NCBI RefSeq assembly: GCF_017347085.1
Contig: NZ_JADPSA010000022.1
Location: 1 to 64,000, forward strand
From: Nesterenkonia sp. E16_10
GTDB lineage: Bacteria; Actinomycetota; Actinomycetes; Actinomycetales; Micrococcaceae
Direction: 5' to 3'
DNA: 64,000 nucleotides
The stretch's first letter is position 1. Each line of letters opens with the position of its first letter. This document shows positions 1-64,000 of this stretch, one piece after another. Both the position numbers and the translations under genes were made by a program. A model generated the notes under the pieces. That model searched no databases, was not told the DNA's origin, and saw only the letters and a list, made by a program, of their open reading frames with translations.

Positions 1-1246
1 CCGTGACCGTCACCGTGGTCCCCGGAGCGAGGACCTTCACGATGGAGTTCGAGGTGCTGGCACCGCTGCGTGCCCGCAGGCTCACACCGGACTTCACCTG
101 ATAGGTCCCGCTGGCAGCGGTGGTGGGAGCAACCGGAGCAGCGACCTTGTCCATGTAGTCGCTGTGCGACCAGACCGACTGGCCATTCCGGCTGAACTTC
201 ATCCAGCTGCCGTAGGTGGCGGTCACGGTGACCTCGGTGCCCGAAACCAGTCCCTGGAGCACCGCGTAGTTGGTGCCGGGTCCGCTGCGGGCATTGAGTG
301 AGGTGGTGATCCGGTACTTTGCGGGCGTGACCGACGTTCCCTGGGGCGCGTTGGCAGCCGGTACTGTGCCGCCTCCAGCCGGACGGGTCGGCGTGAGCGA
401 GGAGTGCGCCACCCAACCGGTCCGACCGTTCGCGTTGACCCGCACCATGGAGTTGCTGGTGTCACCCGGCGCGGCCGTCAGCGCGGCGCCAGCGCCCAGC
501 CACATGATGACGGAGCCGGAGCTGCTCGCGGTGGAGCGCAGCGCCGTGGACGTGACGGTGTAGTAGTCGCAGGAAGAGGGAGTCGTGATGTTCCACACCG
601 AGGTGGCTCCCGAGCGCAGATTGACGCCGCGCTGGGCGAGCCAGGTGGTCGGATTGTGCGAGGTGCCGTTGATCCAGGCCCCCTCCCAGATCTCCAGGTG
701 CAGATGCGGGCCGGTGGAGGGTCCCGAGCTGCCGACCAGGCCGATGGTCTGGCCGGCATTCACGGTCTGGCCGATACGCACATGGGTATTCGCGTTCCAC
801 ATGTGGTAATACGCGCTATGGAAGGTCTTGCCATCGACTCGGTGCTGCACGACGACGTATCCGGCGTTGTACCGGTTACCGGTGAAGGTGCGCACCACGG
901 TGCCATCGGCCACCGAGTAGATCGGGGTGCCGTCGGGGGCTCCGAGGTCTTGGCCCAGGTGCGAGGTGGAGGCTCCCTGGGTCGGCATGCAGCGCGCACC
1001 ATACGGGGAGGTGTAGCTGTAGGCGCGCTGGGCGATCGGGTATCTGAACTGGGTGGCGTTCCGAGTTGCGGAGATGTCCACGCCGCTCAGTCCGGCGAGG
1101 CTCGTCGCTGGGGCATCCACCCCCGCAGTGGGCAGCGGCGCCACATTCATCGGTGCGGTGTCAGCGGCGGCGGCATTGGCGGTCATCGGCAGAGTCAGGC
1201 CAACGGCGAGACCGCCGACGACGGCAGACGAGAGTTTCTTCGGCAC
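1..1246 (-). CDS. Secreted M23 (LytM-type) peptidase with SH3-like repeats, 3' end cut by window
   Basis: The frame is open from a GTG at 1246 to the left edge (about 415 residues visible). The GTG is preceded by GAGGAAG at good spacing and starts a signal peptide (PKK, then a hydrophobic stretch ending TANAAAA). A peptidase M23 domain follows with the zinc motifs HLGQD (HxxxD) and HLHLE (HxH) and the family segment SGPSTGPHLHLE. After it come three SH3b-like repeats with the pattern LRS/LNARSGPGT/LRARSGT, which should bind the cell wall. The role is peptidoglycan hydrolysis outside the cell. The 3' end lies beyond the window, so further repeats may exist. The family call is secure; the exact bond cleaved cannot be told. 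Confidence 0.92.
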   Translation of the reverse strand, partial: MPKKLSSAVVGGLAVGLTLPMTANAAAADTAPMNVAPLPTAGVDAPATSLAGLSGVDISATRNATQFRYPIAQRAYSYTSPYGARCMPTQGASTSHLGQDLGAPDGTPIYSVADGTVVRTFTGNRYNAGYVVVQHRVDGKTFHSAYYHMWNANTHVRIGQTVNAGQTIGLVGSSGPSTGPHLHLEIWEGAWINGTSHNPTTWLAQRGVNLRSGATSVWNITTPSSCDYYTVTSTALRSTASSSGSVIMWLGAGAALTAAPGDTSNSMVRVNANGRTGWVAHSSLTPTRPAGGGTVPAANAPQGTSVTPAKYRITTSLNARSGPGTNYAVLQGLVSGTEVTVTATYGSWMKFSRNGQSVWSHSDYMDKVAAPVAPTTAASGTYQVKSGVSLRARSGASTSNSIVKVLAPGTTVTVT

Positions 1247-1811
1247 AGGTGCTTCCTCACTAGTCGTTCACGGCAGAACGGCTCCGTGAATACCCCGGAC
1301 GACACCTGCGGCCGACGGCTGGGAGCCTCGCGCTCACCGGCTGGGAGACCGGAGAGCCCCGTGCGGGGTGAGTGAGGACCAGCACGCGGAGACACGTGCA
1401 TGCGGAGTATTCATAAGCAGATATGGCGACTGGGGAAGCAGCGAACCGTACTAGAAGATGGGAATCCTGCGCGTACAGCAAGCCGAGTCGTGACTACTGT
1501 AACCCATGATTTGTTGTCCGTGACAAGAGTTTTTAGAAAAGCTTCCAGCGTGACTTTAACCAGGCCGTAATCACGGAAACGAACAGAACACGACTTGTTG
1601 ATGAACGCGACGGGCGACGGAAGACCGGTAGCCGAGCCCCGATCGGGAGCTGCCCGTACTCCGCGGAATGACGGGAGGGCAGCGCAACTGGCGAACACCA
1701 CTACCGCAGGATGTTCGGTCGACGCTGCACTGCCCTCGCCAAGAAAGTATCGCATTGTTCCAGACCGCGGATTTCTGAAGCCTGCGGGGTCTAGCCCATT
1801 GTGATGAGAAT
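1247..1811. other. Intergenic region between divergent genes, no convincing gene
   Basis: About 560 bases separate the divergent peptidase and lipoprotein genes. Base composition drops around 1480-1620. On the minus strand the leader of the peptidase gene has small hairpin potential (CCCCGTGCGGGG around 1357-1368, CACGG/CCGTG around 1270-1288) and a repeated CGGCTGGGAG. I looked for a c-di-AMP (ydaO) riboswitch, common before such hydrolases in actinobacteria, and did not find its conserved core. Short frames here have no start signal or recognisable product. Confidence 0.5.
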
Positions 1812-1841
1812 GTGACTGGCAGCTCTTCGCCCGTGTAACAC
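1812..1841 (+). promoter_or_regulatory. Promoter of a leaderless lipoprotein mRNA
   Basis: A -35-like GTGACT (1812-1817) and a -10 TAACAC (1836-1841) are 18 bases apart. The ATG of the next gene follows the -10 by 7 bases, with no Shine-Dalgarno, so the transcript probably begins at or next to the start codon. Confidence 0.55.
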
Positions 1842-1848
1842 TGGACGC

Positions 1849-2511
1849 ATGACACGCACCTTCTCGACGACACCCGCCCCCGCGCTGGGCGTCAGAGCCT
1901 CCCGGGCGCGTGCTGCACGCGCGCTCGCCCTCCTCGGGATGACCTCTCTGGTGCTCCTCGGATGCGCCGAGGAGAAGTCTCCTGGGACCCCGACTGAGCC
2001 GAGCGCCACCGCCGACACCTCCGCCCCGGAGACCTCGGAGCCGCCCGCGCCCAGTGAGACCACTCAGCCCGAGACCACAGAGGCGCCGGAGGGCCAGGAC
2101 CCCGGCGAGGGCGGCGACGGTGCCGGCTCCGCCGAAGGCCGAGGCGGCGACCTTCCGGATCCCGATGCCGTGGACCTCGAAAGAACAGAGGAACTTGGCG
2201 CTTACTTCTCGGAAGAGGAAGCCTGCATGTCTGTCGGTTCCATGTTGGACGGATTACAGAATGATATGAATTCTGGAATTGAAGAAGACGCTGTTCTGGA
2301 CGAGATCTATTCCGCCGTCGAACAGAACTATATTCTCGTGCCGGACGAGCTTCGCGAGCCGATGGAAGACATTCTCGACCTGCTCGACACCGAAGTGGAC
2401 TCCCTCGATGAGGAAGCGGTCCTCGTGGCAGCCGAACCCGTGGACGGGTGGCTGACCGTGGGATTCTGTGAAGGCGAGTACCACAATCAGACGTCGGATG
2501 AAGACGTCTAG
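1849..2511 (+). CDS. Putative secreted lipoprotein, unknown function
   Basis: 220 residues. A long basic N-region is followed by a hydrophobic segment and a lipobox ending LLGC near residue 39, so the protein should be lipid-anchored outside the membrane. Residues about 45-100 are Thr/Pro/Glu-rich and disordered. The C-terminal 110 residues are acidic and probably helical, with two cysteines. I recognise no family. Codon use changes abruptly: roughly 2180-2400 is much more AT-rich than the 5' half and than neighbouring genes, which suggests the C-terminal part has a different history. The ATG has no Shine-Dalgarno and sits 7 bases after a -10 element. Confidence 0.75.
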   Translation: MTRTFSTTPAPALGVRASRARAARALALLGMTSLVLLGCAEEKSPGTPTEPSATADTSAPETSEPPAPSETTQPETTEAPEGQDPGEGGDGAGSAEGRGGDLPDPDAVDLERTEELGAYFSEEEACMSVGSMLDGLQNDMNSGIEEDAVLDEIYSAVEQNYILVPDELREPMEDILDLLDTEVDSLDEEAVLVAAEPVDGWLTVGFCEGEYHNQTSDEDV

Positions 2512-2520
2512 ACCCCGAGT

Positions 2521-2574
2521 CCCAGGCAGCTCCCAGCCCATGACCACCGGGCGCCCACGAAGTCTCATTAACGT
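2521..2574 (+). promoter_or_regulatory. Promoter of small RNA copy 1 with upstream direct repeat
   Basis: A -10 hexamer TAACGT lies at 2569-2574. Exactly 48 bases upstream of its first base starts CCCAG-N6-CCCAG (2521-2536), a direct repeat with an 11-base period. The same arrangement and distance occur before copies 2 and 3. No TTGACA-like -35 is visible, so an activator binding the repeat is plausible. Confidence 0.6.
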
Positions 2575-2580
2575 AGGGAT

Positions 2581-2660
2581 CGCCTCATGAAGGTGCGAGT
2601 GATTCAGCAGACCCCGCGTCCGGGCAGTGTCCCCTCACACTCCGGCCGCGGGGTCTGCGC
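2581..2660 (+). ncRNA. Small structured RNA, copy 1 of 3
   Basis: The element opens with a conserved unpaired block containing AAGGTGCGAGTGATTC (2590-2605). A perfect 12-bp stem follows (2607-2618 with 2647-2658). It is capped by a 4-bp CCGG/CCGG helix and an apical hairpin AGTGT-CCCCTC-ACACT (2626-2641). Copies 2 and 3 have AGCGT/ACGCT in the apical stem, a compensatory change that supports real base pairing. The long stem probably doubles as terminator, although no U tract follows. It is not a known Rfam family that I recognise. It lies between the lipoprotein and the S4-domain gene and has its own promoter. Confidence 0.72.
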
Positions 2661-2712
2661 ATTCACCGGAAACCTCCCCACCGGCCTGGCGGTGGTTCTC
2701 TAGACTGACGCC

Positions 2713-3108
2713 ATGACAGAGACCGCCGCATCCGGCCCCACCGGCCCGGTCCGCATCGACGCATGGCTCTGGTCTGTCCGGCTTTTCAAGACGCGCTCCG
2801 CTGCCACCACCGCCTGCCGCGCCGGACACATCACCATCGACGGCAATCCGGCGAAGGCCTCGCTGCGCATCACCCCGGGCACCAGGATCCATGTTCGCCG
2901 ACCCGGGCACGAGCTCATCCTCGACGTCGTCCACACGCTGTCCAAGCGCGTGGGCCCACCCGTTGCACAGAAGGCATATCAGGACCACTCCCCCGAGCGG
3001 GTCAGACCCCGCGACGTCGGACTGCCGGTCCGTGAACGCGGATCTGGCCGCCCCACCAAGCGGGAGCGCCGGAAGCTCGAAGAGCTGCGCCGCCAGCTGC
3101 CGGAGTGA
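2713..3108 (+). CDS. S4-domain RNA-binding protein, Hsp15-like
   Basis: 131 residues. An S4 RNA-binding fold occupies about residues 14-75 (RIDAWLWSVRLFKTRSAA, then GHITIDGNPAK), the arrangement of Hsp15/HslR, which binds free 50S ribosomal subunits carrying nascent chains in E. coli. The C-terminus is basic (RPTKRERRKLEELRRQ), fitting RNA contact. The length matches the family. A -10 element TAGACT (2701-2706) ends 6 bases before the ATG with no Shine-Dalgarno, so a leaderless mRNA is likely. The ribosome-rescue role is taken from the family and is not shown here. Confidence 0.85.
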   Translation: MTETAASGPTGPVRIDAWLWSVRLFKTRSAATTACRAGHITIDGNPAKASLRITPGTRIHVRRPGHELILDVVHTLSKRVGPPVAQKAYQDHSPERVRPRDVGLPVRERGSGRPTKRERRKLEELRRQLPE

Positions 3109-3162
3109 GAGCTTCTGAGACAATGCAGGCCGCAGATATCCGTCACCAGAGAGGCACAACCC

Positions 3163-3546
3163 ATGTCCAACACTGAAGCACTCCCTCCTGTCGATCTCGG
3201 CCCCGCCGGCCAGTACCCCGAGGGTGAGGTCTTCCGCGTCTCCGCCGAAGACTCGGGATGGAACGACGACATAGCGGTGGTCCATGCCGAGGACGGCGGA
3301 TTCTACGCGCTGGATGACACCTGCTCCCATGAGGCGGTCTCACTCTCCGACGGCTACGTCGAAGAAGACACCCTGGAGTGCCCGATGCATGCTTCGGCCT
3401 TCTGCCTGCGCACCGGTGTCCCCGAGACGCTGCCGGCACTGCGCCCAGTGAAGACCCACCAGGTCACCCTCGAGGGCGACCGGCTGATGCTGCACCCCGG
3501 AACGCCCCGGCCGGACTCGGATTCAGCCGAGCAGCCGGCGAGCTGA
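3163..3546 (+). CDS. Rieske [2Fe-2S] ferredoxin
   Basis: 127 residues with a single Rieske domain. The cluster ligands are visible as CSHEAVSL (Cys-x-His) and CPMHASAF (Cys-x-x-His), 17-18 residues apart as in ferredoxins of bacterial dioxygenase systems (BphF type). No membrane anchor is present, so it is a soluble electron carrier. No oxygenase or reductase gene lies next to it, and the electron acceptor cannot be inferred. An acidic, Ser/Pro-rich tail ends the protein. The family is certain; the pathway is unknown. Confidence 0.9.
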   Translation: MSNTEALPPVDLGPAGQYPEGEVFRVSAEDSGWNDDIAVVHAEDGGFYALDDTCSHEAVSLSDGYVEEDTLECPMHASAFCLRTGVPETLPALRPVKTHQVTLEGDRLMLHPGTPRPDSDSAEQPAS

Positions 3547-3565
3547 CCCGCAGTGGCGATAGGGA

Positions 3566-3619
3566 CCCAGGAAGCTCCCAGGAACTGCTCGGGAAAACGT
3601 CAAGAATGGGTCCTACAGT
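3566..3619 (+). promoter_or_regulatory. Promoter of small RNA copy 2 with upstream direct repeat
   Basis: The direct repeat CCCAGGAAGCTCCCAGG (3566-3582) starts 48 bases before the -10 TACAGT (3614-3619), the same geometry as at copies 1 and 3. An additional AT-rich TATAAAT follows at 3620-3626. No canonical -35 is present. Confidence 0.6.
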
Positions 3620-3625
3620 TATAAA

Positions 3626-3710
3626 TACCTCATCAAGGTGCGAGTGATTCAGAGCCCCGAGTCAGCCATTTAAAGCGTCCCCTCACGCTGGCCGACTCGG
3701 GGCTCTTCTC
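3626..3710 (+). ncRNA. Small structured RNA, copy 2 of 3
   Basis: It has the same 5' block AAGGTGCGAGTGATTC (3635-3650) followed directly by a 17-bp stem with one mismatch (3651-3667 with 3690-3706). The apical hairpin is AGCGT-CCCCTC-ACGCT (3674-3689). TTCT follows the stem. The outer stem sequence differs completely from that of copy 1 while the pairing is kept, as expected for a selected RNA structure. It lies between the Rieske gene and copy 3. Confidence 0.75.
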
Positions 3711-3733
3711 ATGCCCGGCGGCCGAATTACTTT

Positions 3734-3787
3734 CCCAGTGACTTACCAGCAAACCGCAAGCACCTGCCCAAGGTGATCTCCTAATGT
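3734..3787 (+). promoter_or_regulatory. Promoter of small RNA copy 3 with upstream direct repeat
   Basis: CCCAGTGACTTACCAGC (3734-3750) starts 48 bases before the -10 TAATGT (3782-3787). The repeat is more degenerate than at copies 1 and 2, but the CCAG cores and the spacing are retained. Confidence 0.55.
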
Positions 3788-3793
3788 AGGAAC

Positions 3794-3882
3794 TACCTCA
3801 TCAAGGTGCGAGTGATTCGGGAGCCCCGGATCGGCCGATACAGCGTCCCCCTCACGCTGGCCGATCTGGGGCTCCCTCCTTG
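3794..3882 (+). ncRNA. Small structured RNA, copy 3 of 3
   Basis: The conserved 5' block is at 3803-3818. A long stem follows, GGGAGCCCC... pairing with ...GGGGCTCCC with an internal mismatch (about 3819-3836 with 3859-3875). It is capped by AGCGT-CCCCCTC-ACGCT, whose loop has one extra C. It runs convergently towards the ABC permease gene that ends at 3904, so its hairpin may also terminate that operon. Confidence 0.72.
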
Positions 3883-3903
3883 TGCGCTGGAGCCTCCGGA
3901 AGT

Positions 3904-4683
3904 TCAGGCGGTGGGTACGGCCCTCCGGATGACCAGGTAGTTCACCGCGGTCAGACCCAGCGTGAGCAGCAGCAGCCACCCGGCGAAGGAGTAGGAGCTC
4001 TGCACCCCGAGCCAGTCGAAGACCTGGGGCCACCAGCCGTTCTGCGTGAGCACCATGACGCTGACCGCCAGCAGCGCCACGAGGAGCAGCGCGATGACCC
4101 ACAGCAGCGCAAGGCTGACTCGGCGGTAGAGGATCGACCAGAAGAAGCCGACCATCATCGCACCCAGGCACACCGTGCCTGCCAGGACGCCGGCCCCCAG
4201 GGCCCCCGCATTCTGCGTCATCAACGGGAGGTCGAAGGTATAGCTCTGCGCCCAGAATCCACCCGTGGTCCGCTCCAGGAGGATCGCGATCGAGAAGAGC
4301 GCGCCGAAGCCGGCCGAGACCGCGGCGAAGGCCAGGAACGCCCCCAGCACGAAGACGCGTCTGCTGTAGCTCAGCGCCATGGAGAAGGGGAACGTATGGG
4401 AGGCCGAGTAGGCCGCGATGAATGCCAGGCACCAGACGGTGGCCTGGGAGGCACCGGTGTAGAACGGATCACCCGTACCGTCTCCCAGATGGCGGATCCA
4501 CAGCCCGATGCCGATGGCCAGTGCCCAGGACAGGAAGAACACGCCCAACGGCACCCAGATCATCTGCGACGGAACGGTGAACTGCAGTCTGAACGCCGAC
4601 GGGAGGCGCGCGAAGCTCGAACGTGATGCCTGCTGGTCCTGCGCCGTCGAAGCTTCCGTTGACTGGACTGCAAGGCTGCTCAT
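3904..4683 (-). CDS. ABC exporter membrane subunit
   Basis: 259 residues with about six hydrophobic segments and no signal peptide, a stand-alone permease of the ABC-2 or YtrC/D-like kind. It overlaps the upstream ATPase gene by ATGA (4680-4683), so the two are translationally coupled and probably form one complex. The GntR gene upstream completes the GntR-ATPase-permease layout of YtrA-type operons, which in Firmicutes respond to cell-envelope antibiotics. Substrate is unknown. The membrane topology is clear; the exact permease subfamily is not. Confidence 0.8.
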   Translation of the reverse strand: MSSLAVQSTEASTAQDQQASRSSFARLPSAFRLQFTVPSQMIWVPLGVFFLSWALAIGIGLWIRHLGDGTGDPFYTGASQATVWCLAFIAAYSASHTFPFSMALSYSRRVFVLGAFLAFAAVSAGFGALFSIAILLERTTGGFWAQSYTFDLPLMTQNAGALGAGVLAGTVCLGAMMVGFFWSILYRRVSLALLWVIALLLVALLAVSVMVLTQNGWWPQVFDWLGVQSSYSFAGWLLLLTLGLTAVNYLVIRRAVPTA

Positions 4684-5597
4684 CGGGCCACCTCCTCGGA
4701 TGGGGCCATCGTGGTCTGGTTCGATGTGTCTTCGCGCGCGGTGAGCCGCACGATCAGCTGCTGGAGCGAGACCGGGAGGATCTCCACGTCGCGCTCCTGC
4801 AACGCTCGGCGTTCGGGCTCGTCGAGGGCGCCCAGCACCGTGGTCCGCACGATCCGCCCCATCGCCTCGTGGTGCAGGACCTCGCGGGTGCCGATCACCT
4901 CGGCCACGATGTCCTGCCGACCCACCAGGGTCACGGCGCGATCGCGCAGCTGCTCCACGGGCTCCTCGAGCAGGATCTGGCCCTGGTCGATGACCACCAC
5001 GTTCTCGATCAGGTGTGCGATCTCGTCGATCAGGTGCGAGGAGAGCACCACGGTGCGCGGGTGTGAGGCATAGTCCTCCAGGAGCCGGTCGTAGAAGAGC
5101 TGACGGGCCACGGCGTCCAGACCCATATAGGGCTCATCGAAGAAGGTCACCTCGGCGCGCGAGGCGATTCCGATGATGACTCCCACCGCGGAGCGCTGAC
5201 CGCGTGACATCTTCTTGATCCGGGTCTTCTCCGGAACCCGGAACTCGCGGGCCAGCTGCGCCGCAAGCTGCGCGTCCCAGCGCGGGAACGCCCGCGCTGC
5301 GGCCTTGAAGGCGTGCTTGGCGAGCGCGTCGTCGACGTAGCGCTGCTCCTCGCGGACGAAGCAGATTCTCGGGAGCACCTGCTCGTTCTCATGCGGACGC
5401 AGGCCGAGGATCTTGACCTCCCCGGAGGAGGGCCAGTCCTGGGCCGCGGCGATGGACATCAGGGTGGTCTTGCCGGCTCCGTTGCGGCCCAGCAGCCCGT
5501 GGATGGCGTCTCGCTCCAGGCTCAGCGACACATTCTCCAGCGCCGTGGCGCTGCGGTATCTGCGTGAGACCTGGGTCAGTTCTACGGCGGTGCTCAT
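4680..5597 (-). CDS. ABC transporter ATP-binding protein
   Basis: 305 residues from the ATG at 5597. Walker A is GRNGAGKTT, the signature is the unusual MSRGQRS in place of LSGGQ, Walker B ends VTFFDEPYMGLD, and the switch His lies in VLSSHLIDE. A C-terminal regulatory extension follows residue 220. The frame is open further upstream and would fuse the GntR region out of frame; I chose 5597 because the ABC fold begins there and the GntR gene ends just before. It pairs with the downstream permease by a 4-base overlap. This is typical of GntR-linked drug or peptide exporters (YtrB/YhcH-like). Confidence 0.88.
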   Translation of the reverse strand: MSTAVELTQVSRRYRSATALENVSLSLERDAIHGLLGRNGAGKTTLMSIAAAQDWPSSGEVKILGLRPHENEQVLPRICFVREEQRYVDDALAKHAFKAAARAFPRWDAQLAAQLAREFRVPEKTRIKKMSRGQRSAVGVIIGIASRAEVTFFDEPYMGLDAVARQLFYDRLLEDYASHPRTVVLSSHLIDEIAHLIENVVVIDQGQILLEEPVEQLRDRAVTLVGRQDIVAEVIGTREVLHHEAMGRIVRTTVLGALDEPERRALQERDVEILPVSLQQLIVRLTAREDTSNQTTMAPSEEVAR

Positions 5598-5631
5598 GAC
5601 CGCCTCCTTCCTTCGGCGCTCCGGGCGCTGA

Positions 5632-5994
5632 TCACGTCCGGGAGCGGAGCATCTCGATGATGGTGTCCACCGAGAGCCCGACGGTGCGGGCCTCGGTGAT
5701 GATCGGATCGAGGTAGTCCGTCGCAAACTGGGCACGGCGCTGTGCGGTGAGGATCTCCCGGGCGCCGGGGGCCACGAACATGCCCAGACCCCGGCGCTTG
5801 AGCAGGATCCCGCGGTCCACCAGCAGGTTGAGGCCCTTGGCGGCCGTGGCGGGATTGATCCGATGGAAGGCCGCGAGCTCATTGGTGGACGGGGCGCGTT
5901 CGCCTTCAGCCAGGGAGCCGTCCAGGACGGAGGCCTCCAGCTGTTCGGCGATCTGCACGAAGAGTGCGCGACCCTCTTCCACGAGCCCGTCCAC
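5632..5994 (-). CDS. GntR-family transcriptional regulator, YtrA type
   Basis: 120 residues. A winged helix-turn-helix (about residues 12-75, with APSTNELAAFHRINPATAAK) is followed by only about 40 residues, the short effector part that defines the YtrA subfamily. It starts at a GTG preceded by GGAGAAAG. As first gene of the GntR-ATPase-permease operon it is likely an autorepressor. A matching long palindrome lies 40 bases upstream. The ligand is unknown; relatives are released by cell-wall antibiotics. Confidence 0.9.
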   Translation of the reverse strand: MDGLVEEGRALFVQIAEQLEASVLDGSLAEGERAPSTNELAAFHRINPATAAKGLNLLVDRGILLKRRGLGMFVAPGAREILTAQRRAQFATDYLDPIITEARTVGLSVDTIIEMLRSRT

Positions 5995-6033
5995 CTTTCT
6001 CCAAGGAACGGCTCCAGCATACCGAGTCCACTA

Positions 6034-6071
6034 CCTCTATGGTTAATTACTCTACTAATGAACCATAGAGG
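6034..6071. promoter_or_regulatory. Palindromic operator upstream of the GntR operon
   Basis: Perfect 11-base inverted repeat: CCTCTATGGTT (6034-6044) and AACCATAGAGG (6061-6071) around a 16-base AT-rich spacer. It sits 40 bases before the GntR start in the probable promoter, as expected for autoregulation. It is also close enough to the divergent HAD gene to affect it. Confidence 0.65.
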
Positions 6072-6165
6072 CGCCCGGGGGTCAAGAGCCCGGGCCACTC
6101 GATGTGTGCCAGCTCCCAGCGCGGGTCCCTGGCAGGCCTGCGGCGCGAGGACATAGGATCAAGGC

Positions 6166-6981
6166 ATGAACGGTGAGAACATCGAATGCTGGCTGACCGA
6201 TATGGACGGCGTGCTCGTCCGCGAGCAGGAGGCGCTTCCGGGCGCCGCGGAGCTCTTGGAGCAGTGGCGCAGCAAGGACCTGCCCTATCTGGTGCTGACC
6301 AACAACTCGATCTTCACCGCCCGGGACCTCAGCGCCCGGCTGCGCAACTCCGGACTGGTGGTGCCCGAGGAGCGGATCTGGACCTCCGCGCTGGCCACGG
6401 CCACGTTCCTGGCGAACCAGGTCGATCCGGAGTCCAATGCGCAGGGCAGCTGCTACGTCATCGGTGAAGCAGGCCTCACCACCGCGATCCATGCCGCCGG
6501 ATTCATCATGACCGAGACCAACCCGGACTACGTGGTCGTCGGTGAGACCCGGAACTACAGCTTTGAGGCCATCACAAAGGCGGTGCGGCTGATCAACGAC
6601 GGCGCCCGGTTCATCCTGACCAACCCCGATGCCACCGGCCCGAGCCCGGAAGGCGTCATCCCGGCCACCGGAGCCATCGCCTCGTTGATCACCAAGGCCA
6701 CCGGGCGGGAGCCGTACGTCGTCGGCAAGCCCAATCCGATGATGTTCCGATCGGCGTTGAACCATCTCGGCGCGCACTCCATGGAGACGGCGATGATCGG
6801 GGATCGGATGGACACCGACATCGTGGCCGGCATGGAGGCCGGGATGCACACGATCCTGGTGATGACCGGGCTCTCCAGCCGGGCCAGCATCGCGGACTTC
6901 CCGTTCCGACCGAATCGGATCATCGACGGCGTCTACGAGCTGTTGGAGGATCCGCTCGATCGGGACGAGGACCCACAATAG
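6166..6981 (+). CDS. HAD-IIA family sugar phosphatase, NagD-like
   Basis: 271 residues. All HAD motifs are present: DMDGVL (nucleophile and acid Asp), LVLTNNS (motif II), GKPNPMMF (motif III Lys) and GDRMDTDI (motif IV). The C2a cap between motifs II and III and the overall length match NagD-type phosphatases that hydrolyse sugar or nucleotide monophosphates. TAGGAT (6154-6159) ends 6 bases before the ATG, so the mRNA is probably leaderless. Substrate cannot be assigned. Confidence 0.9.
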   Translation: MNGENIECWLTDMDGVLVREQEALPGAAELLEQWRSKDLPYLVLTNNSIFTARDLSARLRNSGLVVPEERIWTSALATATFLANQVDPESNAQGSCYVIGEAGLTTAIHAAGFIMTETNPDYVVVGETRNYSFEAITKAVRLINDGARFILTNPDATGPSPEGVIPATGAIASLITKATGREPYVVGKPNPMMFRSALNHLGAHSMETAMIGDRMDTDIVAGMEAGMHTILVMTGLSSRASIADFPFRPNRIIDGVYELLEDPLDRDEDPQ

Positions 6982-7008
6982 GGCCGACACCCGGCAGAAG
7001 ACCACACA

Positions 7009-7045
7009 GCAACGCCCGGCGCCTTGAACAGGTGCCGGGCGTTGC
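7009..7045. terminator. Bidirectional terminator between convergent genes
   Basis: A perfect 12-base inverted repeat, GCAACGCCCGGC (7009-7020) and GCCGGGCGTTGC (7034-7045), has a 13-base loop. It lies between the HAD stop and the MMPL stop. No long U tract follows, as is usual in high-GC actinobacteria. Confidence 0.75.
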
Positions 7046-7063
7046 TGCGTGCGGGTCGGTCGG

Positions 7064-9667
7064 TCAGCGGGTGGGTGCCGTCTCCGGCGCCTTGCCCAGC
7101 GGCTGGAGCCCGTCGGCGGGTCCGGCGGCCTCCGGCACGACCTCGCGCTCCAGCTGGGCGCCCTCGACGTCGACATCCGGGATCAGGCGGTCCATCCACT
7201 TCGGCAGCCACCAGGCGGCAGGCCCGGCCAGGTGCAGCAGCGCCGGCACCAGCATCAGCCGGACCACGAAGGCATCCAGCAGCACGCCCACGGAGAGCCC
7301 CAGCCCCATGGAGGCGATCATCGGGTCATCGGTGAAGACGAATCCAGCGAAGACCGAGGCCATGATCAGCGCCGCGGCGGTCACCACGGAGCGTCCGGCG
7401 TGCAGGCCCTGGCGGACTGCGAGCCGCGGCGCGGAGCCGTGGGCGTAGGCCTCACGCATCCCGGAGGCGGTGAAGAGCTGATAGTCCATGGCCAGCCCGA
7501 AGAGGATGCCCACCATGAGCACCGGCAGGAAGGTCAGGACCGGGCCCGGCGTCGTGACGCCGAAGATCTCGCTCAGCCAGCCCCACTGGAACACCGCAAC
7601 CACGATGCCCACGGCGGCGGCGAAGGACCCGACGAAGCCGAGGGTCGCGATCACCGGGAGCAGGATCGAGCGGAACACCATGATCATCAGCAGCAGTGAG
7701 AGCCCGATGACCAGCGCCAGGTAGAGCGGCAGCGCATCGGAGATCACATCTGACATGTCGATCTGAGCGGCCGTCATGCCCGCCACGGAGAGCTCGACGT
7801 CGGCAGCCTCGGTTCCGGCCAGCGGGTTGCCTTCGCGGAACTCGTGCACCAGGTTCTCGGTGGACTCGGCGGCCGGACCCTCCTCGGGGATGATCTGGAA
7901 GACCCCGAGCGTGTTGTCGTCGTTGAGCGCGGCCGGCACTGCGGCAGCGATGTTCTCGTTCTGAAGCAGCGCGGTGCCGATCTCGATCTGGTAGTCCTGC
8001 GCCTGGGCGTCTTCCAGCCCGGAGGGCAGATCGGCCAGGACCAGGAGCGGTCCGTTGACGCCCTGGCCGAAGGCCTCCTCGGTGGCGGCGTAGGCCTGGT
8101 AGGAGGCCGAGTCCTCGGCGTTGGAGCTCGCGTCGGGCAGGCCCAGGCGCAGGTCGAAGGTCGGGATGGAGAGCACCCCGAGCCCAATCAGCGCGGCGGC
8201 GGCGATGCCGATCGCCTTGCCGTGGCCCATGGGCGTGGTGATCTGCTTGGTGCGCCGCTCCCCGATGTGACGACGTTCCTTACGACCGAGGATCCTGCGG
8301 TCCACCAGGGAGAGCATGGCCGGGGTCATGGTGACTGCCATGAGCACCGCGATGGCCACACAGGCGGCTGCGACGCTGCCCATCAGGGCCAGGAACGGCA
8401 GGCCGGTGACGTTGAGCGCCAGCAGCGCGATGACCACGGTGGCACCGGCGAAGACCACGGCATTGCCCGCCGTGCCCGTGGCCAGGGCGATCGATGTGTG
8501 GACCGCCATGCCGTCCTTCAGCTGTCGGCGGTGACGGTGGATGATGAACAGCGAGTAGTCGATGCCCACCGCGAGTCCCAGCATCAGGCCCAGGATCGGA
8601 GTCATGGACATCATGTCGACGACGCCGGAGAACGCCAGCGCTCCGGCGACGCCGACCCCGACGCCGATCAGGGCGTTGAGCAGCGGCAGTCCCGCGCCGA
8701 TGAGCGTGCCGAGCATGATCAGCAGCACGGCTGCGGCGATCATCAGACCGATCAGCTCGGCCACAGAGAACAGGTGCGGAAGCTCGAAGTCGAGGTCACC
8801 GCCGGGCAGGGCCTCGACGCCGTCGATCTGCGCGTCGGTGATGACCTCAGAGACCGTGGCCAGGTCCTCGGTGCCGATGCTCTCCATGGGCTCGGTGAAG
8901 TTGAGCATCAGCACGGCCACATCGCCGTCCTCGGAGACGACCTGGGCCCCGGAGGAGAGCTCCAGGAGCGCCTCGCCGCGCTCCAGCTCCTCGGCGGCCT
9001 CGGTGAGCTCCTCCGCGCCGGCGTCGAGCTCCTCCTCACCGGCCTCAAGCTCCTGCTGCGCGGCCTCAAGCTCGGCTCGGCTGGCATCGAGCTCGGCCTG
9101 CTGCGCCTCGAACTGGGGCTGAGCGGCCTCGTAGATGCCCTGCTCCCGAGCCTCGGCGATCGCCTGGTCGAGCTGCTCCTGCCCCTCGTCGAGCTGGGCG
9201 AGGCCGGACTCGATCTCCTCGCGGCCGGACTCCAGCTCCTCACGGTTGGTCTCGATCTCTTCGCGACCGGATTCCAGCTCCGACTCGCCGGTGGAGATCT
9301 CGCTGCGCGCCTCGGCGATCTGCTCCTCGGTGACGAAGGGGTCGGTGACGCTGCTGACGATGTCCTCGCCCTCGAGCTCCGCGATGAACTCGGCGACCTG
9401 CTCCTCCTGCTCGGCGGTGAACGGCTCACCGTCGTCGGTGCGCAGGATCGCTGAGGCGTTGCCGCCGCCGGAGTCCGGCATCTCCTCCACCAGACGGTCG
9501 GCGACCGCGGTGGTCTCCAGGTCAGGGAGGGTGATCTGATCCGTCAGCTGTCCGCCGAAGGCGAGGAAGGAGCTGACGGCGAGTGCAAGCATGGCTAACC
9601 AGGCTGCGACGACGGTCTTGGCTCGGCGCGCGGAGAGCAGGCCGAGGCGATAAAGGAGCTTTGCCAT
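7064..9667 (-). CDS. MMPL/RND-family membrane transporter
   Basis: 867 residues, two halves each with a hydrophobic bundle and a large extracellular loop, as in actinobacterial MMPL proteins. Family segments include GIDYSLFIIHRHR in the first bundle and GLAMDYQLFTASGM in the second. The first extracellular loop carries an unusual Glu-rich repeat region (about residues 108-230, ESGREEIE/LEAAQQELE heptads) predicted to form a long coiled coil. The gene follows its probable repressor, TetR, on the same strand with its own promoter. Substrate may be a lipid or drug; the sequence does not say which. TATGAT lies 6 bases before the ATG, so the mRNA is probably leaderless. Confidence 0.9.
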   Translation of the reverse strand: MAKLLYRLGLLSARRAKTVVAAWLAMLALAVSSFLAFGGQLTDQITLPDLETTAVADRLVEEMPDSGGGNASAILRTDDGEPFTAEQEEQVAEFIAELEGEDIVSSVTDPFVTEEQIAEARSEISTGESELESGREEIETNREELESGREEIESGLAQLDEGQEQLDQAIAEAREQGIYEAAQPQFEAQQAELDASRAELEAAQQELEAGEEELDAGAEELTEAAEELERGEALLELSSGAQVVSEDGDVAVLMLNFTEPMESIGTEDLATVSEVITDAQIDGVEALPGGDLDFELPHLFSVAELIGLMIAAAVLLIMLGTLIGAGLPLLNALIGVGVGVAGALAFSGVVDMMSMTPILGLMLGLAVGIDYSLFIIHRHRRQLKDGMAVHTSIALATGTAGNAVVFAGATVVIALLALNVTGLPFLALMGSVAAACVAIAVLMAVTMTPAMLSLVDRRILGRKERRHIGERRTKQITTPMGHGKAIGIAAAALIGLGVLSIPTFDLRLGLPDASSNAEDSASYQAYAATEEAFGQGVNGPLLVLADLPSGLEDAQAQDYQIEIGTALLQNENIAAAVPAALNDDNTLGVFQIIPEEGPAAESTENLVHEFREGNPLAGTEAADVELSVAGMTAAQIDMSDVISDALPLYLALVIGLSLLLMIMVFRSILLPVIATLGFVGSFAAAVGIVVAVFQWGWLSEIFGVTTPGPVLTFLPVLMVGILFGLAMDYQLFTASGMREAYAHGSAPRLAVRQGLHAGRSVVTAAALIMASVFAGFVFTDDPMIASMGLGLSVGVLLDAFVVRLMLVPALLHLAGPAAWWLPKWMDRLIPDVDVEGAQLEREVVPEAAGPADGLQPLGKAPETAPTR

Positions 9668-9673
9668 GACACG

Positions 9674-9712
9674 ATCATAAACGGAACGCCGCGTCTCGAA
9701 ATTAGCCGAGAC
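9674..9712 (-). promoter_or_regulatory. MMPL promoter with TetR-type operator
   Basis: On the minus strand the -10 TATGAT (9674-9679) is followed by 6 bases and the ATG. An inverted repeat GTCTCG-N8-CGAGAC (9693-9712) covers the -35 position, an ideal place for repression by the TetR protein encoded immediately upstream. Confidence 0.6.
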
Positions 9713-9748
9713 CTTTATGAAGCTCCGATGTGATGAAGCTCATGGCGA

Positions 9749-10384
9749 CTAGTTCAGCGAGGTGCCGGCCCCGGGGCGCATCAGCCCGGTCACGACGACG
9801 TCGACGAGGCTCTCCGACCAGCTCAGGCTCGGCGCGGAGCCGGTGAGCATCCGGAAGATCAACGGATCCCCGATCGCGGAGGCGGCCGCGGCGATGTCCA
9901 CGCCCTCGCGAAGCTCACCTGCCCGTTCGGCCTCACGCAGACGCTCGGCCAGCAGGCCGTGATCCCACATGCTCGCCTGCTGCAGCAGCCGCTCGGTCCC
10001 GGGGTCACCCTGGAGTCCCGCCACCACGAGGCTGCGCGCCATGCCGACGTGGGTCTCGCGGAAGGCTTCGACGAGCATGCCGCGGATCCAGGTCAGACAG
10101 TCAGCGCGCAGATCGCCGGTGGAGGGCATGGGCACCAGCTCGATCTCGGCGTCGCCGGTGAGCATGACCTCCAGCACCACGGCGGCCTTGGACTTCCACC
10201 AGCGGTAGATGGTCTGCTTGCTCACCCCTGCCTCCGAGGCGATCGCCTCCACGGTGAGCTCCTCGTAGGAGCTCACGCGCAGCAGCCGGGTCGTGGCGTC
10301 TAAGACCGCCTGGTGTGAGGCCTCGCTGCGCGGACGTCCCCGTCGCGGTTCTGCGGTGTCGGACCGCTGTGCCTCAGATGCCAT
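9749..10384 (-). CDS. TetR-family transcriptional regulator
   Basis: 211 residues from the ATG at 10384. The N-terminal helix-turn-helix has the typical end GVSKQTIYRWWKSKAAV (about residues 42-58); the C-terminal ligand domain resembles the TetR_C subset used by actinobacterial regulators. A -10 TACGAT ends 7 bases before the ATG, so the transcript looks leaderless; the longer frame up to 10462 has no start signal. The MMPL gene follows 81 bases downstream and has a palindrome over its promoter, so it is the likely target. The ligand is unknown. Confidence 0.88.
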   Translation of the reverse strand: MASEAQRSDTAEPRRGRPRSEASHQAVLDATTRLLRVSSYEELTVEAIASEAGVSKQTIYRWWKSKAAVVLEVMLTGDAEIELVPMPSTGDLRADCLTWIRGMLVEAFRETHVGMARSLVVAGLQGDPGTERLLQQASMWDHGLLAERLREAERAGELREGVDIAAAASAIGDPLIFRMLTGSAPSLSWSESLVDVVVTGLMRPGAGTSLN

Positions 10385-10460
10385 GGGCGATATCGTAGCG
10401 CGACGAGGAGATCCTCGGCCTGTGCCATCCTTGATCCATGACCGCCGCACCAGGGACCCC

Positions 10461-12050
10461 ATGAGGGCTGCGTCGACCAGCCGGCTGCTGGACCTGGAAG
10501 AGCTCGTCCCGGAGTCCGCGCGAAGGGCCCGGGAGCATCAGGCCCGTGACTCCGAGGACCTCGCCGCGCAGCTCTTCGGGAGCCTCAGCGCCGCGCTTCC
10601 CGACGTTCCGGCGGCGCTGCTGGACAGCAGCGACCACGCCCGGACCGAGCAGCCCGGACGCAGCGCGCAGAGCATCCTGGCGTTCTCCTTAGGCGCGCAG
10701 GCGGCCACGGTCAGCCACCTGAGGGGTCGGACCAGCGTCACCACACCTGCGGGGACCACCGAGGCGCACCAGCCGTTCTTCGGCTGGCTGGCGGAGAACT
10801 GGACCGGGCCCGCGGACCAGGCGGCCGCGGAGGAGGAACCGGATGAGCCCCCGCGCGACACCCCGCGGTTCGCGCTCGGCTGGGTCGGCTGGCTCGGCTA
10901 CGAGCTCAAGCGAGAGTCTGGCGCCGCGGACCGGCCCGACACGGCGCTGGAGCGCAGCGGCCTGCCCACCCAGGAAGCCAGCCTGTTCCGCGCCACGCAT
11001 GCCGTGGTGATCCACCACGGCACGGGACAGCTGGAGCTCCAGTGCCTGGACCCGAGCACGGAGTCCGACTGGGAGGAACAGGTGCTCCGGGCACTGGCCG
11101 GAGTGGTGGCCGCGGGAGGCGCCGCGAGGCGGATCGAGGGAAGCGACGCCGCAGCTGCGGGGGCTGCGACGGTGCGCGAGGTCGCGGTCAGGGATTCCCG
11201 CAGCGCCTATCTCGCGGCGATCCAGGCGGCCCAGCGAGAGATCACCGCGGGCAACAGCTACGAGATCTGTCTGACCACGGCGGTCACCGGGACCCTGGCA
11301 CCGGGCCACGCGTCCGGCGTCGACCTCTTCACCGTTCTTCGTGCCCGTAACCGGGCCCCCTTCACCGCGTTCCTGCGCATCGGAGAGACCGAGATCCTCT
11401 CCACGTCACCGGAACGGTTCCTCAGCGTCAGCGCGGGCGGCACGGTGCGCTCGGAGCCGATCAAGGGCACCAGGCCTCGCGGGGAGACCGCCGCAGCGGA
11501 CCGCGCCATGATCGAGGATCTGCGCAGCCACCCCAAGGACCGGGCGGAGAACGTGATGATCGCGGACCTGGTCCGCAACGACCTCTCGATCCACGCCGTT
11601 CCGGGCAGCCTGCGCACGGAACGGCTCTGTGCGGTGGAGACCTACCCCAGCGTGCACCAGCTGGTCTCCACGGTCAGCGCTGCGATCCCGGACGAGGTCC
11701 CGCGGGCGCGGGTGATCGCCGACGCCTTCCCGCCCGGGTCGATGACCGGGGCGCCGAAGATCTCCACGATGGATATCCTGCAGCGCCTGGAGACCGGGGC
11801 GCGCGGAGCCTATTCGGGGGTGGCGGGATACTTCAGCACCAACGGCGCCGCGGACCTTGCGGTGCTGATCCGCACCGCGGTGCTCACCGGTGAGCCCGAG
11901 GCCCGGCGGTTCCACCTGGGTCTGGGCGGGGCCATCACCGCCGATTCCGACCCGGCCGAGGAGTGGGAGGAGATCCGCACCAAGTCCCGCGGTGTGCTGG
12001 GGGCGCTCGGCGCGAGGTTCCCCGAGTCGGCGCCCGAGGCTAGTCGGTGA
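10461..12050 (+). CDS. pabB: Aminodeoxychorismate synthase component I
   Basis: 529 residues. The chorismate-binding domain covers roughly residues 240-520 with ITAGNSYEICLTT, STSPERFL, EPIKGTRPRG, HPKDRAENVMIADLVRND and FPPGSMTGAPK. The Lys in PIKGT distinguishes PabB from anthranilate synthase TrpE (PIAGT). It converts chorismate with ammonia to 4-amino-4-deoxychorismate on the folate route; no glutaminase domain is fused, so PabA must come from elsewhere. PabC-like lyase lies 2.6 kb downstream. I start at 10461; an 8-codon frame beginning at 10438 ends by overlapping this ATG (ATGA). The last 11 bases overlap the convergent lipoprotein gene. Confidence 0.9.
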   Translation: MRAASTSRLLDLEELVPESARRAREHQARDSEDLAAQLFGSLSAALPDVPAALLDSSDHARTEQPGRSAQSILAFSLGAQAATVSHLRGRTSVTTPAGTTEAHQPFFGWLAENWTGPADQAAAEEEPDEPPRDTPRFALGWVGWLGYELKRESGAADRPDTALERSGLPTQEASLFRATHAVVIHHGTGQLELQCLDPSTESDWEEQVLRALAGVVAAGGAARRIEGSDAAAAGAATVREVAVRDSRSAYLAAIQAAQREITAGNSYEICLTTAVTGTLAPGHASGVDLFTVLRARNRAPFTAFLRIGETEILSTSPERFLSVSAGGTVRSEPIKGTRPRGETAAADRAMIEDLRSHPKDRAENVMIADLVRNDLSIHAVPGSLRTERLCAVETYPSVHQLVSTVSAAIPDEVPRARVIADAFPPGSMTGAPKISTMDILQRLETGARGAYSGVAGYFSTNGAADLAVLIRTAVLTGEPEARRFHLGLGGAITADSDPAEEWEEIRTKSRGVLGALGARFPESAPEASR

Positions 12051-12942
12051 GCTCGTGATCGAAGGTCGCGAGCTTCGCGGACTGGAGCTCCACGATCTCC
12101 TCGAAGGTCTCGGCATCCATGTTCGCGGCGCTGACCATCAGCAGGTGCCTGCCGTAGTCCGTGCTGGCTGAGAAGCCGAGGACCTCCACCACGGACTCGC
12201 CGTCGAAGACCTCCATCTCCAGCTCAAGTCCGCGGAAGTCATGGGCCTCGAAGGCCCCGAAGCCCACCGAATCGGTCTCCGCCTGAAGCGGCTGGTCGGT
12301 GCAGGCCTCGATGACCCGGTCCCAGACGGCACCTGAATCCGGCCGCTCCTGGAGGCCGAGCATCCAGACGTAGAGGCTCTCGGTACGATCGGAGAGCTCG
12401 CGCTGGTACTCCTGGACCACGCCGCGCTCCGGGCTCTCCCCGATGAGGTCCGCGTTGATGCGATCCATGGCGGATGAACACTCGCCCTCACCGAAGCTCT
12501 CGGTGTAGACCTCCGCGGTCGCGCCCAGCTGGTCCTGGAAGAAGTCCAGTCCGGTCAGCGTGGAATGGCTGTCCGGGGTGAACGGGAGCTCCGACTCGGT
12601 GAGCAGGATCTGCGCGATCTCGCGCTGCGTGAGCAGCTCCTCGGGTCCTGGGTCGGTGGCCGCTTCGTCGCTGCCGCCCTCGGGATCTTCCGCGTCCTGG
12701 TCCGCGGTGTCCTGCTCGGCGGCCGCGTCCTGATCGATGCTGTCCTGCTGGGGCTCAGCCGCCTCCCCGCTCTCCGACGAGACGGCACTGAGCGCTGCGG
12801 CATCCTGGGCCTGGCCCGAATCCTCGGAATCCGAGGAACAGGCCGCGGCGGAGAGCGCCACTGCGGCGACGACGCCGAGCAGGCCCGCGGTCCGGGTCGC
12901 GGAAGGCGCGGCTCGGCGAGCCGTCGAACGCAATCCGCTCAT
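12040..12942 (-). CDS. Putative lipoprotein, unknown function
   Basis: 300 residues. Signal peptide with lipobox LSAAAC (Cys near residue 35), then a long acidic Gln/Asp/Glu-rich linker (about 36-100) and a folded domain to the end with two further cysteines (GECSSAMD and EACTD) that could form a disulfide. No family is recognised. The ATG is preceded by TGAGGAAAC, and TATACT (13010-13015) is a candidate -10. The end overlaps the pabB end by 11 bases in convergent orientation. Confidence 0.78.
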   Translation of the reverse strand: MSGLRSTARRAAPSATRTAGLLGVVAAVALSAAACSSDSEDSGQAQDAAALSAVSSESGEAAEPQQDSIDQDAAAEQDTADQDAEDPEGGSDEAATDPGPEELLTQREIAQILLTESELPFTPDSHSTLTGLDFFQDQLGATAEVYTESFGEGECSSAMDRINADLIGESPERGVVQEYQRELSDRTESLYVWMLGLQERPDSGAVWDRVIEACTDQPLQAETDSVGFGAFEAHDFRGLELEMEVFDGESVVEVLGFSASTDYGRHLLMVSAANMDAETFEEIVELQSAKLATFDHELTD

Positions 12943-13036
12943 GTTTCCTCAGGTCTGATCGGCGCTGGGTGGAGGGGCTCCGGATCGGGCTCCGGCGTCC
13001 TGGGCAGAGAGTATATATGCTCGTCGATCCGGGCCT

Positions 13037-14527
13037 CTACTGCAGCCCGGAGGTGAGCCGGAAGGTGTTGTCCAGGTAGCGCACGTGCCACGGCCTGCGT
13101 GACCACTCCTGAAGGTCAAGCTCGGTGGAGAGCAGGAGATACCGCGTGAAGACCTCCTCGATCTCGGTGACCTTCTCCACGTCGACGATCATCAGCGTGA
13201 CCTCCAGGTTCAGCGAGAAGGAGCGCATGTCCATGTTCGAAGAGCCCAGGACCGCGACGTGGTCATCGATGATCATGAACTTCGCGTGCAACACGTCCGG
13301 ATCCGGGTAGCGGAAGATCCGCACCCCGGCCTCGAGCAGGATCTGGTAGTAGGACTGCTGGGCGTGCTGGACGGTGAACTGATCGGCCTTCTTCGAGACC
13401 AGCACTAGGACCTCGACATCGCGGTGCGCCGCGTTGGTGAGCGCGTAGAGCAGCGAATCGTCGGGGACCAGGTACGGCGTGGAGATGATGATCCGGTCCG
13501 TGGCCTGGTAGATCAGGTCGTTGAAGAGGCGCAGGTTGTTCTCATCCGGGAACCCCGGGCCGGAGGGGACCACCTGGACCAGCGAGCCGCCCGAGGCGGC
13601 CTCATCGGCCTCCAGGTCCACCAACAGCTTCTCGCCGAGGTTCTCGTTGGTCTCGGCGTACCAGTCGGAGGCGAAGACGATGTCGAGTCCGGTCACCGCG
13701 GGGCCGGTGAGCACCACATTGAGCTCGACCCAGCGTCGACCCATGCGCACCGCCGCGGGTCGCTGGTAGTGCGGTTCGATCAGGTTCGTGGAGCCGGTCA
13801 GCGCGGTGATGCCGTCGATGACCACGATCTTGCGGTGGTTGCGCAGATCCAACCGGGAGAAGCGCCGGCGCAGCGGACGAATCGGGAGCACCCGATGCCA
13901 TTCGATCTTGGAACCGCGCAGCCTGCGCTTGAGCCGACGGTAGCCCTTGACCCGCGCCGTGCCGAGATGGTCATAGAGGAAACGCACCTTGACCCCGCGC
14001 TCGGCCGCGCGCTCCATGGCGTCGAGCACCGGGCCGGCGTACTCGCGGTCGTCCCCGACGATGTAGAAGAGCACATGGACGTACTCCCGGGCCTCATCGA
14101 TCTGATCGACCAGCCAGGTGAAGGACGCCTTATAGTCCGTGATCAGCGTGAGCTGGTTGCCCTCCTGGATGGGGAAGGCGCCAAGATTGCGATTGAGCAC
14201 CGCGGTGGCGCTGAGCTGCTCATGCTCACGCAGCTGGTCCGAGAGCTCCATCTGGCTGGTGGCCCGCAGCAGCGCGGCATTCATCCGCCGCTGACGCTCC
14301 TGCCGGCGGGCGGAGAGCTTGCTGCGGCCGAAGAGCAGGAACAGCGGCAGCCCGATCGCCGGGACGAAGAAGATCGCCAACAGCCAGGCCATCGCGGTGT
14401 TGGGGCGGCGATTGGAGGGAATGATGCCGATCACGGCCACTCGGACGCCGATCTCGAACACGAGGATGCCCAGGAGGATCCCCTGCGGCAGGGATTCCAG
14501 TCCCCACCCGCTAAATGGCCACAGCAA
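13037..14527 (-). CDS. cls: Cardiolipin synthase, phospholipase D family
   Basis: 496 residues. Two N-terminal membrane segments with the PLDc_N pattern (PNTAMAWLLAIFFVPAIGLP) are followed by two HKD catalytic motifs: HRKIVVIDG with GSTN near residue 230, and HAKFMIIDD with GSSNMDMRS near residue 413. It should join two phosphatidylglycerols into cardiolipin, or use CDP-diacylglycerol as some actinobacterial enzymes do, at the membrane. The start is a TTG preceded by GGAGGG at 6 bases; the nearby ATG is in another frame. Length is standard for bacterial Cls. Confidence 0.9.
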   Translation of the reverse strand: MLWPFSGWGLESLPQGILLGILVFEIGVRVAVIGIIPSNRRPNTAMAWLLAIFFVPAIGLPLFLLFGRSKLSARRQERQRRMNAALLRATSQMELSDQLREHEQLSATAVLNRNLGAFPIQEGNQLTLITDYKASFTWLVDQIDEAREYVHVLFYIVGDDREYAGPVLDAMERAAERGVKVRFLYDHLGTARVKGYRRLKRRLRGSKIEWHRVLPIRPLRRRFSRLDLRNHRKIVVIDGITALTGSTNLIEPHYQRPAAVRMGRRWVELNVVLTGPAVTGLDIVFASDWYAETNENLGEKLLVDLEADEAASGGSLVQVVPSGPGFPDENNLRLFNDLIYQATDRIIISTPYLVPDDSLLYALTNAAHRDVEVLVLVSKKADQFTVQHAQQSYYQILLEAGVRIFRYPDPDVLHAKFMIIDDHVAVLGSSNMDMRSFSLNLEVTLMIVDVEKVTEIEEVFTRYLLLSTELDLQEWSRRPWHVRYLDNTFRLTSGLQ

Positions 14528-14617
14528 CGCATACCCTCCAAGGTGTTCTGAGACAGCCTACTGGGTCTGGCCCCGCCGATCACCGCCGGCGGCCCGCCCA
14601 GGGGCTAGGCTGTAGCC

Positions 14618-15574
14618 ATGGCTGAGCACTTTCGCGATGACTCTGTGGCCGCCGTCGCCGTACGGATCGACGCCGAACACCCCACTGGTGCGGTCTTTGA
14701 CCCGCACCAGCCCCAGCTGCGGATCACCGACCTCGGTGCCATCCGCGGGGACGGGATATTCGAGACGATGTTCGCCGTGAACGGCACGCCGCGGAAGCTC
14801 GACGCACACCTGGCCCGACTGCGCCGCTCCGCCGGCATCCTTGACATCGGCATTCCCCCGGCAGACTCCTGGGAGGCCGCCATCGGGCTGGGCCTCGAGG
14901 AGTACCGCGCCCGGGGCGGGGTGCCTGAGGAGCTGGCGGTCAAGCTCGTAGCCACCCGAGGCGTGGAGGGCGAACCGGCCTCCGAGGATCCGGCCTTCGC
15001 CGGCACCTACTGGCTGATGCTGACTCCGGTGGCTGAGAGCATGCGGTCCAACCGCGGCAAGCCGCTGGCCGTGACGCTGCTGGACCGCGGCTACGACTCC
15101 ACCGCCGCCGAACGGGCACCCTGGCTCGTGCTGGGCGCCAAGACCCTGAGCTATGCGGTGAACATGGCTGCGCTGCGCCACGCCGAGGCCGGCGGGTTCG
15201 ACGACGTCATCTTCACCACCTCCGACGGCCAGGTGCTCGAGGGCCCGACCTCCACCGTGCTCATCGCGAAGGCGGGCGCCGACGGAGAGCCGCCGACGCT
15301 GATCACCCCGGTGCTGGAGACCGGCATCCTGCCGGGCACCACCCAGGGAGCGATCTTCACCGCGGCCGAGCGGGCCGGCTGGAAGCTCGGCTATGGGCCG
15401 CTGACCCCTGAGGACCTCTATGCGGCAGATCACCTGTGGCTGCTGTCCTCGGTGCGGCTGGCGGCTCCGGTGAACCGGATCGATGAGCATGAGCTCGCCG
15501 TGAACCCGGAGCTCACCGCGGCGCTGAACAGCTTCCTGGACCAGGACCTGCCGGTCAACCACCCGCTGGACTGA
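14618..15574 (+). CDS. pabC: Class IV aminotransferase, probable aminodeoxychorismate lyase
   Basis: 318 residues, fold type IV PLP enzyme. The N-terminal RGDGIFETM and the PLP Lys in GAKTLSYAVNM (near residue 175) are clear, as is the cofactor-binding GILPGTT. With PabB encoded upstream, the most likely reaction is conversion of aminodeoxychorismate to p-aminobenzoate; branched-chain or D-amino-acid transamination is possible for this fold. A -10 TAGGCT (14606-14611) ends 6 bases before the ATG, so the mRNA looks leaderless. Divergent from cls. Confidence 0.8.
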   Translation: MAEHFRDDSVAAVAVRIDAEHPTGAVFDPHQPQLRITDLGAIRGDGIFETMFAVNGTPRKLDAHLARLRRSAGILDIGIPPADSWEAAIGLGLEEYRARGGVPEELAVKLVATRGVEGEPASEDPAFAGTYWLMLTPVAESMRSNRGKPLAVTLLDRGYDSTAAERAPWLVLGAKTLSYAVNMAALRHAEAGGFDDVIFTTSDGQVLEGPTSTVLIAKAGADGEPPTLITPVLETGILPGTTQGAIFTAAERAGWKLGYGPLTPEDLYAADHLWLLSSVRLAAPVNRIDEHELAVNPELTAALNSFLDQDLPVNHPLD

Positions 15575-15594
15575 GCTGCGCGCCCTGGGCGCTA

Positions 15595-15658
15595 GAGCTG
15601 GCGGGCGTTGGAGCTGGCGGGCGTTGGAGCTGGCGAGCGTCAGAGCTGGCGGGCGTTG
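15595..15658. repeat. Four tandem 16-bp repeats at the 3' end of the nitrilase gene
   Basis: Units of GAGCTGGCGGGCGTTG at 15595, 15611, 15627 (three changes) and 15643. The last unit is the coding end of the nitrilase gene (its final NARQL codons), so the array looks like a duplicated gene end extending into the convergent intergenic space. Confidence 0.85.
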
Positions 15659-16473
15659 CGCAGCACCGGGACCAGTTCCCGGGTCCGGCTGACCAGTTCC
15701 GGGTCTAGCTCGGCGATCAGCAGCTCAGGCGCGCCGCCGGCCTCGCGGAGCGGGACGCCCAGCGGGGACACGATCATCGAATGCCCGATCCCGGTGGGCG
15801 CTCCCGGCACCGGGTCCACTCCGGCGGCGGCGGGATCGGCCTGGCCGCAGGCCAGGATGTACTGCGTGGAGTCCAGCGCCCTGGCCTGGGCGAGCAGCCG
15901 CCACTGCGCCAGCTTGCCCTCCCCCGCGCCCCAGGATGCCGGCACCAGGGTCACCTGCGCGCCAGATCGGGCATGGGCGGTGAACAGGTTCGGGAAGCGG
16001 ATGTCGTAGCAGGTGGCCAGCCCGAAGGTGATGTCGTCGAGGACGAACTGCGCCGGGCTGCGGCCGGGCTGGACGCCGTCGGACTCCTTGAAGCCGAAGG
16101 CGTCGTAGAGGTGGATCTTGTCATAGGCGACGTCGATCTCCGCGGCCGCGCCGGAGGGGCCGGCGGGGCCCACGGCGATCAGGGTATTGACGACTCGAGG
16201 TCGACCGTCGGCGCTGGGCACCCCGGGGGTGAACATTCCGGCGACGATCACGATCTGGAACTCCCGGGCCAGGCCGCGGACGGCCTCGGCCCAGGCGCCG
16301 GTGACCGGTTCGGCCACGGGCGGCAGCGGGTGCCCGAAGGCGCGCTGGGCGGCCTCGGGGAAGACCACGACCCGCGCCCCGGCCTGCGCGGCACGGGAGG
16401 TGTATTCGCGGATCAGCTGCAGGTTGGCATCAGGGTCCGGGCCGGTGGTGATCTGAGCGGCAGCGATGCGCAT
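15640..16473 (-). CDS. Carbon-nitrogen hydrolase, Nit2/omega-amidase-like
   Basis: 277 residues with the complete nitrilase-superfamily triad: Glu in VVFPEAA (residue 40), Lys in YDKIHLYDAF (about 119) and Cys in LATCYDIRFP (about 154). DKIHLYDAF and CYDIRFP are the pattern of Nit1/Nit2 enzymes, which remove side-chain amides (omega-amidase, or deaminated glutathione repair). It follows DUF4235 by three bases in a likely operon. Substrate by family only. Confidence 0.87.
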   Translation of the reverse strand: MRIAAAQITTGPDPDANLQLIREYTSRAAQAGARVVVFPEAAQRAFGHPLPPVAEPVTGAWAEAVRGLAREFQIVIVAGMFTPGVPSADGRPRVVNTLIAVGPAGPSGAAAEIDVAYDKIHLYDAFGFKESDGVQPGRSPAQFVLDDITFGLATCYDIRFPNLFTAHARSGAQVTLVPASWGAGEGKLAQWRLLAQARALDSTQYILACGQADPAAAGVDPVPGAPTGIGHSMIVSPLGVPLREAGGAPELLIAELDPELVSRTRELVPVLRNARQL

Positions 16474-16476
16474 CGA

Positions 16477-16746
16477 TCAGACCTCTGCGCGATCTCCAGC
16501 CTTGCTGCGGAGCTTCTTCACCGTGGAGCTTGCGCCCCGCTGTGAGAGCACCTGCACGGCGGCGGAGACGGCGGCAGAGCCGATGGAGAAGGCCAGGGCG
16601 CGCTTGAGCGTCATCTCGTCGTTGGCCACGCGCGGGGCGTCGTCGCCGGTGGTCTTCTTCCACACGAAGTCGAAGATCCGCGTGGCGACGAAGCCGCCGG
16701 CCAGTGAGATGCCAAGGGCCATGCCCTTGTCCAGAAGCTTGTCCAC
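16477..16746 (-). CDS. DUF4235 small membrane-associated protein
   Basis: 89 residues. One long hydrophobic helix near the N-terminus (GMALGISLAGGFVATRI), the conserved FDFVWKKTTGDDAP and a second amphipathic stretch match DUF4235, a family seen mainly in actinobacteria and without known function. The start is a GTG preceded by GAGGAG. It lies directly upstream of the nitrilase gene on the same strand. Confidence 0.85.
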   Translation of the reverse strand: MDKLLDKGMALGISLAGGFVATRIFDFVWKKTTGDDAPRVANDEMTLKRALAFSIGSAAVSAAVQVLSQRGASSTVKKLRSKAGDRAEV

Positions 16747-16859
16747 AGTGTTCTCCTCAGAGCTGCTCAGGGGTGGTTGGGTGTCCTGGTGCTACTGTAG
16801 TGCACGTCATTTGAGACACGACAGGGGAGCGCCCCTCGACAGGAGATCTGGCTGATCAG

Positions 16860-16946
16860 CCAGTACCCTGCCGGCAGGGCGCTGAGAGTGGGCTGAAGGC
16901 CCAGACCCTCGAACCTGATCAGGTTAGGACCTGCGAAGGAAGTCGA
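16860..16946 (+). ncRNA. TPP (thi-box) riboswitch
   Basis: The conserved aptamer core is visible: GCTGAGAG (16881-16888, HMP-binding side) and ACCCTCGAACCTGATCAGG followed by CCTGCGAAGG (16905-16939, pyrophosphate-binding side). It precedes a thiamin-precursor ECF transporter, the expected target. It should lower expression when thiamin diphosphate is abundant. Confidence 0.92.
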
Positions 16947-16964
16947 GCATCTTCACTCGGACGT

Positions 16965-17026
16965 TTGAGCTGCGGCTCAAGCCTCCCTCCTGCGTGCTCT
17001 TGGTCCGCACTCACCTTCATAGGGAG
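16965..17026 (+). promoter_or_regulatory. Expression platform of the TPP riboswitch
   Basis: Between aptamer and gene are a small hairpin TTGAGC-TGCG-GCTCAA (16965-16980) and the pyrimidine segment CTCCCT (16983-16988), which is exactly complementary to the Shine-Dalgarno AGGGAG (17021-17026). No strong terminator with U tract is seen, so translational control by Shine-Dalgarno masking is the better reading. Confidence 0.5.
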
Positions 17027-17033
17027 AAGCATC

Positions 17034-17699
17034 ATGAGCAGCAGCAATCGCACGGCCGCCGCAGGCCGCGGCACAGGCACACACTTCCCCGCCCGGTCAT
17101 GGCGCTGGTCAGTGTCCGACATCGTGGTCGCCTCGGTGCTCGCGGTCGCCTCCGGGGTCATCTTCTGGGGCTGGAACCTCAGCTATCACCTGGTCGGGAA
17201 CCTCTTCGTGCTCTACCCTCCGGTGGAGACCCTGGTGCACGGGATGTGGCTCTTCCCAGCCGTCCTGGGCGCCCTGGTCATCCGCAAGCCGGGCGCCGCG
17301 ATCTATTGCGAGATGGTCGCCGCGGCGGTGTCCGCTCTGCTGGGTTCGCAGTGGGGGCTCACCGTGCTCTCCTCCGGCTTCATGCAGGGCCTCGGGGCTG
17401 AGCTGATCTTCCTGGCCGTGGTCTACCGCCGGTTCTCGCTGGAGGTCGCGATGCTGGCCGGCGCCGCCTCCGGGCTCACCGGCGGGATCACCTATCACTG
17501 GATCGTGCCGATGTACGCCTACGCTCCCCTGGAGACGATCATCCACATCGCCTGCTTCGCGCTCTCCGGGGCGATCATCGCCGGGGTGCTCCCCTGGCTC
17601 GCCACCCGCGGGCTCGCGGCGGCCTCGGTGCTGGGACCGCTGGCCTCCCGGCGGGCGCATCGGGAGCCGCGACTGAGTCTCGGCCGCTCACATGGGTGA
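17034..17699 (+). CDS. ykoE: ECF transporter S component for thiamin precursor, YkoE-like
   Basis: 221 residues with five to six membrane segments after a polar N-terminus. WRWSVSDIVVASVLAVASG and the downstream layout match YkoE, the substrate-binding subunit for the hydroxymethylpyrimidine moiety of thiamin. The ATG at 17034 has AGGGAG 7 bases upstream; a longer frame reaches into the riboswitch and is not real. It overlaps the next gene, which supplies the energising module, and the TPP riboswitch upstream confirms the thiamin link. Confidence 0.88.
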   Translation: MSSSNRTAAAGRGTGTHFPARSWRWSVSDIVVASVLAVASGVIFWGWNLSYHLVGNLFVLYPPVETLVHGMWLFPAVLGALVIRKPGAAIYCEMVAAAVSALLGSQWGLTVLSSGFMQGLGAELIFLAVVYRRFSLEVAMLAGAASGLTGGITYHWIVPMYAYAPLETIIHIACFALSGAIIAGVLPWLATRGLAAASVLGPLASRRAHREPRLSLGRSHG

Positions 17700-20268
17700 T
17701 GCGGTGGGTGATCCGGCGGGTCAGCATGCGGGTGAGGCTCCAGGCGTGGCCGGGCTCGCCCGCGGCGACACGACCAGGACGCGACCCGACGCCGGAGTGG
17801 CCGTCACCGCACGGGGATGGTCCTGGACCCATGCCGAGCGGGAACGTCCCGCCGTGGCGGGCCTGGACCTGAGCATCGCCGCCGGGGAGAAGGTGCTGCT
17901 GACCGGACCCTCCGGGGCGGGCAAGTCCACCCTGCTCCACGCGCTGGCCGCGGTGCTCCACGACGACGAGGCCGAGGTCCACGGGCAGCTGCTGCTCGAC
18001 GGCGTCGCTCCCGACCAGGCCCGAGGCCGGGCCGGACTGATGCAGCAGGACCCGGAATCTCAGGTGGTGCTCTCCCGAATCGGCGACGACGTCGCCTTCG
18101 CGGCCGAGAACCTCGCCGTGCCCCGGGAGCAGATCTGGCAACGGGTGCGCGAGGCACTCACCGAGGTGGGCCTGGAGGGCTTCGGCCTGGACCATCCGAG
18201 CGCGAAGCTCTCGGGAGGACAGAAGCAGCGGCTCGCCCTTGCAGGGATCCTCGCGATGCGCCCGGGACTGCTGCTGCTGGATGAGCCCACCGCGAACCTG
18301 GACCCCGAAGGCGTCCGGCAGGTCCGTGACGCGGTGCTCTCCGCCGCAGAGGCCACCGGTGCCACCGTCATCCTGGTGGAGCATCGCCCTGAGGGCTGGG
18401 CGGAGCAGATGGACACGCTGCTCGTGCTCGAGACCGGGGGCGGCATCCGCAGGCGCAGTCCCGCGGCAGCGATCTTCACCGACCCTGCGCTGCGCCAGGA
18501 GCTGGGCGCGATGGGGCTCTGGGTCCCGGGTCGCAACCCGCTGCAGGAGCTGCCGGCCTGGCCGCGGGTGGCGGTGCCGCCGGATGGGCCTGCCCAGGAT
18601 GCGGGGTCTGTGCGGGATGCGAGATCTGCGCGGGGCGGGATGCCTGTGCCGGCGACGGGCGAGCCGCTGCTGCTGGCCGACGGCCTCGCCGTGGGCCGGC
18701 ACTCCCCCAAGGCTGGCTGGCGCAGCACCCAGCCCGCCGCGCCGACGCTCACCGACCTCGATCTGGTGATTCGTCGCGGCCAGGCTCTGGGCATCACCGG
18801 TGCCAACGGCGCGGGGAAGTCCACGTTGCTGCTGACCCTGGCGGGGCTGCTGCCCGGCCACGCCGGGAGCCTCGCCGCGACGGCGGAGCTCAAGGGTGGT
18901 GAGGCTGGCGCAGGGCTGGCCGCGGACCCGCATGAATGGCGCTCCGCCGACCTGGTCGCCCGGATCGGCGTGGTGTTCCAGGAGCCGGAGCACCAGTTCG
19001 TGCGCGGCACGGTGCGCGAGGAGCTGGCCCTCGGGGCGCAGCAGGCGAAGGTCCCCGGCACCTCCGATCCGCTGTTCACCGAGGCGCAGGTGACGGACCG
19101 GGTCACCGGGCTGCTGCAGCGGCTTGGACTCTCCGAGCTGGCCGAGGCCAACCCGTTCACGCTCTCGGGCGGGGAGAAGCGCCGCCTCTCGGTGGGCACG
19201 GTGCTCTCGGCCGGGCCGCCGGTGCTGATGCTCGATGAGCCCACGTTCGGTCAGGATGCGCGAACCTTCGCGGAACTGATCTCGCTGCTGCGGGAGCATC
19301 TGGACTCCGGTGGCACGGTGCTGGCGGTCACCCACGATGCGGACTTCCTGCGCGGACTTCAGGCCGAGGAGCTCCAGATAGGGGAGCTCGAGATCGGCGG
19401 CACCGACCGGGCTGCGCCGGGGGCCGATGGACAGCCTGGGGGTCCGATGACCGGTGAGCAGCCAGGGGCGCCGGGCGGGGAACTCTTCGCCGCCGTGCGC
19501 TCACTGTCCTGGCTGGGTCGGCGCAATGCGCTGGCCAAGCTGATCGCCGTCTTCCTGATCACGGCGGCGCTGGTGATGACCATCGATGTGGTGAGCTCCG
19601 GGGTCGTCATCCTGGCCACCCTGGCGCTGCTGCCCTTGGCCGGGATCCGTCCGGCGGGCTTCCTGCGGCGGATCTGGCCCTTTGCCGCGGGCGCGGTGCT
19701 GGCCGCCTGGGGCACCGCGATCGCGGCCGAGGAGTCCGGGCGGGTGCTCCTGGACCTGGGATTCACCACGATCAGCGAGGGGTCGATCGCGCTGGGGCTC
19801 GCGCTGGGCGCCCGGGCCTTGGCCATCGTGCTGCCCTCGGTGATCGTGTTCTCCACCACGGATCCCACCGACCTGGCGGACTCACTGGCCCAGCAGCTGC
19901 GGCTGCCGGCACGGTTCGTGCTCGGGGCGCTGGCTGCGATGCGGCTGCTGGGTCTGCTGGCGGAGCATTGGCGAACCATCGGACAGGCCCGCCGGGCCCG
20001 CGGGGTGGGCACGCATGGCGGAGCCGCAGCACGGATGCGCGGCACCGCCTCGCAGGCGTTCGGTCTTCTGGTGCAGGCGATCCGGATGGCCACCCGACTC
20101 GCCGTGACCATGGAGTCCCGCGGGTTCGGCGCGGGTCCGCGCAGCTGGGCGCGCCCCGCCCGGTTCAGCGCTGCGGACCTGCCGGTGATCCTGGGCGGCG
20201 CCCTGATCGGGGCGCTGGCGGTGACCGCGGCGGTGCTCAGCGGGGCCTGGAACTTCGTCTGGACCTGA
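17692..20268 (+). CDS. ECF energising module: two ATPases fused to the T component (YkoD-YkoC fusion)
   Basis: 858 residues in three parts. ATPase 1 (about 40-275): GPSGAGKST, LSGGQKQR, LLLLDEPTANLD. ATPase 2 (about 320-565): TGANGAGKST, LSGGEKRR, VLMLDEPTFGQD. EcfT membrane part (about 605-858) carries the two coupling Arg motifs QARRARG and VTMESRGFG. In Bacillus YkoD holds both ATPases and YkoC is separate; here a single chain holds all three. It should power HMP/thiamin uptake with YkoE. Its ATG overlaps the ykoE stop by 8 bases. The linker near 570-600 is Gly/Pro-rich. Confidence 0.9.
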   Translation: MGDAVGDPAGQHAGEAPGVAGLARGDTTRTRPDAGVAVTARGWSWTHAERERPAVAGLDLSIAAGEKVLLTGPSGAGKSTLLHALAAVLHDDEAEVHGQLLLDGVAPDQARGRAGLMQQDPESQVVLSRIGDDVAFAAENLAVPREQIWQRVREALTEVGLEGFGLDHPSAKLSGGQKQRLALAGILAMRPGLLLLDEPTANLDPEGVRQVRDAVLSAAEATGATVILVEHRPEGWAEQMDTLLVLETGGGIRRRSPAAAIFTDPALRQELGAMGLWVPGRNPLQELPAWPRVAVPPDGPAQDAGSVRDARSARGGMPVPATGEPLLLADGLAVGRHSPKAGWRSTQPAAPTLTDLDLVIRRGQALGITGANGAGKSTLLLTLAGLLPGHAGSLAATAELKGGEAGAGLAADPHEWRSADLVARIGVVFQEPEHQFVRGTVREELALGAQQAKVPGTSDPLFTEAQVTDRVTGLLQRLGLSELAEANPFTLSGGEKRRLSVGTVLSAGPPVLMLDEPTFGQDARTFAELISLLREHLDSGGTVLAVTHDADFLRGLQAEELQIGELEIGGTDRAAPGADGQPGGPMTGEQPGAPGGELFAAVRSLSWLGRRNALAKLIAVFLITAALVMTIDVVSSGVVILATLALLPLAGIRPAGFLRRIWPFAAGAVLAAWGTAIAAEESGRVLLDLGFTTISEGSIALGLALGARALAIVLPSVIVFSTTDPTDLADSLAQQLRLPARFVLGALAAMRLLGLLAEHWRTIGQARRARGVGTHGGAAARMRGTASQAFGLLVQAIRMATRLAVTMESRGFGAGPRSWARPARFSAADLPVILGGALIGALAVTAAVLSGAWNFVWT

Positions 20269-20275
20269 TCGGCTG

Positions 20276-20353
20276 CAGAGCCGGGTGAGCCTCAGGCTGC
20301 CCGGAGCCGGGTGAGCGCCTGGCTGCCCAGAGCCGGGTGAGGCTCAGGCTGGT
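20276..20353. repeat. Three imperfect 26-bp tandem repeats at a convergent gene junction
   Basis: Units starting CAGAGCCGGGTGAG or CGGAGCCGGGTGAG at 20276, 20302 and 20328. They fill the space between the ECF gene and the stop of mnhG, and a degenerate fourth unit (CAGCCCCGGGTGGG) runs into the mnhG coding end. Confidence 0.8.
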
Positions 20354-20739
20354 CAGCCCCGGGTGGGCGGGGTGTCCCGGCTGATCCGCTCCACCGCGCT
20401 GGCAAGCTCGTCGTGGGTCAGCAGATCGCGGCGCATGTGCTTGGTCCGGTAGCCCGAGCGCCCCACCACATGGGCGCTGACCGGGGCGGTGAGCAGCTGC
20501 AGGCCCCAGGCGAGCACCACGATCGCCACCCATTCCCAGGACCGCCAGGTGATCGCGGCTGCCAGCAGCAGAGAAATCAGGCCCAGCACCTGGGGCTTGG
20601 TCGCGGCGTGCATCCGCGAGTGCAGGTCGGGCAGCCGGACCAGGCCGATGCCGGCGGCCAGGGACATCAGCCCGCCGATCACCAGCAGCACCGAGGCCAC
20701 GGCGTCGAGGATCAGATCTGCGTCGAGAGATTCAATCAT
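20353..20739 (-). CDS. mnhG: Mrp antiporter subunit G
   Basis: 128 residues, three membrane helices and the family segment GIGLVRLPDLHSRMHAATKP, typical of MnhG/MrpG. It starts at ATG 20739 with AGGAGG upstream, overlapping the end of mnhF by 8 bases; the frame that continues upstream is inside mnhF. MrpG is a small subunit needed for assembly of the Na+/H+ antiporter. Last gene of the operon. A polar tail follows the third helix. Confidence 0.92.
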   Translation of the reverse strand: MIESLDADLILDAVASVLLVIGGLMSLAAGIGLVRLPDLHSRMHAATKPQVLGLISLLLAAAITWRSWEWVAIVVLAWGLQLLTAPVSAHVVGRSGYRTKHMRRDLLTHDELASAVERISRDTPPTRG

Positions 20740-21307
20740 CACGGTCCTCCTGCTGTGAGGGCGGACCAGGCGGGCGCTCGAGGTCCGCCTCGGGGTCTGC
20801 GCTCTGCGCGGGAGCGGGGCCCTTGGCCTCGTCCTCATGCCGGCGCGGGGTGAACCCGGAGCGGGCCAGGGCGGAGAACCAGGAGGTGGACTCGTCCTCT
20901 CCCTCCTCCAGTCCAGGCATCCTCGGGGTGCTCACGGGGTCGTGCGGGGCCTCCGGCTCGTTCTCCGCGGCAGCGCCGGGAATGGCCGGGGCCACCGGAG
21001 GGGTCGGGTACGGGTCCTGCTCCGAGGTCCCACCGGCGACCTCTTCGGGAGAGCGCACGACCACGTAGCGCGCGATGGCCACGGCACCGAGGAACCCGAT
21101 CACAGCGGTGATCACCACGAACAGGATGAAATCCTGATGGTCGTTGACCACCATGTCCACGATCATCATCGAGGCCACGATGATGAGCATGACATCGAGG
21201 CTGATCACCCGGTCCAGCACGGAGGGGCCCTGGTAAATGCGGTAGACGCTCCCGACTGCGCCGAGCGCGAGCAGGACCTGGGTGATGTGCACGGCGATCT
21301 CCAGCAT
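20732..21307 (-). CDS. mnhF: Mrp antiporter subunit F with long polar tail
   Basis: 191 residues. Residues 1-88 are a normal MnhF (three helices, YRIYQGPSVLDRVISLDV). The following 100 residues are a Pro/Glu-rich, probably disordered cytoplasmic tail not found in the usual 90-residue subunit. The start overlaps the mnhE stop by one base. Part of the Mrp complex that exchanges Na+ for H+ and supports pH and salt tolerance. Confidence 0.9.
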   Translation of the reverse strand: MLEIAVHITQVLLALGAVGSVYRIYQGPSVLDRVISLDVMLIIVASMMIVDMVVNDHQDFILFVVITAVIGFLGAVAIARYVVVRSPEEVAGGTSEQDPYPTPPVAPAIPGAAAENEPEAPHDPVSTPRMPGLEEGEDESTSWFSALARSGFTPRRHEDEAKGPAPAQSADPEADLERPPGPPSQQEDRDD

Positions 21308-22032
21308 CAGTCCTCCACCTCCTCGATCGTGACCCGCTCGGGAGAGCCGGCACTGGCGGCGTCGTCGGCATGCTCCGGCGTCTGGCCGGCGGCGCGCTCG
21401 GCAGCCCGGTCGGCCCGGCTGGGACCGCCGCCGCGGCGGATGAACGGGGCCTCACGCTCGGTCTTGGAGAAGCCGGACATCCTGCCCAGACGCTTCTCGG
21501 CCCTGACCACTGCCACATCCGAGCGGCTCCCCGAGGTGAGGATCAGCAGCGCCTCGGTCTTCAACGCGTCCTGGCGGATCTTCTCGGCGTCCTCATCGGA
21601 CTTCACGTCGAGGGTGTGCAGGTAGAGCGTGGCAGTCGTTCGGTCGACGTCGAGGACCAGGGATCCCGGCACGAGCGCGAGCGCGTGCCCGGTGAGGGTC
21701 ACGATCAGGTCATCGTGGCTGCGCAGCTGGACCGAGATGATCGAGTTCCTCACGCGTGGACCCACGACGATGGCGATCCAGGAGACCTGGAAGGAGGCGG
21801 CGATCATCTTGCCCAGGAAGCGCACGGTGAAGACCAGTCCCCACCATGGGTTCAGCCGGCCGCTGCCGCGCAGCGGCGGCAGGTAGAACACCCGGACGAT
21901 GATCGTGGCGTAGACGACGCCGATGATGAACGTGCCGAGGGAGAAGTCCTGCCAGATGGCCATCCAGAAGAAGCCGAGGAAGGCGATCAGCGGAAGCTCA
22001 AGCTTCAGCGGAGTCTTGGGTCTCTTCATCAC
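21307..22032 (-). CDS. mnhE: Mrp antiporter subunit E
   Basis: 241 residues. The N-terminal 160 residues are the MnhE domain (two to three helices, then LTGHALALVPGSLVLDVD and LYLHTLDV). A charged tail of about 80 residues extends beyond the usual length, as in subunits C and F of this operon. The start overlaps mnhD by ATGA. Required for Mrp assembly in other bacteria. Confidence 0.9.
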   Translation of the reverse strand: MMKRPKTPLKLELPLIAFLGFFWMAIWQDFSLGTFIIGVVYATIIVRVFYLPPLRGSGRLNPWWGLVFTVRFLGKMIAASFQVSWIAIVVGPRVRNSIISVQLRSHDDLIVTLTGHALALVPGSLVLDVDRTTATLYLHTLDVKSDEDAEKIRQDALKTEALLILTSGSRSDVAVVRAEKRLGRMSGFSKTEREAPFIRRGGGPSRADRAAERAAGQTPEHADDAASAGSPERVTIEEVED

Positions 22033-23759
22033 TGATCATCCCCGTCCGTGATCTCCGGGACGACCTCGGCCTCTTCGTCGTCGGGCTGCAGCGAGGTCTC
22101 CACGGGGGCGTGCTCGGCTGCGCCGCCGTCGTCGGTCTCATAGTCGATCAGGAAGGTGGCGGCGAAGTCCTCGAGCTCATCGCGGACGCCCTCGGTGCGC
22201 TCGGGACCGAAGACGGCCTCCAGGTAGGGGGTGCGCTCGTACATGTCCTGCGCAGCGGCCCGGGAGAAGTCCATCATCGGACCGGCGAAGACGCTGAACG
22301 CCAGGGACATGGCGACCAGTGCCGCGGTGGGCGCCACCATGGACATCGGCAGGTAGCGCTTGTTCGCCGCCCGGGAGTGGGCCAGGGTCTTGGACATCAG
22401 CTGCCGCTCGGGAGTCTCATCGGCGTCCTCGGGCTTGCGCCAGAAGCCGCGGGTCCAGATCCTGGCCACCGCCATCAGGGTCAGCAGGGAGGTCACCACC
22501 GAGGCGATCACCAAGGTCCAGGTGATCCAGGTGTTCTCCGCGATACCGCCCTGCATCATGCCCAGCTTGCCGATGAACCCGGAGAACGGCGGGATCCCGG
22601 CGAGGTTCATCGCCGGGATGAAGAACAGCAGGCCCAGCACCGGGGAGATCTTCGCCAGTCCGCCCAGCCGCAGCACGTTCGAGGTCCCGGAACGGCGTTC
22701 GATCAGACCCGTGACCAGGAACAGCGTGGTCTGGATCGTGATGTGGTGGGCCACGTAGTAGATGGTGGCCGCCATGCCGATGATCGAGCTCAGCGCGAGG
22801 CCGAACACCAGATAGCCGATGTGGCTGATCAGGGTGAAGGAGAGCATCCGCTTGATGTCCGCCTGTGCCAGGGCGCCGAGGATGCCGACCAGCATGGTCA
22901 GCGCCGCCACGATCATCAGCGCGGTGTTGATCCGCTCCCCCGGGAACAGCAGCGTCTCGGTCCGGATGATCGCGTAGATGCCGACCTTGGTGAGCAGACC
23001 GGCGAAGACCGCGGTGACCGGGGCGGGGGCCGTGGGATAGGAGTCCGGCAGCCAGAAGGCCAGCGGGAAGACCGCGGCCTTGATGCCGAAGGCCACCAGC
23101 AGCATCACGTGGAGCGTCAGCTGCACGCTGGGGTCGAGGTCGCCGAGCTTCAGCGCGAGATCGGCCATGTTCACCGTGCCGGTGGCGGCGTAGATCATGC
23201 CGATCGTGATCAGGAAGAGCATCGAGGAGATGATCGAGACCACCACATAGGTGACGCCCGCACGGATCCGGGACTCACCCCCGCCCAGGGTCAGCAGCAC
23301 ATAGGAGGCGGTCAGGAAGATCTCGAAGCCCACGTAGAGGTTGAACAGGTCCCCGGCGAGGAAGGCGTTGGAGACCCCGGCGACCAGGATCAGGTAGGTC
23401 GGGTAGAAGATCGAGACCGGGCCGGAGTCGTCCTTCTCCTCGGCGGCGCCCTGGCCCACCGCGTAGAGCAGCACGCACAGGGTGATGATCGAGGAGACCA
23501 CGAGCATCAGCGCCGCGAACCGGTCGATCACCATCACGATGCCGAAGGGCGCCGGCCAGCCAGCCAGGTGGATGGCGTGGGCGCCGCCGTTCCAGACCTG
23601 GCTCAGCAGCGTGACCTCGAGGATCACCGTGAGCACGAGCGCACCGATGGTGATCGCCCGCTGGGCCGACTTGTTGCGATAGAAGGCGAAGGCGAAGCCC
23701 GCCCCGAAGAACGGGATCAGCACGGCCAGCGGGGTGAAGCTGAGGAATTCGGTGTTCAT
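22029..23759 (-). CDS. mnhD: Mrp antiporter subunit D
   Basis: 576 residues, about 14 membrane helices, homologous to NuoN/NuoM proton-pumping subunits. The conserved membrane Glu lies in LYVGFEIFLTASYVLL and the key Lys in FGIKAAVFPLAFWLPDSYPT, as needed for proton movement. A polar tail of about 70 residues follows the last helix. The start shares one base with the mnhC stop. Confidence 0.94.
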   Translation of the reverse strand: MNTEFLSFTPLAVLIPFFGAGFAFAFYRNKSAQRAITIGALVLTVILEVTLLSQVWNGGAHAIHLAGWPAPFGIVMVIDRFAALMLVVSSIITLCVLLYAVGQGAAEEKDDSGPVSIFYPTYLILVAGVSNAFLAGDLFNLYVGFEIFLTASYVLLTLGGGESRIRAGVTYVVVSIISSMLFLITIGMIYAATGTVNMADLALKLGDLDPSVQLTLHVMLLVAFGIKAAVFPLAFWLPDSYPTAPAPVTAVFAGLLTKVGIYAIIRTETLLFPGERINTALMIVAALTMLVGILGALAQADIKRMLSFTLISHIGYLVFGLALSSIIGMAATIYYVAHHITIQTTLFLVTGLIERRSGTSNVLRLGGLAKISPVLGLLFFIPAMNLAGIPPFSGFIGKLGMMQGGIAENTWITWTLVIASVVTSLLTLMAVARIWTRGFWRKPEDADETPERQLMSKTLAHSRAANKRYLPMSMVAPTAALVAMSLAFSVFAGPMMDFSRAAAQDMYERTPYLEAVFGPERTEGVRDELEDFAATFLIDYETDDGGAAEHAPVETSLQPDDEEAEVVPEITDGDDQ

Positions 23760-24484
23760 CAGCGCTGGCCTCCTTCGGTCGGGTCGGGGCCGTCACGGGG
23801 ATCCGGGTCCTCGCTCGGATCGGCATCGGGATCTGTCGGGGCCTGACGTGGCGGCCCGTCGACGCGTCCGGCTCCGTGAGTGACGTCGAGCTGATCGGGA
23901 TGCATCTCGCCGCCGGGAGGGGCGTCGTTCTCAGACCACGCCTCATGTGCCGCCTCGACGTCGCCGGTTCCTCGCACCGCATCGGTCTCATCGACAGCAC
24001 CTGCCTGGTCCACGGCGTCTGATCCGCGACGCGGGTTCAGCAGCTGGCGGCCTGCGGAGTCGGTGTCGTCGGCGAACTCGGTGGTCTCGGTGGCCAGCTC
24101 GGCGTCTTCCTCGGTGTCATGGACCTTGGCGTAGGAGGCGACGCGGCGGTCTTCCTCGTCATCGGCGAGCTCATCCTGGCGGGCCAGCACCCAGGACCGG
24201 TAGATCAGCGCGAGCATGAAACTGACCAGGGCGAAGGCGATCACGATGGCGGTGAGCAGGAGCGCCTGCGGCAACGGATCCAGATACTCCTCCGCACCGA
24301 CCTCGGGTGAATAGATCGGGGCAAGGCCGGCGCGTCCCGCGGTGTGCAGCAGCAGCAGATTCACGCCGTTGGAGATCAGGATGATGCCCAGCAGCACCCG
24401 GGTGAGCGAACGCTCCAGCAGCAGGTAGATGCCGATGGCGAAGAGCGCGCCCATGAGCACCAGCAGGGTCAGGTTGACGGTCAT
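23759..24484 (-). CDS. mnhC: Mrp antiporter subunit C with long acidic tail
   Basis: 241 residues. The first 115 are the MnhC/NuoK-like three-helix protein (GIYLLLERSLTRVLLGIILISNGVN). The remaining 125 are acidic and Pro-rich, absent from typical MnhC. Overlaps mnhA by ATGA. The subunit is needed for antiporter function. Confidence 0.92.
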   Translation of the reverse strand: MTVNLTLLVLMGALFAIGIYLLLERSLTRVLLGIILISNGVNLLLLHTAGRAGLAPIYSPEVGAEEYLDPLPQALLLTAIVIAFALVSFMLALIYRSWVLARQDELADDEEDRRVASYAKVHDTEEDAELATETTEFADDTDSAGRQLLNPRRGSDAVDQAGAVDETDAVRGTGDVEAAHEAWSENDAPPGGEMHPDQLDVTHGAGRVDGPPRQAPTDPDADPSEDPDPRDGPDPTEGGQR

Positions 24485-27400
24485 CGGGCCACCCCCGCGG
24501 AGGTCTCGCCGTGGATGCCGTGGGCGGTGGTGGTGGCGCGCTGGCCCTCACGTTCGCTGCGAACATCGATCTCCGAGCCGAGGCTGCGCAGGATGTCCAC
24601 GATCAGGCCGATGACCACCAGGTAGACCCCGAGGTCGAAGAGGATCGCCGAGACGAAGTGATGCTCGCCGAGGATCGGGAGCGTGAGGTAGAAGTCGAAG
24701 GACTGGAAGGCCTGCCCGCCGGCGATCAGCGGGGTGAGGCCGGTGAAGCAGGCGATCGCCAGACCCCAGCCCATCAGGGCGCCGGCGGAGAACGGGATCG
24801 CGGCCTCGAGCTCGTAGCGCCCGCCCGCCAGGTAGCGCAGCACGAACGCCAGACCGGCCAGCAGGCCGCCGGCGAACCCGCCGCCCGGCAGATTATGTCC
24901 AGCCAGCAGCAGGTAGAGCGAGATCATGATGATGCCGTGGAACATCAACCGAGTGACCACCTCGAAGACGATGCTGCGGTGCTCCGGAGCGACGGTGCGC
25001 CCGGCCACCAGCCAGGCCTCGCGGGCCACGGTGGCGAAGGAGCGGGCGACCTGGATCTCGCGGACCTGGCGCGGGGAGAGCGCCTTGTCCGAGAGCACCC
25101 GTCCCACGGTGCCGCTGGGGACCTCGTGCAGCTCTCGGCGCTGCACGTCGCGGCGCTTCACGAAGATCAGTGAAGCGACGCCGGTCGCCGCGGCCGCGAG
25201 CACGGTGATCTCACCGAAGGTGTCCCAGACCCTGATGTCCACCAGGGTGACATTGACGATGTTCGCGCCCTGTCCGACCTCGTAGGCCATCCACGGATAC
25301 TCCACGGAGACCGGATCGGCGGAGCGGGCGTTCATCGCCATCACCGTGACTGCCATCATCACCGCGCCGAAGCCGATGCCCAGGGCCGCGCGGCCGAACT
25401 TGAATCGGGTGGGGCTCTGGGTCCAGATCCCTGCCGGGAGGCTGCGCAGCGCCAGGACGAAGACCACCAGCACGATGGACTCCACCAGCAGCAGGGTCAG
25501 CGCCAGGTCCGGGGCGCCCTGCAGGGCGAAGATCCCGGCGATGCCCCAGCCGCAGAGTGAGACCATCAGCACCGCCATGAAGCGTTTGGGCGCCCAGATC
25601 GCACCGGAGGCACCGGCCAGGATGATCAGAGCCAGCACCACCTGCAGCGGCTGTTCGGCGATGATGAAGGAGTCCAGCATCCACCGGTCGGTCACCCCGG
25701 CGCCTCCGGGGGCGCCGAAGACCACCACGCTGAGCGGGACCACGGTCGCCACGGCGAGGATGATGAACAGGTACCAGCCCAGCGCGCCGCGCTGGGTCCG
25801 CGCGGTGACCCAGGAGGAGAGCATGTCGACCCCCCGGACCGAGGCCCGGTAGCCGCGCTCGGCGTCGAGCACCGGTGGCACCTTGGCCTGCAGGCGGGCG
25901 AAGGGTTCCCGGGTGCGGAAGAGCAGATAGCCGAGCACCCAGGTCAGCACGGAGAGCCCCAGCACCGGGGTCAGCCCGTGCCAGAGCGCGAGATAGGTCG
26001 GTTCGACCGCCGGATCCACCGGAGCGAACAAGGTGGCCCAGGGTTCCACCAGCGCCTGCACCGGCTGGGGGAACAGCGCCAGCCCCACCGTGATCGCCGC
26101 CAGGATCATCGGCGCGGCCAGGAAGACCCGCGGCACCGGGCCCTTGAACACGATCGGCGCCAAGGAGGCCCCGGAGGTCTCTCGTTTGGTGGCGAAGGCA
26201 CCCCAGAGGAACCGGGCGGAGTAGGCCACGGTCAGCGCGGAGCCCAGCACCACGCCGATCAGCACCAGCCAGCCCCAGATCAGCGGCGATCCTTCGCCGC
26301 TGGCCTCCGCGTAGCCGAAGAAGGACTCGAAGACGACCTCCTTGGCCACGAAGCCGAAGAGCGGTGGCAGCCCGGCCATCGAGGCGGTGCTGATCAGCGC
26401 GACGATGAACAGCGGGCGCTGGGTGCGGGCCAGACCGGAGAGCTTGCGCAGGTCACGGGTGCCGGACTGGTGGTCGATGATCCCGACGACCATGAACAGC
26501 GCGGCCTTGAACAACCCGTGGGCCAGCAGCATCGTCAGGCCGGCGAGCGCCGCGTCCTCGGTGCCCAGCCCGTTGATCATGATCAGGAAGCCCAGCTGGG
26601 AGACCGTGCCGTAGGCGAGCACCAGCTTGATGTCGGTCTGGCGCAGCGCCCGCCAGGCGCCGACCAGCATGGTCAGCAGCCCGAGCCCGAGCACCAGCGG
26701 CAGCCAGAAGCTGGTCTCGGAGAAGCCCGGAGCGAACCGGGCCACCAGGTAGACCCCGGCCTTGACCATCGCGGCGGCATGCAGATACGCCGAGACCGGG
26801 GTCGGCGCGGCCATCGCGGCAGGCAGCCAGAAGTGGAACGGGACCAGCGCGGATTTCGAGAGCGCACCGAGCAGGACCAGCACCACCGCGATGTCCACCG
26901 CGGTCGCCGTGGCCGGGTCGGAGGTCAGGTCCGGGGCGGCGGCGAGGATCTCGGAGAGCCGGTAGCTTCCGGCCAGCTGGCCCAGCCAGAGCAGGCCCAC
27001 CAGCATCGCCAGGCCGCCGAAGGTGGTCACCAGCAGGGCCTGGATCGCGGAGCGGCGGGCGTAGATCCGGTGCGCGGAGAAGCCGATCAGCAGGAAGGAC
27101 AGGATCGTGGTGAGCTCCCAGAACACGAAGAGCATCACCAGGTCATCGGCGAGCACCAGGCCCAGCATCGAGGCGGCGAAGGCGAAGAGCTCCGCGGCGA
27201 AGGGACCTGCGGCGCGCTCGGAGGCGGAGAAGTAGCGAGCGCAGTAGAGCATCACCAGGGCGCCGACGCCGAGGATCAGCACCGACATGGCCAGCCCCAG
27301 GGCGTCGATCCGGAACGCGAGCTCCACGCCGAACTGCGGAATCCACTCGATCACCTCGGCCGGTGGGGCGTTGGGCGCCCCGATGCCGGCGGCCTGATCG

Positions 27401-27555
27401 GCCTCCAGCACGGCGGGGACGTAGCTGAGGATCGCGAACATGGCCACGGCCAGGACCGCGGCGAGGAAGAAGAAGGTGCGGCGGCCGAACCGGTGGAACA
27501 GGAAGGGGGTCAGGACGCTGAGCGAGAACAGCACAGCCAGCATCCCAATGATCAT
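24481..27555 (-). CDS. mnhA: Mrp antiporter subunit A fused to B
   Basis: 1024 residues from the ATG at 27555, which has AGGAG 8 bases upstream; upstream in-frame starts at 27582 and 27597 are possible. Residues 1-600 resemble NuoL with the conserved Glu in FVFWELTTILSFLLIGF and Lys in LSKSALVPFHFWLPAAM. The MbhD/MbhE-like part follows (ALQGAPDLALTLLLVES), then a C-terminal MnhB domain (HNLPGGGFAGGLLAG). The fused A-B subunit is usual in actinobacteria. First gene of the A-C-D-E-F-G operon, divergent from the MFS gene. Confidence 0.94.
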   Translation of the reverse strand: MIIGMLAVLFSLSVLTPFLFHRFGRRTFFFLAAVLAVAMFAILSYVPAVLEADQAAGIGAPNAPPAEVIEWIPQFGVELAFRIDALGLAMSVLILGVGALVMLYCARYFSASERAAGPFAAELFAFAASMLGLVLADDLVMLFVFWELTTILSFLLIGFSAHRIYARRSAIQALLVTTFGGLAMLVGLLWLGQLAGSYRLSEILAAAPDLTSDPATATAVDIAVVLVLLGALSKSALVPFHFWLPAAMAAPTPVSAYLHAAAMVKAGVYLVARFAPGFSETSFWLPLVLGLGLLTMLVGAWRALRQTDIKLVLAYGTVSQLGFLIMINGLGTEDAALAGLTMLLAHGLFKAALFMVVGIIDHQSGTRDLRKLSGLARTQRPLFIVALISTASMAGLPPLFGFVAKEVVFESFFGYAEASGEGSPLIWGWLVLIGVVLGSALTVAYSARFLWGAFATKRETSGASLAPIVFKGPVPRVFLAAPMILAAITVGLALFPQPVQALVEPWATLFAPVDPAVEPTYLALWHGLTPVLGLSVLTWVLGYLLFRTREPFARLQAKVPPVLDAERGYRASVRGVDMLSSWVTARTQRGALGWYLFIILAVATVVPLSVVVFGAPGGAGVTDRWMLDSFIIAEQPLQVVLALIILAGASGAIWAPKRFMAVLMVSLCGWGIAGIFALQGAPDLALTLLLVESIVLVVFVLALRSLPAGIWTQSPTRFKFGRAALGIGFGAVMMAVTVMAMNARSADPVSVEYPWMAYEVGQGANIVNVTLVDIRVWDTFGEITVLAAAATGVASLIFVKRRDVQRRELHEVPSGTVGRVLSDKALSPRQVREIQVARSFATVAREAWLVAGRTVAPEHRSIVFEVVTRLMFHGIIMISLYLLLAGHNLPGGGFAGGLLAGLAFVLRYLAGGRYELEAAIPFSAGALMGWGLAIACFTGLTPLIAGGQAFQSFDFYLTLPILGEHHFVSAILFDLGVYLVVIGLIVDILRSLGSEIDVRSEREGQRATTTAHGIHGETSAGVAR

Positions 27556-27670
27556 GTACCCCGCTCCTCTCCAGTCATCCATGCCTCGCTCGCCCAACGG
27601 CGAGTTCCTGAATCCAGGTTCTGCGGCGGCAATCCCCTCAATGTTAACAAACCAGGGTTACTATGCCGCA

Positions 27671-29044
27671 ATGAGCACCAGTGAGCCCGCCGCGGGCACC
27701 GTCCTCGAGCCGTTGAAGAAGCGGCTCATCGCGGTCTGGAGCCTGTGGAGCTGGGGCAACGCCACCGTGAGCGCGGTGATGGTCACCTTCGTCTTCGGCA
27801 CCTACATCGCTGACGCGGTCGGGCCCGGCGGGCAGGGCACGCAGTATCTGACCACCGCGAACACCATCGCCGGGCTGATCATCGCGCTCACCGCGCCGGT
27901 GATCGGGCAGCGCGCGGACAACGGAGGCCGACGACGTCGCTGGCTCGCCCTCAACACGCTGATCGTCATCGCGCTGGTCGCCGCCTGCTTCTTCGTGAAG
28001 CCGGACCAGGCCTACCTGGTCCTGGGGGTGACCCTGATGGCCACGATGACGCTCTTCGATGAGTTCGCGAACCTGAACTACAACTCGATGATCACCGATA
28101 TCGCAGACTCCCCGCGGATGGGCCGGGTCTCGGGCATCGGCTGGGGCTCCGGGTATCTGGGCGGCATCGCGATCCTGGCCATCGTCTACTTCGGGCTGGT
28201 CGCCGGGGAGCCGCCACACTTGTTCGGGCTCGGCGAGGACGAGATGGTCAATGTCCGGGCGGTGGCGCTGGTGGCGGCCGCCTGGTTCCTGATCTTCTCG
28301 CTGCCGCTGCTGCTGACGCCGCTGAAGACCGCGGATCAGGAGGTGGTGCAGGACCGGGTCAGCATCCTAGAGTCCTACCGCCGACTCATCGGGCTGGTGA
28401 TCGGGCTCTGGCGCGAGGACCGGAACACCTTCTGGTTCCTGGTCTCCTCGGCGATCTACCGCGACGGGCTCTCTGCGGTGTTCACCTACGGCGCGATCCT
28501 GGGCGTCACGGTCTTCGGATTCACCACCTCCGACATCCTGCTCTTCGGCATCGCCGGGAACGTGGCGGCCGCGCTGGGTGCGTTCATCGGGGGCTGGTTC
28601 GATGACCGGGTCGGTCCGCGCCGGGTGATCGCCACCTGTGTGACCGCGCTGATCCTCACCGCCGGGCTCCTGTGCTTCCTCGATGTGGAGCGCAGCCTCG
28701 GCGGCCTCGTGATCACCCCGACGAGCGCCTTCTGGGTCTTCGGGCTGATGCTCTGCGTGTTCGTGGGCCCGGCCCAGTCCTCCTCGCGGGCCTTCCTGGC
28801 CCGGCTGGCTCCGCCGAGCAGGGCCGGGGAGCTCTTCGGGCTCTACGCCACGGCCGGGCGCAGCGTGTCCTTCCTGACCCCGGGGCTGATCGCGCTGCTG
28901 CTGTTCAGCGCCGGCGGCAGCGATAAGGCGATCATCCTCGGCGTGGTGGTGATCCTGAGCATCGGCCTGGCCACCCTGACGCTGGTGCACAACCCCACCG
29001 GTCCGGCGAAGATGCGTGAGCACCGGGTGCGCGTCGGCAGCTGA
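27671..29044 (+). CDS. MFS transporter, UMF1/Atg22-like
   Basis: 457 residues with 12 predicted membrane helices. LWSWGNATVSAVMVTFVFGTY at the N-terminus and the central FTYGAILGVTVFG resemble the UMF1 (Atg22-like) group of major-facilitator proteins. Substrate unknown; eukaryotic Atg22 exports amino acids. TACTAT (27659-27664) ends 6 bases before the ATG, a leaderless pattern, so the longer frame starting at 27440 is rejected. Divergent from the mrp operon, convergent with dcd. Confidence 0.87.
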   Translation: MSTSEPAAGTVLEPLKKRLIAVWSLWSWGNATVSAVMVTFVFGTYIADAVGPGGQGTQYLTTANTIAGLIIALTAPVIGQRADNGGRRRRWLALNTLIVIALVAACFFVKPDQAYLVLGVTLMATMTLFDEFANLNYNSMITDIADSPRMGRVSGIGWGSGYLGGIAILAIVYFGLVAGEPPHLFGLGEDEMVNVRAVALVAAAWFLIFSLPLLLTPLKTADQEVVQDRVSILESYRRLIGLVIGLWREDRNTFWFLVSSAIYRDGLSAVFTYGAILGVTVFGFTTSDILLFGIAGNVAAALGAFIGGWFDDRVGPRRVIATCVTALILTAGLLCFLDVERSLGGLVITPTSAFWVFGLMLCVFVGPAQSSSRAFLARLAPPSRAGELFGLYATAGRSVSFLTPGLIALLLFSAGGSDKAIILGVVVILSIGLATLTLVHNPTGPAKMREHRVRVGS

Positions 29045-29057
29045 GCGCGGGCGCGCT

Positions 29058-29101
29058 GGGCGCCCAGCGCCGCAGGTGCACGGGGCGCCCAGCGCCGCAG
29101 G
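29058..29101. repeat. Direct repeat at the 3' end of dcd
   Basis: GGGCGCCCAGCGCCGCAGG occurs at 29058-29076 and 29083-29101 (25-base period) between the convergent MFS and dcd genes, touching the dcd stop. Each unit also contains the palindrome GGGCGCCC and may fold as part of a terminator. Confidence 0.75.
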
Positions 29102-29105
29102 CGCG

Positions 29106-29684
29106 CTACCTGATGATCGTGCGGTGGAAGTTCTCGTGGCTGCGCGAGGCCGTGGGCCCGCGCTGGCCCTGGTAGCGAGACTGGTGCGCACCGGAGCCGT
29201 AGCCGTGCTCGGCGGGAGAGCTCAGCCGGAAGAAGCAGAGCTGACCGATCTTGGACCCGGGCCACAGCTTGATCGGCAGCGTGGCCATATTGGAGAGCTC
29301 CAGAGTGACCTGTCCGGAGAAGCCGGGGTCGATGAACCCCGCGGTGGAGTGGGTCAGCAGTCCCAGCCGGCCCAGCGAGCTCTTGCCCTCCAGGCGGGCC
29401 GCGACGTCCTCGGGCAGGGTGACCGACTCGTAGGTGGCGCCGAGCACGAACTCCCCGGGATGCAGGATGAAGGGCTCCTCGGGATCCACCTCCACCAGCC
29501 GAGTCAGCTCTGGCTGGTCCGCCGCGGGATCGATGTGGGCGTATTTGTGGTTGTCGAACAGCCGGAACATCCGTTCCAGGCGGACGTCCACGCTTGAGGG
29601 TTGGATCATCGAGAGCTCCAGCGGGTCCAGCTTGATCCGCTCGGCGTCGATCTCGGCTCGGATGTCTCGATCAGATAGCAGCAC
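29106..29684 (-). CDS. dcd: dCTP deaminase, probably bifunctional dCTP deaminase/dUTPase
   Basis: 192 residues from the GTG at 29684 ([16 protein letters not shown]). The nucleotide-binding and catalytic segment [26 protein letters not shown] holds the catalytic Glu-equivalent region and trimer contacts. Length and motifs match the DCD-DUT type described in Mycobacterium tuberculosis, which turns dCTP into dUMP directly. The much longer frame upstream of 29684 runs through the divergent SseB gene and is not real. TATTTT ends 6 bases before the GTG. Confidence 0.92.
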
Positions 29685-29783
29685 CTGCCCAAAATACCCC
29701 AGCGTCGCGTCGGCGGAGATGATCGGAGACGAGGTGGGCCTGCTCGCATTGCATTCTGCGCGCGTCCATGATCGCGTAGAGGC

Positions 29784-30251
29784 ATGACCGAGACACCCAA
29801 CACTCAGCCAGAACAGACACCCGCCGCCGAGACCACCGCCGAGCAGGTCGGTTCCGCCGCCACGCTTGAGCAGGTTCTCATCGAGGGCCGGGACGGCAAG
29901 GCCCAGGCCGGCGAGATCATCCGCGCCTTCCTGACCAGCAGCGTCTACTTCCTCAGCCCCGAGGAGGTCAGCGATGAGACCGGTTCGGTGAACCCGCTCA
30001 CGCTGCAGGACAACGAGGGCAACCCGCTGATCGCGCTGTTCAGCACCACCGGGAACATCCCCGAGGACTATAAGGAGCACGCTCCGCATGCCGTGGAGGC
30101 CCCCGGAGTCGCGATCGTGCAGTCCATCACCGGCGCCGGCATCATGATCGACGCCGGCCAGGAGCACGGGTTCCAGATCTCCGCGGAAGGTGTGGAGCGG
30201 ATCCGCACCGACTTCATCAGCCCCGCCGAGGACGCCGAAGCCCAGCAATGA
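29784..30251 (+). CDS. SseB-domain protein
   Basis: 155 residues. After a disordered Thr/Glu/Gln-rich N-terminus comes an SseB N-terminal domain: [14 protein letters not shown], then [13 protein letters not shown] and a Gly-rich [21 protein letters not shown]. SseB proteins are common in actinobacteria without a settled function. Divergent from dcd with a short spacer. Confidence 0.8.
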
Positions 30252-30341
30252 GCTGATCTCCGTTGAGTGGCAGCGCCGGGCTCACCCCGGACCGGGTTAC
30301 AGTGATGAGCTGAACCTGCCGGACGAGCCGCAAGGAGTGAC

Positions 30342-31304
30342 ATGGGCGCGGTCCTCTCCGGCTTCACCATCATCTGGCTGATCATCGGGGTCGGCTGGAT
30401 CATCGGCAGGTTCCGGGTCCTGGGCCCCGACGCGCGCGTGGTGATGAGCCGGGTCGCGTTCTTCGTCGCCTCCCCCTGCCTGCTCTTCGTCACCATCTCC
30501 GAGTCCTCGCTGCGCGAGGTGCTCGGCCCGCAGTTCGCGATCGCCACGATCGGAGCGCTGCTGAGCCTGGTGGTCTTCATCCTGCTCGGACGCTTCCTGC
30601 TGCTCAAGGGTCGCGCGGGCTCCGATCTGATGATCGGCGGAATGAGCGGCTCGCTGGTCAACGGTGCGAACCTCGGCTTCCCGATCGCTGCCTATGTGCT
30701 CGGCGACGTCGCGCTCGCCGCGCCGATCATCATGTTCCAGCTGGCGATCTACACGCCCATCTACGTCACTGCGCTGGACCTGCTCACCCGCGACCAGGGC
30801 ACGACCACGAAGGTGCGGCCGCGGCCACGGATCTCGGCGGTGCGCAGCATCGGACAGTCGGCGGTGAACCCGATGATCATCGGAGCCGGCCTGGGCCTGA
30901 TCTTCTCCTGGCAGGAGCTGCGCTTCCCCACCCCGGTGCAGGAGGCCATCGAGCTGCTCGCCGGAGCCTCGATCCCGCTGATGCTGCTGGCCTTCGGTCT
31001 CTCCCTGGTGGGCAGCCGGCCGCTGGACCGGGCCACCGGACGACGTCGTGACGTGTTCCTCGCCGCCGCCCTGAAACTGGTCCTGCACCCAGTGCTGGCC
31101 TGGCTGCTCGCGGCGTTCGTCTTCGGACTCGAGGACCATCAGGTGCTGGTCGCCGTGGTCATGGCGGCCCTGCCCACGGCACAGAACGTCCTGGTCACGG
31201 CCGTGCGCTATCAGACCGGTGAGGTCATCGCCCGCGACACGGTGCTGCTGACCACCATCGCGGCGATCCCCACCGTGGTGCTGGTCGCGGCGCTCCTGGG
31301 CTGA
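30342..31304 (+). CDS. AEC-family permease (auxin efflux carrier-like)
   Basis: 320 residues, about 10 membrane helices in two halves of five. SPCLLFVTISES in the first half and MAALPTAQNVLVTAVRY in the second are typical of bacterial AEC proteins, which carry malate, malonate or other carboxylates. The ATG has AAGGAG upstream. No neighbouring enzyme points to a substrate. Confidence 0.87.
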   Translation: MGAVLSGFTIIWLIIGVGWIIGRFRVLGPDARVVMSRVAFFVASPCLLFVTISESSLREVLGPQFAIATIGALLSLVVFILLGRFLLLKGRAGSDLMIGGMSGSLVNGANLGFPIAAYVLGDVALAAPIIMFQLAIYTPIYVTALDLLTRDQGTTTKVRPRPRISAVRSIGQSAVNPMIIGAGLGLIFSWQELRFPTPVQEAIELLAGASIPLMLLAFGLSLVGSRPLDRATGRRRDVFLAAALKLVLHPVLAWLLAAFVFGLEDHQVLVAVVMAALPTAQNVLVTAVRYQTGEVIARDTVLLTTIAAIPTVVLVAALLG

Positions 31305-31345
31305 ACCGCCCGGCGCCCGGGCCGGTGGTTGCTACGCTGATCCCT

Positions 31346-32428
31346 ATGTCGCAGGCCCATCACTCCGCCCCGCCGCCCCCACCGGAGGCGGCCGAGCACC
31401 GGCGCTCCCACCGCGGACTGCTGGTGGCCTGGGCGGCCGCGCTGGTCATGGCACTGGCGGCCGGCGGCGTCGCGATCTGGCAGGTCAGCGAGAAGATCTA
31501 CACCCCCGGCCACACCGCGCAGGAGTACTGGGACTCGATCACGCGAGGCAGCGGATCCGAGGCGCTGGGGTTCTTCGATCCTGCGGCGCTCGACGCCACA
31601 GAGACCGACCCGGTGGACAGCGTCCTGCTCGACGGCGAAGCGCTCGCGCGCAGCACCGCCGGCGTCGAGAACCCCCGGTTCGGGCAGACCACGGACGCGC
31701 AGGCCCGAGCGGTGATGCAGTTCGAGGTCGAGGGTGAGTCCTTCGAGACCCGGCTGCCCATGGCCGCGCCGCGAAACACGCTGGCCTTCTTCCCGGACTG
31801 GGAGCTCACGACGGCCTCGATGAGTCAGCTGCAGATCGATGTGCCCGGCGCCGCCGCCGGCGGCATCGCACAGATCACCGTGAACGGCGAGCCGGTGAAC
31901 CTCGAGGAGGATTCCGTCAGGCTGCGCAGCTACGTCCCGGCGGTGGTGGAGGTCGCCGTGGAGAGCGAATGGCTGGTCGGTCGCTCACGGTACGTGGTGG
32001 TCCAGGAGGGTGGTGCAGACGGCGAGCAGAGTGAGGCCGCAGAGCCCCACCAGATCACCCTGGAGCTCGAGGCCTCCGAGGCCGCCCAGACGATGCTCCG
32101 CGAAGAGGTCCAGACCTACCTCGACGGCTGCGCCGAGCAACAGGTGCTGATGCCCGCTGGCTGCCCGATGGGCATCAACACCCCCAACCAGGTGGTCACC
32201 GAGTCCATCCGGTGGAACATGCCCGAGCCGGATGAGCTCACCCTGGACTTCGACGAGGAGGGCTGGGATGCCGCCGAGACCGACATGGCGGCCACCGTCA
32301 GCTTCGACTCGCGGCACTTCCACGACGGCGCCGCGCTCGAGGAGAGCCACCAGGTCGAGTTCGGCCTGAACATCGCGGTGGGCGCCAGCGGCGAAGAGCT
32401 GATCGTCGCGGTCTCCGGCTCCGATTGA
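31346..32428 (+). CDS. Membrane-anchored extracytoplasmic protein, unknown function
   Basis: 360 residues. A short Pro-rich cytoplasmic part, one transmembrane helix (LLVAWAAALVMALAAGGVAI, about residues 27-46) and an acidic extracellular domain. Two cysteines in DGCAEQQVLMPAGCPMG are close enough for a disulfide. The layout is common among actinobacterial conserved hypothetical membrane proteins. TACGCT (31333-31338) ends 7 bases before the ATG. No family is named. Confidence 0.8.
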   Translation: MSQAHHSAPPPPPEAAEHRRSHRGLLVAWAAALVMALAAGGVAIWQVSEKIYTPGHTAQEYWDSITRGSGSEALGFFDPAALDATETDPVDSVLLDGEALARSTAGVENPRFGQTTDAQARAVMQFEVEGESFETRLPMAAPRNTLAFFPDWELTTASMSQLQIDVPGAAAGGIAQITVNGEPVNLEEDSVRLRSYVPAVVEVAVESEWLVGRSRYVVVQEGGADGEQSEAAEPHQITLELEASEAAQTMLREEVQTYLDGCAEQQVLMPAGCPMGINTPNQVVTESIRWNMPEPDELTLDFDEEGWDAAETDMAATVSFDSRHFHDGAALEESHQVEFGLNIAVGASGEELIVAVSGSD

Positions 32429-32451
32429 CCCGAACGGTAGACTCTGGCCCT

Positions 32452-35007
32452 GTGGCTGCCCAGAAGACTGCGATCCGCGACCCCGCGGAGACGAGGTCTG
32501 CAGTGGACCCCAAGACGCTCGAGGCCGCCGGGCTGAACTCGGTCCAGGTGCTGGAACGCAACCGGCTGGGCCTCGCGAATGTCCAGCCGCGCACCACCTC
32601 GCGTTCGATCACCGACATCCTGCGCACCCATCTGATGACGCTGTTCAATCTCATCATCGGGCTCTGCGCGCTCGCGATCATCCTGCTGGGACGCTGGCTG
32701 GACCTGCTCTTCGCCGTCGCCGCGGTGGCCAACGTGTTCATCGGGCTCTTTCAGGAGTACAGCGCGAAGCGCAAGCTCGATGCCATCGCGCTGCTGCACC
32801 AGGACGAGGTGCGGGTGCTGCGCGATGGGATGCTCCTGCAGATCCACCGTGAGCAGATCGTGCTCGACGACGTGGTCGAGCTGCACCGCGGCGACGAGAT
32901 CCCCGCCGACGGCGAGGTGCTGCGCGCCGAGGGACTCGACGTGGACGAGTCGATGCTCACCGGAGAGTCCGACGCCGTGGCCAAGCGCCGCGATGACCGG
33001 CTCCTCTCCGGGACCGCCGTGGTGGCCGGATCCGGCAGGTTCCGGGTGACCGCCGTCGGCGAGCGGGCCCATGCGGTGCGGCTGGCCACTGAGGCCAAGC
33101 GCTATCAGAAGATCAATTCGGAGCTGCGCCGCGCGATGGAGAAGATCGCGTTCTGGCTCTCGATGGTGCTGGTGCCCATCGTCGCAGTGGTGCTCAACGG
33201 CCAGATGCAGGCCTTCGGCGGCTGGAGCGCCGCCTGGGAGTCGGGCCAGTGGCGGGACGCGCTGGTCACCGCGGTGTCCTCGGTGACCGCGATGGTCCCG
33301 CAGGGGCTGGCCCTGATGACCACCATCGCCTTCGCCGTGGCCGCCGTGAAGCTCTCCCGGGAGAACGTGCTGCTGCAGGAGCAGCCGGCCGTGGAGATCC
33401 TCGCCCGGGTCGACGTGGTCTGCCTGGACAAGACCGGCACGCTGACCGACGGGACCATCGCGTTCCACCGGGCCACCGCGCTGAGCCCACGGGGACTGCC
33501 GGCCCCCGCCCGCCGCGACCCGGAGTCCACCGCCCTGGAGGGGACCCGGGAGTGGGAGCAGGTGCTGGCCTTCTTCGGCGCCGATGAGGGCGCGAACGCC
33601 ACCGCGGCCGCGCTGCGCGCGCCCTACAGCGCGCTGCCCCGGCACCGGGCGGCCAGCCAGGTCCAGTTCTCCTCGGCCCGGCGCTTCTCCGCGGTGAGCT
33701 TCGCCGCGGACGCGGGCGGGCTGGCCGGGCACTGGGTGCTGGGCGCCCCGGAGATCCTGCGCGGCGACGCCACCGATCCGCAGGTGCACACGGAGGCGCT
33801 GCTGCGCCGCACCGATGAGCTCTCCAGCCGCGGCCTGCGCACGATGCTGCTGGCCCATGCGCCGCTGGACGGTCCGATCCTTCCCGGCGGCACCGGGCCG
33901 CTGGGCCGCGGGCAGCGGCTGCCGCATGGACTCGTCCCGGTGGCGCTGCTGACCTTCAAGGAGAACGTGCGCCCCGAGGCTCACGCCACGCTGGAGTATT
34001 TCCGCGAACAGAACATCGCGCTGAAGGTGATCTCCGGGGACTCCCCCAAGACCGCGGCCGCGGTGGCCCGCGAGGTGGGCATGGTCATCGAGGGCGATGC
34101 CGTGGATGCCTCCACGCTCACCGGAGATCCCGCGGCGCTGCGCGAGATGCTGGAGCACCACTCGGTGTTCGGCCGAGTCTCCCCCGAGCAGAAGCGCACC
34201 ATGGTGGAGGCGCTGAAGGCGGCCGGGCACGTGGTCGCGATGACCGGGGACGGGGTCAACGACGCGCTGGCCATGAAGAAGGCCGACCTGGGGATCGCCA
34301 TGGGCGACGGCGCACCGGCCACCAAGGCCGTGTCACGGATGGTGCTGCTGGACGGGCGCTTCGACCGGCTTCCCTCGGTGCTGGAACAGGGCCGCAAGGT
34401 CATCGCCAACACCGAGCGGGTGGCGCACCTGTTCCTGTCCAAGACCGCCTATGCGATCCTGCTCGGGCTGATCTACGGACTGCTGTTCTGGGAGTTCCCG
34501 TTCCTTCCGCGTCAGTTCTCGACCGTGGACTTCCTGATGATCGGGTTTCCGGCGTTCTTCCTGGCTCTGATACCCAATCCGCGGCGCTACCGCCCGGGGT
34601 TCCTGCGCCGCTCGCTGTACTTCTCGCTGCCGAGCGCGATCGCGATCGTGCTCGCCGTGGTCACGGTCAGCGCCTTCGGCCGCTACCTGCAGGAACCCGC
34701 GGCGGCGATCCAGACGGCGGCCACGCTGTGCCTGACCGCGGTGGGACTCTGGGTGCTCAACATGGCGCTGCGCCCGCTGACCTGGCCCCGGGTGGCTCTG
34801 ATCGGGTCCATGTATCTGCTCCTCGCCGCGGTGCTGCTGGTCCCGATCTCCCAGCAGTACCACCTCTTCGCGATGCCCTCGGCAGAGCTGCTGACGGTCG
34901 CGCTGATCTCCAGCATCCTGGGCTGCGGGCTCGTCGAGGTCGGGAGCCGGGCGGTCACCGCGCTGACCCAGCGCCGTGCCGAGCCCGGGAATACCGAGCC
35001 CGGCTAG
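32452..35007 (+). CDS. P-type cation-transporting ATPase, CtpE/P2-like
   Basis: 851 residues from the GTG at 32452 (TAGACT -10 at 32438-32443; an in-frame TTG at 32425 is the alternative). Features are the actuator TGES (in [10 protein letters not shown]), the phosphorylation site DKTGTLT near residue 326, and the hinge [17 protein letters not shown] near 600. The transmembrane-4 ion motif reads MVPQGLA instead of the PEGL common in P2 pumps. The C-terminal membrane bundle includes [11 protein letters not shown]. No heavy-metal domain or CPC motif, so a Ca2+, Mg2+ or similar pump is likely; CtpE of mycobacteria is the nearest named group I can suggest. Confidence 0.87.
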
Positions 35008-35065
35008 GACGCTGGATAATGGACCAGGTGATGAGAACACTTCCTTCGTCGAAAGCGAGCCGAGC

Positions 35066-35488
35066 ATGCTGAGGACCGTCCTGGGCGGCAAGATCCACCG
35101 GGCCACCGTGACCCACGCGGACCTGCACTATGTGGGGTCCATCACCGTGGACACCGATCTGCTCGAGGCCGCCGGGATCGTCGAGGGTGAGAAGGTCCAG
35201 ATCGTCGACGTCACCAACGGCGCACGGCTGGAGACCTACACCATCGCTGGTCCACGCGGCTCCGGGGTCATCGGGATCAACGGCGCCGCCGCCCACCTGG
35301 TGGATCCAGGTGACCTGATCATCCTGATCTCCTATGTGATGCTCGACGCCGCCGAGCTCGCCGATCACCGCCCGAAGGTGGTGCATGTGAACGGCGAGAA
35401 CCGGATCGTCGAGCTGGGCCAGGACCCGGCCGAGCCGGTGCCCGGCGCGACGGACCAGCTGAACCCGCGCACCGCCGTCGTCGGCTGA
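35066..35488 (+). CDS. panD: Aspartate 1-decarboxylase
   Basis: 140 residues from the ATG at 35066. The self-cleavage site Gly-Ser is in [10 protein letters not shown] (Gly24-Ser25), which generates the pyruvoyl cofactor; [16 protein letters not shown] and [15 protein letters not shown] are diagnostic. The enzyme makes beta-alanine for pantothenate and CoA. The chain extends about 15 residues past the typical C-terminus. No other pan gene is adjacent. Confidence 0.95.
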
Positions 35489-35489
35489 A

Positions 35490-35527
35490 TCAGGGTCGCG
35501 TCAGGGCGGCCTCAGGGGCCATCAGGG
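35490..35527. repeat. Helically phased TCAGGG direct repeats
   Basis: TCAGGG occurs at 35490, 35501, 35512 and 35522 (spacings 11, 11 and 10 bases) just after the panD stop and about 100 bases before the next gene. A perfect hairpin GTCTGC-AAA-GCAGAC (35546-35560) follows. This could be a regulator-binding array for the downstream promoter or a local duplication. Confidence 0.6.
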
Positions 35528-35621
35528 GTCATGGCCGTGACATCGGTCTGCAAAGCAGACTAAGTTCTAGAGGGACTCGTAAGACACGAGAGACTCATCC
35601 ACCGTCAGAACGGAGTTGACC

Positions 35622-36047
35622 ATGCGACTGTTCACACTGGGCGCCGGCATTGCCATCGGCTACATCATCGGCAGCAAGCGCGGCCAAGCGGAATTCGAGC
35701 GGAGCCTCAGCGCCGTGAAGAAGAGCGCCGCGGAGACCTGGAAGGACCCCAAGGTCCAGGACACCGTGACCAAGGCCGGAGAGACCGCCAAGCAGTACGT
35801 CTCCACCGTGGCCGACTCGGTCAAGAAGCACGCCGACGACGCCGCCGCACCGGTGACCGACGTGGCGGTCGACGCCGCCGCGCGCGCCGAGGACGCCGTG
35901 AAGAAGGCCGGCGCCAACACCGAGAAGCTGGTGGATCAGGCCGCCGAGAAGGTCGAGAAGCAGGCCGACGCCGCGGACAAGCAGGCCCGCGAGTCCTCCA
36001 AGGGCAACGGCTCCTCGAGCAGCTCCTCCGGGACCAACGCACGCTGA
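35622..36047 (+). CDS. YtxH-like membrane-anchored protein
   Basis: 141 residues. A short N-terminal hydrophobic helix (LFTLGAGIAIGYIIGSKRG) anchors an Ala/Lys/Asp-rich helical domain with repeated AEDAVKKA / AAEKVEKQAD motifs, predicted to be an amphipathic coiled coil, ending in a Ser-rich tail. Similar proteins in Gram-positive bacteria are stress-related. The ATG has GGAG upstream at 6 bases. Confidence 0.8.
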   Translation: MRLFTLGAGIAIGYIIGSKRGQAEFERSLSAVKKSAAETWKDPKVQDTVTKAGETAKQYVSTVADSVKKHADDAAAPVTDVAVDAAARAEDAVKKAGANTEKLVDQAAEKVEKQADAADKQARESSKGNGSSSSSSGTNAR

Positions 36048-36071
36048 ACCCAGGCACTGCCAAGCAGTGAG

Positions 36072-36115
36072 GGCCGTGGGCACTCGCCTTTGGAAAAGGG
36101 CGAGGGCCCGCGGCC
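36072..36115 (+). terminator. Terminator hairpin after the YtxH-like gene
   Basis: A long interrupted inverted repeat: GGCCGTGGGC with GCCCGCGGCC on the outside and CTCGCC with GGCGAG inside, around a TTTGGAAAA-type loop. It lies between the YtxH-like stop and the next start. No U tract. Confidence 0.7.
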
Positions 36116-36134
36116 GACCTATATCCTGAGACCT

Positions 36135-37100
36135 ATGCCGACTGAAGAATCCACCACCCGATTGATCCGCAAGACTCTGGGCAGCCGTTCGCTGAACGAG
36201 TACCCGGAGGCCCCGCGGCACGACCAGCTGCTGCGGCGAGCCCTGCGGCGCCGGCGAGTGACCTTGAAGCCGGTGGGTGAACACAGCCAGGTCTTCGTCT
36301 TCGGCGGGGTGGTGGTCGGCGGGATGGATTCGGTCGTGACCACCCTGGTCAGTGCGCACGCGCGGCGGATCGTCGCGGATCCGCTGCTTCTGCGCCGGCA
36401 CCTGGAGCTCCAGGAGGTGCCGCTGCCGGCGGAGCCGGTAGAGGGTGCCGAGTCAACGCAGCCTGTCGAGTCTGTCGAGTCTGAGGACTCGACCCAGTCC
36501 GTGCCGCCGACCGAGCTCTCAGCCCCGACCGATGCCGAGGAGCTCGCAGCGCCGTCCACGGTCCGCGCCTTCGTCGTGGGTGAGCGGGTGTCGGCCTCCT
36601 TGCTGCGACTGCCAGCCACGGTGCTCGGCGATGGCAGCTCGACACTGGAGCAGCTGCTGCATGCCGATGCCCGGGCCCGGAGCCGGCATGCGCTGCTGAG
36701 CAGCACCGCGCTGCCCAGCACCTCCGAGGCGTCGGCGCCCGCAGCGCGGGAGAAGCTGCGCCAGCGAGGCCTGGACCCCGAGGAGGTGCCCACCGAGGGC
36801 GCGCTCGTGCGACTGCAGGACTCGCTGGCGATCTCGGCCGGCGGGCTGAGCATCGATGTGACGACCACGCTGCCCGATGCGCTGCATGAGCTTGCAGTGG
36901 ACGCGGTCATGGCGGTCCCCGGACTCTTCGCCGCCGCCGTGGATCTCCAGGTCCCTGACCTGGAGTCCACCGAGGGCGCCGTCGTGCTGGCGGTGCTGCC
37001 CGATGCCGATATCAGCCTCGCGCATCTGCCCGGCTACGGGGAGCCCAGAGACGTCGCCGGCGCGATCGCCGAGGAGATCCTGCTGCGCGCCTCCCGGTGA
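36135..37100 (+). CDS. Divergent ATP-grasp-like protein, cyanophycin-synthetase-type domain
   Basis: 321 residues. The C-terminal half follows the layout of the ATP-grasp part of cyanophycin synthetase and related ligases: VRAFVVGERVSASLLRLPATVLGDG, then a linker, then ISAGGLSIDVTTTLPDALHELA and a later AAAVDLQVPD / VLAVLPDADISLAHLPGYG. The usual metal-binding ExN reads VLAVLP, so ATP-grasp catalysis may be lost. A Glu/Ser/Thr-rich segment (about 100-140) separates the N-terminal region. TATCCT (36122-36127) ends 7 bases before the ATG. Its last 67 bases overlap the convergent monooxygenase gene. The fold assignment is by pattern only. Confidence 0.6.
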   Translation: MPTEESTTRLIRKTLGSRSLNEYPEAPRHDQLLRRALRRRRVTLKPVGEHSQVFVFGGVVVGGMDSVVTTLVSAHARRIVADPLLLRRHLELQEVPLPAEPVEGAESTQPVESVESEDSTQSVPPTELSAPTDAEELAAPSTVRAFVVGERVSASLLRLPATVLGDGSSTLEQLLHADARARSRHALLSSTALPSTSEASAPAAREKLRQRGLDPEEVPTEGALVRLQDSLAISAGGLSIDVTTTLPDALHELAVDAVMAVPGLFAAAVDLQVPDLESTEGAVVLAVLPDADISLAHLPGYGEPRDVAGAIAEEILLRASR

Positions 37101-38449
37101 TCGGCCCGGCGCGCGGGGTGATCCGCGCCCAGGTGCGGCCCCGCTTCGAGCAGCGTCTCGCGCAGCGTCACCGGGGTCTCGGGACGCTGGGGCAGCAGGC
37201 CGCGGCGCTGCAGCTCCGGAGTCACGAAGCTCTCGAAACGTTCGAAGTCCGCGGGACGCACCGCCGCTGAGATGTTGAACCCGTCCACCCCGGAGAGCTC
37301 CTTGAACCGGACCAGCTCGTCGACGACCTGCACCGGGTCCCCGACGATCAACGGACCTCGGCCACCGATGGAGATGAACTCCGCGACATCACGCACGGTC
37401 CAGCGCCGGGTCGGGTCCTTGGTGAACATCGCCAGCGCCGACCGGTTCGCCTCGGTGGTGACGTCGGTGAGGACATCGTCCTCGTGCAGCCCCGAGAGAT
37501 CCACCCCGGTCCACCCGCCGAAGAGCGCGAGCGCCGAGGCGGTGTCCACGTACTCGCGGTATTCACGCAGCCGCGCCTGAGCCAGCTCCTCGGTCTCCGC
37601 CACGACGATGGTGGCCATGGCAAAGAACCGGACCGATTCGGGATCCCTGCCCGCCTCCAGCAGCGCGCCCCGGGTGCCGGAGACCTGGGTCGCCAGCCGC
37701 TGCGGGGAGGAGCTGATCACGAAGATCGCCTCGCCGTGGTCCACCGCGAACTTCTGCCCCCGGGCGGAGGAGCCCGCCTGGAAGAGCAGCGGCGTCCGCT
37801 GCGGCCCCGGATGGGTGAGCATCTCACCGGGCACGCTGAACCACTCCCCCTCGTGCTTGATCGGGTGCACCTTCTCCGGGTCCACGAAGACCCCGGTGGA
37901 CCGGTCCGCCAGCACCGCATCCGCCTCGAAGGAATGCTCGAAGAGCTTGTACATCACCTCGAGGTACTCATCCGCGCGGTCATAGCGCTCGTCATGCGGG
38001 ATCTGCGCGAGGAGTCCGAGATTGCGCGCCGCGGAGTCCTGATAGCTGGTGACGATGTTCCACGCGATCCGACCCCGGGTGAGGTGATCCAGGGTGGCGA
38101 AGCGTCGGGCCAGCGCGTAGGGCGGCTCATAGGTGACCGAGGCGGTCAGCCCGAAGCCGAGATGCGTGGTGGCCGCCGCGAGCGCAGGCACGATCACCTG
38201 GGGGTCCAGCAGCGGAAACTGCACTCCGCCGCGGGCCGCAGCCTCGGCGGTGCCGCCATAGACGTCGTAGACCCCGGGAATGTCCGCCAGGAACAGCGAG
38301 GAGAACCCGGCGCGCTCCACGGTCCGGGCGAGCTCCGTCCAGTACTCCAGCGTGTCGAACTCCTCGATCCGGGATTCAGGGTGGCGCCACAGGCCTGGCG
38401 ACTGGTGCACCGGGACCAACATGTCGAAGGCGTTGAAATGGATGGTCAT
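37034..38449 (-). CDS. FMN-dependent monooxygenase, NtaA/SnaA/DszA family (copy 1)
   Basis: 471 residues from the ATG at 38449, with AAGGAG 5 bases upstream. Luciferase-like TIM-barrel segments of the NtaA/SnaA/DszA subfamily are clear: FNAFDM...HQSPGLWRHPES, GRIAWNIVTSYQDSAARN, DRADEYLEVMYKLFE and LLFQAGSSARGQKFA. Members use FMNH2 and O2 to cleave C-N, C-S or sulfone bonds; DszA opens dibenzothiophene sulfone. Here it is coupled by ATGA to a DszC-like gene and lies in the S-box-controlled met operon, so a sulfur-containing substrate is likely. The C-terminus overlaps the convergent ATP-grasp-like gene by 67 bases. Confidence 0.88.
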   Translation of the reverse strand: MTIHFNAFDMLVPVHQSPGLWRHPESRIEEFDTLEYWTELARTVERAGFSSLFLADIPGVYDVYGGTAEAAARGGVQFPLLDPQVIVPALAAATTHLGFGLTASVTYEPPYALARRFATLDHLTRGRIAWNIVTSYQDSAARNLGLLAQIPHDERYDRADEYLEVMYKLFEHSFEADAVLADRSTGVFVDPEKVHPIKHEGEWFSVPGEMLTHPGPQRTPLLFQAGSSARGQKFAVDHGEAIFVISSSPQRLATQVSGTRGALLEAGRDPESVRFFAMATIVVAETEELAQARLREYREYVDTASALALFGGWTGVDLSGLHEDDVLTDVTTEANRSALAMFTKDPTRRWTVRDVAEFISIGGRGPLIVGDPVQVVDELVRFKELSGVDGFNISAAVRPADFERFESFVTPELQRRGLLPQRPETPVTLRETLLEAGPHLGADHPARRADHREARSRISSAIAPATSLGSP

Positions 38450-39666
38450 GAGCTCTCCTTGGCCTCGCCGATGGCGTTGAGCCCCTGGGGCACGGTGCCG
38501 CTGATCTCGTACTCGCCCAGCGAGCGGGCACGAAAGACGATCGGGTTGTGGGTGGCGATGGTCTGCGCGTTGCGCCAATGCCGGTCCAGCGCCTTGGTGC
38601 GCAGCGTGGCGGAGGCGCCCACGGTCTGGAACAGCTCCGAGGTCACCGCCAGCACCAGCTCAGGCACACTGACCTGGGCCTGTTCCACCGCGATCTCCGC
38701 CTGGTGGACCGCAGCCGGGGGCTCGGCGTCGAATCCGGGGTCTGCGGTGCCGGCCTGCAGGCCTGCGCTCAGCGCCCGGTCCAGGGTGCGGGCCGCCTGG
38801 AGCACCGCGGCCTCGGCCACGAAGGCCTTCGAGGACATCCGGCCCACGACCTGCTGGATCAGCGGGTCGTGGCTGAAGGCCTGACCCGCGGTGGAGGTGT
38901 TGAAGGTACGGGTGCGCCGGGCCAGGGTGGCGGTGGCGTCTGCCAGCGCCGCCTTGGCGATGCCGACCTGCACGGCGAGCAGGTACAGCTGGAAGAACGC
39001 CGCCTCATGGACGGATTCGTGGTCCCCGGGCCGGCGTGCGAGCACCCCGAGATCCTCCACCGCGACGGCGTCCAGCAGCGTGGTGCCGGTGCCGGTGAGC
39101 TTCTGCCCGAAGCCGTCCCAGTCATCGAGCAGCGTCACTCCGGGGGCATCGGTGGGCACCACCGCGAAGCGCCGCCCCTCCCCCTCGAGCGCCTGGGCGG
39201 CCGAGACCCGGGTATAGCTGGAGAAGATGGTGCCGGTGGAGTAGTACTTCTCTCCGGTGAGCCGGACGGCGCCGTGCTCGTCATATTCGAGTCGGGTGTT
39301 CAGGCTGCCCAGCGCGTTGCCGCCCTTTTCGGTGGAGGCATTTCCCACGGTGCTGCCCCGGCGCACTCGGGCGTACCAGAGCTCACGCACCGGCGCCGGC
39401 TGGAAGCGCAGCGACTCGACGAACCCGAAGTGTCCCCGGTAGAGGTGGGCGATGTTGGAATCGGCTTCGGCGAGCGCGATCACCTCGGTGATCAGCTCCT
39501 CCAGGCTCAGCTCCTCGCCGCCGAACTCCGCCGGTACGCGCAGCGCGCCGAACCCGGCCCCGTCGAGCCAGCCGACCTGCTCGAAGGGCAGGGTCCGTTC
39601 CAACTCCCGCTGGACGGCACCCTCCCTGATGCGGCTCAGCAGCTCGGGTGGAATGTTGCGACTCAT
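38446..39666 (-). CDS. Acyl-CoA-dehydrogenase-fold flavin monooxygenase, DszC/SfnC-like (copy 1)
   Basis: 406 residues with the acyl-CoA dehydrogenase fold: N-terminal helical domain, central beta domain (LTGEKYYSTGTIFSSYTRV, DDWDGFGQKLTGTGTT) and C-terminal helical domain ending RHWRNAQTIATHNP, which is the pattern of DszC/SfnC-type monooxygenases and not of fatty-acid dehydrogenases. They oxygenate sulfur compounds with FMNH2. Overlaps MetQ and the DszA-like gene by ATGA on both sides, showing translational coupling in one operon. Confidence 0.87.
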   Translation of the reverse strand: MSRNIPPELLSRIREGAVQRELERTLPFEQVGWLDGAGFGALRVPAEFGGEELSLEELITEVIALAEADSNIAHLYRGHFGFVESLRFQPAPVRELWYARVRRGSTVGNASTEKGGNALGSLNTRLEYDEHGAVRLTGEKYYSTGTIFSSYTRVSAAQALEGEGRRFAVVPTDAPGVTLLDDWDGFGQKLTGTGTTLLDAVAVEDLGVLARRPGDHESVHEAAFFQLYLLAVQVGIAKAALADATATLARRTRTFNTSTAGQAFSHDPLIQQVVGRMSSKAFVAEAAVLQAARTLDRALSAGLQAGTADPGFDAEPPAAVHQAEIAVEQAQVSVPELVLAVTSELFQTVGASATLRTKALDRHWRNAQTIATHNPIVFRARSLGEYEISGTVPQGLNAIGEAKESS

Positions 39667-40565
39667 GATCCGTTCACCTGTTTCCATGCGGCGTCGATGT
39701 CTCGGTCGAAGGCCGGGGTGAGCAGCCCGTCGAGATACTCGCCGTACCACTCACGGACCTCCGCGGAATGATAGGCAGCCTTGAGCGCCTGGTATCGCTC
39801 GGGTTCCTCCTCTCGGAAGCCCGGTCGGGCGCAGACGGCCAGTGCGAAGGGCAGCGCCTCCTCCGCCGATTCCATGATCAGCACCTCCTCGGGGAGCACA
39901 TCGACCTCGGCGAGCAGCCGGGCGAAACCGAAGACGGCGTCGACGTCGGAGTAGATCTGCCCCACGGACTGCTGGTCCACCTCGATGAACGCCAGGTTCT
40001 TGGGGTTGGCGGTGATGTCGTGGACGCTCAGCGCGGCCACCGGCTTGGACTCGTCGATCTCGATCAGTCCGCCGCGGGCCAGCAGCCGTATCCCGCGTCC
40101 GTTGTTCGCGGTGTCCACCGGCAGCGCGATCTGGGCGCCGTCAGGGATCTCCTCCAGGGAGTCGTAGGGCTGGGAGTAGATGCCCGAGGGCTGTTCGAAC
40201 ATGAAGAAGATCGGTTCGATGTCCAGGTCGTTGTCCTCGTTGAACTGGCGCAGGTAGCTGATGTTCTGGAAGAAGTTGACGTCGTACTCGCCATTGTTCA
40301 CCGCATGGTTGGGCTGGATGATGTCGGTGACGTAGGTGGCGTCGAACTCCCAGCCCTCGGCCTCCAGGATGCGCTGGGCGAGCTGGGTCGGCTCCTGGAA
40401 GGGTGCGTTCTCGGTGACCACCAGGCGCAGGGTGCGCTCACCGCCGATCCGGTCCACCAGTCCGCAGCCGGAGGTGAGGCTCCCGACGCCGAGCAGAGCA
40501 GCCATGCCCAGTGAGCCGCTCAATACTCGACGCCGGGAGAGTGTGGGGGCGCTGGAGGTGCTCAT
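39663..40565 (-). CDS. Substrate-binding lipoprotein, MetQ/NlpA family (copy 1)
   Basis: 300 residues from the ATG at 40565. SRRRVLSGSLG followed by a hydrophobic stretch and lipobox LTSGC indicates a lipoprotein, with a twin-arginine-like start. The NlpA/MetQ fold is clear: LRLVVTENAPFQEP, YVTDIIQPNHAVNNGEYDVNFFQ, ALPVDTANNGRGIRLLARGGLI, DVDAVFGFARL. It should capture methionine or an oxidised relative for the MetNI transporter. A second MetQ paralogue is directly upstream with an ATGA overlap. Confidence 0.9.
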   Translation of the reverse strand: MSTSSAPTLSRRRVLSGSLGMAALLGVGSLTSGCGLVDRIGGERTLRLVVTENAPFQEPTQLAQRILEAEGWEFDATYVTDIIQPNHAVNNGEYDVNFFQNISYLRQFNEDNDLDIEPIFFMFEQPSGIYSQPYDSLEEIPDGAQIALPVDTANNGRGIRLLARGGLIEIDESKPVAALSVHDITANPKNLAFIEVDQQSVGQIYSDVDAVFGFARLLAEVDVLPEEVLIMESAEEALPFALAVCARPGFREEEPERYQALKAAYHSAEVREWYGEYLDGLLTPAFDRDIDAAWKQVNGS

Positions 40566-41434
40566 GCGCTGAAGTCCGTCCAGATCTCTTCGGCATTGTC
40601 GATGGTGATGAAGTCCTCGAAGTCGATGACCCCGCCCTGGTAGTCCTCGAACCACTGCTGGACCTCCTCGGACTGGAAGGCGTCCTGCAGCGCCTGCGCC
40701 TGTTCATCGGTGACCCCGTCTGGTCCGACGGCGACCACACAGGTGAACGGGGTGCGCACCTCTTCGCGGCCGTCTTCGATGCTCAGCGCCGTCTGCTCCA
40801 CGTCGAGGTCGGCCTCGGCGATCAGCCGGACGAACGCGAAGCCGGCGTCGACGTCGGGCAGCACCTGCGCGGCGGACTGCTGGTCGGTCTCCACGAATCG
40901 GAAGTCCCGGGGATTCTGTGTGATGTCGTTCTGGGTCAGGTCGATGATCGAGACGCTCTCGTCGATCTCGATCAGGCCCTCGTCGGCGAGCAGCTGCAGC
41001 GCCCGGCCGTTGTTCGAGGGGTCCACCGGCAGGTTGATCTCGGCCCCATCGGGCAGCTCTTCCAGCGAGTCATGCTCCAGCGAGAACAGCCCGGCCGGGG
41101 CGTAGTAGACCGAGAACAGCGGCTCGACCTGCGTGTCGTTGGACGCGTTGAAGTTGTTCAGATACGCGAGGTGCTGGAAGTAGTTGCCCTCGAACTCACC
41201 CTGGTCGACCACCTGGTTGGGCTGGACGATGTCGGTCATATAGGTGATGTCCAGTTCGTAGCCCTGCTCCTCGAGCAGCTCTGCGGCGATCTCGGCGGGC
41301 TCCTGGAAGGGCGCGGACTCGGTGACCACGATGCTGATGGTGGAATCGTCCTCCACCAGCCCGCAGCCGGTCAGGCTCAGGGCGGCGGCGGAGAGGACTG
41401 CGCCGGCGAGGATCGCGGGGCGTGGAGGATGCAT
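40562..41434 (-). CDS. Substrate-binding lipoprotein, MetQ/NlpA family (copy 2)
   Basis: 290 residues. Signal peptide with lipobox LSLTGC (Cys near residue 24). MetQ motifs are VVTESAPFQEP, YMTDIVQPNQVVDQGEFEGNYFQH and LPVDPSNNGRALQLLADEGLI. It differs from the downstream paralogue in many pocket-lining stretches, so the two may bind different ligands for the same MetNI pair. It is separated from metI by an unusual 186-base spacer. Confidence 0.9.
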   Translation of the reverse strand: MHPPRPAILAGAVLSAAALSLTGCGLVEDDSTISIVVTESAPFQEPAEIAAELLEEQGYELDITYMTDIVQPNQVVDQGEFEGNYFQHLAYLNNFNASNDTQVEPLFSVYYAPAGLFSLEHDSLEELPDGAEINLPVDPSNNGRALQLLADEGLIEIDESVSIIDLTQNDITQNPRDFRFVETDQQSAAQVLPDVDAGFAFVRLIAEADLDVEQTALSIEDGREEVRTPFTCVVAVGPDGVTDEQAQALQDAFQSEEVQQWFEDYQGGVIDFEDFITIDNAEEIWTDFSA

Positions 41435-41620
41435 GGGTTTGAGCTGCTTTCTCTGGCGGGGCCACAGGGGGCCCAGAGGGTGTGCGGGAAGGGGCCGGGC
41501 GCGCGGTCGGAGGCCCGCCCGGGCCGTGTGGTGGGGTCTTCTTCGGTGTGGTGGGGTCTGCTTCAGCGTGGTGCTGCGATCGGCGCTGGCGCGACCGGCG
41601 GTCAGGCTGTGATGTCTCGG
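41435..41620 (-). other. Spacer inside the met operon with short tandem repeats
   Basis: A G-rich 186-base gap lies between metI and metQ copy 2 in an otherwise overlapping operon. It holds a 20-base tandem repeat (GTGTGGTGGGGTCT..., 41530-41570) and a 19-base duplication of the metI coding end (GGTCAGGCTGTGATG at 41600, GGTCAGGCGGTGATG at 41619). No open frame with a start signal is seen; it may be a processing or attenuation site. Confidence 0.55.
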
Positions 41621-42289
41621 TCAGGCGGTGATGCGCCGGTCCGAGGCCCGGGCGAGCCGGGTGCCGGTGAACTGCACCAGGGTCACCAGGAGAACCATCA
41701 GCACGATCGCGGCGATCATGGTGGGGGTCTCGTAGCGGTAGTACCCATAGCGGATCGCGAGGTCTCCGATGCCGCCGCCGCCGACCAGTCCGGACATCGC
41801 CGAATAGGAGATGAAGCTGACCGTGGTGATGGTGATCGAGCCGATCAGTCCAGGCTTCGCGTCGACCAGGAGCACGTTGCGGATGATCTGTCCGCGGGTG
41901 GCGCCCATCGCCCGGGAGGCCTCCACCGCCCCGGAGCCCAGCTGGGTGATGTTCTGCTCCACCAGGCGGGCGAAGTACGGGATGGCGTTGATCGTGAGCG
42001 GAACGATCACCGCGGCGGTGCCCACCGAGGTGCCCACCACGAACCGGGTGAACGGGATGATCGCGATGAGCAGGATCAGGAACGGGAAGGACCGGATCAT
42101 GTTCACCACCCCGGAGACCAGGGCGTGGGAGCGGGGTCGCGGCGCGAGCCCGTCGGGGGCGTGGACGAAGAGCCAGATGCCCAGCGGGGTGCCCAGCAGG
42201 ACCGCGAGCGGTATGGCCACCGCGATCATCGCGAAGGTCTCCAGCATGGCCTGGTTGATCTCGGGGAGCCGTTCGATGATCAGATCCAT
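41621..42289 (-). CDS. metI: Methionine-type ABC transporter permease
   Basis: 222 residues with five to six membrane helices and the MetI segment GAVEASRAMGATRGQIIRNVLLVDAKPGLIGS, which contains the EAA loop that contacts MetN. Length is normal for MetI. ATG overlaps the metN stop by one base. Together with MetN and the two MetQ proteins it forms the importer at the start of this S-box operon. Confidence 0.92.
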   Translation of the reverse strand: MDLIIERLPEINQAMLETFAMIAVAIPLAVLLGTPLGIWLFVHAPDGLAPRPRSHALVSGVVNMIRSFPFLILLIAIIPFTRFVVGTSVGTAAVIVPLTINAIPYFARLVEQNITQLGSGAVEASRAMGATRGQIIRNVLLVDAKPGLIGSITITTVSFISYSAMSGLVGGGGIGDLAIRYGYYRYETPTMIAAIVLMVLLVTLVQFTGTRLARASDRRITA

Positions 42290-43185
42290 CAGCGCACACC
42301 CCCGGTCGACCCGGCCAGCGCGGCGGGCTGCGCCCGGGGCGTCGGGGCCTGTTGCGAGATCTGCTGGTCATGGTGGCCCGGCCCGTGGTCCCCGGAACCT
42401 GGCAGATCTGCATCCGGGCCGTTGCGGTCCAGTTGAATGCCGTCGCTGAGCAGGTACTTTCCGATGGAGGTTCGCGGATCGAAGCCTTCCCGGCGCAGTT
42501 CGCTCGCGGGGAACTCCTCGACCACGCGGCCGTCCTCCATGACCGCGACATCGTCGGCGAGGGCCTTGATGACCTCCATCTCGTGGGTCACGATCACCAC
42601 GGTGATGCCGAACTCGCGGTTCACATCCGCAAGGTACTGCAGCACGGTGGCGGTGGTGAAGGGATCCAGGGCGGAGGTCGGCTCGTCGCAGAGCAGCACC
42701 TCCGGTTTGGTGGCCAGCGCCCGGGCGATCGCCACGCGCTGCTTCTGTCCTCCCGAGAGCTGTGCGGGATAGACCGAGGCCTTGTCCGTGATGTCCACGA
42801 TCTCCAGCGCCTCCGCTACCCGGCGAAGTCGTTCGCCGCGGTCCCTGACCCCGGCGAACTTCAGTGACAGCTCGACGTTCTGGGCGACGCTGAGGTTGTT
42901 CACCAGATTGAATCCCTGAAAGATCATGCCGATCTGGTGCCGGGCCCGGCGCAGATCGGCGCCGGAGAGGCTGGTCAGCTCGGTGCCGCCGACGCTGACC
43001 CGACCGGAGCTGGGACGCTCCAGCAGATTGATGTTGCGCAGCAGCGTGGACTTGCCGGCTCCGGAGAACCCGATGATGCCTTGGATCTTGCCGCGCGACA
43101 CCTCAAGAGTGACGTCATCGATAGCGGTCAGCGGCTCTCGGCCGCGGGCGGCGAAGGTCGTCGAGACATGGGACAGGGAAATCAT
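42289..43185 (-). CDS. metN: Methionine-type ABC transporter ATPase lacking the NIL domain
   Basis: 298 residues. Walker A GFSGAGKST, Q-loop FQGFNLVNN, signature LSGGQKQR, Walker B EVLLCDEPTSALD and switch THEMEV are intact. E. coli MetN is about 343 residues and ends in the NIL (ACT-like) domain that binds methionine and shuts the pump. Here the region after about 245 is a short His/Gln/Pro-rich tail, so that feedback site seems missing. First gene after the S-box riboswitch; the ATG is 8 bases from GGAG. Confidence 0.9.
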   Translation of the reverse strand: MISLSHVSTTFAARGREPLTAIDDVTLEVSRGKIQGIIGFSGAGKSTLLRNINLLERPSSGRVSVGGTELTSLSGADLRRARHQIGMIFQGFNLVNNLSVAQNVELSLKFAGVRDRGERLRRVAEALEIVDITDKASVYPAQLSGGQKQRVAIARALATKPEVLLCDEPTSALDPFTTATVLQYLADVNREFGITVVIVTHEMEVIKALADDVAVMEDGRVVEEFPASELRREGFDPRTSIGKYLLSDGIQLDRNGPDADLPGSGDHGPGHHDQQISQQAPTPRAQPAALAGSTGGVR

Positions 43186-43192
43186 GAGGCAT

Positions 43193-43291
43193 GCTCCATC
43201 GGTCCTGGCGTTAGCACCCGGCGGAGGCGGTGAAGCCCTCCGGGTTGCTGCGACGTCTTCGAGCCAGATCTCTCAGTCGCTCTGGATGGTT
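43193..43291 (-). ncRNA. S-box (SAM-I) riboswitch upstream of metN
   Basis: Reading on the minus strand: CCATCCAGAGCGAC, GAGAGATCTGGCTC, CGCAGCAACCC, then GGGTGCTAACGCCAGGA and GATGG closing P1 with CCATC. These are the S-box core elements, including GCTAA. P1's GATGG runs directly into GGAG, the metN Shine-Dalgarno, so SAM binding should hide it. Confidence 0.9.
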
Positions 43292-43301
43292 GAACGTCTT
43301 C

Positions 43302-43332
43302 ACTGTAGGCGTGAATATAGTGTGGAAGTCAA
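43302..43332 (-). promoter_or_regulatory. Promoter of the metNIQ operon
   Basis: On the minus strand TTGACT (43327-43332) and TACAGT (43302-43307) are 19 bases apart, directly upstream of the riboswitch. Confidence 0.55.
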
Positions 43333-43376
43333 GTCCGCCTCGGTGTTGCGTTTTATCTCACCAGATGAACGTGACG

Positions 43377-43406
43377 TTGATGGAATTCCGGGTCGGGGCG
43401 TAGGGT
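43377..43406 (+). promoter_or_regulatory. Promoter of the ssuBAC operon
   Basis: TTGATG (43377-43382) and TAGGGT (43401-43406) with an 18-base spacer, about 10 bases before the plus-strand riboswitch. Confidence 0.6.
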
Positions 43407-43415
43407 GAATCGCGT

Positions 43416-43525
43416 ACCATCCCGAGCGGCCGAGAGATCTGGCTCGTCGACGCCGCAGCAACCCAGGGAGGGGCACCTTTGCAAGGGTGTCCTTTCGCCG
43501 GGTGCTACCGCCAGGACCGATGGGA
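43416..43525 (+). ncRNA. S-box (SAM-I) riboswitch upstream of ssuB
   Basis: CCATCCCGAGCGGC, GAGAGATCTGGCTC, CGCCGCAGCAACCC and GGGTGCTACCGCCAGGACCGATGG follow the S-box order. It has an extended extra hairpin (GGCACCTT-TGC-AAGGGTGTC, about 43469-43490) between the two core halves, and GCTAC where the consensus is GCTAA. P1's GATGG overlaps GGGAG, the probable ssuB Shine-Dalgarno. Confidence 0.87.
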
Positions 43526-43535
43526 GTATCCTCTG

Positions 43536-44408
43536 ATGATTTCGCCTGCCTCCACCCTGACCCCCCGCTCTGCCGCGGCACCTGCCGAAGCCTCGAGCCC
43601 CCTGCCCGAGACGGCGTCCCCGGGTCGAGCGGACTACACCTCGCTCGACGTCGAGCTCTCTGGCGTCGGCCGGGTCTTCGGCTCGCGCACCGTGCTGCGC
43701 GATGTGAGCCTGCGGGTCACCCCCGGCGAGGTGCTCGCGATCCTGGGCTCCTCGGGCTGCGGCAAGTCCACCTTGCTGCGCGCCGTCGGTGGCCTGGACA
43801 CCGGAAACACCGGTGAGATCCTGATCAACGGTTCCCCGGTGCAGCGCTACGACGAGCGCACCGCGGTCGGATTCCAGGAGCCGCGGCTGCTGCCCTGGCG
43901 CTCGATCCACAAGAACGTCAGCCTGGGGCTGCCACGCAGCCTCTCCAAGGCCGAGGGCCGTGAGCGCGTGGACGAGCTCCTGGAGCTGGTCGGGCTGCAC
44001 GACCGAGCCGCGCTGCGACCCCGGGAGATCTCCGGGGGCATGGCGCAGCGCGCCTCACTGGCGAGGGCATTGGCCCGCCGCCCCGGCGTGCTGCTGCTCG
44101 ATGAGCCCTTCGGCGCCCTGGATGCACTCACCCGGCTGAAGATGCAGGATCTCCTGCTGGATGTGCATGCGCAGACCGGCACCACGGTGCTGCTGGTCAC
44201 CCACGACGTGGATGAGGCGCTGCAGCTCGCCGACCGGGTGCTGCTCCTGGGCCAAGACCCAGCGGATCCCGATCCTGCTGAGGGTGCCACGATCGCGCGG
44301 CTGCTCAGCGTGCCCGGGCAGCGGCCACGAGATCGCGCCTCGACCGAGCTCGCCGCCCTGCGCGGGGAGCTGTTCTCCGGTCTCGGCGTGGACTCACACA
44401 GCCGCTGA
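43536..44408 (+). CDS. ssuB: Sulfonate/nitrate/taurine-type ABC ATPase, SsuB-like
   Basis: 290 residues from the ATG at 43536. Walker A GSSGCGKST, Q-loop VGFQEPRLLPWRS, signature ISGGMAQR and Walker B VLLLDEPFGALD are typical of the SsuB/TauB/NrtD group (the PWRS after the Q-loop is diagnostic). The N-terminal 45 residues are a disordered Ala/Pro/Ser stretch. Powers the importer with the SsuA- and SsuC-like proteins downstream; controlled by its own S-box. Substrate could be sulfonates or sulfones. Confidence 0.88.
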   Translation: MISPASTLTPRSAAAPAEASSPLPETASPGRADYTSLDVELSGVGRVFGSRTVLRDVSLRVTPGEVLAILGSSGCGKSTLLRAVGGLDTGNTGEILINGSPVQRYDERTAVGFQEPRLLPWRSIHKNVSLGLPRSLSKAEGRERVDELLELVGLHDRAALRPREISGGMAQRASLARALARRPGVLLLDEPFGALDALTRLKMQDLLLDVHAQTGTTVLLVTHDVDEALQLADRVLLLGQDPADPDPAEGATIARLLSVPGQRPRDRASTELAALRGELFSGLGVDSHSR

Positions 44409-44515
44409 CCGGCACCGTCCACCCACCGATGCGCCGGGCTCAGATCTGACGCCTCACCGCTGAACCGGCCCACGACGCACCGATCCACCCCGGTGCATTC
44501 CGGTCCTCGCTCCCC

Positions 44516-44539
44516 TGCAGATTCCGTCAGGAGTCTGCG
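44516..44539 (+). terminator. Weak hairpin between ssuB and ssuA
   Basis: TGCAGATTCC-GTCA-GGAGTCTGCG forms a 10-bp stem with two G-T pairs, followed by GCCGTTTCTG. It lies in the 207-base gap before ssuA and may act as partial terminator or as an mRNA-stabilising stem that sets the ATPase to binding-protein ratio. Confidence 0.45.
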
Positions 44540-44615
44540 GCCGTTTCTGCGTGACTCTCATGACCAAACATTACTCACAGGCTGTCCATCATTGAAGAAT
44601 CGAAAGGCCCTCCCC

Positions 44616-45692
44616 ATGCCCAGCACCTCAGCTTCGCGCTCCGCACGCACTCCCCGCTCCGCCGTGAAGGCCGTCTCCGCAGCCGCCGCGCTCGCCCTGC
44701 TCGCCACCGGCTGCGGCCAGGGCGGCGAGGATGAGCAGCTGGAGACGCTGAACATCGACTTCGCCACCTACAACCCGTTGAGCCTGATCATCCTGGAGAA
44801 CGGCTGGCTGGAGGAAGAGCTCGAGGAGCTCGACGTGGACGTGCAGTGGGTGCAGTCCCAGGGGTCGAACCGCGCGAACGAGAACCTTCGGGCGGGCAAC
44901 ATCCACGTCGGCTCCACCGCCGGCTCCGCCGCGCTGCTCAACCGCGCCGTGGGCGCCGACACCCACACGATCCTGATCGAGAACCAGCCCGAGTGGTCCG
45001 CGCTGGTCACTCAGGAGGGCTCCGACATCGAGTCCGTGGAGGACCTCGAGGGAGCCTCGATCGCGGCGACCCTGGCCACCGATCCCTACTTCTTCATGGC
45101 GCGCGCCCTGCAGGAGGCCGGGCTGAGCGTGGACGACGTCGAGGTCCAGGCGCTGCAGCACGCCGATGGTCGTCAGGCGCTGGAGAACGGCGACGTGGAC
45201 GCCTGGGCGGGGCTGGATCCGATCATGGCCGGGGCCGAGGCCGAAGGCGCCGAGCTGCTCTACCGCAATGTCGATTTCAACACCTATTCGGTCATCAACG
45301 CCACCGGCGACTTCGTGGAGAACCATCCCGATGTCGCCCAGATCGTGGTCAACGTCTACGAGCAGGCTCGCGAATGGGCGAAAGAGAATCCCGAGGGCAC
45401 CGCAGAGATCCTGTCGGAGTATGCCGGGATCGAGCTGGAGATCGCCGAGGCGGTCATCACCGAGCGCACCAACTTCGAGGTGGACCCGGTGCCCGGCGAT
45501 GACGTCTACACCGCCATGGAAGCGGCGGGACCGTTCTTCGTGGAGAACGGCGACGTGGACAGCCAGGAGGCCGTGGACGAGGCGCTGGATTCGCTGTTCT
45601 ACACCGAGTTCGCGGAGAACATCGAGGCCACCGAGGCCGAGGGCACCGAGAACGCCGCAGAAGAGGCAGATATCGAGGAGGAGGACGAGTGA
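44616..45692 (+). CDS. ssuA: Sulfonate-type substrate-binding lipoprotein, SsuA-like
   Basis: 358 residues from the ATG at 44616. Signal peptide with lipobox ALLATGC. The domain follows the SsuA/NMT1 pattern: IDFATYNPLSLIILENGWLEEEL, VQSQGSNRANENLRAGNIHVGSTAGSAAL, DLEGASIAATLATDPYFFMARAL, GDVDAWAGLDP. The last 25 residues are an acidic Glu-rich tail unusual for the family. It should deliver an organosulfur compound to SsuC. Confidence 0.9.
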   Translation: MPSTSASRSARTPRSAVKAVSAAAALALLATGCGQGGEDEQLETLNIDFATYNPLSLIILENGWLEEELEELDVDVQWVQSQGSNRANENLRAGNIHVGSTAGSAALLNRAVGADTHTILIENQPEWSALVTQEGSDIESVEDLEGASIAATLATDPYFFMARALQEAGLSVDDVEVQALQHADGRQALENGDVDAWAGLDPIMAGAEAEGAELLYRNVDFNTYSVINATGDFVENHPDVAQIVVNVYEQAREWAKENPEGTAEILSEYAGIELEIAEAVITERTNFEVDPVPGDDVYTAMEAAGPFFVENGDVDSQEAVDEALDSLFYTEFAENIEATEAEGTENAAEEADIEEEDE

Positions 45693-46525
45693 GCAATATT
45701 CTCCTCACCACACCGGCGGCACCGCCCGTGGACGCAGCGACGCGTCCCACCCCGCGACGAAGCGGACGGAAGATCCCCGGCGGTGGAATGCTGCTCGGCG
45801 CGCTCGTCCCGGTGCTGCTGCTGGCGCTCTGGTGGCTGGTCACCGAGGTCACCGGCACCTTCACCGCCATCCAGCTGCCTGCCCCGCAGGCGGTGCTGAG
45901 CGCCGGCGTCGGGCTCTTCGAGTCGGGGGACCTCTTCGAGCACATGGGGATCTCGCTGCAGCGGGTGCTGATCGGCTTCGGGATCGGCGCCGGGCTGGGG
46001 CTGGCGCTGGGCTCGCTGCTCGGGCTCTCCGCCATCGCAGACAAGCTGCTGAATCCCACCGTGGGAGCCTTCCGCGCCGTGCCCTCGCTGGCCTGGGTGC
46101 CGCTGCTGCTGCTCTGGGTCGGCATCGGTGAGGATTCGAAGGTGATCTTGATCGCGATCGGCGCGTTCTTCCCGGTGTTCACCGCGATCCACTCCGCGCT
46201 GCGACACGTGGACGCCCAGCTGGTGGAGGCCGGCCGCGCCTTCGGGTTCCACGGTCTTCGACTGCTGGGCACCGTCCAGCTGCCCGCCGTGGTCCCCAGC
46301 GTGTTCTCCGGACTGCGTCTGGGTCTGGCCCAGGCCTGGCTGTTCCTGGTCGCTGCGGAGCTGCTTGCCGCCGCCGAGGGACTGGGCTTCCTGCTCACCG
46401 AGTCGCAGAACAACGGTCGCACCGACCGGTTGCTGCTGGCCATCGTGCTGCTCGCGCTGCTGGGCAAGCTCACCGACACCCTGCTCGGGGTGCTCGAGCG
46501 CAAGGCGCTGAAGACCTGGGCCTAG
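45689..46525 (+). CDS. ssuC: Sulfonate-type ABC permease, SsuC-like
   Basis: 278 residues with six membrane helices; the EAA-type loop HVDAQLVEAGRAFGFHGLRLLGTVQLPAVVPS is clear. It starts at a GTG overlapping the ssuA stop (GTGA). Completes the ssuBAC importer. A strong terminator follows. Confidence 0.9.
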   Translation: MSNILLTTPAAPPVDAATRPTPRRSGRKIPGGGMLLGALVPVLLLALWWLVTEVTGTFTAIQLPAPQAVLSAGVGLFESGDLFEHMGISLQRVLIGFGIGAGLGLALGSLLGLSAIADKLLNPTVGAFRAVPSLAWVPLLLLWVGIGEDSKVILIAIGAFFPVFTAIHSALRHVDAQLVEAGRAFGFHGLRLLGTVQLPAVVPSVFSGLRLGLAQAWLFLVAAELLAAAEGLGFLLTESQNNGRTDRLLLAIVLLALLGKLTDTLLGVLERKALKTWA

Positions 46526-46546
46526 CCGCTCCCCCCACTGACCCCT

Positions 46547-46612
46547 GACCGGGGCCTCCGCGTCCTACCCACCGTACCGACGGTGAGGCAGGAGGCGGAG
46601 GCCCCGGTCTTC
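46547..46612. terminator. Strong bidirectional terminator
   Basis: A perfect 15-base inverted repeat, GACCGGGGCCTCCGC (46547-46561) and GCGGAGGCCCCGGTC (46595-46609), encloses an inner CACCGT/ACGGTG stem. It separates the convergent ssuC and DszA-like genes and is followed by TTCT on the plus strand. Confidence 0.85.
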
Positions 46613-46665
46613 TGCGCTGAGGCCCCGGGCTCCCGCTGCGGGCCGGGGCAACCCTGAGGCCCCGG

Positions 46666-48069
46666 TCAGCTCTTGCGGCGGAGCTGGAACTGCGCGGCGT
46701 GGTGCTCGGCGGGCAGGTGGTCACCGGCGCCGAAGAGCTTATTGCGCAGCGTGCCCGGGGTGTATTCGGTCTTGTACCGGCCGAGCCTCTGCAGCTCGGG
46801 CACCACGTGCTCGACCACGTCGAGGAAGGTGCCGGGAGTGATGTGGTAGGCCAGGTTGAACCCGTCCACATCGGTCTCCTCCTGCCATTCGATGAGCCGC
46901 TGCGCGGCGGAAGGCCCGTCGCCGATGATCACCGGACCGAAGCCGCCGACGCCGACCCATTCGGCGAGCTGCCGAACGGTCCATACCTCGTCCTCGCGGC
47001 CCGAGGCCTTCTGGAAGGTCTCCACGGTGGACTGGATGGCGTTGGACTTCACGTCGCCGATGGGCTGGTCGAGATCGAACTGGCTCAGGTCGATGCCCAT
47101 CCAGCCGGACATCAGCACCAGCCCGCCCTCGGCGTCGATGTACTGGGTCAGATCGTCATATTTCGCCTGCGCGGCGGCGTCGTCCTCACCGGTGACGATG
47201 GTCTGCATCGCGAAGATCCGCACCGAGTAGGGGTCCCGTCCGGCCTCGGCCACCGAGGCGCGGATCTTGGCCACCGAGGCCTTGGCCAGCTCCTTGGTGG
47301 GCGGGTTGATGAAGACCGCCTCGGCGTGCTTGCCGGCGAAGGCGCGCCCGCGGCTGGAGGCGCCGGCCTGGTAGATCACCGGGGTGCGCTGCGGGGAGGG
47401 TTCCACCACGCCGATGCCGGGGGTCTTGAAGAACTCGCCGTGGTGCTCGATCCGGTGCACCTTGGCCGGGTCGGTGAAGACCCCGGAGGCCTTGTCGGCC
47501 AGCACGGCGTCGTCCTCCCAGGAACCTTCGAGCAGCTTATAGACGACGTCGAGGTACTCATCGGCGTGGTCGTAGCGGCGATCGTGCTCCATCTGATCGT
47601 CCTGGCCCATGTTCTGCGCGGCCGAGGGCAGGTAGCCGGTGACCACGTTCCAGCCCACCCGGCCGCCGGTGAGGTGATCCAGGGTGCCCAGCCGTCGGGA
47701 GAACGGGTAGGGGTGCTCATAGGCGGTGCCAGCGGTGATGCCGAAGCCCAGGTTCTTGGTGACCGCGGCCATCGCGGAGACCAGCAGGAACGGATCCTGC
47801 AGCGGGATCTGCGCGCCGGAGCGCAGCGCGGCCTCCGGGTTCGAGCCGAAGACGTCGTAGGGACCCAGGACATCGGCGATGAACAGGCCGTCGAAGAGCC
47901 CACGTTCCAGGATCTGCGCCACCTCGGTCCAATAGCCGATGGTGTTGTAGTCCCGGGCGCGGTCTTCAGGGTGGCGCCACAGCCCCGGGGACTGATGCAC
48001 CACGCAGTTCATGTCAAAGGCGTTGAACAGGATCTCGCGCTTGCCGGATTCGGTTCTCGGGAAGGTCAT
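46666..48069 (-). CDS. FMN-dependent monooxygenase, NtaA/SnaA/DszA family (copy 2)
   Basis: 467 residues from the ATG at 48069 with GGAG upstream. It is paralogous to the enzyme at 37034-38449 (FNAFDMNCVVHQSPGLWRHPED, GGRVGWNVVTGYLPSAAQN, DHADEYLDVVYKLLE, IYQAGASSRGRAFA). It follows a DszC-like gene by 11 bases in a second S-box-controlled operon. Predicted to oxidise an organosulfur compound with FMNH2 from the reductase encoded divergently. Confidence 0.88.
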   Translation of the reverse strand: MTFPRTESGKREILFNAFDMNCVVHQSPGLWRHPEDRARDYNTIGYWTEVAQILERGLFDGLFIADVLGPYDVFGSNPEAALRSGAQIPLQDPFLLVSAMAAVTKNLGFGITAGTAYEHPYPFSRRLGTLDHLTGGRVGWNVVTGYLPSAAQNMGQDDQMEHDRRYDHADEYLDVVYKLLEGSWEDDAVLADKASGVFTDPAKVHRIEHHGEFFKTPGIGVVEPSPQRTPVIYQAGASSRGRAFAGKHAEAVFINPPTKELAKASVAKIRASVAEAGRDPYSVRIFAMQTIVTGEDDAAAQAKYDDLTQYIDAEGGLVLMSGWMGIDLSQFDLDQPIGDVKSNAIQSTVETFQKASGREDEVWTVRQLAEWVGVGGFGPVIIGDGPSAAQRLIEWQEETDVDGFNLAYHITPGTFLDVVEHVVPELQRLGRYKTEYTPGTLRNKLFGAGDHLPAEHHAAQFQLRRKS

Positions 48070-48080
48070 TCGGTGGTCTC

Positions 48081-49358
48081 CTAGGACGTCGGGGCGGTGG
48101 TCTGGTTCAGGTTCTGCGCATCCGCGGCACCGGGCTCCCCCGCGGCATCGGGTTCGCCGACGCTCCACAGCCGGACCGGTTCGGTGCCGTTGACCCGATG
48201 GTCCCCGGCGATCCGCGCCTTATAGACCCAGGGGTTGTGGCTGGTGACGGTGCGGGCGTTGCGCCAGTGCCGGTCCAGGCTGCGGGACTGGCTGACCCCG
48301 GAGGCCCCGAGGACATCGAAGATCCTGGTGACCGCCTCCAGCACCGGACGGTGCAGCGCCACCTGGGCGCGGCCGGTGGCGAGCTCCACGGCGTTCGCGG
48401 CCTCGATCTGGGCTTCGCTGGCGCTGCCTCGTTCGGCGAAGGCGGCATCCAGGCTCGCCGCGGTGGCGAGGACCTGGGCACGCGCCAGCGCCGCCACCGC
48501 ATCGATCTCGCCGACGGCCTGCAGCAGCTGCGGGTCGGTGCGCGGGGTGCGGGTATTGGCGTGGGAGAAGGTCCGCGAGCGCTCGTGCAGCAGCGCGGCC
48601 GCGTCCCGGGCGGCGGCCTCGGCGACGCCGGCGAGCACGATCAGCAGGAAGTGCTGGTACAGCGCGGTCTGATAGGGGAACCGGTCGGCCAATCCACGCA
48701 GCTCGGCCTCCTCCACCACGGCCTCGGTCAGCCGGGCGGTGCCGGATCCGGTGGTGCGCTGCCCGAAGCCGTCCCAGTCGTCGTCGATCTCCACGCCGGG
48801 CTGATCCCGGCGCACCAGCACCGCCAGCTCTTGGCCGGCGGCGTCCCGGGCGGTGACGTCGAGCCAGTCCGCGAAGATGGCCCCCGTGGTGTAGTACTTC
48901 ACCCCGTTGACCACATGCCCATGGGCGGTCTCGCTGACCACGGTGCCGGACTGGTGGAAGCCGCCCTTGCCCGGCTCGGTCCAGGCGTTGCCGACGAGCT
49001 CTCCGGCGACCAGCCGCGCGAGCCAGCGCTGCACGAGGGGCCCGGCCTCAGGCGCGGACCCGGGTGCGGCACCTGAACGCCACAACAGGTCCTCCTGGAC
49101 CGCGAAATGGCCGCGCAGCACCTGCGGGATGTTGCTGTCCTGGGCTGCGAGCTCCCGAAGAACCTCGGTGGTCTGCACCCAGTCCAGTCCGAATCCGCCC
49201 GCCGACTCCGGCACCCGCAGCCGTCCGATGCCGCCGGCGACGAGCTCCTGGACCTCACTGCGGGCGAGTTCCCGGCTGCGCTCTCGGTCGAGTGCGGAGA
49301 GTCCGACGCGCTCGACGGCGTCGCGAAGAATCTGGGGCACAGGCAGTTGAATGTTCAT
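48081..49358 (-). CDS. Acyl-CoA-dehydrogenase-fold flavin monooxygenase, DszC/SfnC-like (copy 2)
   Basis: 425 residues from the ATG at 49358, which has GGAGG 6-7 bases upstream; the longer frame would enter the riboswitch. Segments NGVKYYTTGAIFADWLDV, DDDWDGFGQRTTGSGTA and RHWRNARTVTSHNPWVYKAR match those of copy 1 and of DszC-type enzymes. Pairs with the DszA-like gene downstream, giving the DszC-DszA combination known from sulfone degradation. Confidence 0.87.
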   Translation of the reverse strand: MNIQLPVPQILRDAVERVGLSALDRERSRELARSEVQELVAGGIGRLRVPESAGGFGLDWVQTTEVLRELAAQDSNIPQVLRGHFAVQEDLLWRSGAAPGSAPEAGPLVQRWLARLVAGELVGNAWTEPGKGGFHQSGTVVSETAHGHVVNGVKYYTTGAIFADWLDVTARDAAGQELAVLVRRDQPGVEIDDDWDGFGQRTTGSGTARLTEAVVEEAELRGLADRFPYQTALYQHFLLIVLAGVAEAAARDAAALLHERSRTFSHANTRTPRTDPQLLQAVGEIDAVAALARAQVLATAASLDAAFAERGSASEAQIEAANAVELATGRAQVALHRPVLEAVTRIFDVLGASGVSQSRSLDRHWRNARTVTSHNPWVYKARIAGDHRVNGTEPVRLWSVGEPDAAGEPGAADAQNLNQTTAPTS

Positions 49359-49363
49359 GCTTT

Positions 49364-49449
49364 CCTCCATCGATTCTGGCGGTAGCACCCGGCATGCCCG
49401 GGTTGCTGCGACGTCTGCGGGCCAGATCCCTCGGTCGCTCTGGATGGTG
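49364..49449 (-). ncRNA. S-box (SAM-I) riboswitch upstream of the second DszC/DszA-like operon
   Basis: On the minus strand: CCATCCAGAGCGACC, GAGGGATCTGGCCC, GCAGCAACCC, GGGTGCTACCGCCAGAATCGATGG. The GAGGGATCTGGCCC part is closest of the four to the textbook S-box. GCTAC replaces GCTAA. P1's GATGG is contiguous with GGAGGAAAGC-ATG, so the ribosome site is inside or next to P1. Confidence 0.9.
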
Positions 49450-49458
49450 ATGACGCTA

Positions 49459-49489
49459 AATATAGAGTGCGCAAGGACCGATTCGTCAA
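49459..49489 (-). promoter_or_regulatory. Promoter of the second DszC/DszA-like operon
   Basis: On the minus strand TTGACG (49484-49489) and TATATT (49459-49464) are 19 bases apart, the same spacing as at metN. Confidence 0.6.
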
Positions 49490-49540
49490 GTTCACATGAC
49501 GCCGCGCGTCTGAACTCTGCCGGTGCTGCACACTGACTGG

Positions 49541-49604
49541 ACTGCGTATGCCGCAGGGCATGTCATGTGGCGACTGCGTCTGCCACAGGGCATGTCATGT
49601 GGCG
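49541..49604. repeat. Two tandem 32-bp repeats with GTCATGTG cores
   Basis: Units at 49541-49572 and 49573-49604 differ at two positions. Each contains GTCATGTG (49562-49569, 49594-49601); its reverse complement CACATGAC occurs at 49493-49500 next to the divergent promoter. The array lies between the two divergent S-box operons and looks like regulator-binding sites. Confidence 0.75.
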
Positions 49605-49624
49605 TCTCACAGTGCGAACGATTC

Positions 49625-49653
49625 TTGCCGGTCGGCGGGACCACGCGTAGCGT
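49625..49653 (+). promoter_or_regulatory. Promoter of the flavin reductase-acs-metY operon
   Basis: TTGCCG (49625-49630) and TAGCGT (49648-49653) with a 17-base spacer. The riboswitch begins about 10 bases downstream. Confidence 0.65.
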
Positions 49654-49661
49654 AGTCACGT

Positions 49662-49747
49662 AACCATCCCGAGCGGCTGAGAGATCTGGCTCAGAGACGC
49701 CGCAGCAACCCGGATACGCCGGGTGCTAACGCCAGGACCGATGGAGT
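49662..49747 (+). ncRNA. S-box (SAM-I) riboswitch upstream of the flavin reductase gene
   Basis: CCATCCCGAGCGGC, GAGAGATCTGGCTC, CGCCGCAGCAACCC, GGGTGCTAACGCCAGGACCGATGG, with the consensus GCTAA. P1's GATGG overlaps GGAG, which is 9 bases before the ATG at 49756, a direct translational switch. Confidence 0.92.
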
Positions 49748-49755
49748 TGATTCGC

Positions 49756-50286
49756 ATGTCTGTTCCTGCACGCACCCTTGAGAACCCCACCGCAGCCTCC
49801 CGTGTGGATTCCTTTGCGCTGCGCCATGCCCTGGCGCAGTTCCCGCAGGGGATCGTCGCGGTCGGCGCGGAGATCGACGGGACGCCCGAGGCGATCATCG
49901 CGTCCACCTTCACCGTGGGCGTTTCGCTGGAACCGCCCCTGGTCACCCTGGCGGTGCAGCACAATTCCTCCACCTGGCCGAAGCTCGAGCGCAGCGGCGG
50001 TGAACTGGGCATCTCGGTGCTCGGCCGCGATCAGAACGGGCTGTGCCGACAGATCGCCTCGAAGGACCGCGCCAACCGCTTCACGGGGGTGGACTACCAG
50101 CTCCAGGGCTCGGCGCTGCTGCTCGAGGGCGTGCCGATGTGGCTGCGCACCCGGATCTATGACCAGGTCCGCGCCGGGGACCACGACATCATCGTGCTCG
50201 AGATCCTGGACCTGGGCTTCACCGAGGGTGCTGCCGGGCTGGTCTTCCACCAGCACGAGTTCAAGACCCTGACCTCGTTGAGCTGA
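49756..50286 (+). CDS. Flavin reductase, FMN-binding split-barrel (DszD/SnaC-like)
   Basis: 176 residues. The split-barrel domain shows FALRHALAQFPQGIVAVGA, ASTFTVGVSLEPPLVTLAV and a C-terminal FHQHEFKTL, the pattern of NAD(P)H:flavin reductases that feed two-component monooxygenases (DszD, HpaC). It is the only flavin reductase in the island, so it probably supplies FMNH2 to both DszA/DszC-like pairs. First gene after the fourth S-box. Confidence 0.9.
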   Translation: MSVPARTLENPTAASRVDSFALRHALAQFPQGIVAVGAEIDGTPEAIIASTFTVGVSLEPPLVTLAVQHNSSTWPKLERSGGELGISVLGRDQNGLCRQIASKDRANRFTGVDYQLQGSALLLEGVPMWLRTRIYDQVRAGDHDIIVLEILDLGFTEGAAGLVFHQHEFKTLTSLS

Positions 50287-50301
50287 CCCGAAGGACCCTT
50301 C

Positions 50302-52386
50302 TTGATCCCCCACCCTCGCTTCACCGTGCCCGCAGACGCGAGCACCCCGGACGATCCGGCGTATCCCGCCGACGTGCACACCTGGGCGGATCCACAGGAT
50401 GAGGACCAGCGCCTGGCCTTCTGGTCCGCAGCCGCGAACCTGCTGGACTGGTCCACCCCCTGGGAGACCACCCATTCCTGGACCCCGCCGAACCCGGTGA
50501 CCCGACGCGGCCCGGAGATCGGCTGGTACGAGGGTGGAACGCTCAACGCCGCGGTGAACTGCGTGGACCGCCATGTCGCGGCCGGACGCGGGGAGAAGAT
50601 CGCGCTGCACTTCGAGGGCGAGCCGGGAGACCGCGCGGACGTCAGCTACGCCGAGCTGGGCCGACGGGTCAACCAGGCGGCCAATGCGCTCACCTCGATG
50701 GGGATCACCCGTGGGGATCGCGTGGTGATCTATCTGCCGGTGCTGGTCGAGACCATCGTGGTCACCCTGGCCTGCGCCCGGATCGGCGCGGTGCACTCGC
50801 TGGTCTTCGGCGGCTTCTCCGCGGAGGCGCTGAAGTTCCGGGTGGAGGACACCGGTGCGAAGCTGCTGGTCACCACCGATGGTCAGTACCGCCGCGGCAA
50901 GGCGGTGCCGGTGAAGGCCAACGCCGATGCCGCCGTCGCCGAGGCCACGGCCGCGCATGGCGGCAGACTCGAGCACGTCCTGGTGATCAACCGGACAGAT
51001 TCCCCTGTGGAATGGACCCCGGGACGGGACCTCTGGTGGCATGAGGTGGTGGAGACCGCCTCCACCGAGCACACCCCGGAGTTCTTCGAGGCCGAGACCG
51101 AGCTGTTCATCATGTACACCTCCGGCACCACCGGAAGACCCAAGGGTCTGGTGCACACCACCGGCGGCTACCTCACCGGTGCGCTGTATACCTACCTGCG
51201 GCTCTTCGCCCACCCCGATCCGGCCCGGCGCGAGAAGGACGTCCACTGGTGCACCGCCGACCTGGCCTGGGTCACCGCGCACACCTATGAGATCTACGGG
51301 CCGCTGGCCGCCGGGGCGACCCAGGTGATCTTCGAGGGCACCCCCAACACCCCGCACGAGGGTCGCCACTTCGAGATCATCGAACGCCACAAGGTCACCA
51401 CCTACTACACCGCACCCACCCTGGTGCGCTCACTGATGGGCTGGTTCCCCGACGGCGTCCCGGCGCAGTACGACCTCTCCTCGATCCGGCTCGCCGGCAC
51501 CGTGGGCGAGGCGGTCAACCCCGAGGCCTGGCACTGGATCCGCCGCGAGATCGGTCGAGACACCACCGACGACGCCGGCCGACCGGCGCTTCCGATGGTG
51601 GACACCTGGTGGCAGTCCGAATCCGGGTCCACGGTGCTCTCCCCGCGCCCGGAGGACGCTGAACTCAAGCCGGGGGCCGCGACCCGAGAGCTTCCGGGCT
51701 GGGGCGCCGCCGTCGTCGATGAGGCCGGACACCCTGTGCCCGCCGGCACCCAGGGCAACATCGTGCTGACCCACACCGGGCCCTCGATGGCCCGGACCGT
51801 CTGGGAGGATCCGGAACGCTACTTCACCTCCTACTGGGAGAAGTATGCCGATCAGGGCTGGTTCCTCGCCGGAGATGGAGCGCGGAAGGATCAGGACGGG
51901 GACATCTGGATCCTGGGCCGGATCGATGACGTCATCAACATCTCCGGCCACCGGCTCTCCACCATCGAGATCGAATCCGCGCTGATCGCGCACCCCGATG
52001 TGGTCGAGGCCGGGGTCTGCCCGGTGTTCGATGAGCTGACCGGGCACGCCGCCGTCGCCTTCACCGTGCTGAGCACCGCCGCCCGCCAGCGGCTTCAGGC
52101 CGCCGGGGGCGAGGGAAGCCAGGCCGAGCGGGAGCTGCTCGGCGCGCTGCGCAGCCATGTGGGTGAGGTGATCGGCCCGGTGGCGAAACCCCGCACGGTG
52201 ATCCCGGTGCCGGAGGTGCCCAAGACCCGCTCCGGGAAGATCATGCGCCGGCTGCTGACCCAGCTCCATGACGGGCAGGGGCTGGGAGACACCACAAGCC
52301 TGCAGAATGAACCCTGTGTACCGAAGATCCAAGAGATCTGCCAACGGCGCGGGACCGCGCCGAGGAGAGAAGAGGTAGCTACATGA
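50302..52386 (+). CDS. Acetyl-CoA-synthetase-like AMP-forming ligase
   Basis: 694 residues, Acs type. ATP-binding YTSGTTGRPKG, the acyl-pocket region TWWQSESG (TWWQTETG in most Acs), DGARKDQDGDIWILGR, ISGHRLSTIEIESAL and the acetylatable Lys in PKTRSGKIMRR are all present. Starts at a TTG with AAGGA upstream. Within a sulfur operon it may provide acetyl-CoA for O-acetylhomoserine or recycle a carboxylate released by desulfurisation. The altered pocket motif leaves the acyl group open. The last codons overlap metY by ATGA. Confidence 0.85.
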   Translation: MIPHPRFTVPADASTPDDPAYPADVHTWADPQDEDQRLAFWSAAANLLDWSTPWETTHSWTPPNPVTRRGPEIGWYEGGTLNAAVNCVDRHVAAGRGEKIALHFEGEPGDRADVSYAELGRRVNQAANALTSMGITRGDRVVIYLPVLVETIVVTLACARIGAVHSLVFGGFSAEALKFRVEDTGAKLLVTTDGQYRRGKAVPVKANADAAVAEATAAHGGRLEHVLVINRTDSPVEWTPGRDLWWHEVVETASTEHTPEFFEAETELFIMYTSGTTGRPKGLVHTTGGYLTGALYTYLRLFAHPDPARREKDVHWCTADLAWVTAHTYEIYGPLAAGATQVIFEGTPNTPHEGRHFEIIERHKVTTYYTAPTLVRSLMGWFPDGVPAQYDLSSIRLAGTVGEAVNPEAWHWIRREIGRDTTDDAGRPALPMVDTWWQSESGSTVLSPRPEDAELKPGAATRELPGWGAAVVDEAGHPVPAGTQGNIVLTHTGPSMARTVWEDPERYFTSYWEKYADQGWFLAGDGARKDQDGDIWILGRIDDVINISGHRLSTIEIESALIAHPDVVEAGVCPVFDELTGHAAVAFTVLSTAARQRLQAAGGEGSQAERELLGALRSHVGEVIGPVAKPRTVIPVPEVPKTRSGKIMRRLLTQLHDGQGLGDTTSLQNEPCVPKIQEICQRRGTAPRREEVAT

Positions 52387-53681
52387 GCGATCGCCAGTTC
52401 GGCTTCCGCACCCGCGCCCTGCACGCCGGGGCCGTCCCCGATGCCGTCTACGGATCGCGTGCCGTGCCCATCCATCAGTCCACCTCCTTCGTGTTCAAGG
52501 ACACCGACGACGCCGCGAACCTCTTCGCGCTGCAGAAGTACGGCAACATCTACTCCCGGATCGGCAACCCCACGGTCTCCGCGCTGGAGGAGCGCGTCGC
52601 CTCGCTGGAGGGCGGCATCGGAGCGGTGGCCACCGCCTCCGGGATGAGCGCCGAGTTCCTGGTCTTCGCCGCGCTCTGCGGATCCGGGGACCACATCGTG
52701 GCCAGCTCGAAGCTCTACGGCGGCACCATCACCCAGCTCGACGTCACGCTGCGCCGCTTCGGGATCGAGACCACCTTCGTGGACTCGCTGGAGCCGGCGG
52801 ACTACGAGGCCGCGATGCAGGAGAACACCAAGGTCCTCTATACCGAGGTCGTCGCCAACCCGAGCTCAGACATCGCTGACCTGCGCGGACTCTCCGAGGT
52901 TGCGCATAGGCACGGCGTGCCGCTGGTGGTGGACTCCACGCTGACCACCCCGTATCTGATCCGACCCTTCGAGCACGGCGCGGACATCGTGATCCACTCG
53001 GTCACCAAGTTCATGGGCGGTCACGGCACCACGCTGGGCGGGGTGATCGTGGAGTCCGGCGAGTTCCCCTGGGACAACGGGAACTTCCCGGCGATGACCG
53101 AACCGGTGGCCTCCTACGGCGGGCTCTCCTGGTGGGGCAACTTCGGCGAGTACGGCTTCCTGACCAAGCTTCGGGCCGAGCAGCTGCGCGACATCGGTCC
53201 CTCGCTGGGCCCGCAGGCCGCGTTCAACCTCATCCAGGGCATCGAGACCCTGCCACAGCGGATCGACGAGCACGTGGCCAACGCCCAGAGGGTCGCGGAA
53301 TGGCTCGAGGCCGATGACCGGGTGGACTACGTCAACTACGCCGGCCTGCCCTCCCATGCCGATCACGACCGGGCCAAGGAGATGCTGCCCAAGGGCGTGG
53401 GCTCGGTGTTCAGCTTCGGCATCCGCGGCGGCCGGGCCACCGGCGCCCGATTCATCGAGTCCCTGCAGCTGGCCAGCCACCTGGCCAATGTGGGAGATGT
53501 GCGCACGCTGATCCTGCACCCGGGATCGACCACCCACCAGCAGCTCTCCCCGGAGCAGATGGCCGCAGCCGGGATCCCGGAGGACCTGATCCGGATCTCG
53601 GTGGGCATCGAGGATGTCGAGGACATCATCTGGGACCTGGACCAGGCGCTGAGCACCGCACTCGAAGGAGACAAGTCATGA
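52383..53681 (+). CDS. metY: O-acetylhomoserine sulfhydrylase
   Basis: 432 residues of the Cys/Met-metabolism PLP family. SIYSR-like [21 protein letters not shown], the cofactor Lys in [16 protein letters not shown] and the length (MetY about 430, versus 380-400 for MetB) favour O-acetylhomoserine (thiol)-lyase. It uses sulfide, or methanethiol, to form homocysteine or methionine, which links the sulfur released by the neighbouring oxygenases to methionine synthesis. Confidence 0.92.
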
Positions 53682-54214
53682 GCGAACAGACCTTGCAGCA
53701 CGACGCCGAGGCCCAGGCTGAGCATCCCCATGGCCGCTGGGAGGCGCCGTCGCCCTCACGCCGACTCCAGCTGCTGCGCAGCGCCAAGTCCGTGGCGATC
53801 GTGGGCATGTCGGACAAGCCGGCTCGGGCCAGCTACTTCGTGGCGACCTACCTGTTGAGCTCCTCGAGCTACACGGTCTACTTCGTGAACCCGCGGCTCC
53901 AGGAGGTGCTGGGCCAGCCGGTCTACGCCTCGCTGAAGGACCTCCCCGAGGTGCCCGACATCGTGGACATCTTCCGCCGCCCCGAGGACGTCGCGCAGAT
54001 TGCCCAGGAGGCGGCCGAGATCGGCGCCAAGACCATCTGGGCGCAGCTGGGCATCGAGTCTGAGCCGGCCATGCAGCTGGCGCAGGACGCCGGGCTCAAC
54101 GCGGTGCAGGACCGGTGCATCAAGATCGAGCACGGTCGCTTCCACGGCAACCTCCACCTGGCCGGCTTCAACACCGGAGTCATCTCTGCGAAGCGGCAGA
54201 TCCTCGACCGTTGA
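53678..54214 (+). CDS. CoA-binding domain protein, YccU-like
   Basis: 178 residues, a Rossmann-type CoA-binding domain: SVAIVGMSDKPARASYFVATYL, VYFVNPRLQEVLGQPVYASL, VDIFRRPEDV, IWAQLGIESEPAMQLA and the metal-site-like DRCIKIEH. Such proteins often follow metY. Function unknown; a role in acyl-CoA sensing is possible. ATGA overlap with metY; the last 35 bases overlap the convergent polymerase gene. Confidence 0.87.
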   Translation: MSEQTLQHDAEAQAEHPHGRWEAPSPSRRLQLLRSAKSVAIVGMSDKPARASYFVATYLLSSSSYTVYFVNPRLQEVLGQPVYASLKDLPEVPDIVDIFRRPEDVAQIAQEAAEIGAKTIWAQLGIESEPAMQLAQDAGLNAVQDRCIKIEHGRFHGNLHLAGFNTGVISAKRQILDR

Positions 54215-55475
54215 GTGCGGCAGACACCGAGGGCGCGGCACTTCGAGACGCTGTCTCCTGGTGCTGCGCCCGCTGGCTCCGGTGCTTGAGCAGCCCGAAG
54301 AACACCGTGAACAGCGCGAAGCTGCCGAAGTGGTTGTAGTTGATGAACAGGAACTCCGTGGGTGAGGCGATCAGGAAGATCACCAGGACCATGAGCAGCC
54401 CGACCCCGGTGCGGGTGTCCGTGGTGCGGGCGAAGAGGTACGCCGCAGCGGTGGTGTAGCTCAGCACCAGGATCAGCAGCCCCAGCCCCAGCAGTCCGAG
54501 ATCGACCGCGGTCTGGATATAGGAGTTGTGGAAATGCGCGATCTCATAGTTCTCGAACTCGGGCACATACAGGCTGGGGATGGCGCCCTGGGCTGAGTTG
54601 AAATACCCGTTGAACCCCCAGCCGGCCACGGGACGCTCGCCGATCGCGCGCAGCCCCCATTCCCAGAGCACGGTGCGCCCGGTAAGGGTCGGATCGCGTC
54701 CGATCATCTCCAGCAGCGGAACCCAGACCTGGTTCAGCACGGCTCCGGCCGCCACCCCCACCGGAACCAGCACGGCAAGCAGCGCGCCCAAGGGAATCCT
54801 GGGCACCAGCAGCTGAGCCAGCGGCACGATGATCACTGCGGCCCCGGCGAGCAGGACTCCGGTCGCCGAGCCGGCCCAGAGCACGAAGATGATGAAGACC
54901 GCGAGCATCAGCACTCGACGGAGTCCGCGCAGCAGCGTCATGGCCAGCACGGCGCCGGTGGCCGCGTAGAAGCCCGCCATGATGTTGTGCTGGAAGAAGC
55001 CGCGGATCGGGTCGCCGCCGAGCAGGTTCGATCGCGCGTGGGGGTCGAAGTCCAGCACCTGGTCGTAACCGATCAGAGCCCCCGCCATACCGGCCAGGAC
55101 CAGCACGCTGAGCACCCTCAGGAACATCCTCGCGAGCTGCTGCAGCGAGTATTCTGCGGCCAGCAGGCATGCGATGAGGATGTTTCCCGCGGCCATGACC
55201 CCGTAGACCAGGGAGTCCGTGGGTGAGACCGACCAGGCGGCGCTGAGCACCACGAGCCCGCCTATCCCGATCGCGATTGCGACCGGGACCGGGGTCAGGG
55301 CTCGGGAGCTCAGCAGGACCAGCACCGAGAGCAGGTGCAGCAGGATCCAGCTGGCGGAGAAGATCGCGTTGTCCCCGATGGTGCCAGAGGGGTCGAACGG
55401 GATGAGGATGACGGCGTTCGCACCCAGAGTGCAGGCGATATAGAGGTAGAAGAACCAGGTCCGCAGCGACCTCAC
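54180..55475 (-). CDS. O-antigen ligase/polymerase-like membrane protein
   Basis: 431 residues from a GTG overlapping the phosphatase stop (GTGA; a TTG three bases upstream is the alternative). About 11 membrane helices and a large external loop. The Wzy_C/O-antigen ligase pattern is visible: GRTVLWEWGLRAIGERPVAGWGFNGYF and the later FHNSYIQTAVDLGLLGL. It follows Wzc-like and LMW-PTP genes, so it probably polymerises or ligates a surface polysaccharide. Confidence 0.85.
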   Translation of the reverse strand: MRSLRTWFFYLYIACTLGANAVILIPFDPSGTIGDNAIFSASWILLHLLSVLVLLSSRALTPVPVAIAIGIGGLVVLSAAWSVSPTDSLVYGVMAAGNILIACLLAAEYSLQQLARMFLRVLSVLVLAGMAGALIGYDQVLDFDPHARSNLLGGDPIRGFFQHNIMAGFYAATGAVLAMTLLRGLRRVLMLAVFIIFVLWAGSATGVLLAGAAVIIVPLAQLLVPRIPLGALLAVLVPVGVAAGAVLNQVWVPLLEMIGRDPTLTGRTVLWEWGLRAIGERPVAGWGFNGYFNSAQGAIPSLYVPEFENYEIAHFHNSYIQTAVDLGLLGLGLLILVLSYTTAAAYLFARTTDTRTGVGLLMVLVIFLIASPTEFLFINYNHFGSFALFTVFFGLLKHRSQRAQHQETASRSAAPSVSAALNGRGSAASQR

Positions 55476-56125
55476 CAAGGCACGCCCTGGGCGAGCTTCC
55501 GCACCGACCCGTGGATGCGCGCGAGGGACTCACGGACCTGTTCGGCCGACTCCCGGTAGACCTTCGGCGCATGGCCGTAGGGGTCGAGCACGTCCACGGT
55601 CTCCGGATGCCGGGGCGGCTTCATGCCACGCTGGGCCGCGGCGCGCTGGACTCCCTGGCGGAGCTGGTCGGCCAGTGCCGGGGAGCCGGCACCGGAGCCA
55701 GGTGCGGGCAGAGGCCGGAACTGGTCCGCCGATGTCCGCTCGACACCTTCGAGCAGGTCCGCGAACTCGGTCAGCAGAAAGGCCTTCCGTGATGCCCGTG
55801 GTGCAGCGCGCACCACTTCGCTGCGGTGCTCGCGGGCCATGGCCAGCACCAGGTCGGCCTGCTCGACCATCTCGGGGGTGAGCTGCCTGGCGGTGTGCTC
55901 GGCGACGTGGGCCCCGAGTCTCACGGTGAGCGCCGCGGCCTGTTCATCCATGGGTGATCCCTCCAGGGCTCGGGTGCCTGCGCTGGTGATCACCACCGCG
56001 GAACGCCAGGACTCTCCGGCCTGATCGATCGTGGTCTGCAGCAGCTGCGCGGCCTGCGGCGAGCGGCAGACGTTCCCGGTGCAGACCACCAGGACCCGGA
56101 ACGGGGTGTCAGGGTCCTGGCTCAT
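55472..56125 (-). CDS. Low-molecular-weight protein tyrosine phosphatase
   Basis: 217 residues. The P-loop VVCTGNVCRSP (CX5R followed by S/P) is at residues 13-23, and the general-acid DP lies in DVLDPYG near 188. Longer than the usual 150-160 residues owing to an insert around 130-175. Encoded directly after the Wzc-like kinase with ATGA overlap, the classic Wzc-Wzb pair in which the phosphatase dephosphorylates the kinase. Confidence 0.9.
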   Translation of the reverse strand: MSQDPDTPFRVLVVCTGNVCRSPQAAQLLQTTIDQAGESWRSAVVITSAGTRALEGSPMDEQAAALTVRLGAHVAEHTARQLTPEMVEQADLVLAMAREHRSEVVRAAPRASRKAFLLTEFADLLEGVERTSADQFRPLPAPGSGAGSPALADQLRQGVQRAAAQRGMKPPRHPETVDVLDPYGHAPKVYRESAEQVRESLARIHGSVRKLAQGVPW

Positions 56126-57489
56126 CGCGCATCCACCTTGGCCTGCGCCACGTGCGCGGGCATCACTCCGGAGTAACCGCCGGCGTCCTGGGTGGGCAGC
56201 ATCGTGGGCACCAGCCCGAACAAGGTCACGTCCACGATGCGCACCGCCTCGATGGCCTTCTGCAGCTGTGGTTTATGCACCTTGCCCATCCCTACGACCA
56301 TCAGCAGTCCGGAGCACAGGGCCCCGAGCACGCGGGCATCGCTGACCGGAAGCAGCGGCGGGGCGTCGAAGATCACGATCTCGTACTCGTGCTGCAGTGC
56401 CGCGACCAGCTCCGCCATGGCCTCGGAGCCGAGAAGCTCGAGGGGATTCGGGGGCACCGTGCCGGCCGGGAGCATCTCCAGCCCGTCAGGTCCCCAGTGC
56501 TGGATGACCTCGGGCAGCTCCACGCGTCCGCGGAGCACATCGGTGAGCCCCACCGCGCCCTCGAGCCCCAGCATCTGCGCGGCTCGGGGCCTGCGCAGGT
56601 CAGCGTCGACCAACAGCACCCGATGACCGGCGGCGCGCAGGCTGATCGCAAGGTTGACCGCGATCGAGGACTTTCCCTCCCCCTGGACCGAGGAGGTGAT
56701 CACGAAGCTGCGCGCAGACGCTCCGACGGCGAGGAACTGCAGGTTGGTGCCCAGCGTGCTGAAGGACTCGGCCAGGGGGCTCCCCACCTCGGCCTGCACG
56801 ACGAGCTGACCCTTCTGAAGCTGGTGGTCGAAGGGCACGCCTCCGAGCTGCGCCAGATCGCTGACCTCGGCGAGGTCTGCCTCGCTGCGCACCCGGGTGT
56901 CCAGGACCTCACGCAGCGCCAGGATCACGATTCCCAGGGCGAGGCCGGCCAGCAGACCGAGTCCCAAGAGGTTGATCGGCTGTGGGAAGCTGGGCCCATC
57001 CGGGGCGAAGGGCTCCTCCACTGTGGTCAGGGTGACGTTTCCGCCGCCCTCCGTCGAGGTCGTGAGGCCCTGGACCACGTCGTCGAGCGCCGCGGTCATC
57101 GAGGACGCGATCGCGGCGGCCTGCTCGGGGTCCTCGTCGGCGACGGTGACCTCCAGGATCACCGTGCCGGTCTGCGCCGCCACGCTGACCCGTTCGGCGA
57201 GCTCGCGCGGACTGTCCTCCAGCGCCAGCTCCTCCACCACGGGACCGAGCACGGCTGAGCTCTGGGCGAGCTCGACGAAGCTGCGCACGAGTTCCTGGCT
57301 GTAGATCGACCGCTGGCTGAGGTCGTAGGCCTCGGCGTCCTCCACCGAGACATAGATGCGCGTCTCGGCCTCGTAGGTCGCCGGCAGCAGCACGAGCAGA
57401 GCGGCCGCGGCCCCGACCACCACCACCACCGCGAGGACCAGGGTCAGCCATCCCCGCTTGAGGACCCGGACATATTGTTGGAGCTCCAT
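56122..57489 (-). CDS. Wzc-like polysaccharide co-polymerase/tyrosine autokinase
   Basis: 455 residues. A Wzz domain (two membrane helices, about residues 15-35 and 170-190) precedes a BY-kinase domain with Walker A SSVQGEGKSSIAVN, Walker A' LLVDADLRRP and Walker B VIFDAPPLLP. Unlike most kinases of this type the C-terminal tail has a single Tyr (GGYSG) instead of a Tyr cluster. TAATCT (57531-57536) is a likely -10. Should set polysaccharide chain length with the polymerase downstream. Confidence 0.9.
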   Translation of the reverse strand: MELQQYVRVLKRGWLTLVLAVVVVVGAAAALLVLLPATYEAETRIYVSVEDAEAYDLSQRSIYSQELVRSFVELAQSSAVLGPVVEELALEDSPRELAERVSVAAQTGTVILEVTVADEDPEQAAAIASSMTAALDDVVQGLTTSTEGGGNVTLTTVEEPFAPDGPSFPQPINLLGLGLLAGLALGIVILALREVLDTRVRSEADLAEVSDLAQLGGVPFDHQLQKGQLVVQAEVGSPLAESFSTLGTNLQFLAVGASARSFVITSSVQGEGKSSIAVNLAISLRAAGHRVLLVDADLRRPRAAQMLGLEGAVGLTDVLRGRVELPEVIQHWGPDGLEMLPAGTVPPNPLELLGSEAMAELVAALQHEYEIVIFDAPPLLPVSDARVLGALCSGLLMVVGMGKVHKPQLQKAIEAVRIVDVTLFGLVPTMLPTQDAGGYSGVMPAHVAQAKVDAR

Positions 57490-57582
57490 TGCAAGACCTG
57501 CTCCTAGAGAGAAATGACGGCTTTGAAATCAGATTACGGTGCAGACTGCAGATCGAAAAGGGTTTTTCAGAAAACGCCAAGG

Positions 57583-58527
57583 TCAGTGTGATGGGGGCAG
57601 GTCCGCCTGGGATCCCACAACCTGTTTCGCCTTGATCCTCCACAGATAGATGACCTGCAAAAGAAGTGCGCCGAAAAGGATCAGCGCCCACCACGGCATC
57701 GGCAGGTCACGGGGCGCCCATGGCGCGGTCTCGGCCTCCGGGGCGGCCTCGGAGGAACGCTCTGCGGTGACCAGGATCCGGTGCGTGTTCAGCCCCAAGG
57801 GCGTGCACGTGACCAGAGTGAGGAGGTCCCGTCCGGCTTCGGGGTAGAGCGACTCGGTCTCATGCGGTTCCACCACCTGGGTGCGGATGACCTCGTAGCT
57901 CAGGTTCTCGCCGAAGACCTCGATGGAGAAGGCGTCCCCCTCCCCCAGCTCGTCCAGGTGCGTGAACAGCTCGGCCGAGTGCAGTCCGCGGTGCCCGGTG
58001 AGCACCGAATGTGTGCCAGCGCCGCCCACCGGCAGCGCGGTGCCCTCGAGGTGGCCGATGCCGCGTCTGAGGGTCGCCTCGCTGGTGCCGTGGAACACCG
58101 GCAGGTCGATCTCGATCCCGGGGATGCTCAGCCGGGCCATCACACCGGCCGGACCGCCGGCGAGGAGCTCCCGATACAGGCCTCCCTCGCCGACGCCGAA
58201 GCGGTTCTCCTGCACGACCTCTGCGGAGAACGGGTCGATGATCCCGCTCCCCGAGGCCAGGTCGCGGTTGTACGTCCGGGCCCGATCAAGCTGCTCGGCG
58301 AGCTGTTCCGACGGCGTCTCTTCGATGGCATCCGAATAGTCCTGCACCTGGCCGCGCTGTTCCCACGCGCTGACCCACTGGGCCGCGCTGGGGTAGAGCA
58401 TCAGCGCCACACCCAGCACTATCAGTGTGGAGACCACGAGGGCTCCTCGGAAGCCGCCCTGCGCCGGTCTCTGGGCAGAGACGGGTGCAGGGGCGGCATG
58501 CCGAGGAGCAGGTGCCAGGGCCGACAT
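57583..58527 (-). CDS. Class C sortase (pilus polymerising)
   Basis: 314 residues with N- and C-terminal membrane helices. The catalytic His is in LTGHRGL (near 175), Cys in LVTCTPLG (near 239) and Arg in NTHRILVTAER. The lid motif DPF (IIDPFSAE) upstream of the barrel is diagnostic for class C sortases that polymerise pili. It follows the major pilin by seven bases. Confidence 0.93.
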   Translation of the reverse strand: MSALAPAPRHAAPAPVSAQRPAQGGFRGALVVSTLIVLGVALMLYPSAAQWVSAWEQRGQVQDYSDAIEETPSEQLAEQLDRARTYNRDLASGSGIIDPFSAEVVQENRFGVGEGGLYRELLAGGPAGVMARLSIPGIEIDLPVFHGTSEATLRRGIGHLEGTALPVGGAGTHSVLTGHRGLHSAELFTHLDELGEGDAFSIEVFGENLSYEVIRTQVVEPHETESLYPEAGRDLLTLVTCTPLGLNTHRILVTAERSSEAAPEAETAPWAPRDLPMPWWALILFGALLLQVIYLWRIKAKQVVGSQADLPPSH

Positions 58528-58533
58528 GAGACG

Positions 58534-59976
58534 TCAGACCGCCTGGGCCAGCCGACGACGACGGCGTCGATTGACGACCAGCGCGGTGGCCACCAGCAGC
58601 AGCCCTGCCAGGAGGAAGGGCAGCGAGCCGAAGGAACCTGTGCTCGGCAGGACGAACCCGGAGACCTGTTCCTTGTCGATGGTGATCACGTTGGAGTGCG
58701 CGCTCTGTGCCCGCTTCACCTGTTCCACGTCTGCTGCGACCACCTTGACAGACCGCGACTCGGACATTGCGGTGTAGCCTTGCGGCGCCTTGGTCTCCAC
58801 GAGGACGTAGTCACCCCCCGCGCGAAGGCCGGGGATGATCACCTCTCCGTTGGAGTCCGAGGTGAAGGTGTCCTGACCTGCGACTGTGATGATCTCTCCG
58901 TTGTCTGACCCGCGTCGCACCTGGTACTGCGCACCAGCGAGACCCCCTCCTCCAGCCCGGGTGACGACCTTGACCGCGCCCCAGCTCGTGCTGGCCGTTG
59001 CTGGGGCCACGGTATTGCCGTTCACGGTCATCGTGGCGGTGTTCTTGATGACACCCTCGCCGTTGGTGTTGGAGGTGACCGAGGTGGGGACCGTCAATCG
59101 AACACTGTGTCCCTGGAACTCTCGGAGATAGCTCAGAGCCTCCGGATGAGGCTTGATGGTCAAGGTCCCGTTCTCGGGGTCGTGGAGGAGTTCGTAGGCC
59201 TCCCTGGGCACCTCGTCTCCGTCCACCAGCGAGAGCACGACCTCGTCTTTGGAGGTGAGGCTGAGCCGAGGATCCACGGCGACGCTCAGCGAGAAGCCGG
59301 TGAAGGACCTCTCAGCGGGGAGACGCGGGATGGAGGCGTCGATCTCCCAGGTCACCACGTCCCCGAGGCCGAAGGCCTTGTCCTCTTGAACCGACATCCC
59401 GAGGGTGACCACGGAGTTCTTGGGATAGGCGTGGACGTTGTAGAGCCACCGGTCGTCCACCGCCGTGGGCAGGCTGACCAGGAAGGGATCAACCGGCGCG
59501 ACGACCCTGTGGGAACCCGAGGTGATCTCCTCCACGAGGTAGAGCCCCAGCGGCAGGTTCGTCTCGACGGAACCGAGCGCGCCGGTTATTGCCTCGGTAC
59601 GCGCGAGTGAGGAGTCCCTGCCGACTTTGTCCACGACTTTGAGGATGTCGTCGTCGCGCAGAGCTTCCGCAGCCCGCCACCCCTCGGCGGTGTCCAGGTC
59701 CAGCCCCAGGTTGGTGATGCTGAACTCAACGCCCTGCAGCGGGGTGAGTCCAGCGGTGGTCGTGGGGTCCAGCTTCTGCCCGTTGTGCGCGGTTCCGCCG
59801 CCTTCGGGTTCGGCAAACTTGTGGATCGTGATGGAGCCGCTGCGGCCGTCGTCGATATTGCCGGGTCCAGGGGCCGATGCGGCCGGAGCTGCGCTGCTCA
59901 GGAGCAGGGCGAAGACTCCGAGCAGGGTCGCCACCGGGGCGGTGGAGCGCCTGGCGGCGCTGCGAATGGGAGACAT
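58534..59976 (-). CDS. LPSTG-anchored major pilin, SpaH/EbpB-like
   Basis: 480 residues. Signal peptide ending AAPAASA, the SpaA-type isopeptide domains, an E-box LVETKAPQGY near residue 395 and a sorting signal LPSTG near 440 followed by a hydrophobic helix and an RRRRRR tail. Starts with AAAGG upstream of the ATG. Backbone subunit of a sortase-assembled pilus; the pilin Lys could not be fixed with certainty. Confidence 0.92.
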   Translation of the reverse strand: MSPIRSAARRSTAPVATLLGVFALLLSSAAPAASAPGPGNIDDGRSGSITIHKFAEPEGGGTAHNGQKLDPTTTAGLTPLQGVEFSITNLGLDLDTAEGWRAAEALRDDDILKVVDKVGRDSSLARTEAITGALGSVETNLPLGLYLVEEITSGSHRVVAPVDPFLVSLPTAVDDRWLYNVHAYPKNSVVTLGMSVQEDKAFGLGDVVTWEIDASIPRLPAERSFTGFSLSVAVDPRLSLTSKDEVVLSLVDGDEVPREAYELLHDPENGTLTIKPHPEALSYLREFQGHSVRLTVPTSVTSNTNGEGVIKNTATMTVNGNTVAPATASTSWGAVKVVTRAGGGGLAGAQYQVRRGSDNGEIITVAGQDTFTSDSNGEVIIPGLRAGGDYVLVETKAPQGYTAMSESRSVKVVAADVEQVKRAQSAHSNVITIDKEQVSGFVLPSTGSFGSLPFLLAGLLLVATALVVNRRRRRRLAQAV

Positions 59977-60069
59977 GGTGTACCTTTCAGGGTCATTCCG
60001 TGGGCGGAGCGGTGTGAGTGAAGCCTCGGGTGGATGCGGAGGCCGTGTGCTGAGCGGCTCTGAACGGTC

Positions 60070-63000
60070 CTAGGATGCTCGCCCCCCATGGTTCTGCGAA
60101 GGGTTTCGGAGTCGGAGTGCTGCGAGGGCGGCCAGCGCGATCAACGCTGCGCCGCCAAGCAGGTACGGCAGTGTGCCGAGACCCCCGGTCTGGGGAAGTA
60201 TCGAGGGGGCAAGGTCGTAGCTGATCAGGCGGTACGTCTCGTGACGATCTGCGGCGACCTGGAGCTCGTCACCGGAGACGGTCTCCCAGAGCTGGTCGTC
60301 TCGGTGGTCCACCGGCTGTTCCGGGTCTGGATCGCCCAGATAGCGCTGGAGCTCACCACGGCGGAATGCGAGATCCTTCTCCACGGTCTGCGCTGCCACG
60401 GAGTAGCTCAGTCCCGGCCGAACGAGCACGGTGGAGTCCTCTGTGCGAGTCCCGTCTCCGGTGACCGGGCCCGCGGTCAACGCCGTTGCGCCCAGCTCAG
60501 ACTCGGCTCGGAGTTCAAAGTCCTCGGGGAGGAGCGCGCCCTGGTTGTTGTTGATCACATGCGGGAGCAGTGTGAGCTGTGCCGTCCGACTGCTCGCCGT
60601 GCACTCCGCGGATCCGCCCAGAGGAATCCTCACGGTCCCCTCTGCTCCCCCGGTGGCCATGCCCGATCCCAGCGCCTCACCCTGATCGTCGGTCTGGACA
60701 CACTTCCAGGAGCCGCTGGCCATCGGTGAACGGGACGGGTCGGTGCGTTCGTCGTCCTGGACGTACACCGCCGGACCTCCCGTGGCAGCAAGCTGGTAGG
60801 TCGCCTCGGCCTCGACGGAGGCGGTGAGGGAGCCCTCGTCTGCGCTGAAGAGCCTCGTTCCCGCTCCGGGATCCTGCGGCGTGGAGTAGATGCTCAACGC
60901 CCAGTCGCTGGATCTCGCGGCGCCCCCGAGGATGTCTTGGGTGAGCGTGAGCCGCTGTTCACACTCCACCGTGTTCGTCACCGCGAAACGGGTGATCCCG
61001 GAGCCCAGGGCGCTCGAGCGGTAGCCCTGGCCCGTGAGTGAGGCGGCTGGATCCAGCGCCTTGCCGTCGGCGCTGGTCACCTGCGCCGAGGTGAGCCTGC
61101 AGCCAGATCGGGCGTCGCTGAGCTGCACGTCTTCCTTGATCTGGACCTGGTCACCGGCGAAGTGGCCCTCGTGCTCTTCACCCCAGGACGCTTCACCGGA
61201 GGTCTTCTCGGTGTCATCTGCCGGGTAGATCGCGAGCTCCGCGTCGATCCCCTCGGGCTGGGCTCCATGGTCGTATTCCGTGCCGTTGATGAGCCAGGTC
61301 TTCTCCACGATCACCGATGCGGCGGGGGGCAGCTCGCGGTTGACCAGGACGCAGCTGATGCCGACTCCGACACCGACATCGTTGAGCGTGAATCCGTGCT
61401 CGACGTTGCTGACCGGGATGCGTCGGCCCGAGCCGTCGGTGCAGCGTGCGTTGCGGCCGTCGACCTGCTCCAGGGTGAACCCGGATCGCGGGGTCTCCCG
61501 GAAGCTCAGGTCTGTGGTCCCGGCACGCTCACCCGAGAAGTTCAGGTCGACCTCGAACGCGCCGTCCGAGTTCGTGACTCCGGTGACCCTCGAGGCTGCC
61601 GGTGCACTGCTTCCCGCGCGGGTGAGCGGCATGCCGCTGGACTCGGCCGAGAGCTCCCACCCGGCGGAGGGGACGGCCTGGCTGAGATCGCGACCCTCGG
61701 GGATGACCTGTTTGACCACCGATACGGAATTCTGGCAGTTCCGGGCCATCGTTGACGCCAGGGTCTGTGCGGCCGCATCGAAGCTGGAGTTCTGGATCGC
61801 TGCGCCGCCGCCAGAGACGGCGTCCAGGTTGGTCCTGGAAGCGGAGTTGGCGATCTCGGCGGTGCCGGCACCGGCTGCCAGCACGTGGACCCCCTGGGCC
61901 TTGAGCGCGTTGGCGGAGAAGATGGCGTGTTCCATGTTCTCGAAACTGGTCTGGTTCCCATTACCGCTGGGGCTGCCGTGGAATGTGGGGTTGCCATCGG
62001 TGAGGAGGACCGCGGCATCGTAGGACTTGCCGCTGGCCGCCGGCGCATACAGGCCGCGGTCCCAGTTCCTGCCCTCGGTGTTCTGAGGAATCCGGAAGTT
62101 CGCGACACGCTGCCACGGCCACGACCCCAGGTCCCACTGGGAGTACCAGCTGCGCACTGTATTCGCCCCGGCCCGGCTCGCGACAGACTGCTGCTGAGTG
62201 CGGTTCGGCTGACCGCTCACCGAGGCGGCGGGACTCGAGGAGCCGAAGTTATAGAGGGAGACGCTGGAGGGGGTGCCTTCGAGCTCGTTGACGAGCGTCG
62301 TCGTGGTCCGTGCCAACGCGTTCTCCGAGTCGCGCATCGAACTCGAGAAGTCCAGGATGACCGCGATGTCGAGACCACACTGATCCGGCAGCTCCGGGTT
62401 CTCCCGAATGACCGGAAAGACCCCATCGGAGCCGCTCCCGGGGCTCGTCAACGGCGTGTAGGTCTTTCCGCCATGGACCTGCCACTGCAGACGAGAAGAG
62501 AAACACCAGCTGCCCCAATGGGCGGTGCAGACCCGCACCTCCTCGCCGACGGGGAAGCCGTAGGTCGAACTGGCGACCGCACCGACGGTGCCTGTGGCCA
62601 GGCTGGTCACCGAGGTGTAACCCTTGGGGGCCGAGTAGGCTCTGACAAAGAGCGGCCTGGTGCGATTCTCCTCACCACTTGCGGTTCCGGGGACATCGAA
62701 CGCGCATATCCCTTCCGGCGTCGAGGTGCAGACGGCCCAGTCGAGGTTGACCGGCCGGGTGGCGGTCAACGAGCTGTACAGCCCGAGTTGGACACCAGCC
62801 ACATCGTCCACGCCGGAACTGGTTCGTGAGCCGCCCACTCGCACCTGGACCGCTGCGGTGTTCGCCGCAGACGGGACGCTTCGCTGCATCTGCTGCGGAG
62901 CAGAGTCGTTCCCGATGTCGTCTGCCCCGCCCTCGGCAGGGCTCTGCGATTCGGCCGACTCGGCCGACTCCGAGGCGGATTCCTCCGAAGCGGCCCCCTC

Positions 63001-63327
63001 GGGTTCAGAAGATGCCGTCGACTCCGGACGCTCACTGGGACCCGGTTCCGACTCCACGTGCTGCTCTGCCGCTTCACCCTCAGTCGGGGTTGGGGTCGGG
63101 GTTGAGGTCGGGGTTGGGGTCGGGGTTGAGGTCGGGTCCGGCGACGGGGACGGGGTTGCCTCAGACTGCTCCATGTCGGTCCCTGGAGCGGCAGGGGCGG
63201 TGGATTCCGTTTCCTGGGCGGCGGATGCCGCCGCAGCTGGTGTGACGGCTCCCGGGTTCACGGCCAGGACTGCAACCAACAGGAGGGTCGCCCAGGCCGC
63301 CCTCGTGGTGGAGTATCCTGCTGCCAT
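60070..63327 (-). CDS. VWA-domain LPQTG surface protein, probable pilus tip adhesin
   Basis: 1085 residues. Signal peptide, then a low-complexity Ser/Pro/Thr/Glu stretch (about 35-140, with a TPTPTP run), a VWA domain with the MIDAS core DFSSS near residue 325, several Cna/SpaA-like repeats and the sorting signal LPQTG before the last helix and a basic tail. It is the usual first gene of SpaA-type pilus operons, whose VWA protein caps the fibre and binds host or surface ligands. An operon with the pilin and sortase is likely. Confidence 0.92.
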   Translation of the reverse strand: MAAGYSTTRAAWATLLLVAVLAVNPGAVTPAAAASAAQETESTAPAAPGTDMEQSEATPSPSPDPTSTPTPTPTSTPTPTPTEGEAAEQHVESEPGPSERPESTASSEPEGAASEESASESAESAESQSPAEGGADDIGNDSAPQQMQRSVPSAANTAAVQVRVGGSRTSSGVDDVAGVQLGLYSSLTATRPVNLDWAVCTSTPEGICAFDVPGTASGEENRTRPLFVRAYSAPKGYTSVTSLATGTVGAVASSTYGFPVGEEVRVCTAHWGSWCFSSRLQWQVHGGKTYTPLTSPGSGSDGVFPVIRENPELPDQCGLDIAVILDFSSSMRDSENALARTTTTLVNELEGTPSSVSLYNFGSSSPAASVSGQPNRTQQQSVASRAGANTVRSWYSQWDLGSWPWQRVANFRIPQNTEGRNWDRGLYAPAASGKSYDAAVLLTDGNPTFHGSPSGNGNQTSFENMEHAIFSANALKAQGVHVLAAGAGTAEIANSASRTNLDAVSGGGAAIQNSSFDAAAQTLASTMARNCQNSVSVVKQVIPEGRDLSQAVPSAGWELSAESSGMPLTRAGSSAPAASRVTGVTNSDGAFEVDLNFSGERAGTTDLSFRETPRSGFTLEQVDGRNARCTDGSGRRIPVSNVEHGFTLNDVGVGVGISCVLVNRELPPAASVIVEKTWLINGTEYDHGAQPEGIDAELAIYPADDTEKTSGEASWGEEHEGHFAGDQVQIKEDVQLSDARSGCRLTSAQVTSADGKALDPAASLTGQGYRSSALGSGITRFAVTNTVECEQRLTLTQDILGGAARSSDWALSIYSTPQDPGAGTRLFSADEGSLTASVEAEATYQLAATGGPAVYVQDDERTDPSRSPMASGSWKCVQTDDQGEALGSGMATGGAEGTVRIPLGGSAECTASSRTAQLTLLPHVINNNQGALLPEDFELRAESELGATALTAGPVTGDGTRTEDSTVLVRPGLSYSVAAQTVEKDLAFRRGELQRYLGDPDPEQPVDHRDDQLWETVSGDELQVAADRHETYRLISYDLAPSILPQTGGLGTLPYLLGGAALIALAALAALRLRNPSQNHGGRAS

Positions 63328-63455
63328 AGCGCCTGCCCGTCTCTTCGTGCCGATCAGAAACGCACAGCCGTTTCGATTCGCAGCTTCAGACTAGGAAAAC
63401 ACCAGGGTAAATATGGACTAAAGTAGCCAAATTCGCATAAGTCCGGCAGAAATTG

Positions 63456-63478
63456 CCAGGTTTTGTGTTCGAACCTGG
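63456..63478. terminator. Hairpin between the LuxR gene and the pilus genes
   Basis: CCAGGTT (63456-63462) and AACCTGG (63472-63478) are perfect arms around a 9-base loop in an AT-rich gap of about 220 bases. It could end the LuxR transcript or be an operator of the pilus promoter; the region downstream (63400-63430) is AT-rich and may contain that promoter. Confidence 0.5.
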
Positions 63479-63546
63479 TAAAGATCACCGGGCCCACGCA
63501 GGCCCGATTGATGGATCATCGGAGCTCGTCGGGGACCAGCGGAATT

Positions 63547-64000
63547 TCAGTATCCGTAGGAGCCCTCTCGGAGCCTGTGTCGGATTTCATGCCTCGATGT
63601 GACGTCAAACTTCGTCAGCGCATTGCGCACATGGAAATCCACGGTTCGCACCGAGACCCCGAGCTCTTCGGCCATCTCGCGGTTGGTCCAGCCATCGGCG
63701 ATGAGGACCGCGACCTGGCGTTCACGCGCGGACAGGCCCTCCAGGGGCCCGGCGACTCCACCCGCGATCTCGGTGCGAACCGCAGTCGTCGAGATCGCCG
63801 ATCTGGGCGTCGTCGAGGCCTGGACCACAGCTGACTTCTGGACGCGCAGCGACCCTCTTTGGGCGGCAGGCGAGGCGAGACGCGGCCTCAGGACGGAGAG
63901 CTGCTCCACCGCAAGCTTCAACAGAGCCGGTGAACCCAGGCTGGTGAACAGGGTCGCGCTGCGCTCCAGGCCGTCGATGACCGTGGCGCGGTGGCGCTTC
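63547..64000 (-). CDS. LuxR-family response regulator or HTH regulator, 5' part beyond window
   Basis: The frame runs from the stop at 63547 to the right edge without a start. The C-terminal LuxR (GerE) helix-turn-helix is complete: LSARERQVAVLIADGWTNRE, EELGVSVRTVDFHVRN and ALTKFDVTSRHEIRHRL. The region before it is Ser/Arg/Thr-rich and not a receiver domain in the visible part; the long N-terminus may be a MalT/LuxR-type sensor. Placed just upstream of the pilus operon on the same strand, it may control it. Confidence 0.85.
   Translation of the reverse strand, partial: KRHRATVIDGLERSATLFTSLGSPALLKLAVEQLSVLRPRLASPAAQRGSLRVQKSAVVQASTTPRSAISTTAVRTEIAGGVAGPLEGLSARERQVAVLIADGWTNREMAEELGVSVRTVDFHVRNALTKFDVTSRHEIRHRLREGSYGY

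Follow-up and report, generated by a model that had tools for sequence, protein, structure and literature searches.

We describe a widespread family of small-RNA-like elements, unmatched in Rfam 15 on the tests made, of which three copies lie on the plus strand of the 64,000-nucleotide stretch of Nesterenkonia sp. E16_10 DNA analysed here (the window). By comparison of sequences we show an sRNA family with a conserved structure, a conserved promoter, and a complementarity to mRNA leaders that is itself conserved in orthologues within one genus. We consider it likely that its members act in trans as sibling sRNAs and, by masking ribosome-binding sites, repress nutrient uptake in the manner of GcvB or AbcR.

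The window copies and their conserved fold

Direct reading and a repeat search located the three copies (Table 1), and the same Nesterenkonia genome holds two more elsewhere, five in all. The segment AAGGTGCGAGTGATTC is exact in all three (2590-2605, 3635-3650, and 3803-3818) and is followed on its 3' side by a long hairpin; the fold of each copy beat 200 of 200 shuffles (z = -5.5, -6.4, and -5.8 for copies 1, 2, and 3, respectively). Together with the further copies in the genome and the genus, these results confirm the triplicated structured small RNA proposed in the first-pass annotation, and they bear out its covarying apical stem, which reads AGTGT/ACACT in copy 1 and AGCGT/ACGCT in copies 2 and 3. 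Two of its details held in part: the apical loop given as CCCCTC is found in copies 1 and 2, but that of copy 3 is CCCCCTC, and the 5' block described as unpaired is not wholly so, as CCU(CAUCA)AGG can form a small hairpin. The RNA opens with this possible hairpin, continues with GCGAGUGAUUC, and closes with the terminal hairpin, the only C-rich hairpin in each window copy, whose loop is exposed in the fold.

Table 1. Features of the three small-RNA copies in the window
Feature	Positions	Strand	Basis
Copy 1 promoter direct-repeat box, TCCCAGG and, at an 11-base spacing, CTCCCAGC	2520..2537	+	conserved in 75 aligned upstream regions, a few strays included
Copy 1 -10 element TAACGT, RNA start likely near 2579	2569..2574	+	promoter alignment columns; start predicted
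Copy 1 small RNA	2579..2664 (about)	+	direct reading, folding
Copy 1 putative target-pairing block CCTCATGAAGGTGCGAGTGATTC	2583..2605	+	conservation and complementarity
Copy 1 terminator-like hairpin, C-rich loop 2631-2636	2607..2658	+	folding, covariation
Copy 2 promoter direct-repeat box	3565..3582	+	promoter alignment and promoter matrix scores
Copy 2 -10 element TACAGT, RNA start likely near 3624	3614..3619	+	promoter alignment; start predicted
Copy 2 small RNA	3624..3712 (about)	+	direct reading, folding
Copy 2 putative target-pairing block CCTCATCAAGGTGCGAGTGATTC	3628..3650	+	conservation and complementarity
Copy 2 terminator-like hairpin, C-rich loop 3679-3684	3651..3706	+	folding, covariation
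Copy 3 promoter direct-repeat box	3733..3750	+	promoter alignment and promoter matrix scores
Copy 3 -10 element TAATGT, RNA start likely near 3792	3782..3787	+	promoter alignment; start predicted
Copy 3 small RNA	3792..3882 (about)	+	direct reading, folding
Copy 3 putative target-pairing block, letters identical to copy 2 (CCTCATCAAGGTGCGAGTGATTC)	3796..3818	+	conservation and complementarity
Copy 3 terminator-like hairpin, C-rich loop 3847-3853	3819..3876	+	folding, covariation

Across 77 model-aligned genus copies (74 distinct), in an alignment that was fitted to the structure being tested, 94.6% of cells are paired as compared to 75.2% in shuffles, double-changed cells number 393 against 106, and 20 of 29 pairs show double changes with pairing kept. 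None of 500 shuffles reached any of the five covariation measures, and sliding of the pairing partner left at most 48% paired. The RNAalifold prediction from the same alignment agrees, with 19 of its 26 pairs covarying. All 20 covarying pairs belong to the terminal hairpin, and the 5' hairpin contains no double-changed pair among these copies.

The 5' block stays invariant over diverging hairpins; its near-invariant portion is CCUCAUCAAGGUGCGAGUGAU, and some copies (L092 and L451) contain the block twice. A CCC run in the apical loop is present in 50 of 51 Nesterenkonia copies versus 28 of 66 copies from named contigs of other genera, with counts by genus of 11/19 in Arthrobacter, 3/6 in Micrococcus, and 0/7 in Glutamicibacter, and in 86 of 123 further copies from other loci. 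In variant copies from other genera that contain GGGTGCGAG (L342-L351), the C-rich loop is preceded by additional sequence, some of it GGCATGGGGATG-like.

Distribution, promoters, and neighboring genes

A 14-base block search with one mismatch allowed, followed by inspection, found copies in 29 of the 30 genus genomes, that of the window (G000) included; in the thirtieth (G014) the same search gave a chance match only. With a covariance model built from 24 copies (R1), matches at E ≤ 1e-3 were obtained in 56 of 100 family genomes and in 22 of 32 genera; these counts are lower bounds because genera missed by R1 carry variants that were detected by pattern. When a 22-base block was searched with two mismatches allowed, it matched 13 of 24 same-family genomes within the order and none of 273 genomes from the other families of the order. 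The block occurs in at least 118 stretches of named contigs, and among the 80 titles listed all but one are Micrococcaceae by name; the sole other title among the matches listed is that of an Ignavibacteria MAG (L134 2068), perhaps a binning error. Unannotated copies with both the block and a C-rich-loop hairpin lie on two Citricoccus plasmids (L450 2496-2600 and L451 2496-2600), and no convincing phage copy was found. Elsewhere, a Micrococcaceae MAG contig (L170) carries six copies within 8 kb.

The promoter consensus over 75 upstream regions, a set that includes a few stray sites visible as negative matrix scores, consists of the direct repeat TCMCAGG-N4-YCCAGS, a further YCAAGR, and a -10 element TANNNT. 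A consensus scan found no promoter or terminator at the window copies because these promoters have a -10 element without a canonical -35 and the hairpins have no strong T run. Direct repeats with an 11-base period resemble the sites of OmpR/PhoB-type regulators, and the box of each copy is probably bound by a response regulator of this type. Searching the window's own genome for the box gave 38 sites versus 17 for the control; among the 30 box loci checked, a rough gene call places six between genes, including two of the window's own copies. Outside the sRNA copies, no box locus or window site exceeded a score of 8 under the full promoter matrix, and no protein gene in the loci examined has the full promoter pattern.

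Copy 1 is flanked by a lipoprotein-like ORF upstream and an S4-domain gene downstream, while a Rieske gene precedes copies 2 and 3 and a convergent gene lies past their ends; this gene order is seen again in many Nesterenkonia loci. One could envision control in cis of the downstream gene by a leader or attenuator, as copy 1 directly precedes the S4 gene in many Nesterenkonia, but we regard this as highly improbable: copies 2 and 3 end before the convergent gene, and the first genes beside the copies vary by genus (sulfate permease, AMP-binding enzyme, and others). Such differences in neighboring genes are as expected for a trans-acting RNA.

Even less credence can be given to a mobile or REP-like DNA repeat with no RNA function. 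The first-pass annotation had named a mobile repeat without structural conservation as the outcome that would count against its reading; this was tested and not found, though there are several copies per genome and copies on the two Citricoccus plasmids. Against a mobile repeat, the promoter is conserved, gene order and spacing are conserved in Nesterenkonia, and the stems covary rather than being identical.

Complementarity of the 5' block to mRNA leaders

Every genus match of the 14-base search was traced, either in fetched stretches or, for two G018 sites, as R1 matches. This left 38 non-sRNA sites complementary to the block in the 30 genus genomes (37 after filtering, plus L297, which the filter took for an sRNA). 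The excess over the reversed pattern (38 versus 13, p = 0.0006) and the placement of 14 of the 38 sites in a start region by a fixed rule, as compared to 2 of 38 when the same sites are read on the opposite strand (p = 0.0014), carry p-values that are optimistic because sites in orthologous genes are not independent; when compared to the reversed-pattern control, the start-region fraction was not significantly different (14/38 versus 2/13, p = 0.19). The genes with these putative target sites are of similar kinds and encode SBP_bac_1/8 proteins, an ABC_sub_bind protein, and an MFS Sugar_tr transporter, and the complement recurs at the ribosome-binding regions of transporter mRNAs, chiefly those of three families of ABC substrate-binding proteins. 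In addition, a nearly doubled site is present in the leader for an exported protein that has an esterase-like sugar-binding domain, and the first codons of an unassigned MNHSHQ protein hold the complement in six species (exact in four, with one mismatch in two).

Orthologues were collected by protein searches of the 30 genus genomes regardless of their leaders, starting from three genes picked for complementarity, and some of these orthologues were already among the 38 sites. Each leader (-90 to +25) was scored by the duplex energy of the 23-nt block relative to shuffled blocks. In the L319 family, 14 of 15 leaders reached z ≤ -2 and 11 of 15 reached z ≤ -3; the corresponding values were 17/26 and 12/26 for the L288 family, and 17/28 and 10/28 for the orthologues and paralogues of L322, after exclusion of two loci out of 30 that lacked a usable start. 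Pooled, z ≤ -3 was reached by 33 of 69 target leaders versus 1 of 347 background leaders, which were drawn from named loci of many genera, mostly not Nesterenkonia, and of which 11 reached z ≤ -2. The minimum z among 34 window genes was -1.5, and many distant relatives of L288 and L322 have no complementarity.

The sites adjoin the ribosome-binding site or fall in the first codons. The best site in the window's own genome, upstream of the L322 gene, has 21 contiguous pairs, one of them G-U (-36.9 kcal/mol). Among L322 orthologues and a neighboring paralogue group, pairing is kept through differing leaders, often with CUCGCAC followed by GAUGAG near the Shine-Dalgarno sequence, and the closest L319 orthologues carry GUGAUGAGG at the start codon, where it pairs with CCUCAUCA in the 5' hairpin. 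In the free RNA, some of the block is itself paired. A family-wide pattern, CATCACTCGCACCV, aimed at targets in other genera, yielded for the most part variant sRNA copies containing GGGTGCGAG in the 30 loci examined, and no start lies near any of the five sites marked OTHER. Within the window, the lipoprotein gene at 1849 was rejected as a target; its start (1847-1863) is complementary at 13 of 15 bases, but the duplex is unremarkable (z = -1.0 with copy 1).

Because the block directly follows the RNA start and its complements lie in leaders, and because one target has a LacI-like palindrome upstream, block and leaders might instead be DNA sites of one transcription factor. Such a shared operator seems very unlikely given that the scored leaders always present the antisense orientation (a reverse-complement query gave z ≤ -2 in 0 of 69 target leaders), that the sites lie beside the ribosome-binding site or in the first codons, and that a G-U pair is tolerated.

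A different question is which part of the RNA pairs. The first-pass annotation had proposed base pairing to G-rich Shine-Dalgarno sequences through the C-rich loop; base pairing at ribosome-binding sites is indeed probable, but the loop as the pairing element was not supported. The loop octamer UCCCCCUC gave z ≤ -2 in 0 of 69 target leaders, those 69 being the leaders scored, and 38 of the 66 named copies outside Nesterenkonia have no CCC in the loop. An sRNA that contacts G-rich Shine-Dalgarno sequences with its apical CCCCUC loop and uses the 5' block for protein binding or stability is thus unlikely, although the loop is exposed and nearly constant within Nesterenkonia, and although 6C RNA is reported to pair through its C-rich loops (going by the title of a reference listed in PMC9569102). 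The two modes of pairing need not be mutually exclusive. Of the two, the 5' block is the more probable pairing surface; the loop has no special complementarity to the 69 leaders and is often missing outside Nesterenkonia. As a first guess, a conspicuous C-rich loop can mislead to the wrong end of the RNA.

Under repression through the 5' block, which we prefer, each sibling has its own promoter and would give rise to a transcript of about 82-90 nt; we infer that the copies are transcribed. The first 23 nt of the conserved block would act as an antisense surface that pairs with the ribosome-binding regions of nutrient-acquisition mRNAs, chiefly those for ABC substrate-binding proteins, and would thereby block translation of the targets. 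Repression is the direction that we infer, since translational repression of uptake proteins is the simplest meaning of pairing over the ribosome-binding region. More tentatively, and with somewhat less than even confidence, we envision an Hfq-independent sibling-sRNA system that sets nutrient uptake across the Micrococcaceae, in which one 5' antisense block is combined with diverging promoters and hairpins, which would let every copy respond to a signal of its own, and in which plasmid copies could reset host transport. If this holds, nutrient uptake in the Micrococcaceae (Arthrobacter, Micrococcus, Kocuria, Nesterenkonia, and relatives) is under a global riboregulator whose predicted regulon is testable, and because the same 5' block is found in many genera and on plasmids, results from one strain could inform the whole family.

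Relation to known small RNAs

The Rfam check suggested by the first-pass annotation was run, and no family matches the copies; the 6C model has no match in the window at the gathering score, nor in 2500-3900 at E ≤ 10. A scan of 20 distant loci likewise gave no match at the copies. Four microRNA models that appeared at E ≤ 10 were rejected, being far below their cut-offs; three score bare hairpins and one lies elsewhere. Above Rfam cut-offs, the window also contains four SAM riboswitches in two divergent pairs (43193-43526 and 49364-49747) and a TPP riboswitch (16813-16958). We recognized no description of the family in searches of the open full-text literature, which mostly excludes subscription papers.

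6C RNA has two hairpins with C-rich loops. The RNA of the window family is also actinobacterial, but it has one C-rich loop and a 5' hairpin of other sequence. Consistent with the difference from 6C RNA claimed at the outset, the 6C model (RF01066) has no match in the window's own genome at E ≤ 0.001, and it matches only 4 of 61 family genomes; of these matches, the one in L078 at least differs in anatomy, with two hairpins. In another genus, a 6C-model match (L079) lies within a run of several hairpins with C-rich loops. 6C RNA is described in PMC9569102 as an actinobacterial sRNA with C-rich loops.

Functional parallels are found among regulators of uptake; for the window family, complementarity supports targeting mainly of transporter mRNAs at ribosome-binding sites. 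GcvB and AbcR act with Hfq, which is not known from Actinobacteria, and riboregulation of the kind proposed here would, if true, occur in a phylum not known to have it. According to PMC9973317, GcvB of gammaproteobacteria and AbcR1/AbcR2 of Rhizobiales target mostly mRNAs for ABC transporters and uptake, the AbcR RNAs being siblings. Both differ from the window family in belonging to another phylum, and no covariance model of theirs matches it.

The multicopy arrangement, with five copies in the window's own genome, recalls Listeria LhrC, which in PMC4132741 is described as several sibling copies with CU-rich motifs acting at ribosome-binding sites and with a promoter element upstream of -53 that needs the LisRK two-component system. 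The direct repeats of the window family recall that LisR-responsive element. In LhrC, however, UCCC motifs recur redundantly, in each of the loops and in the linker, whereas the window family is C-rich in the apical loop only; the three UCCC sites are absent from its RNA, and its predicted pairing surface is one 5' block. Most likely, the family acts in the manner of GcvB or AbcR; with its several copies per genome it resembles LhrC, but we do not assign it to any of these groups.
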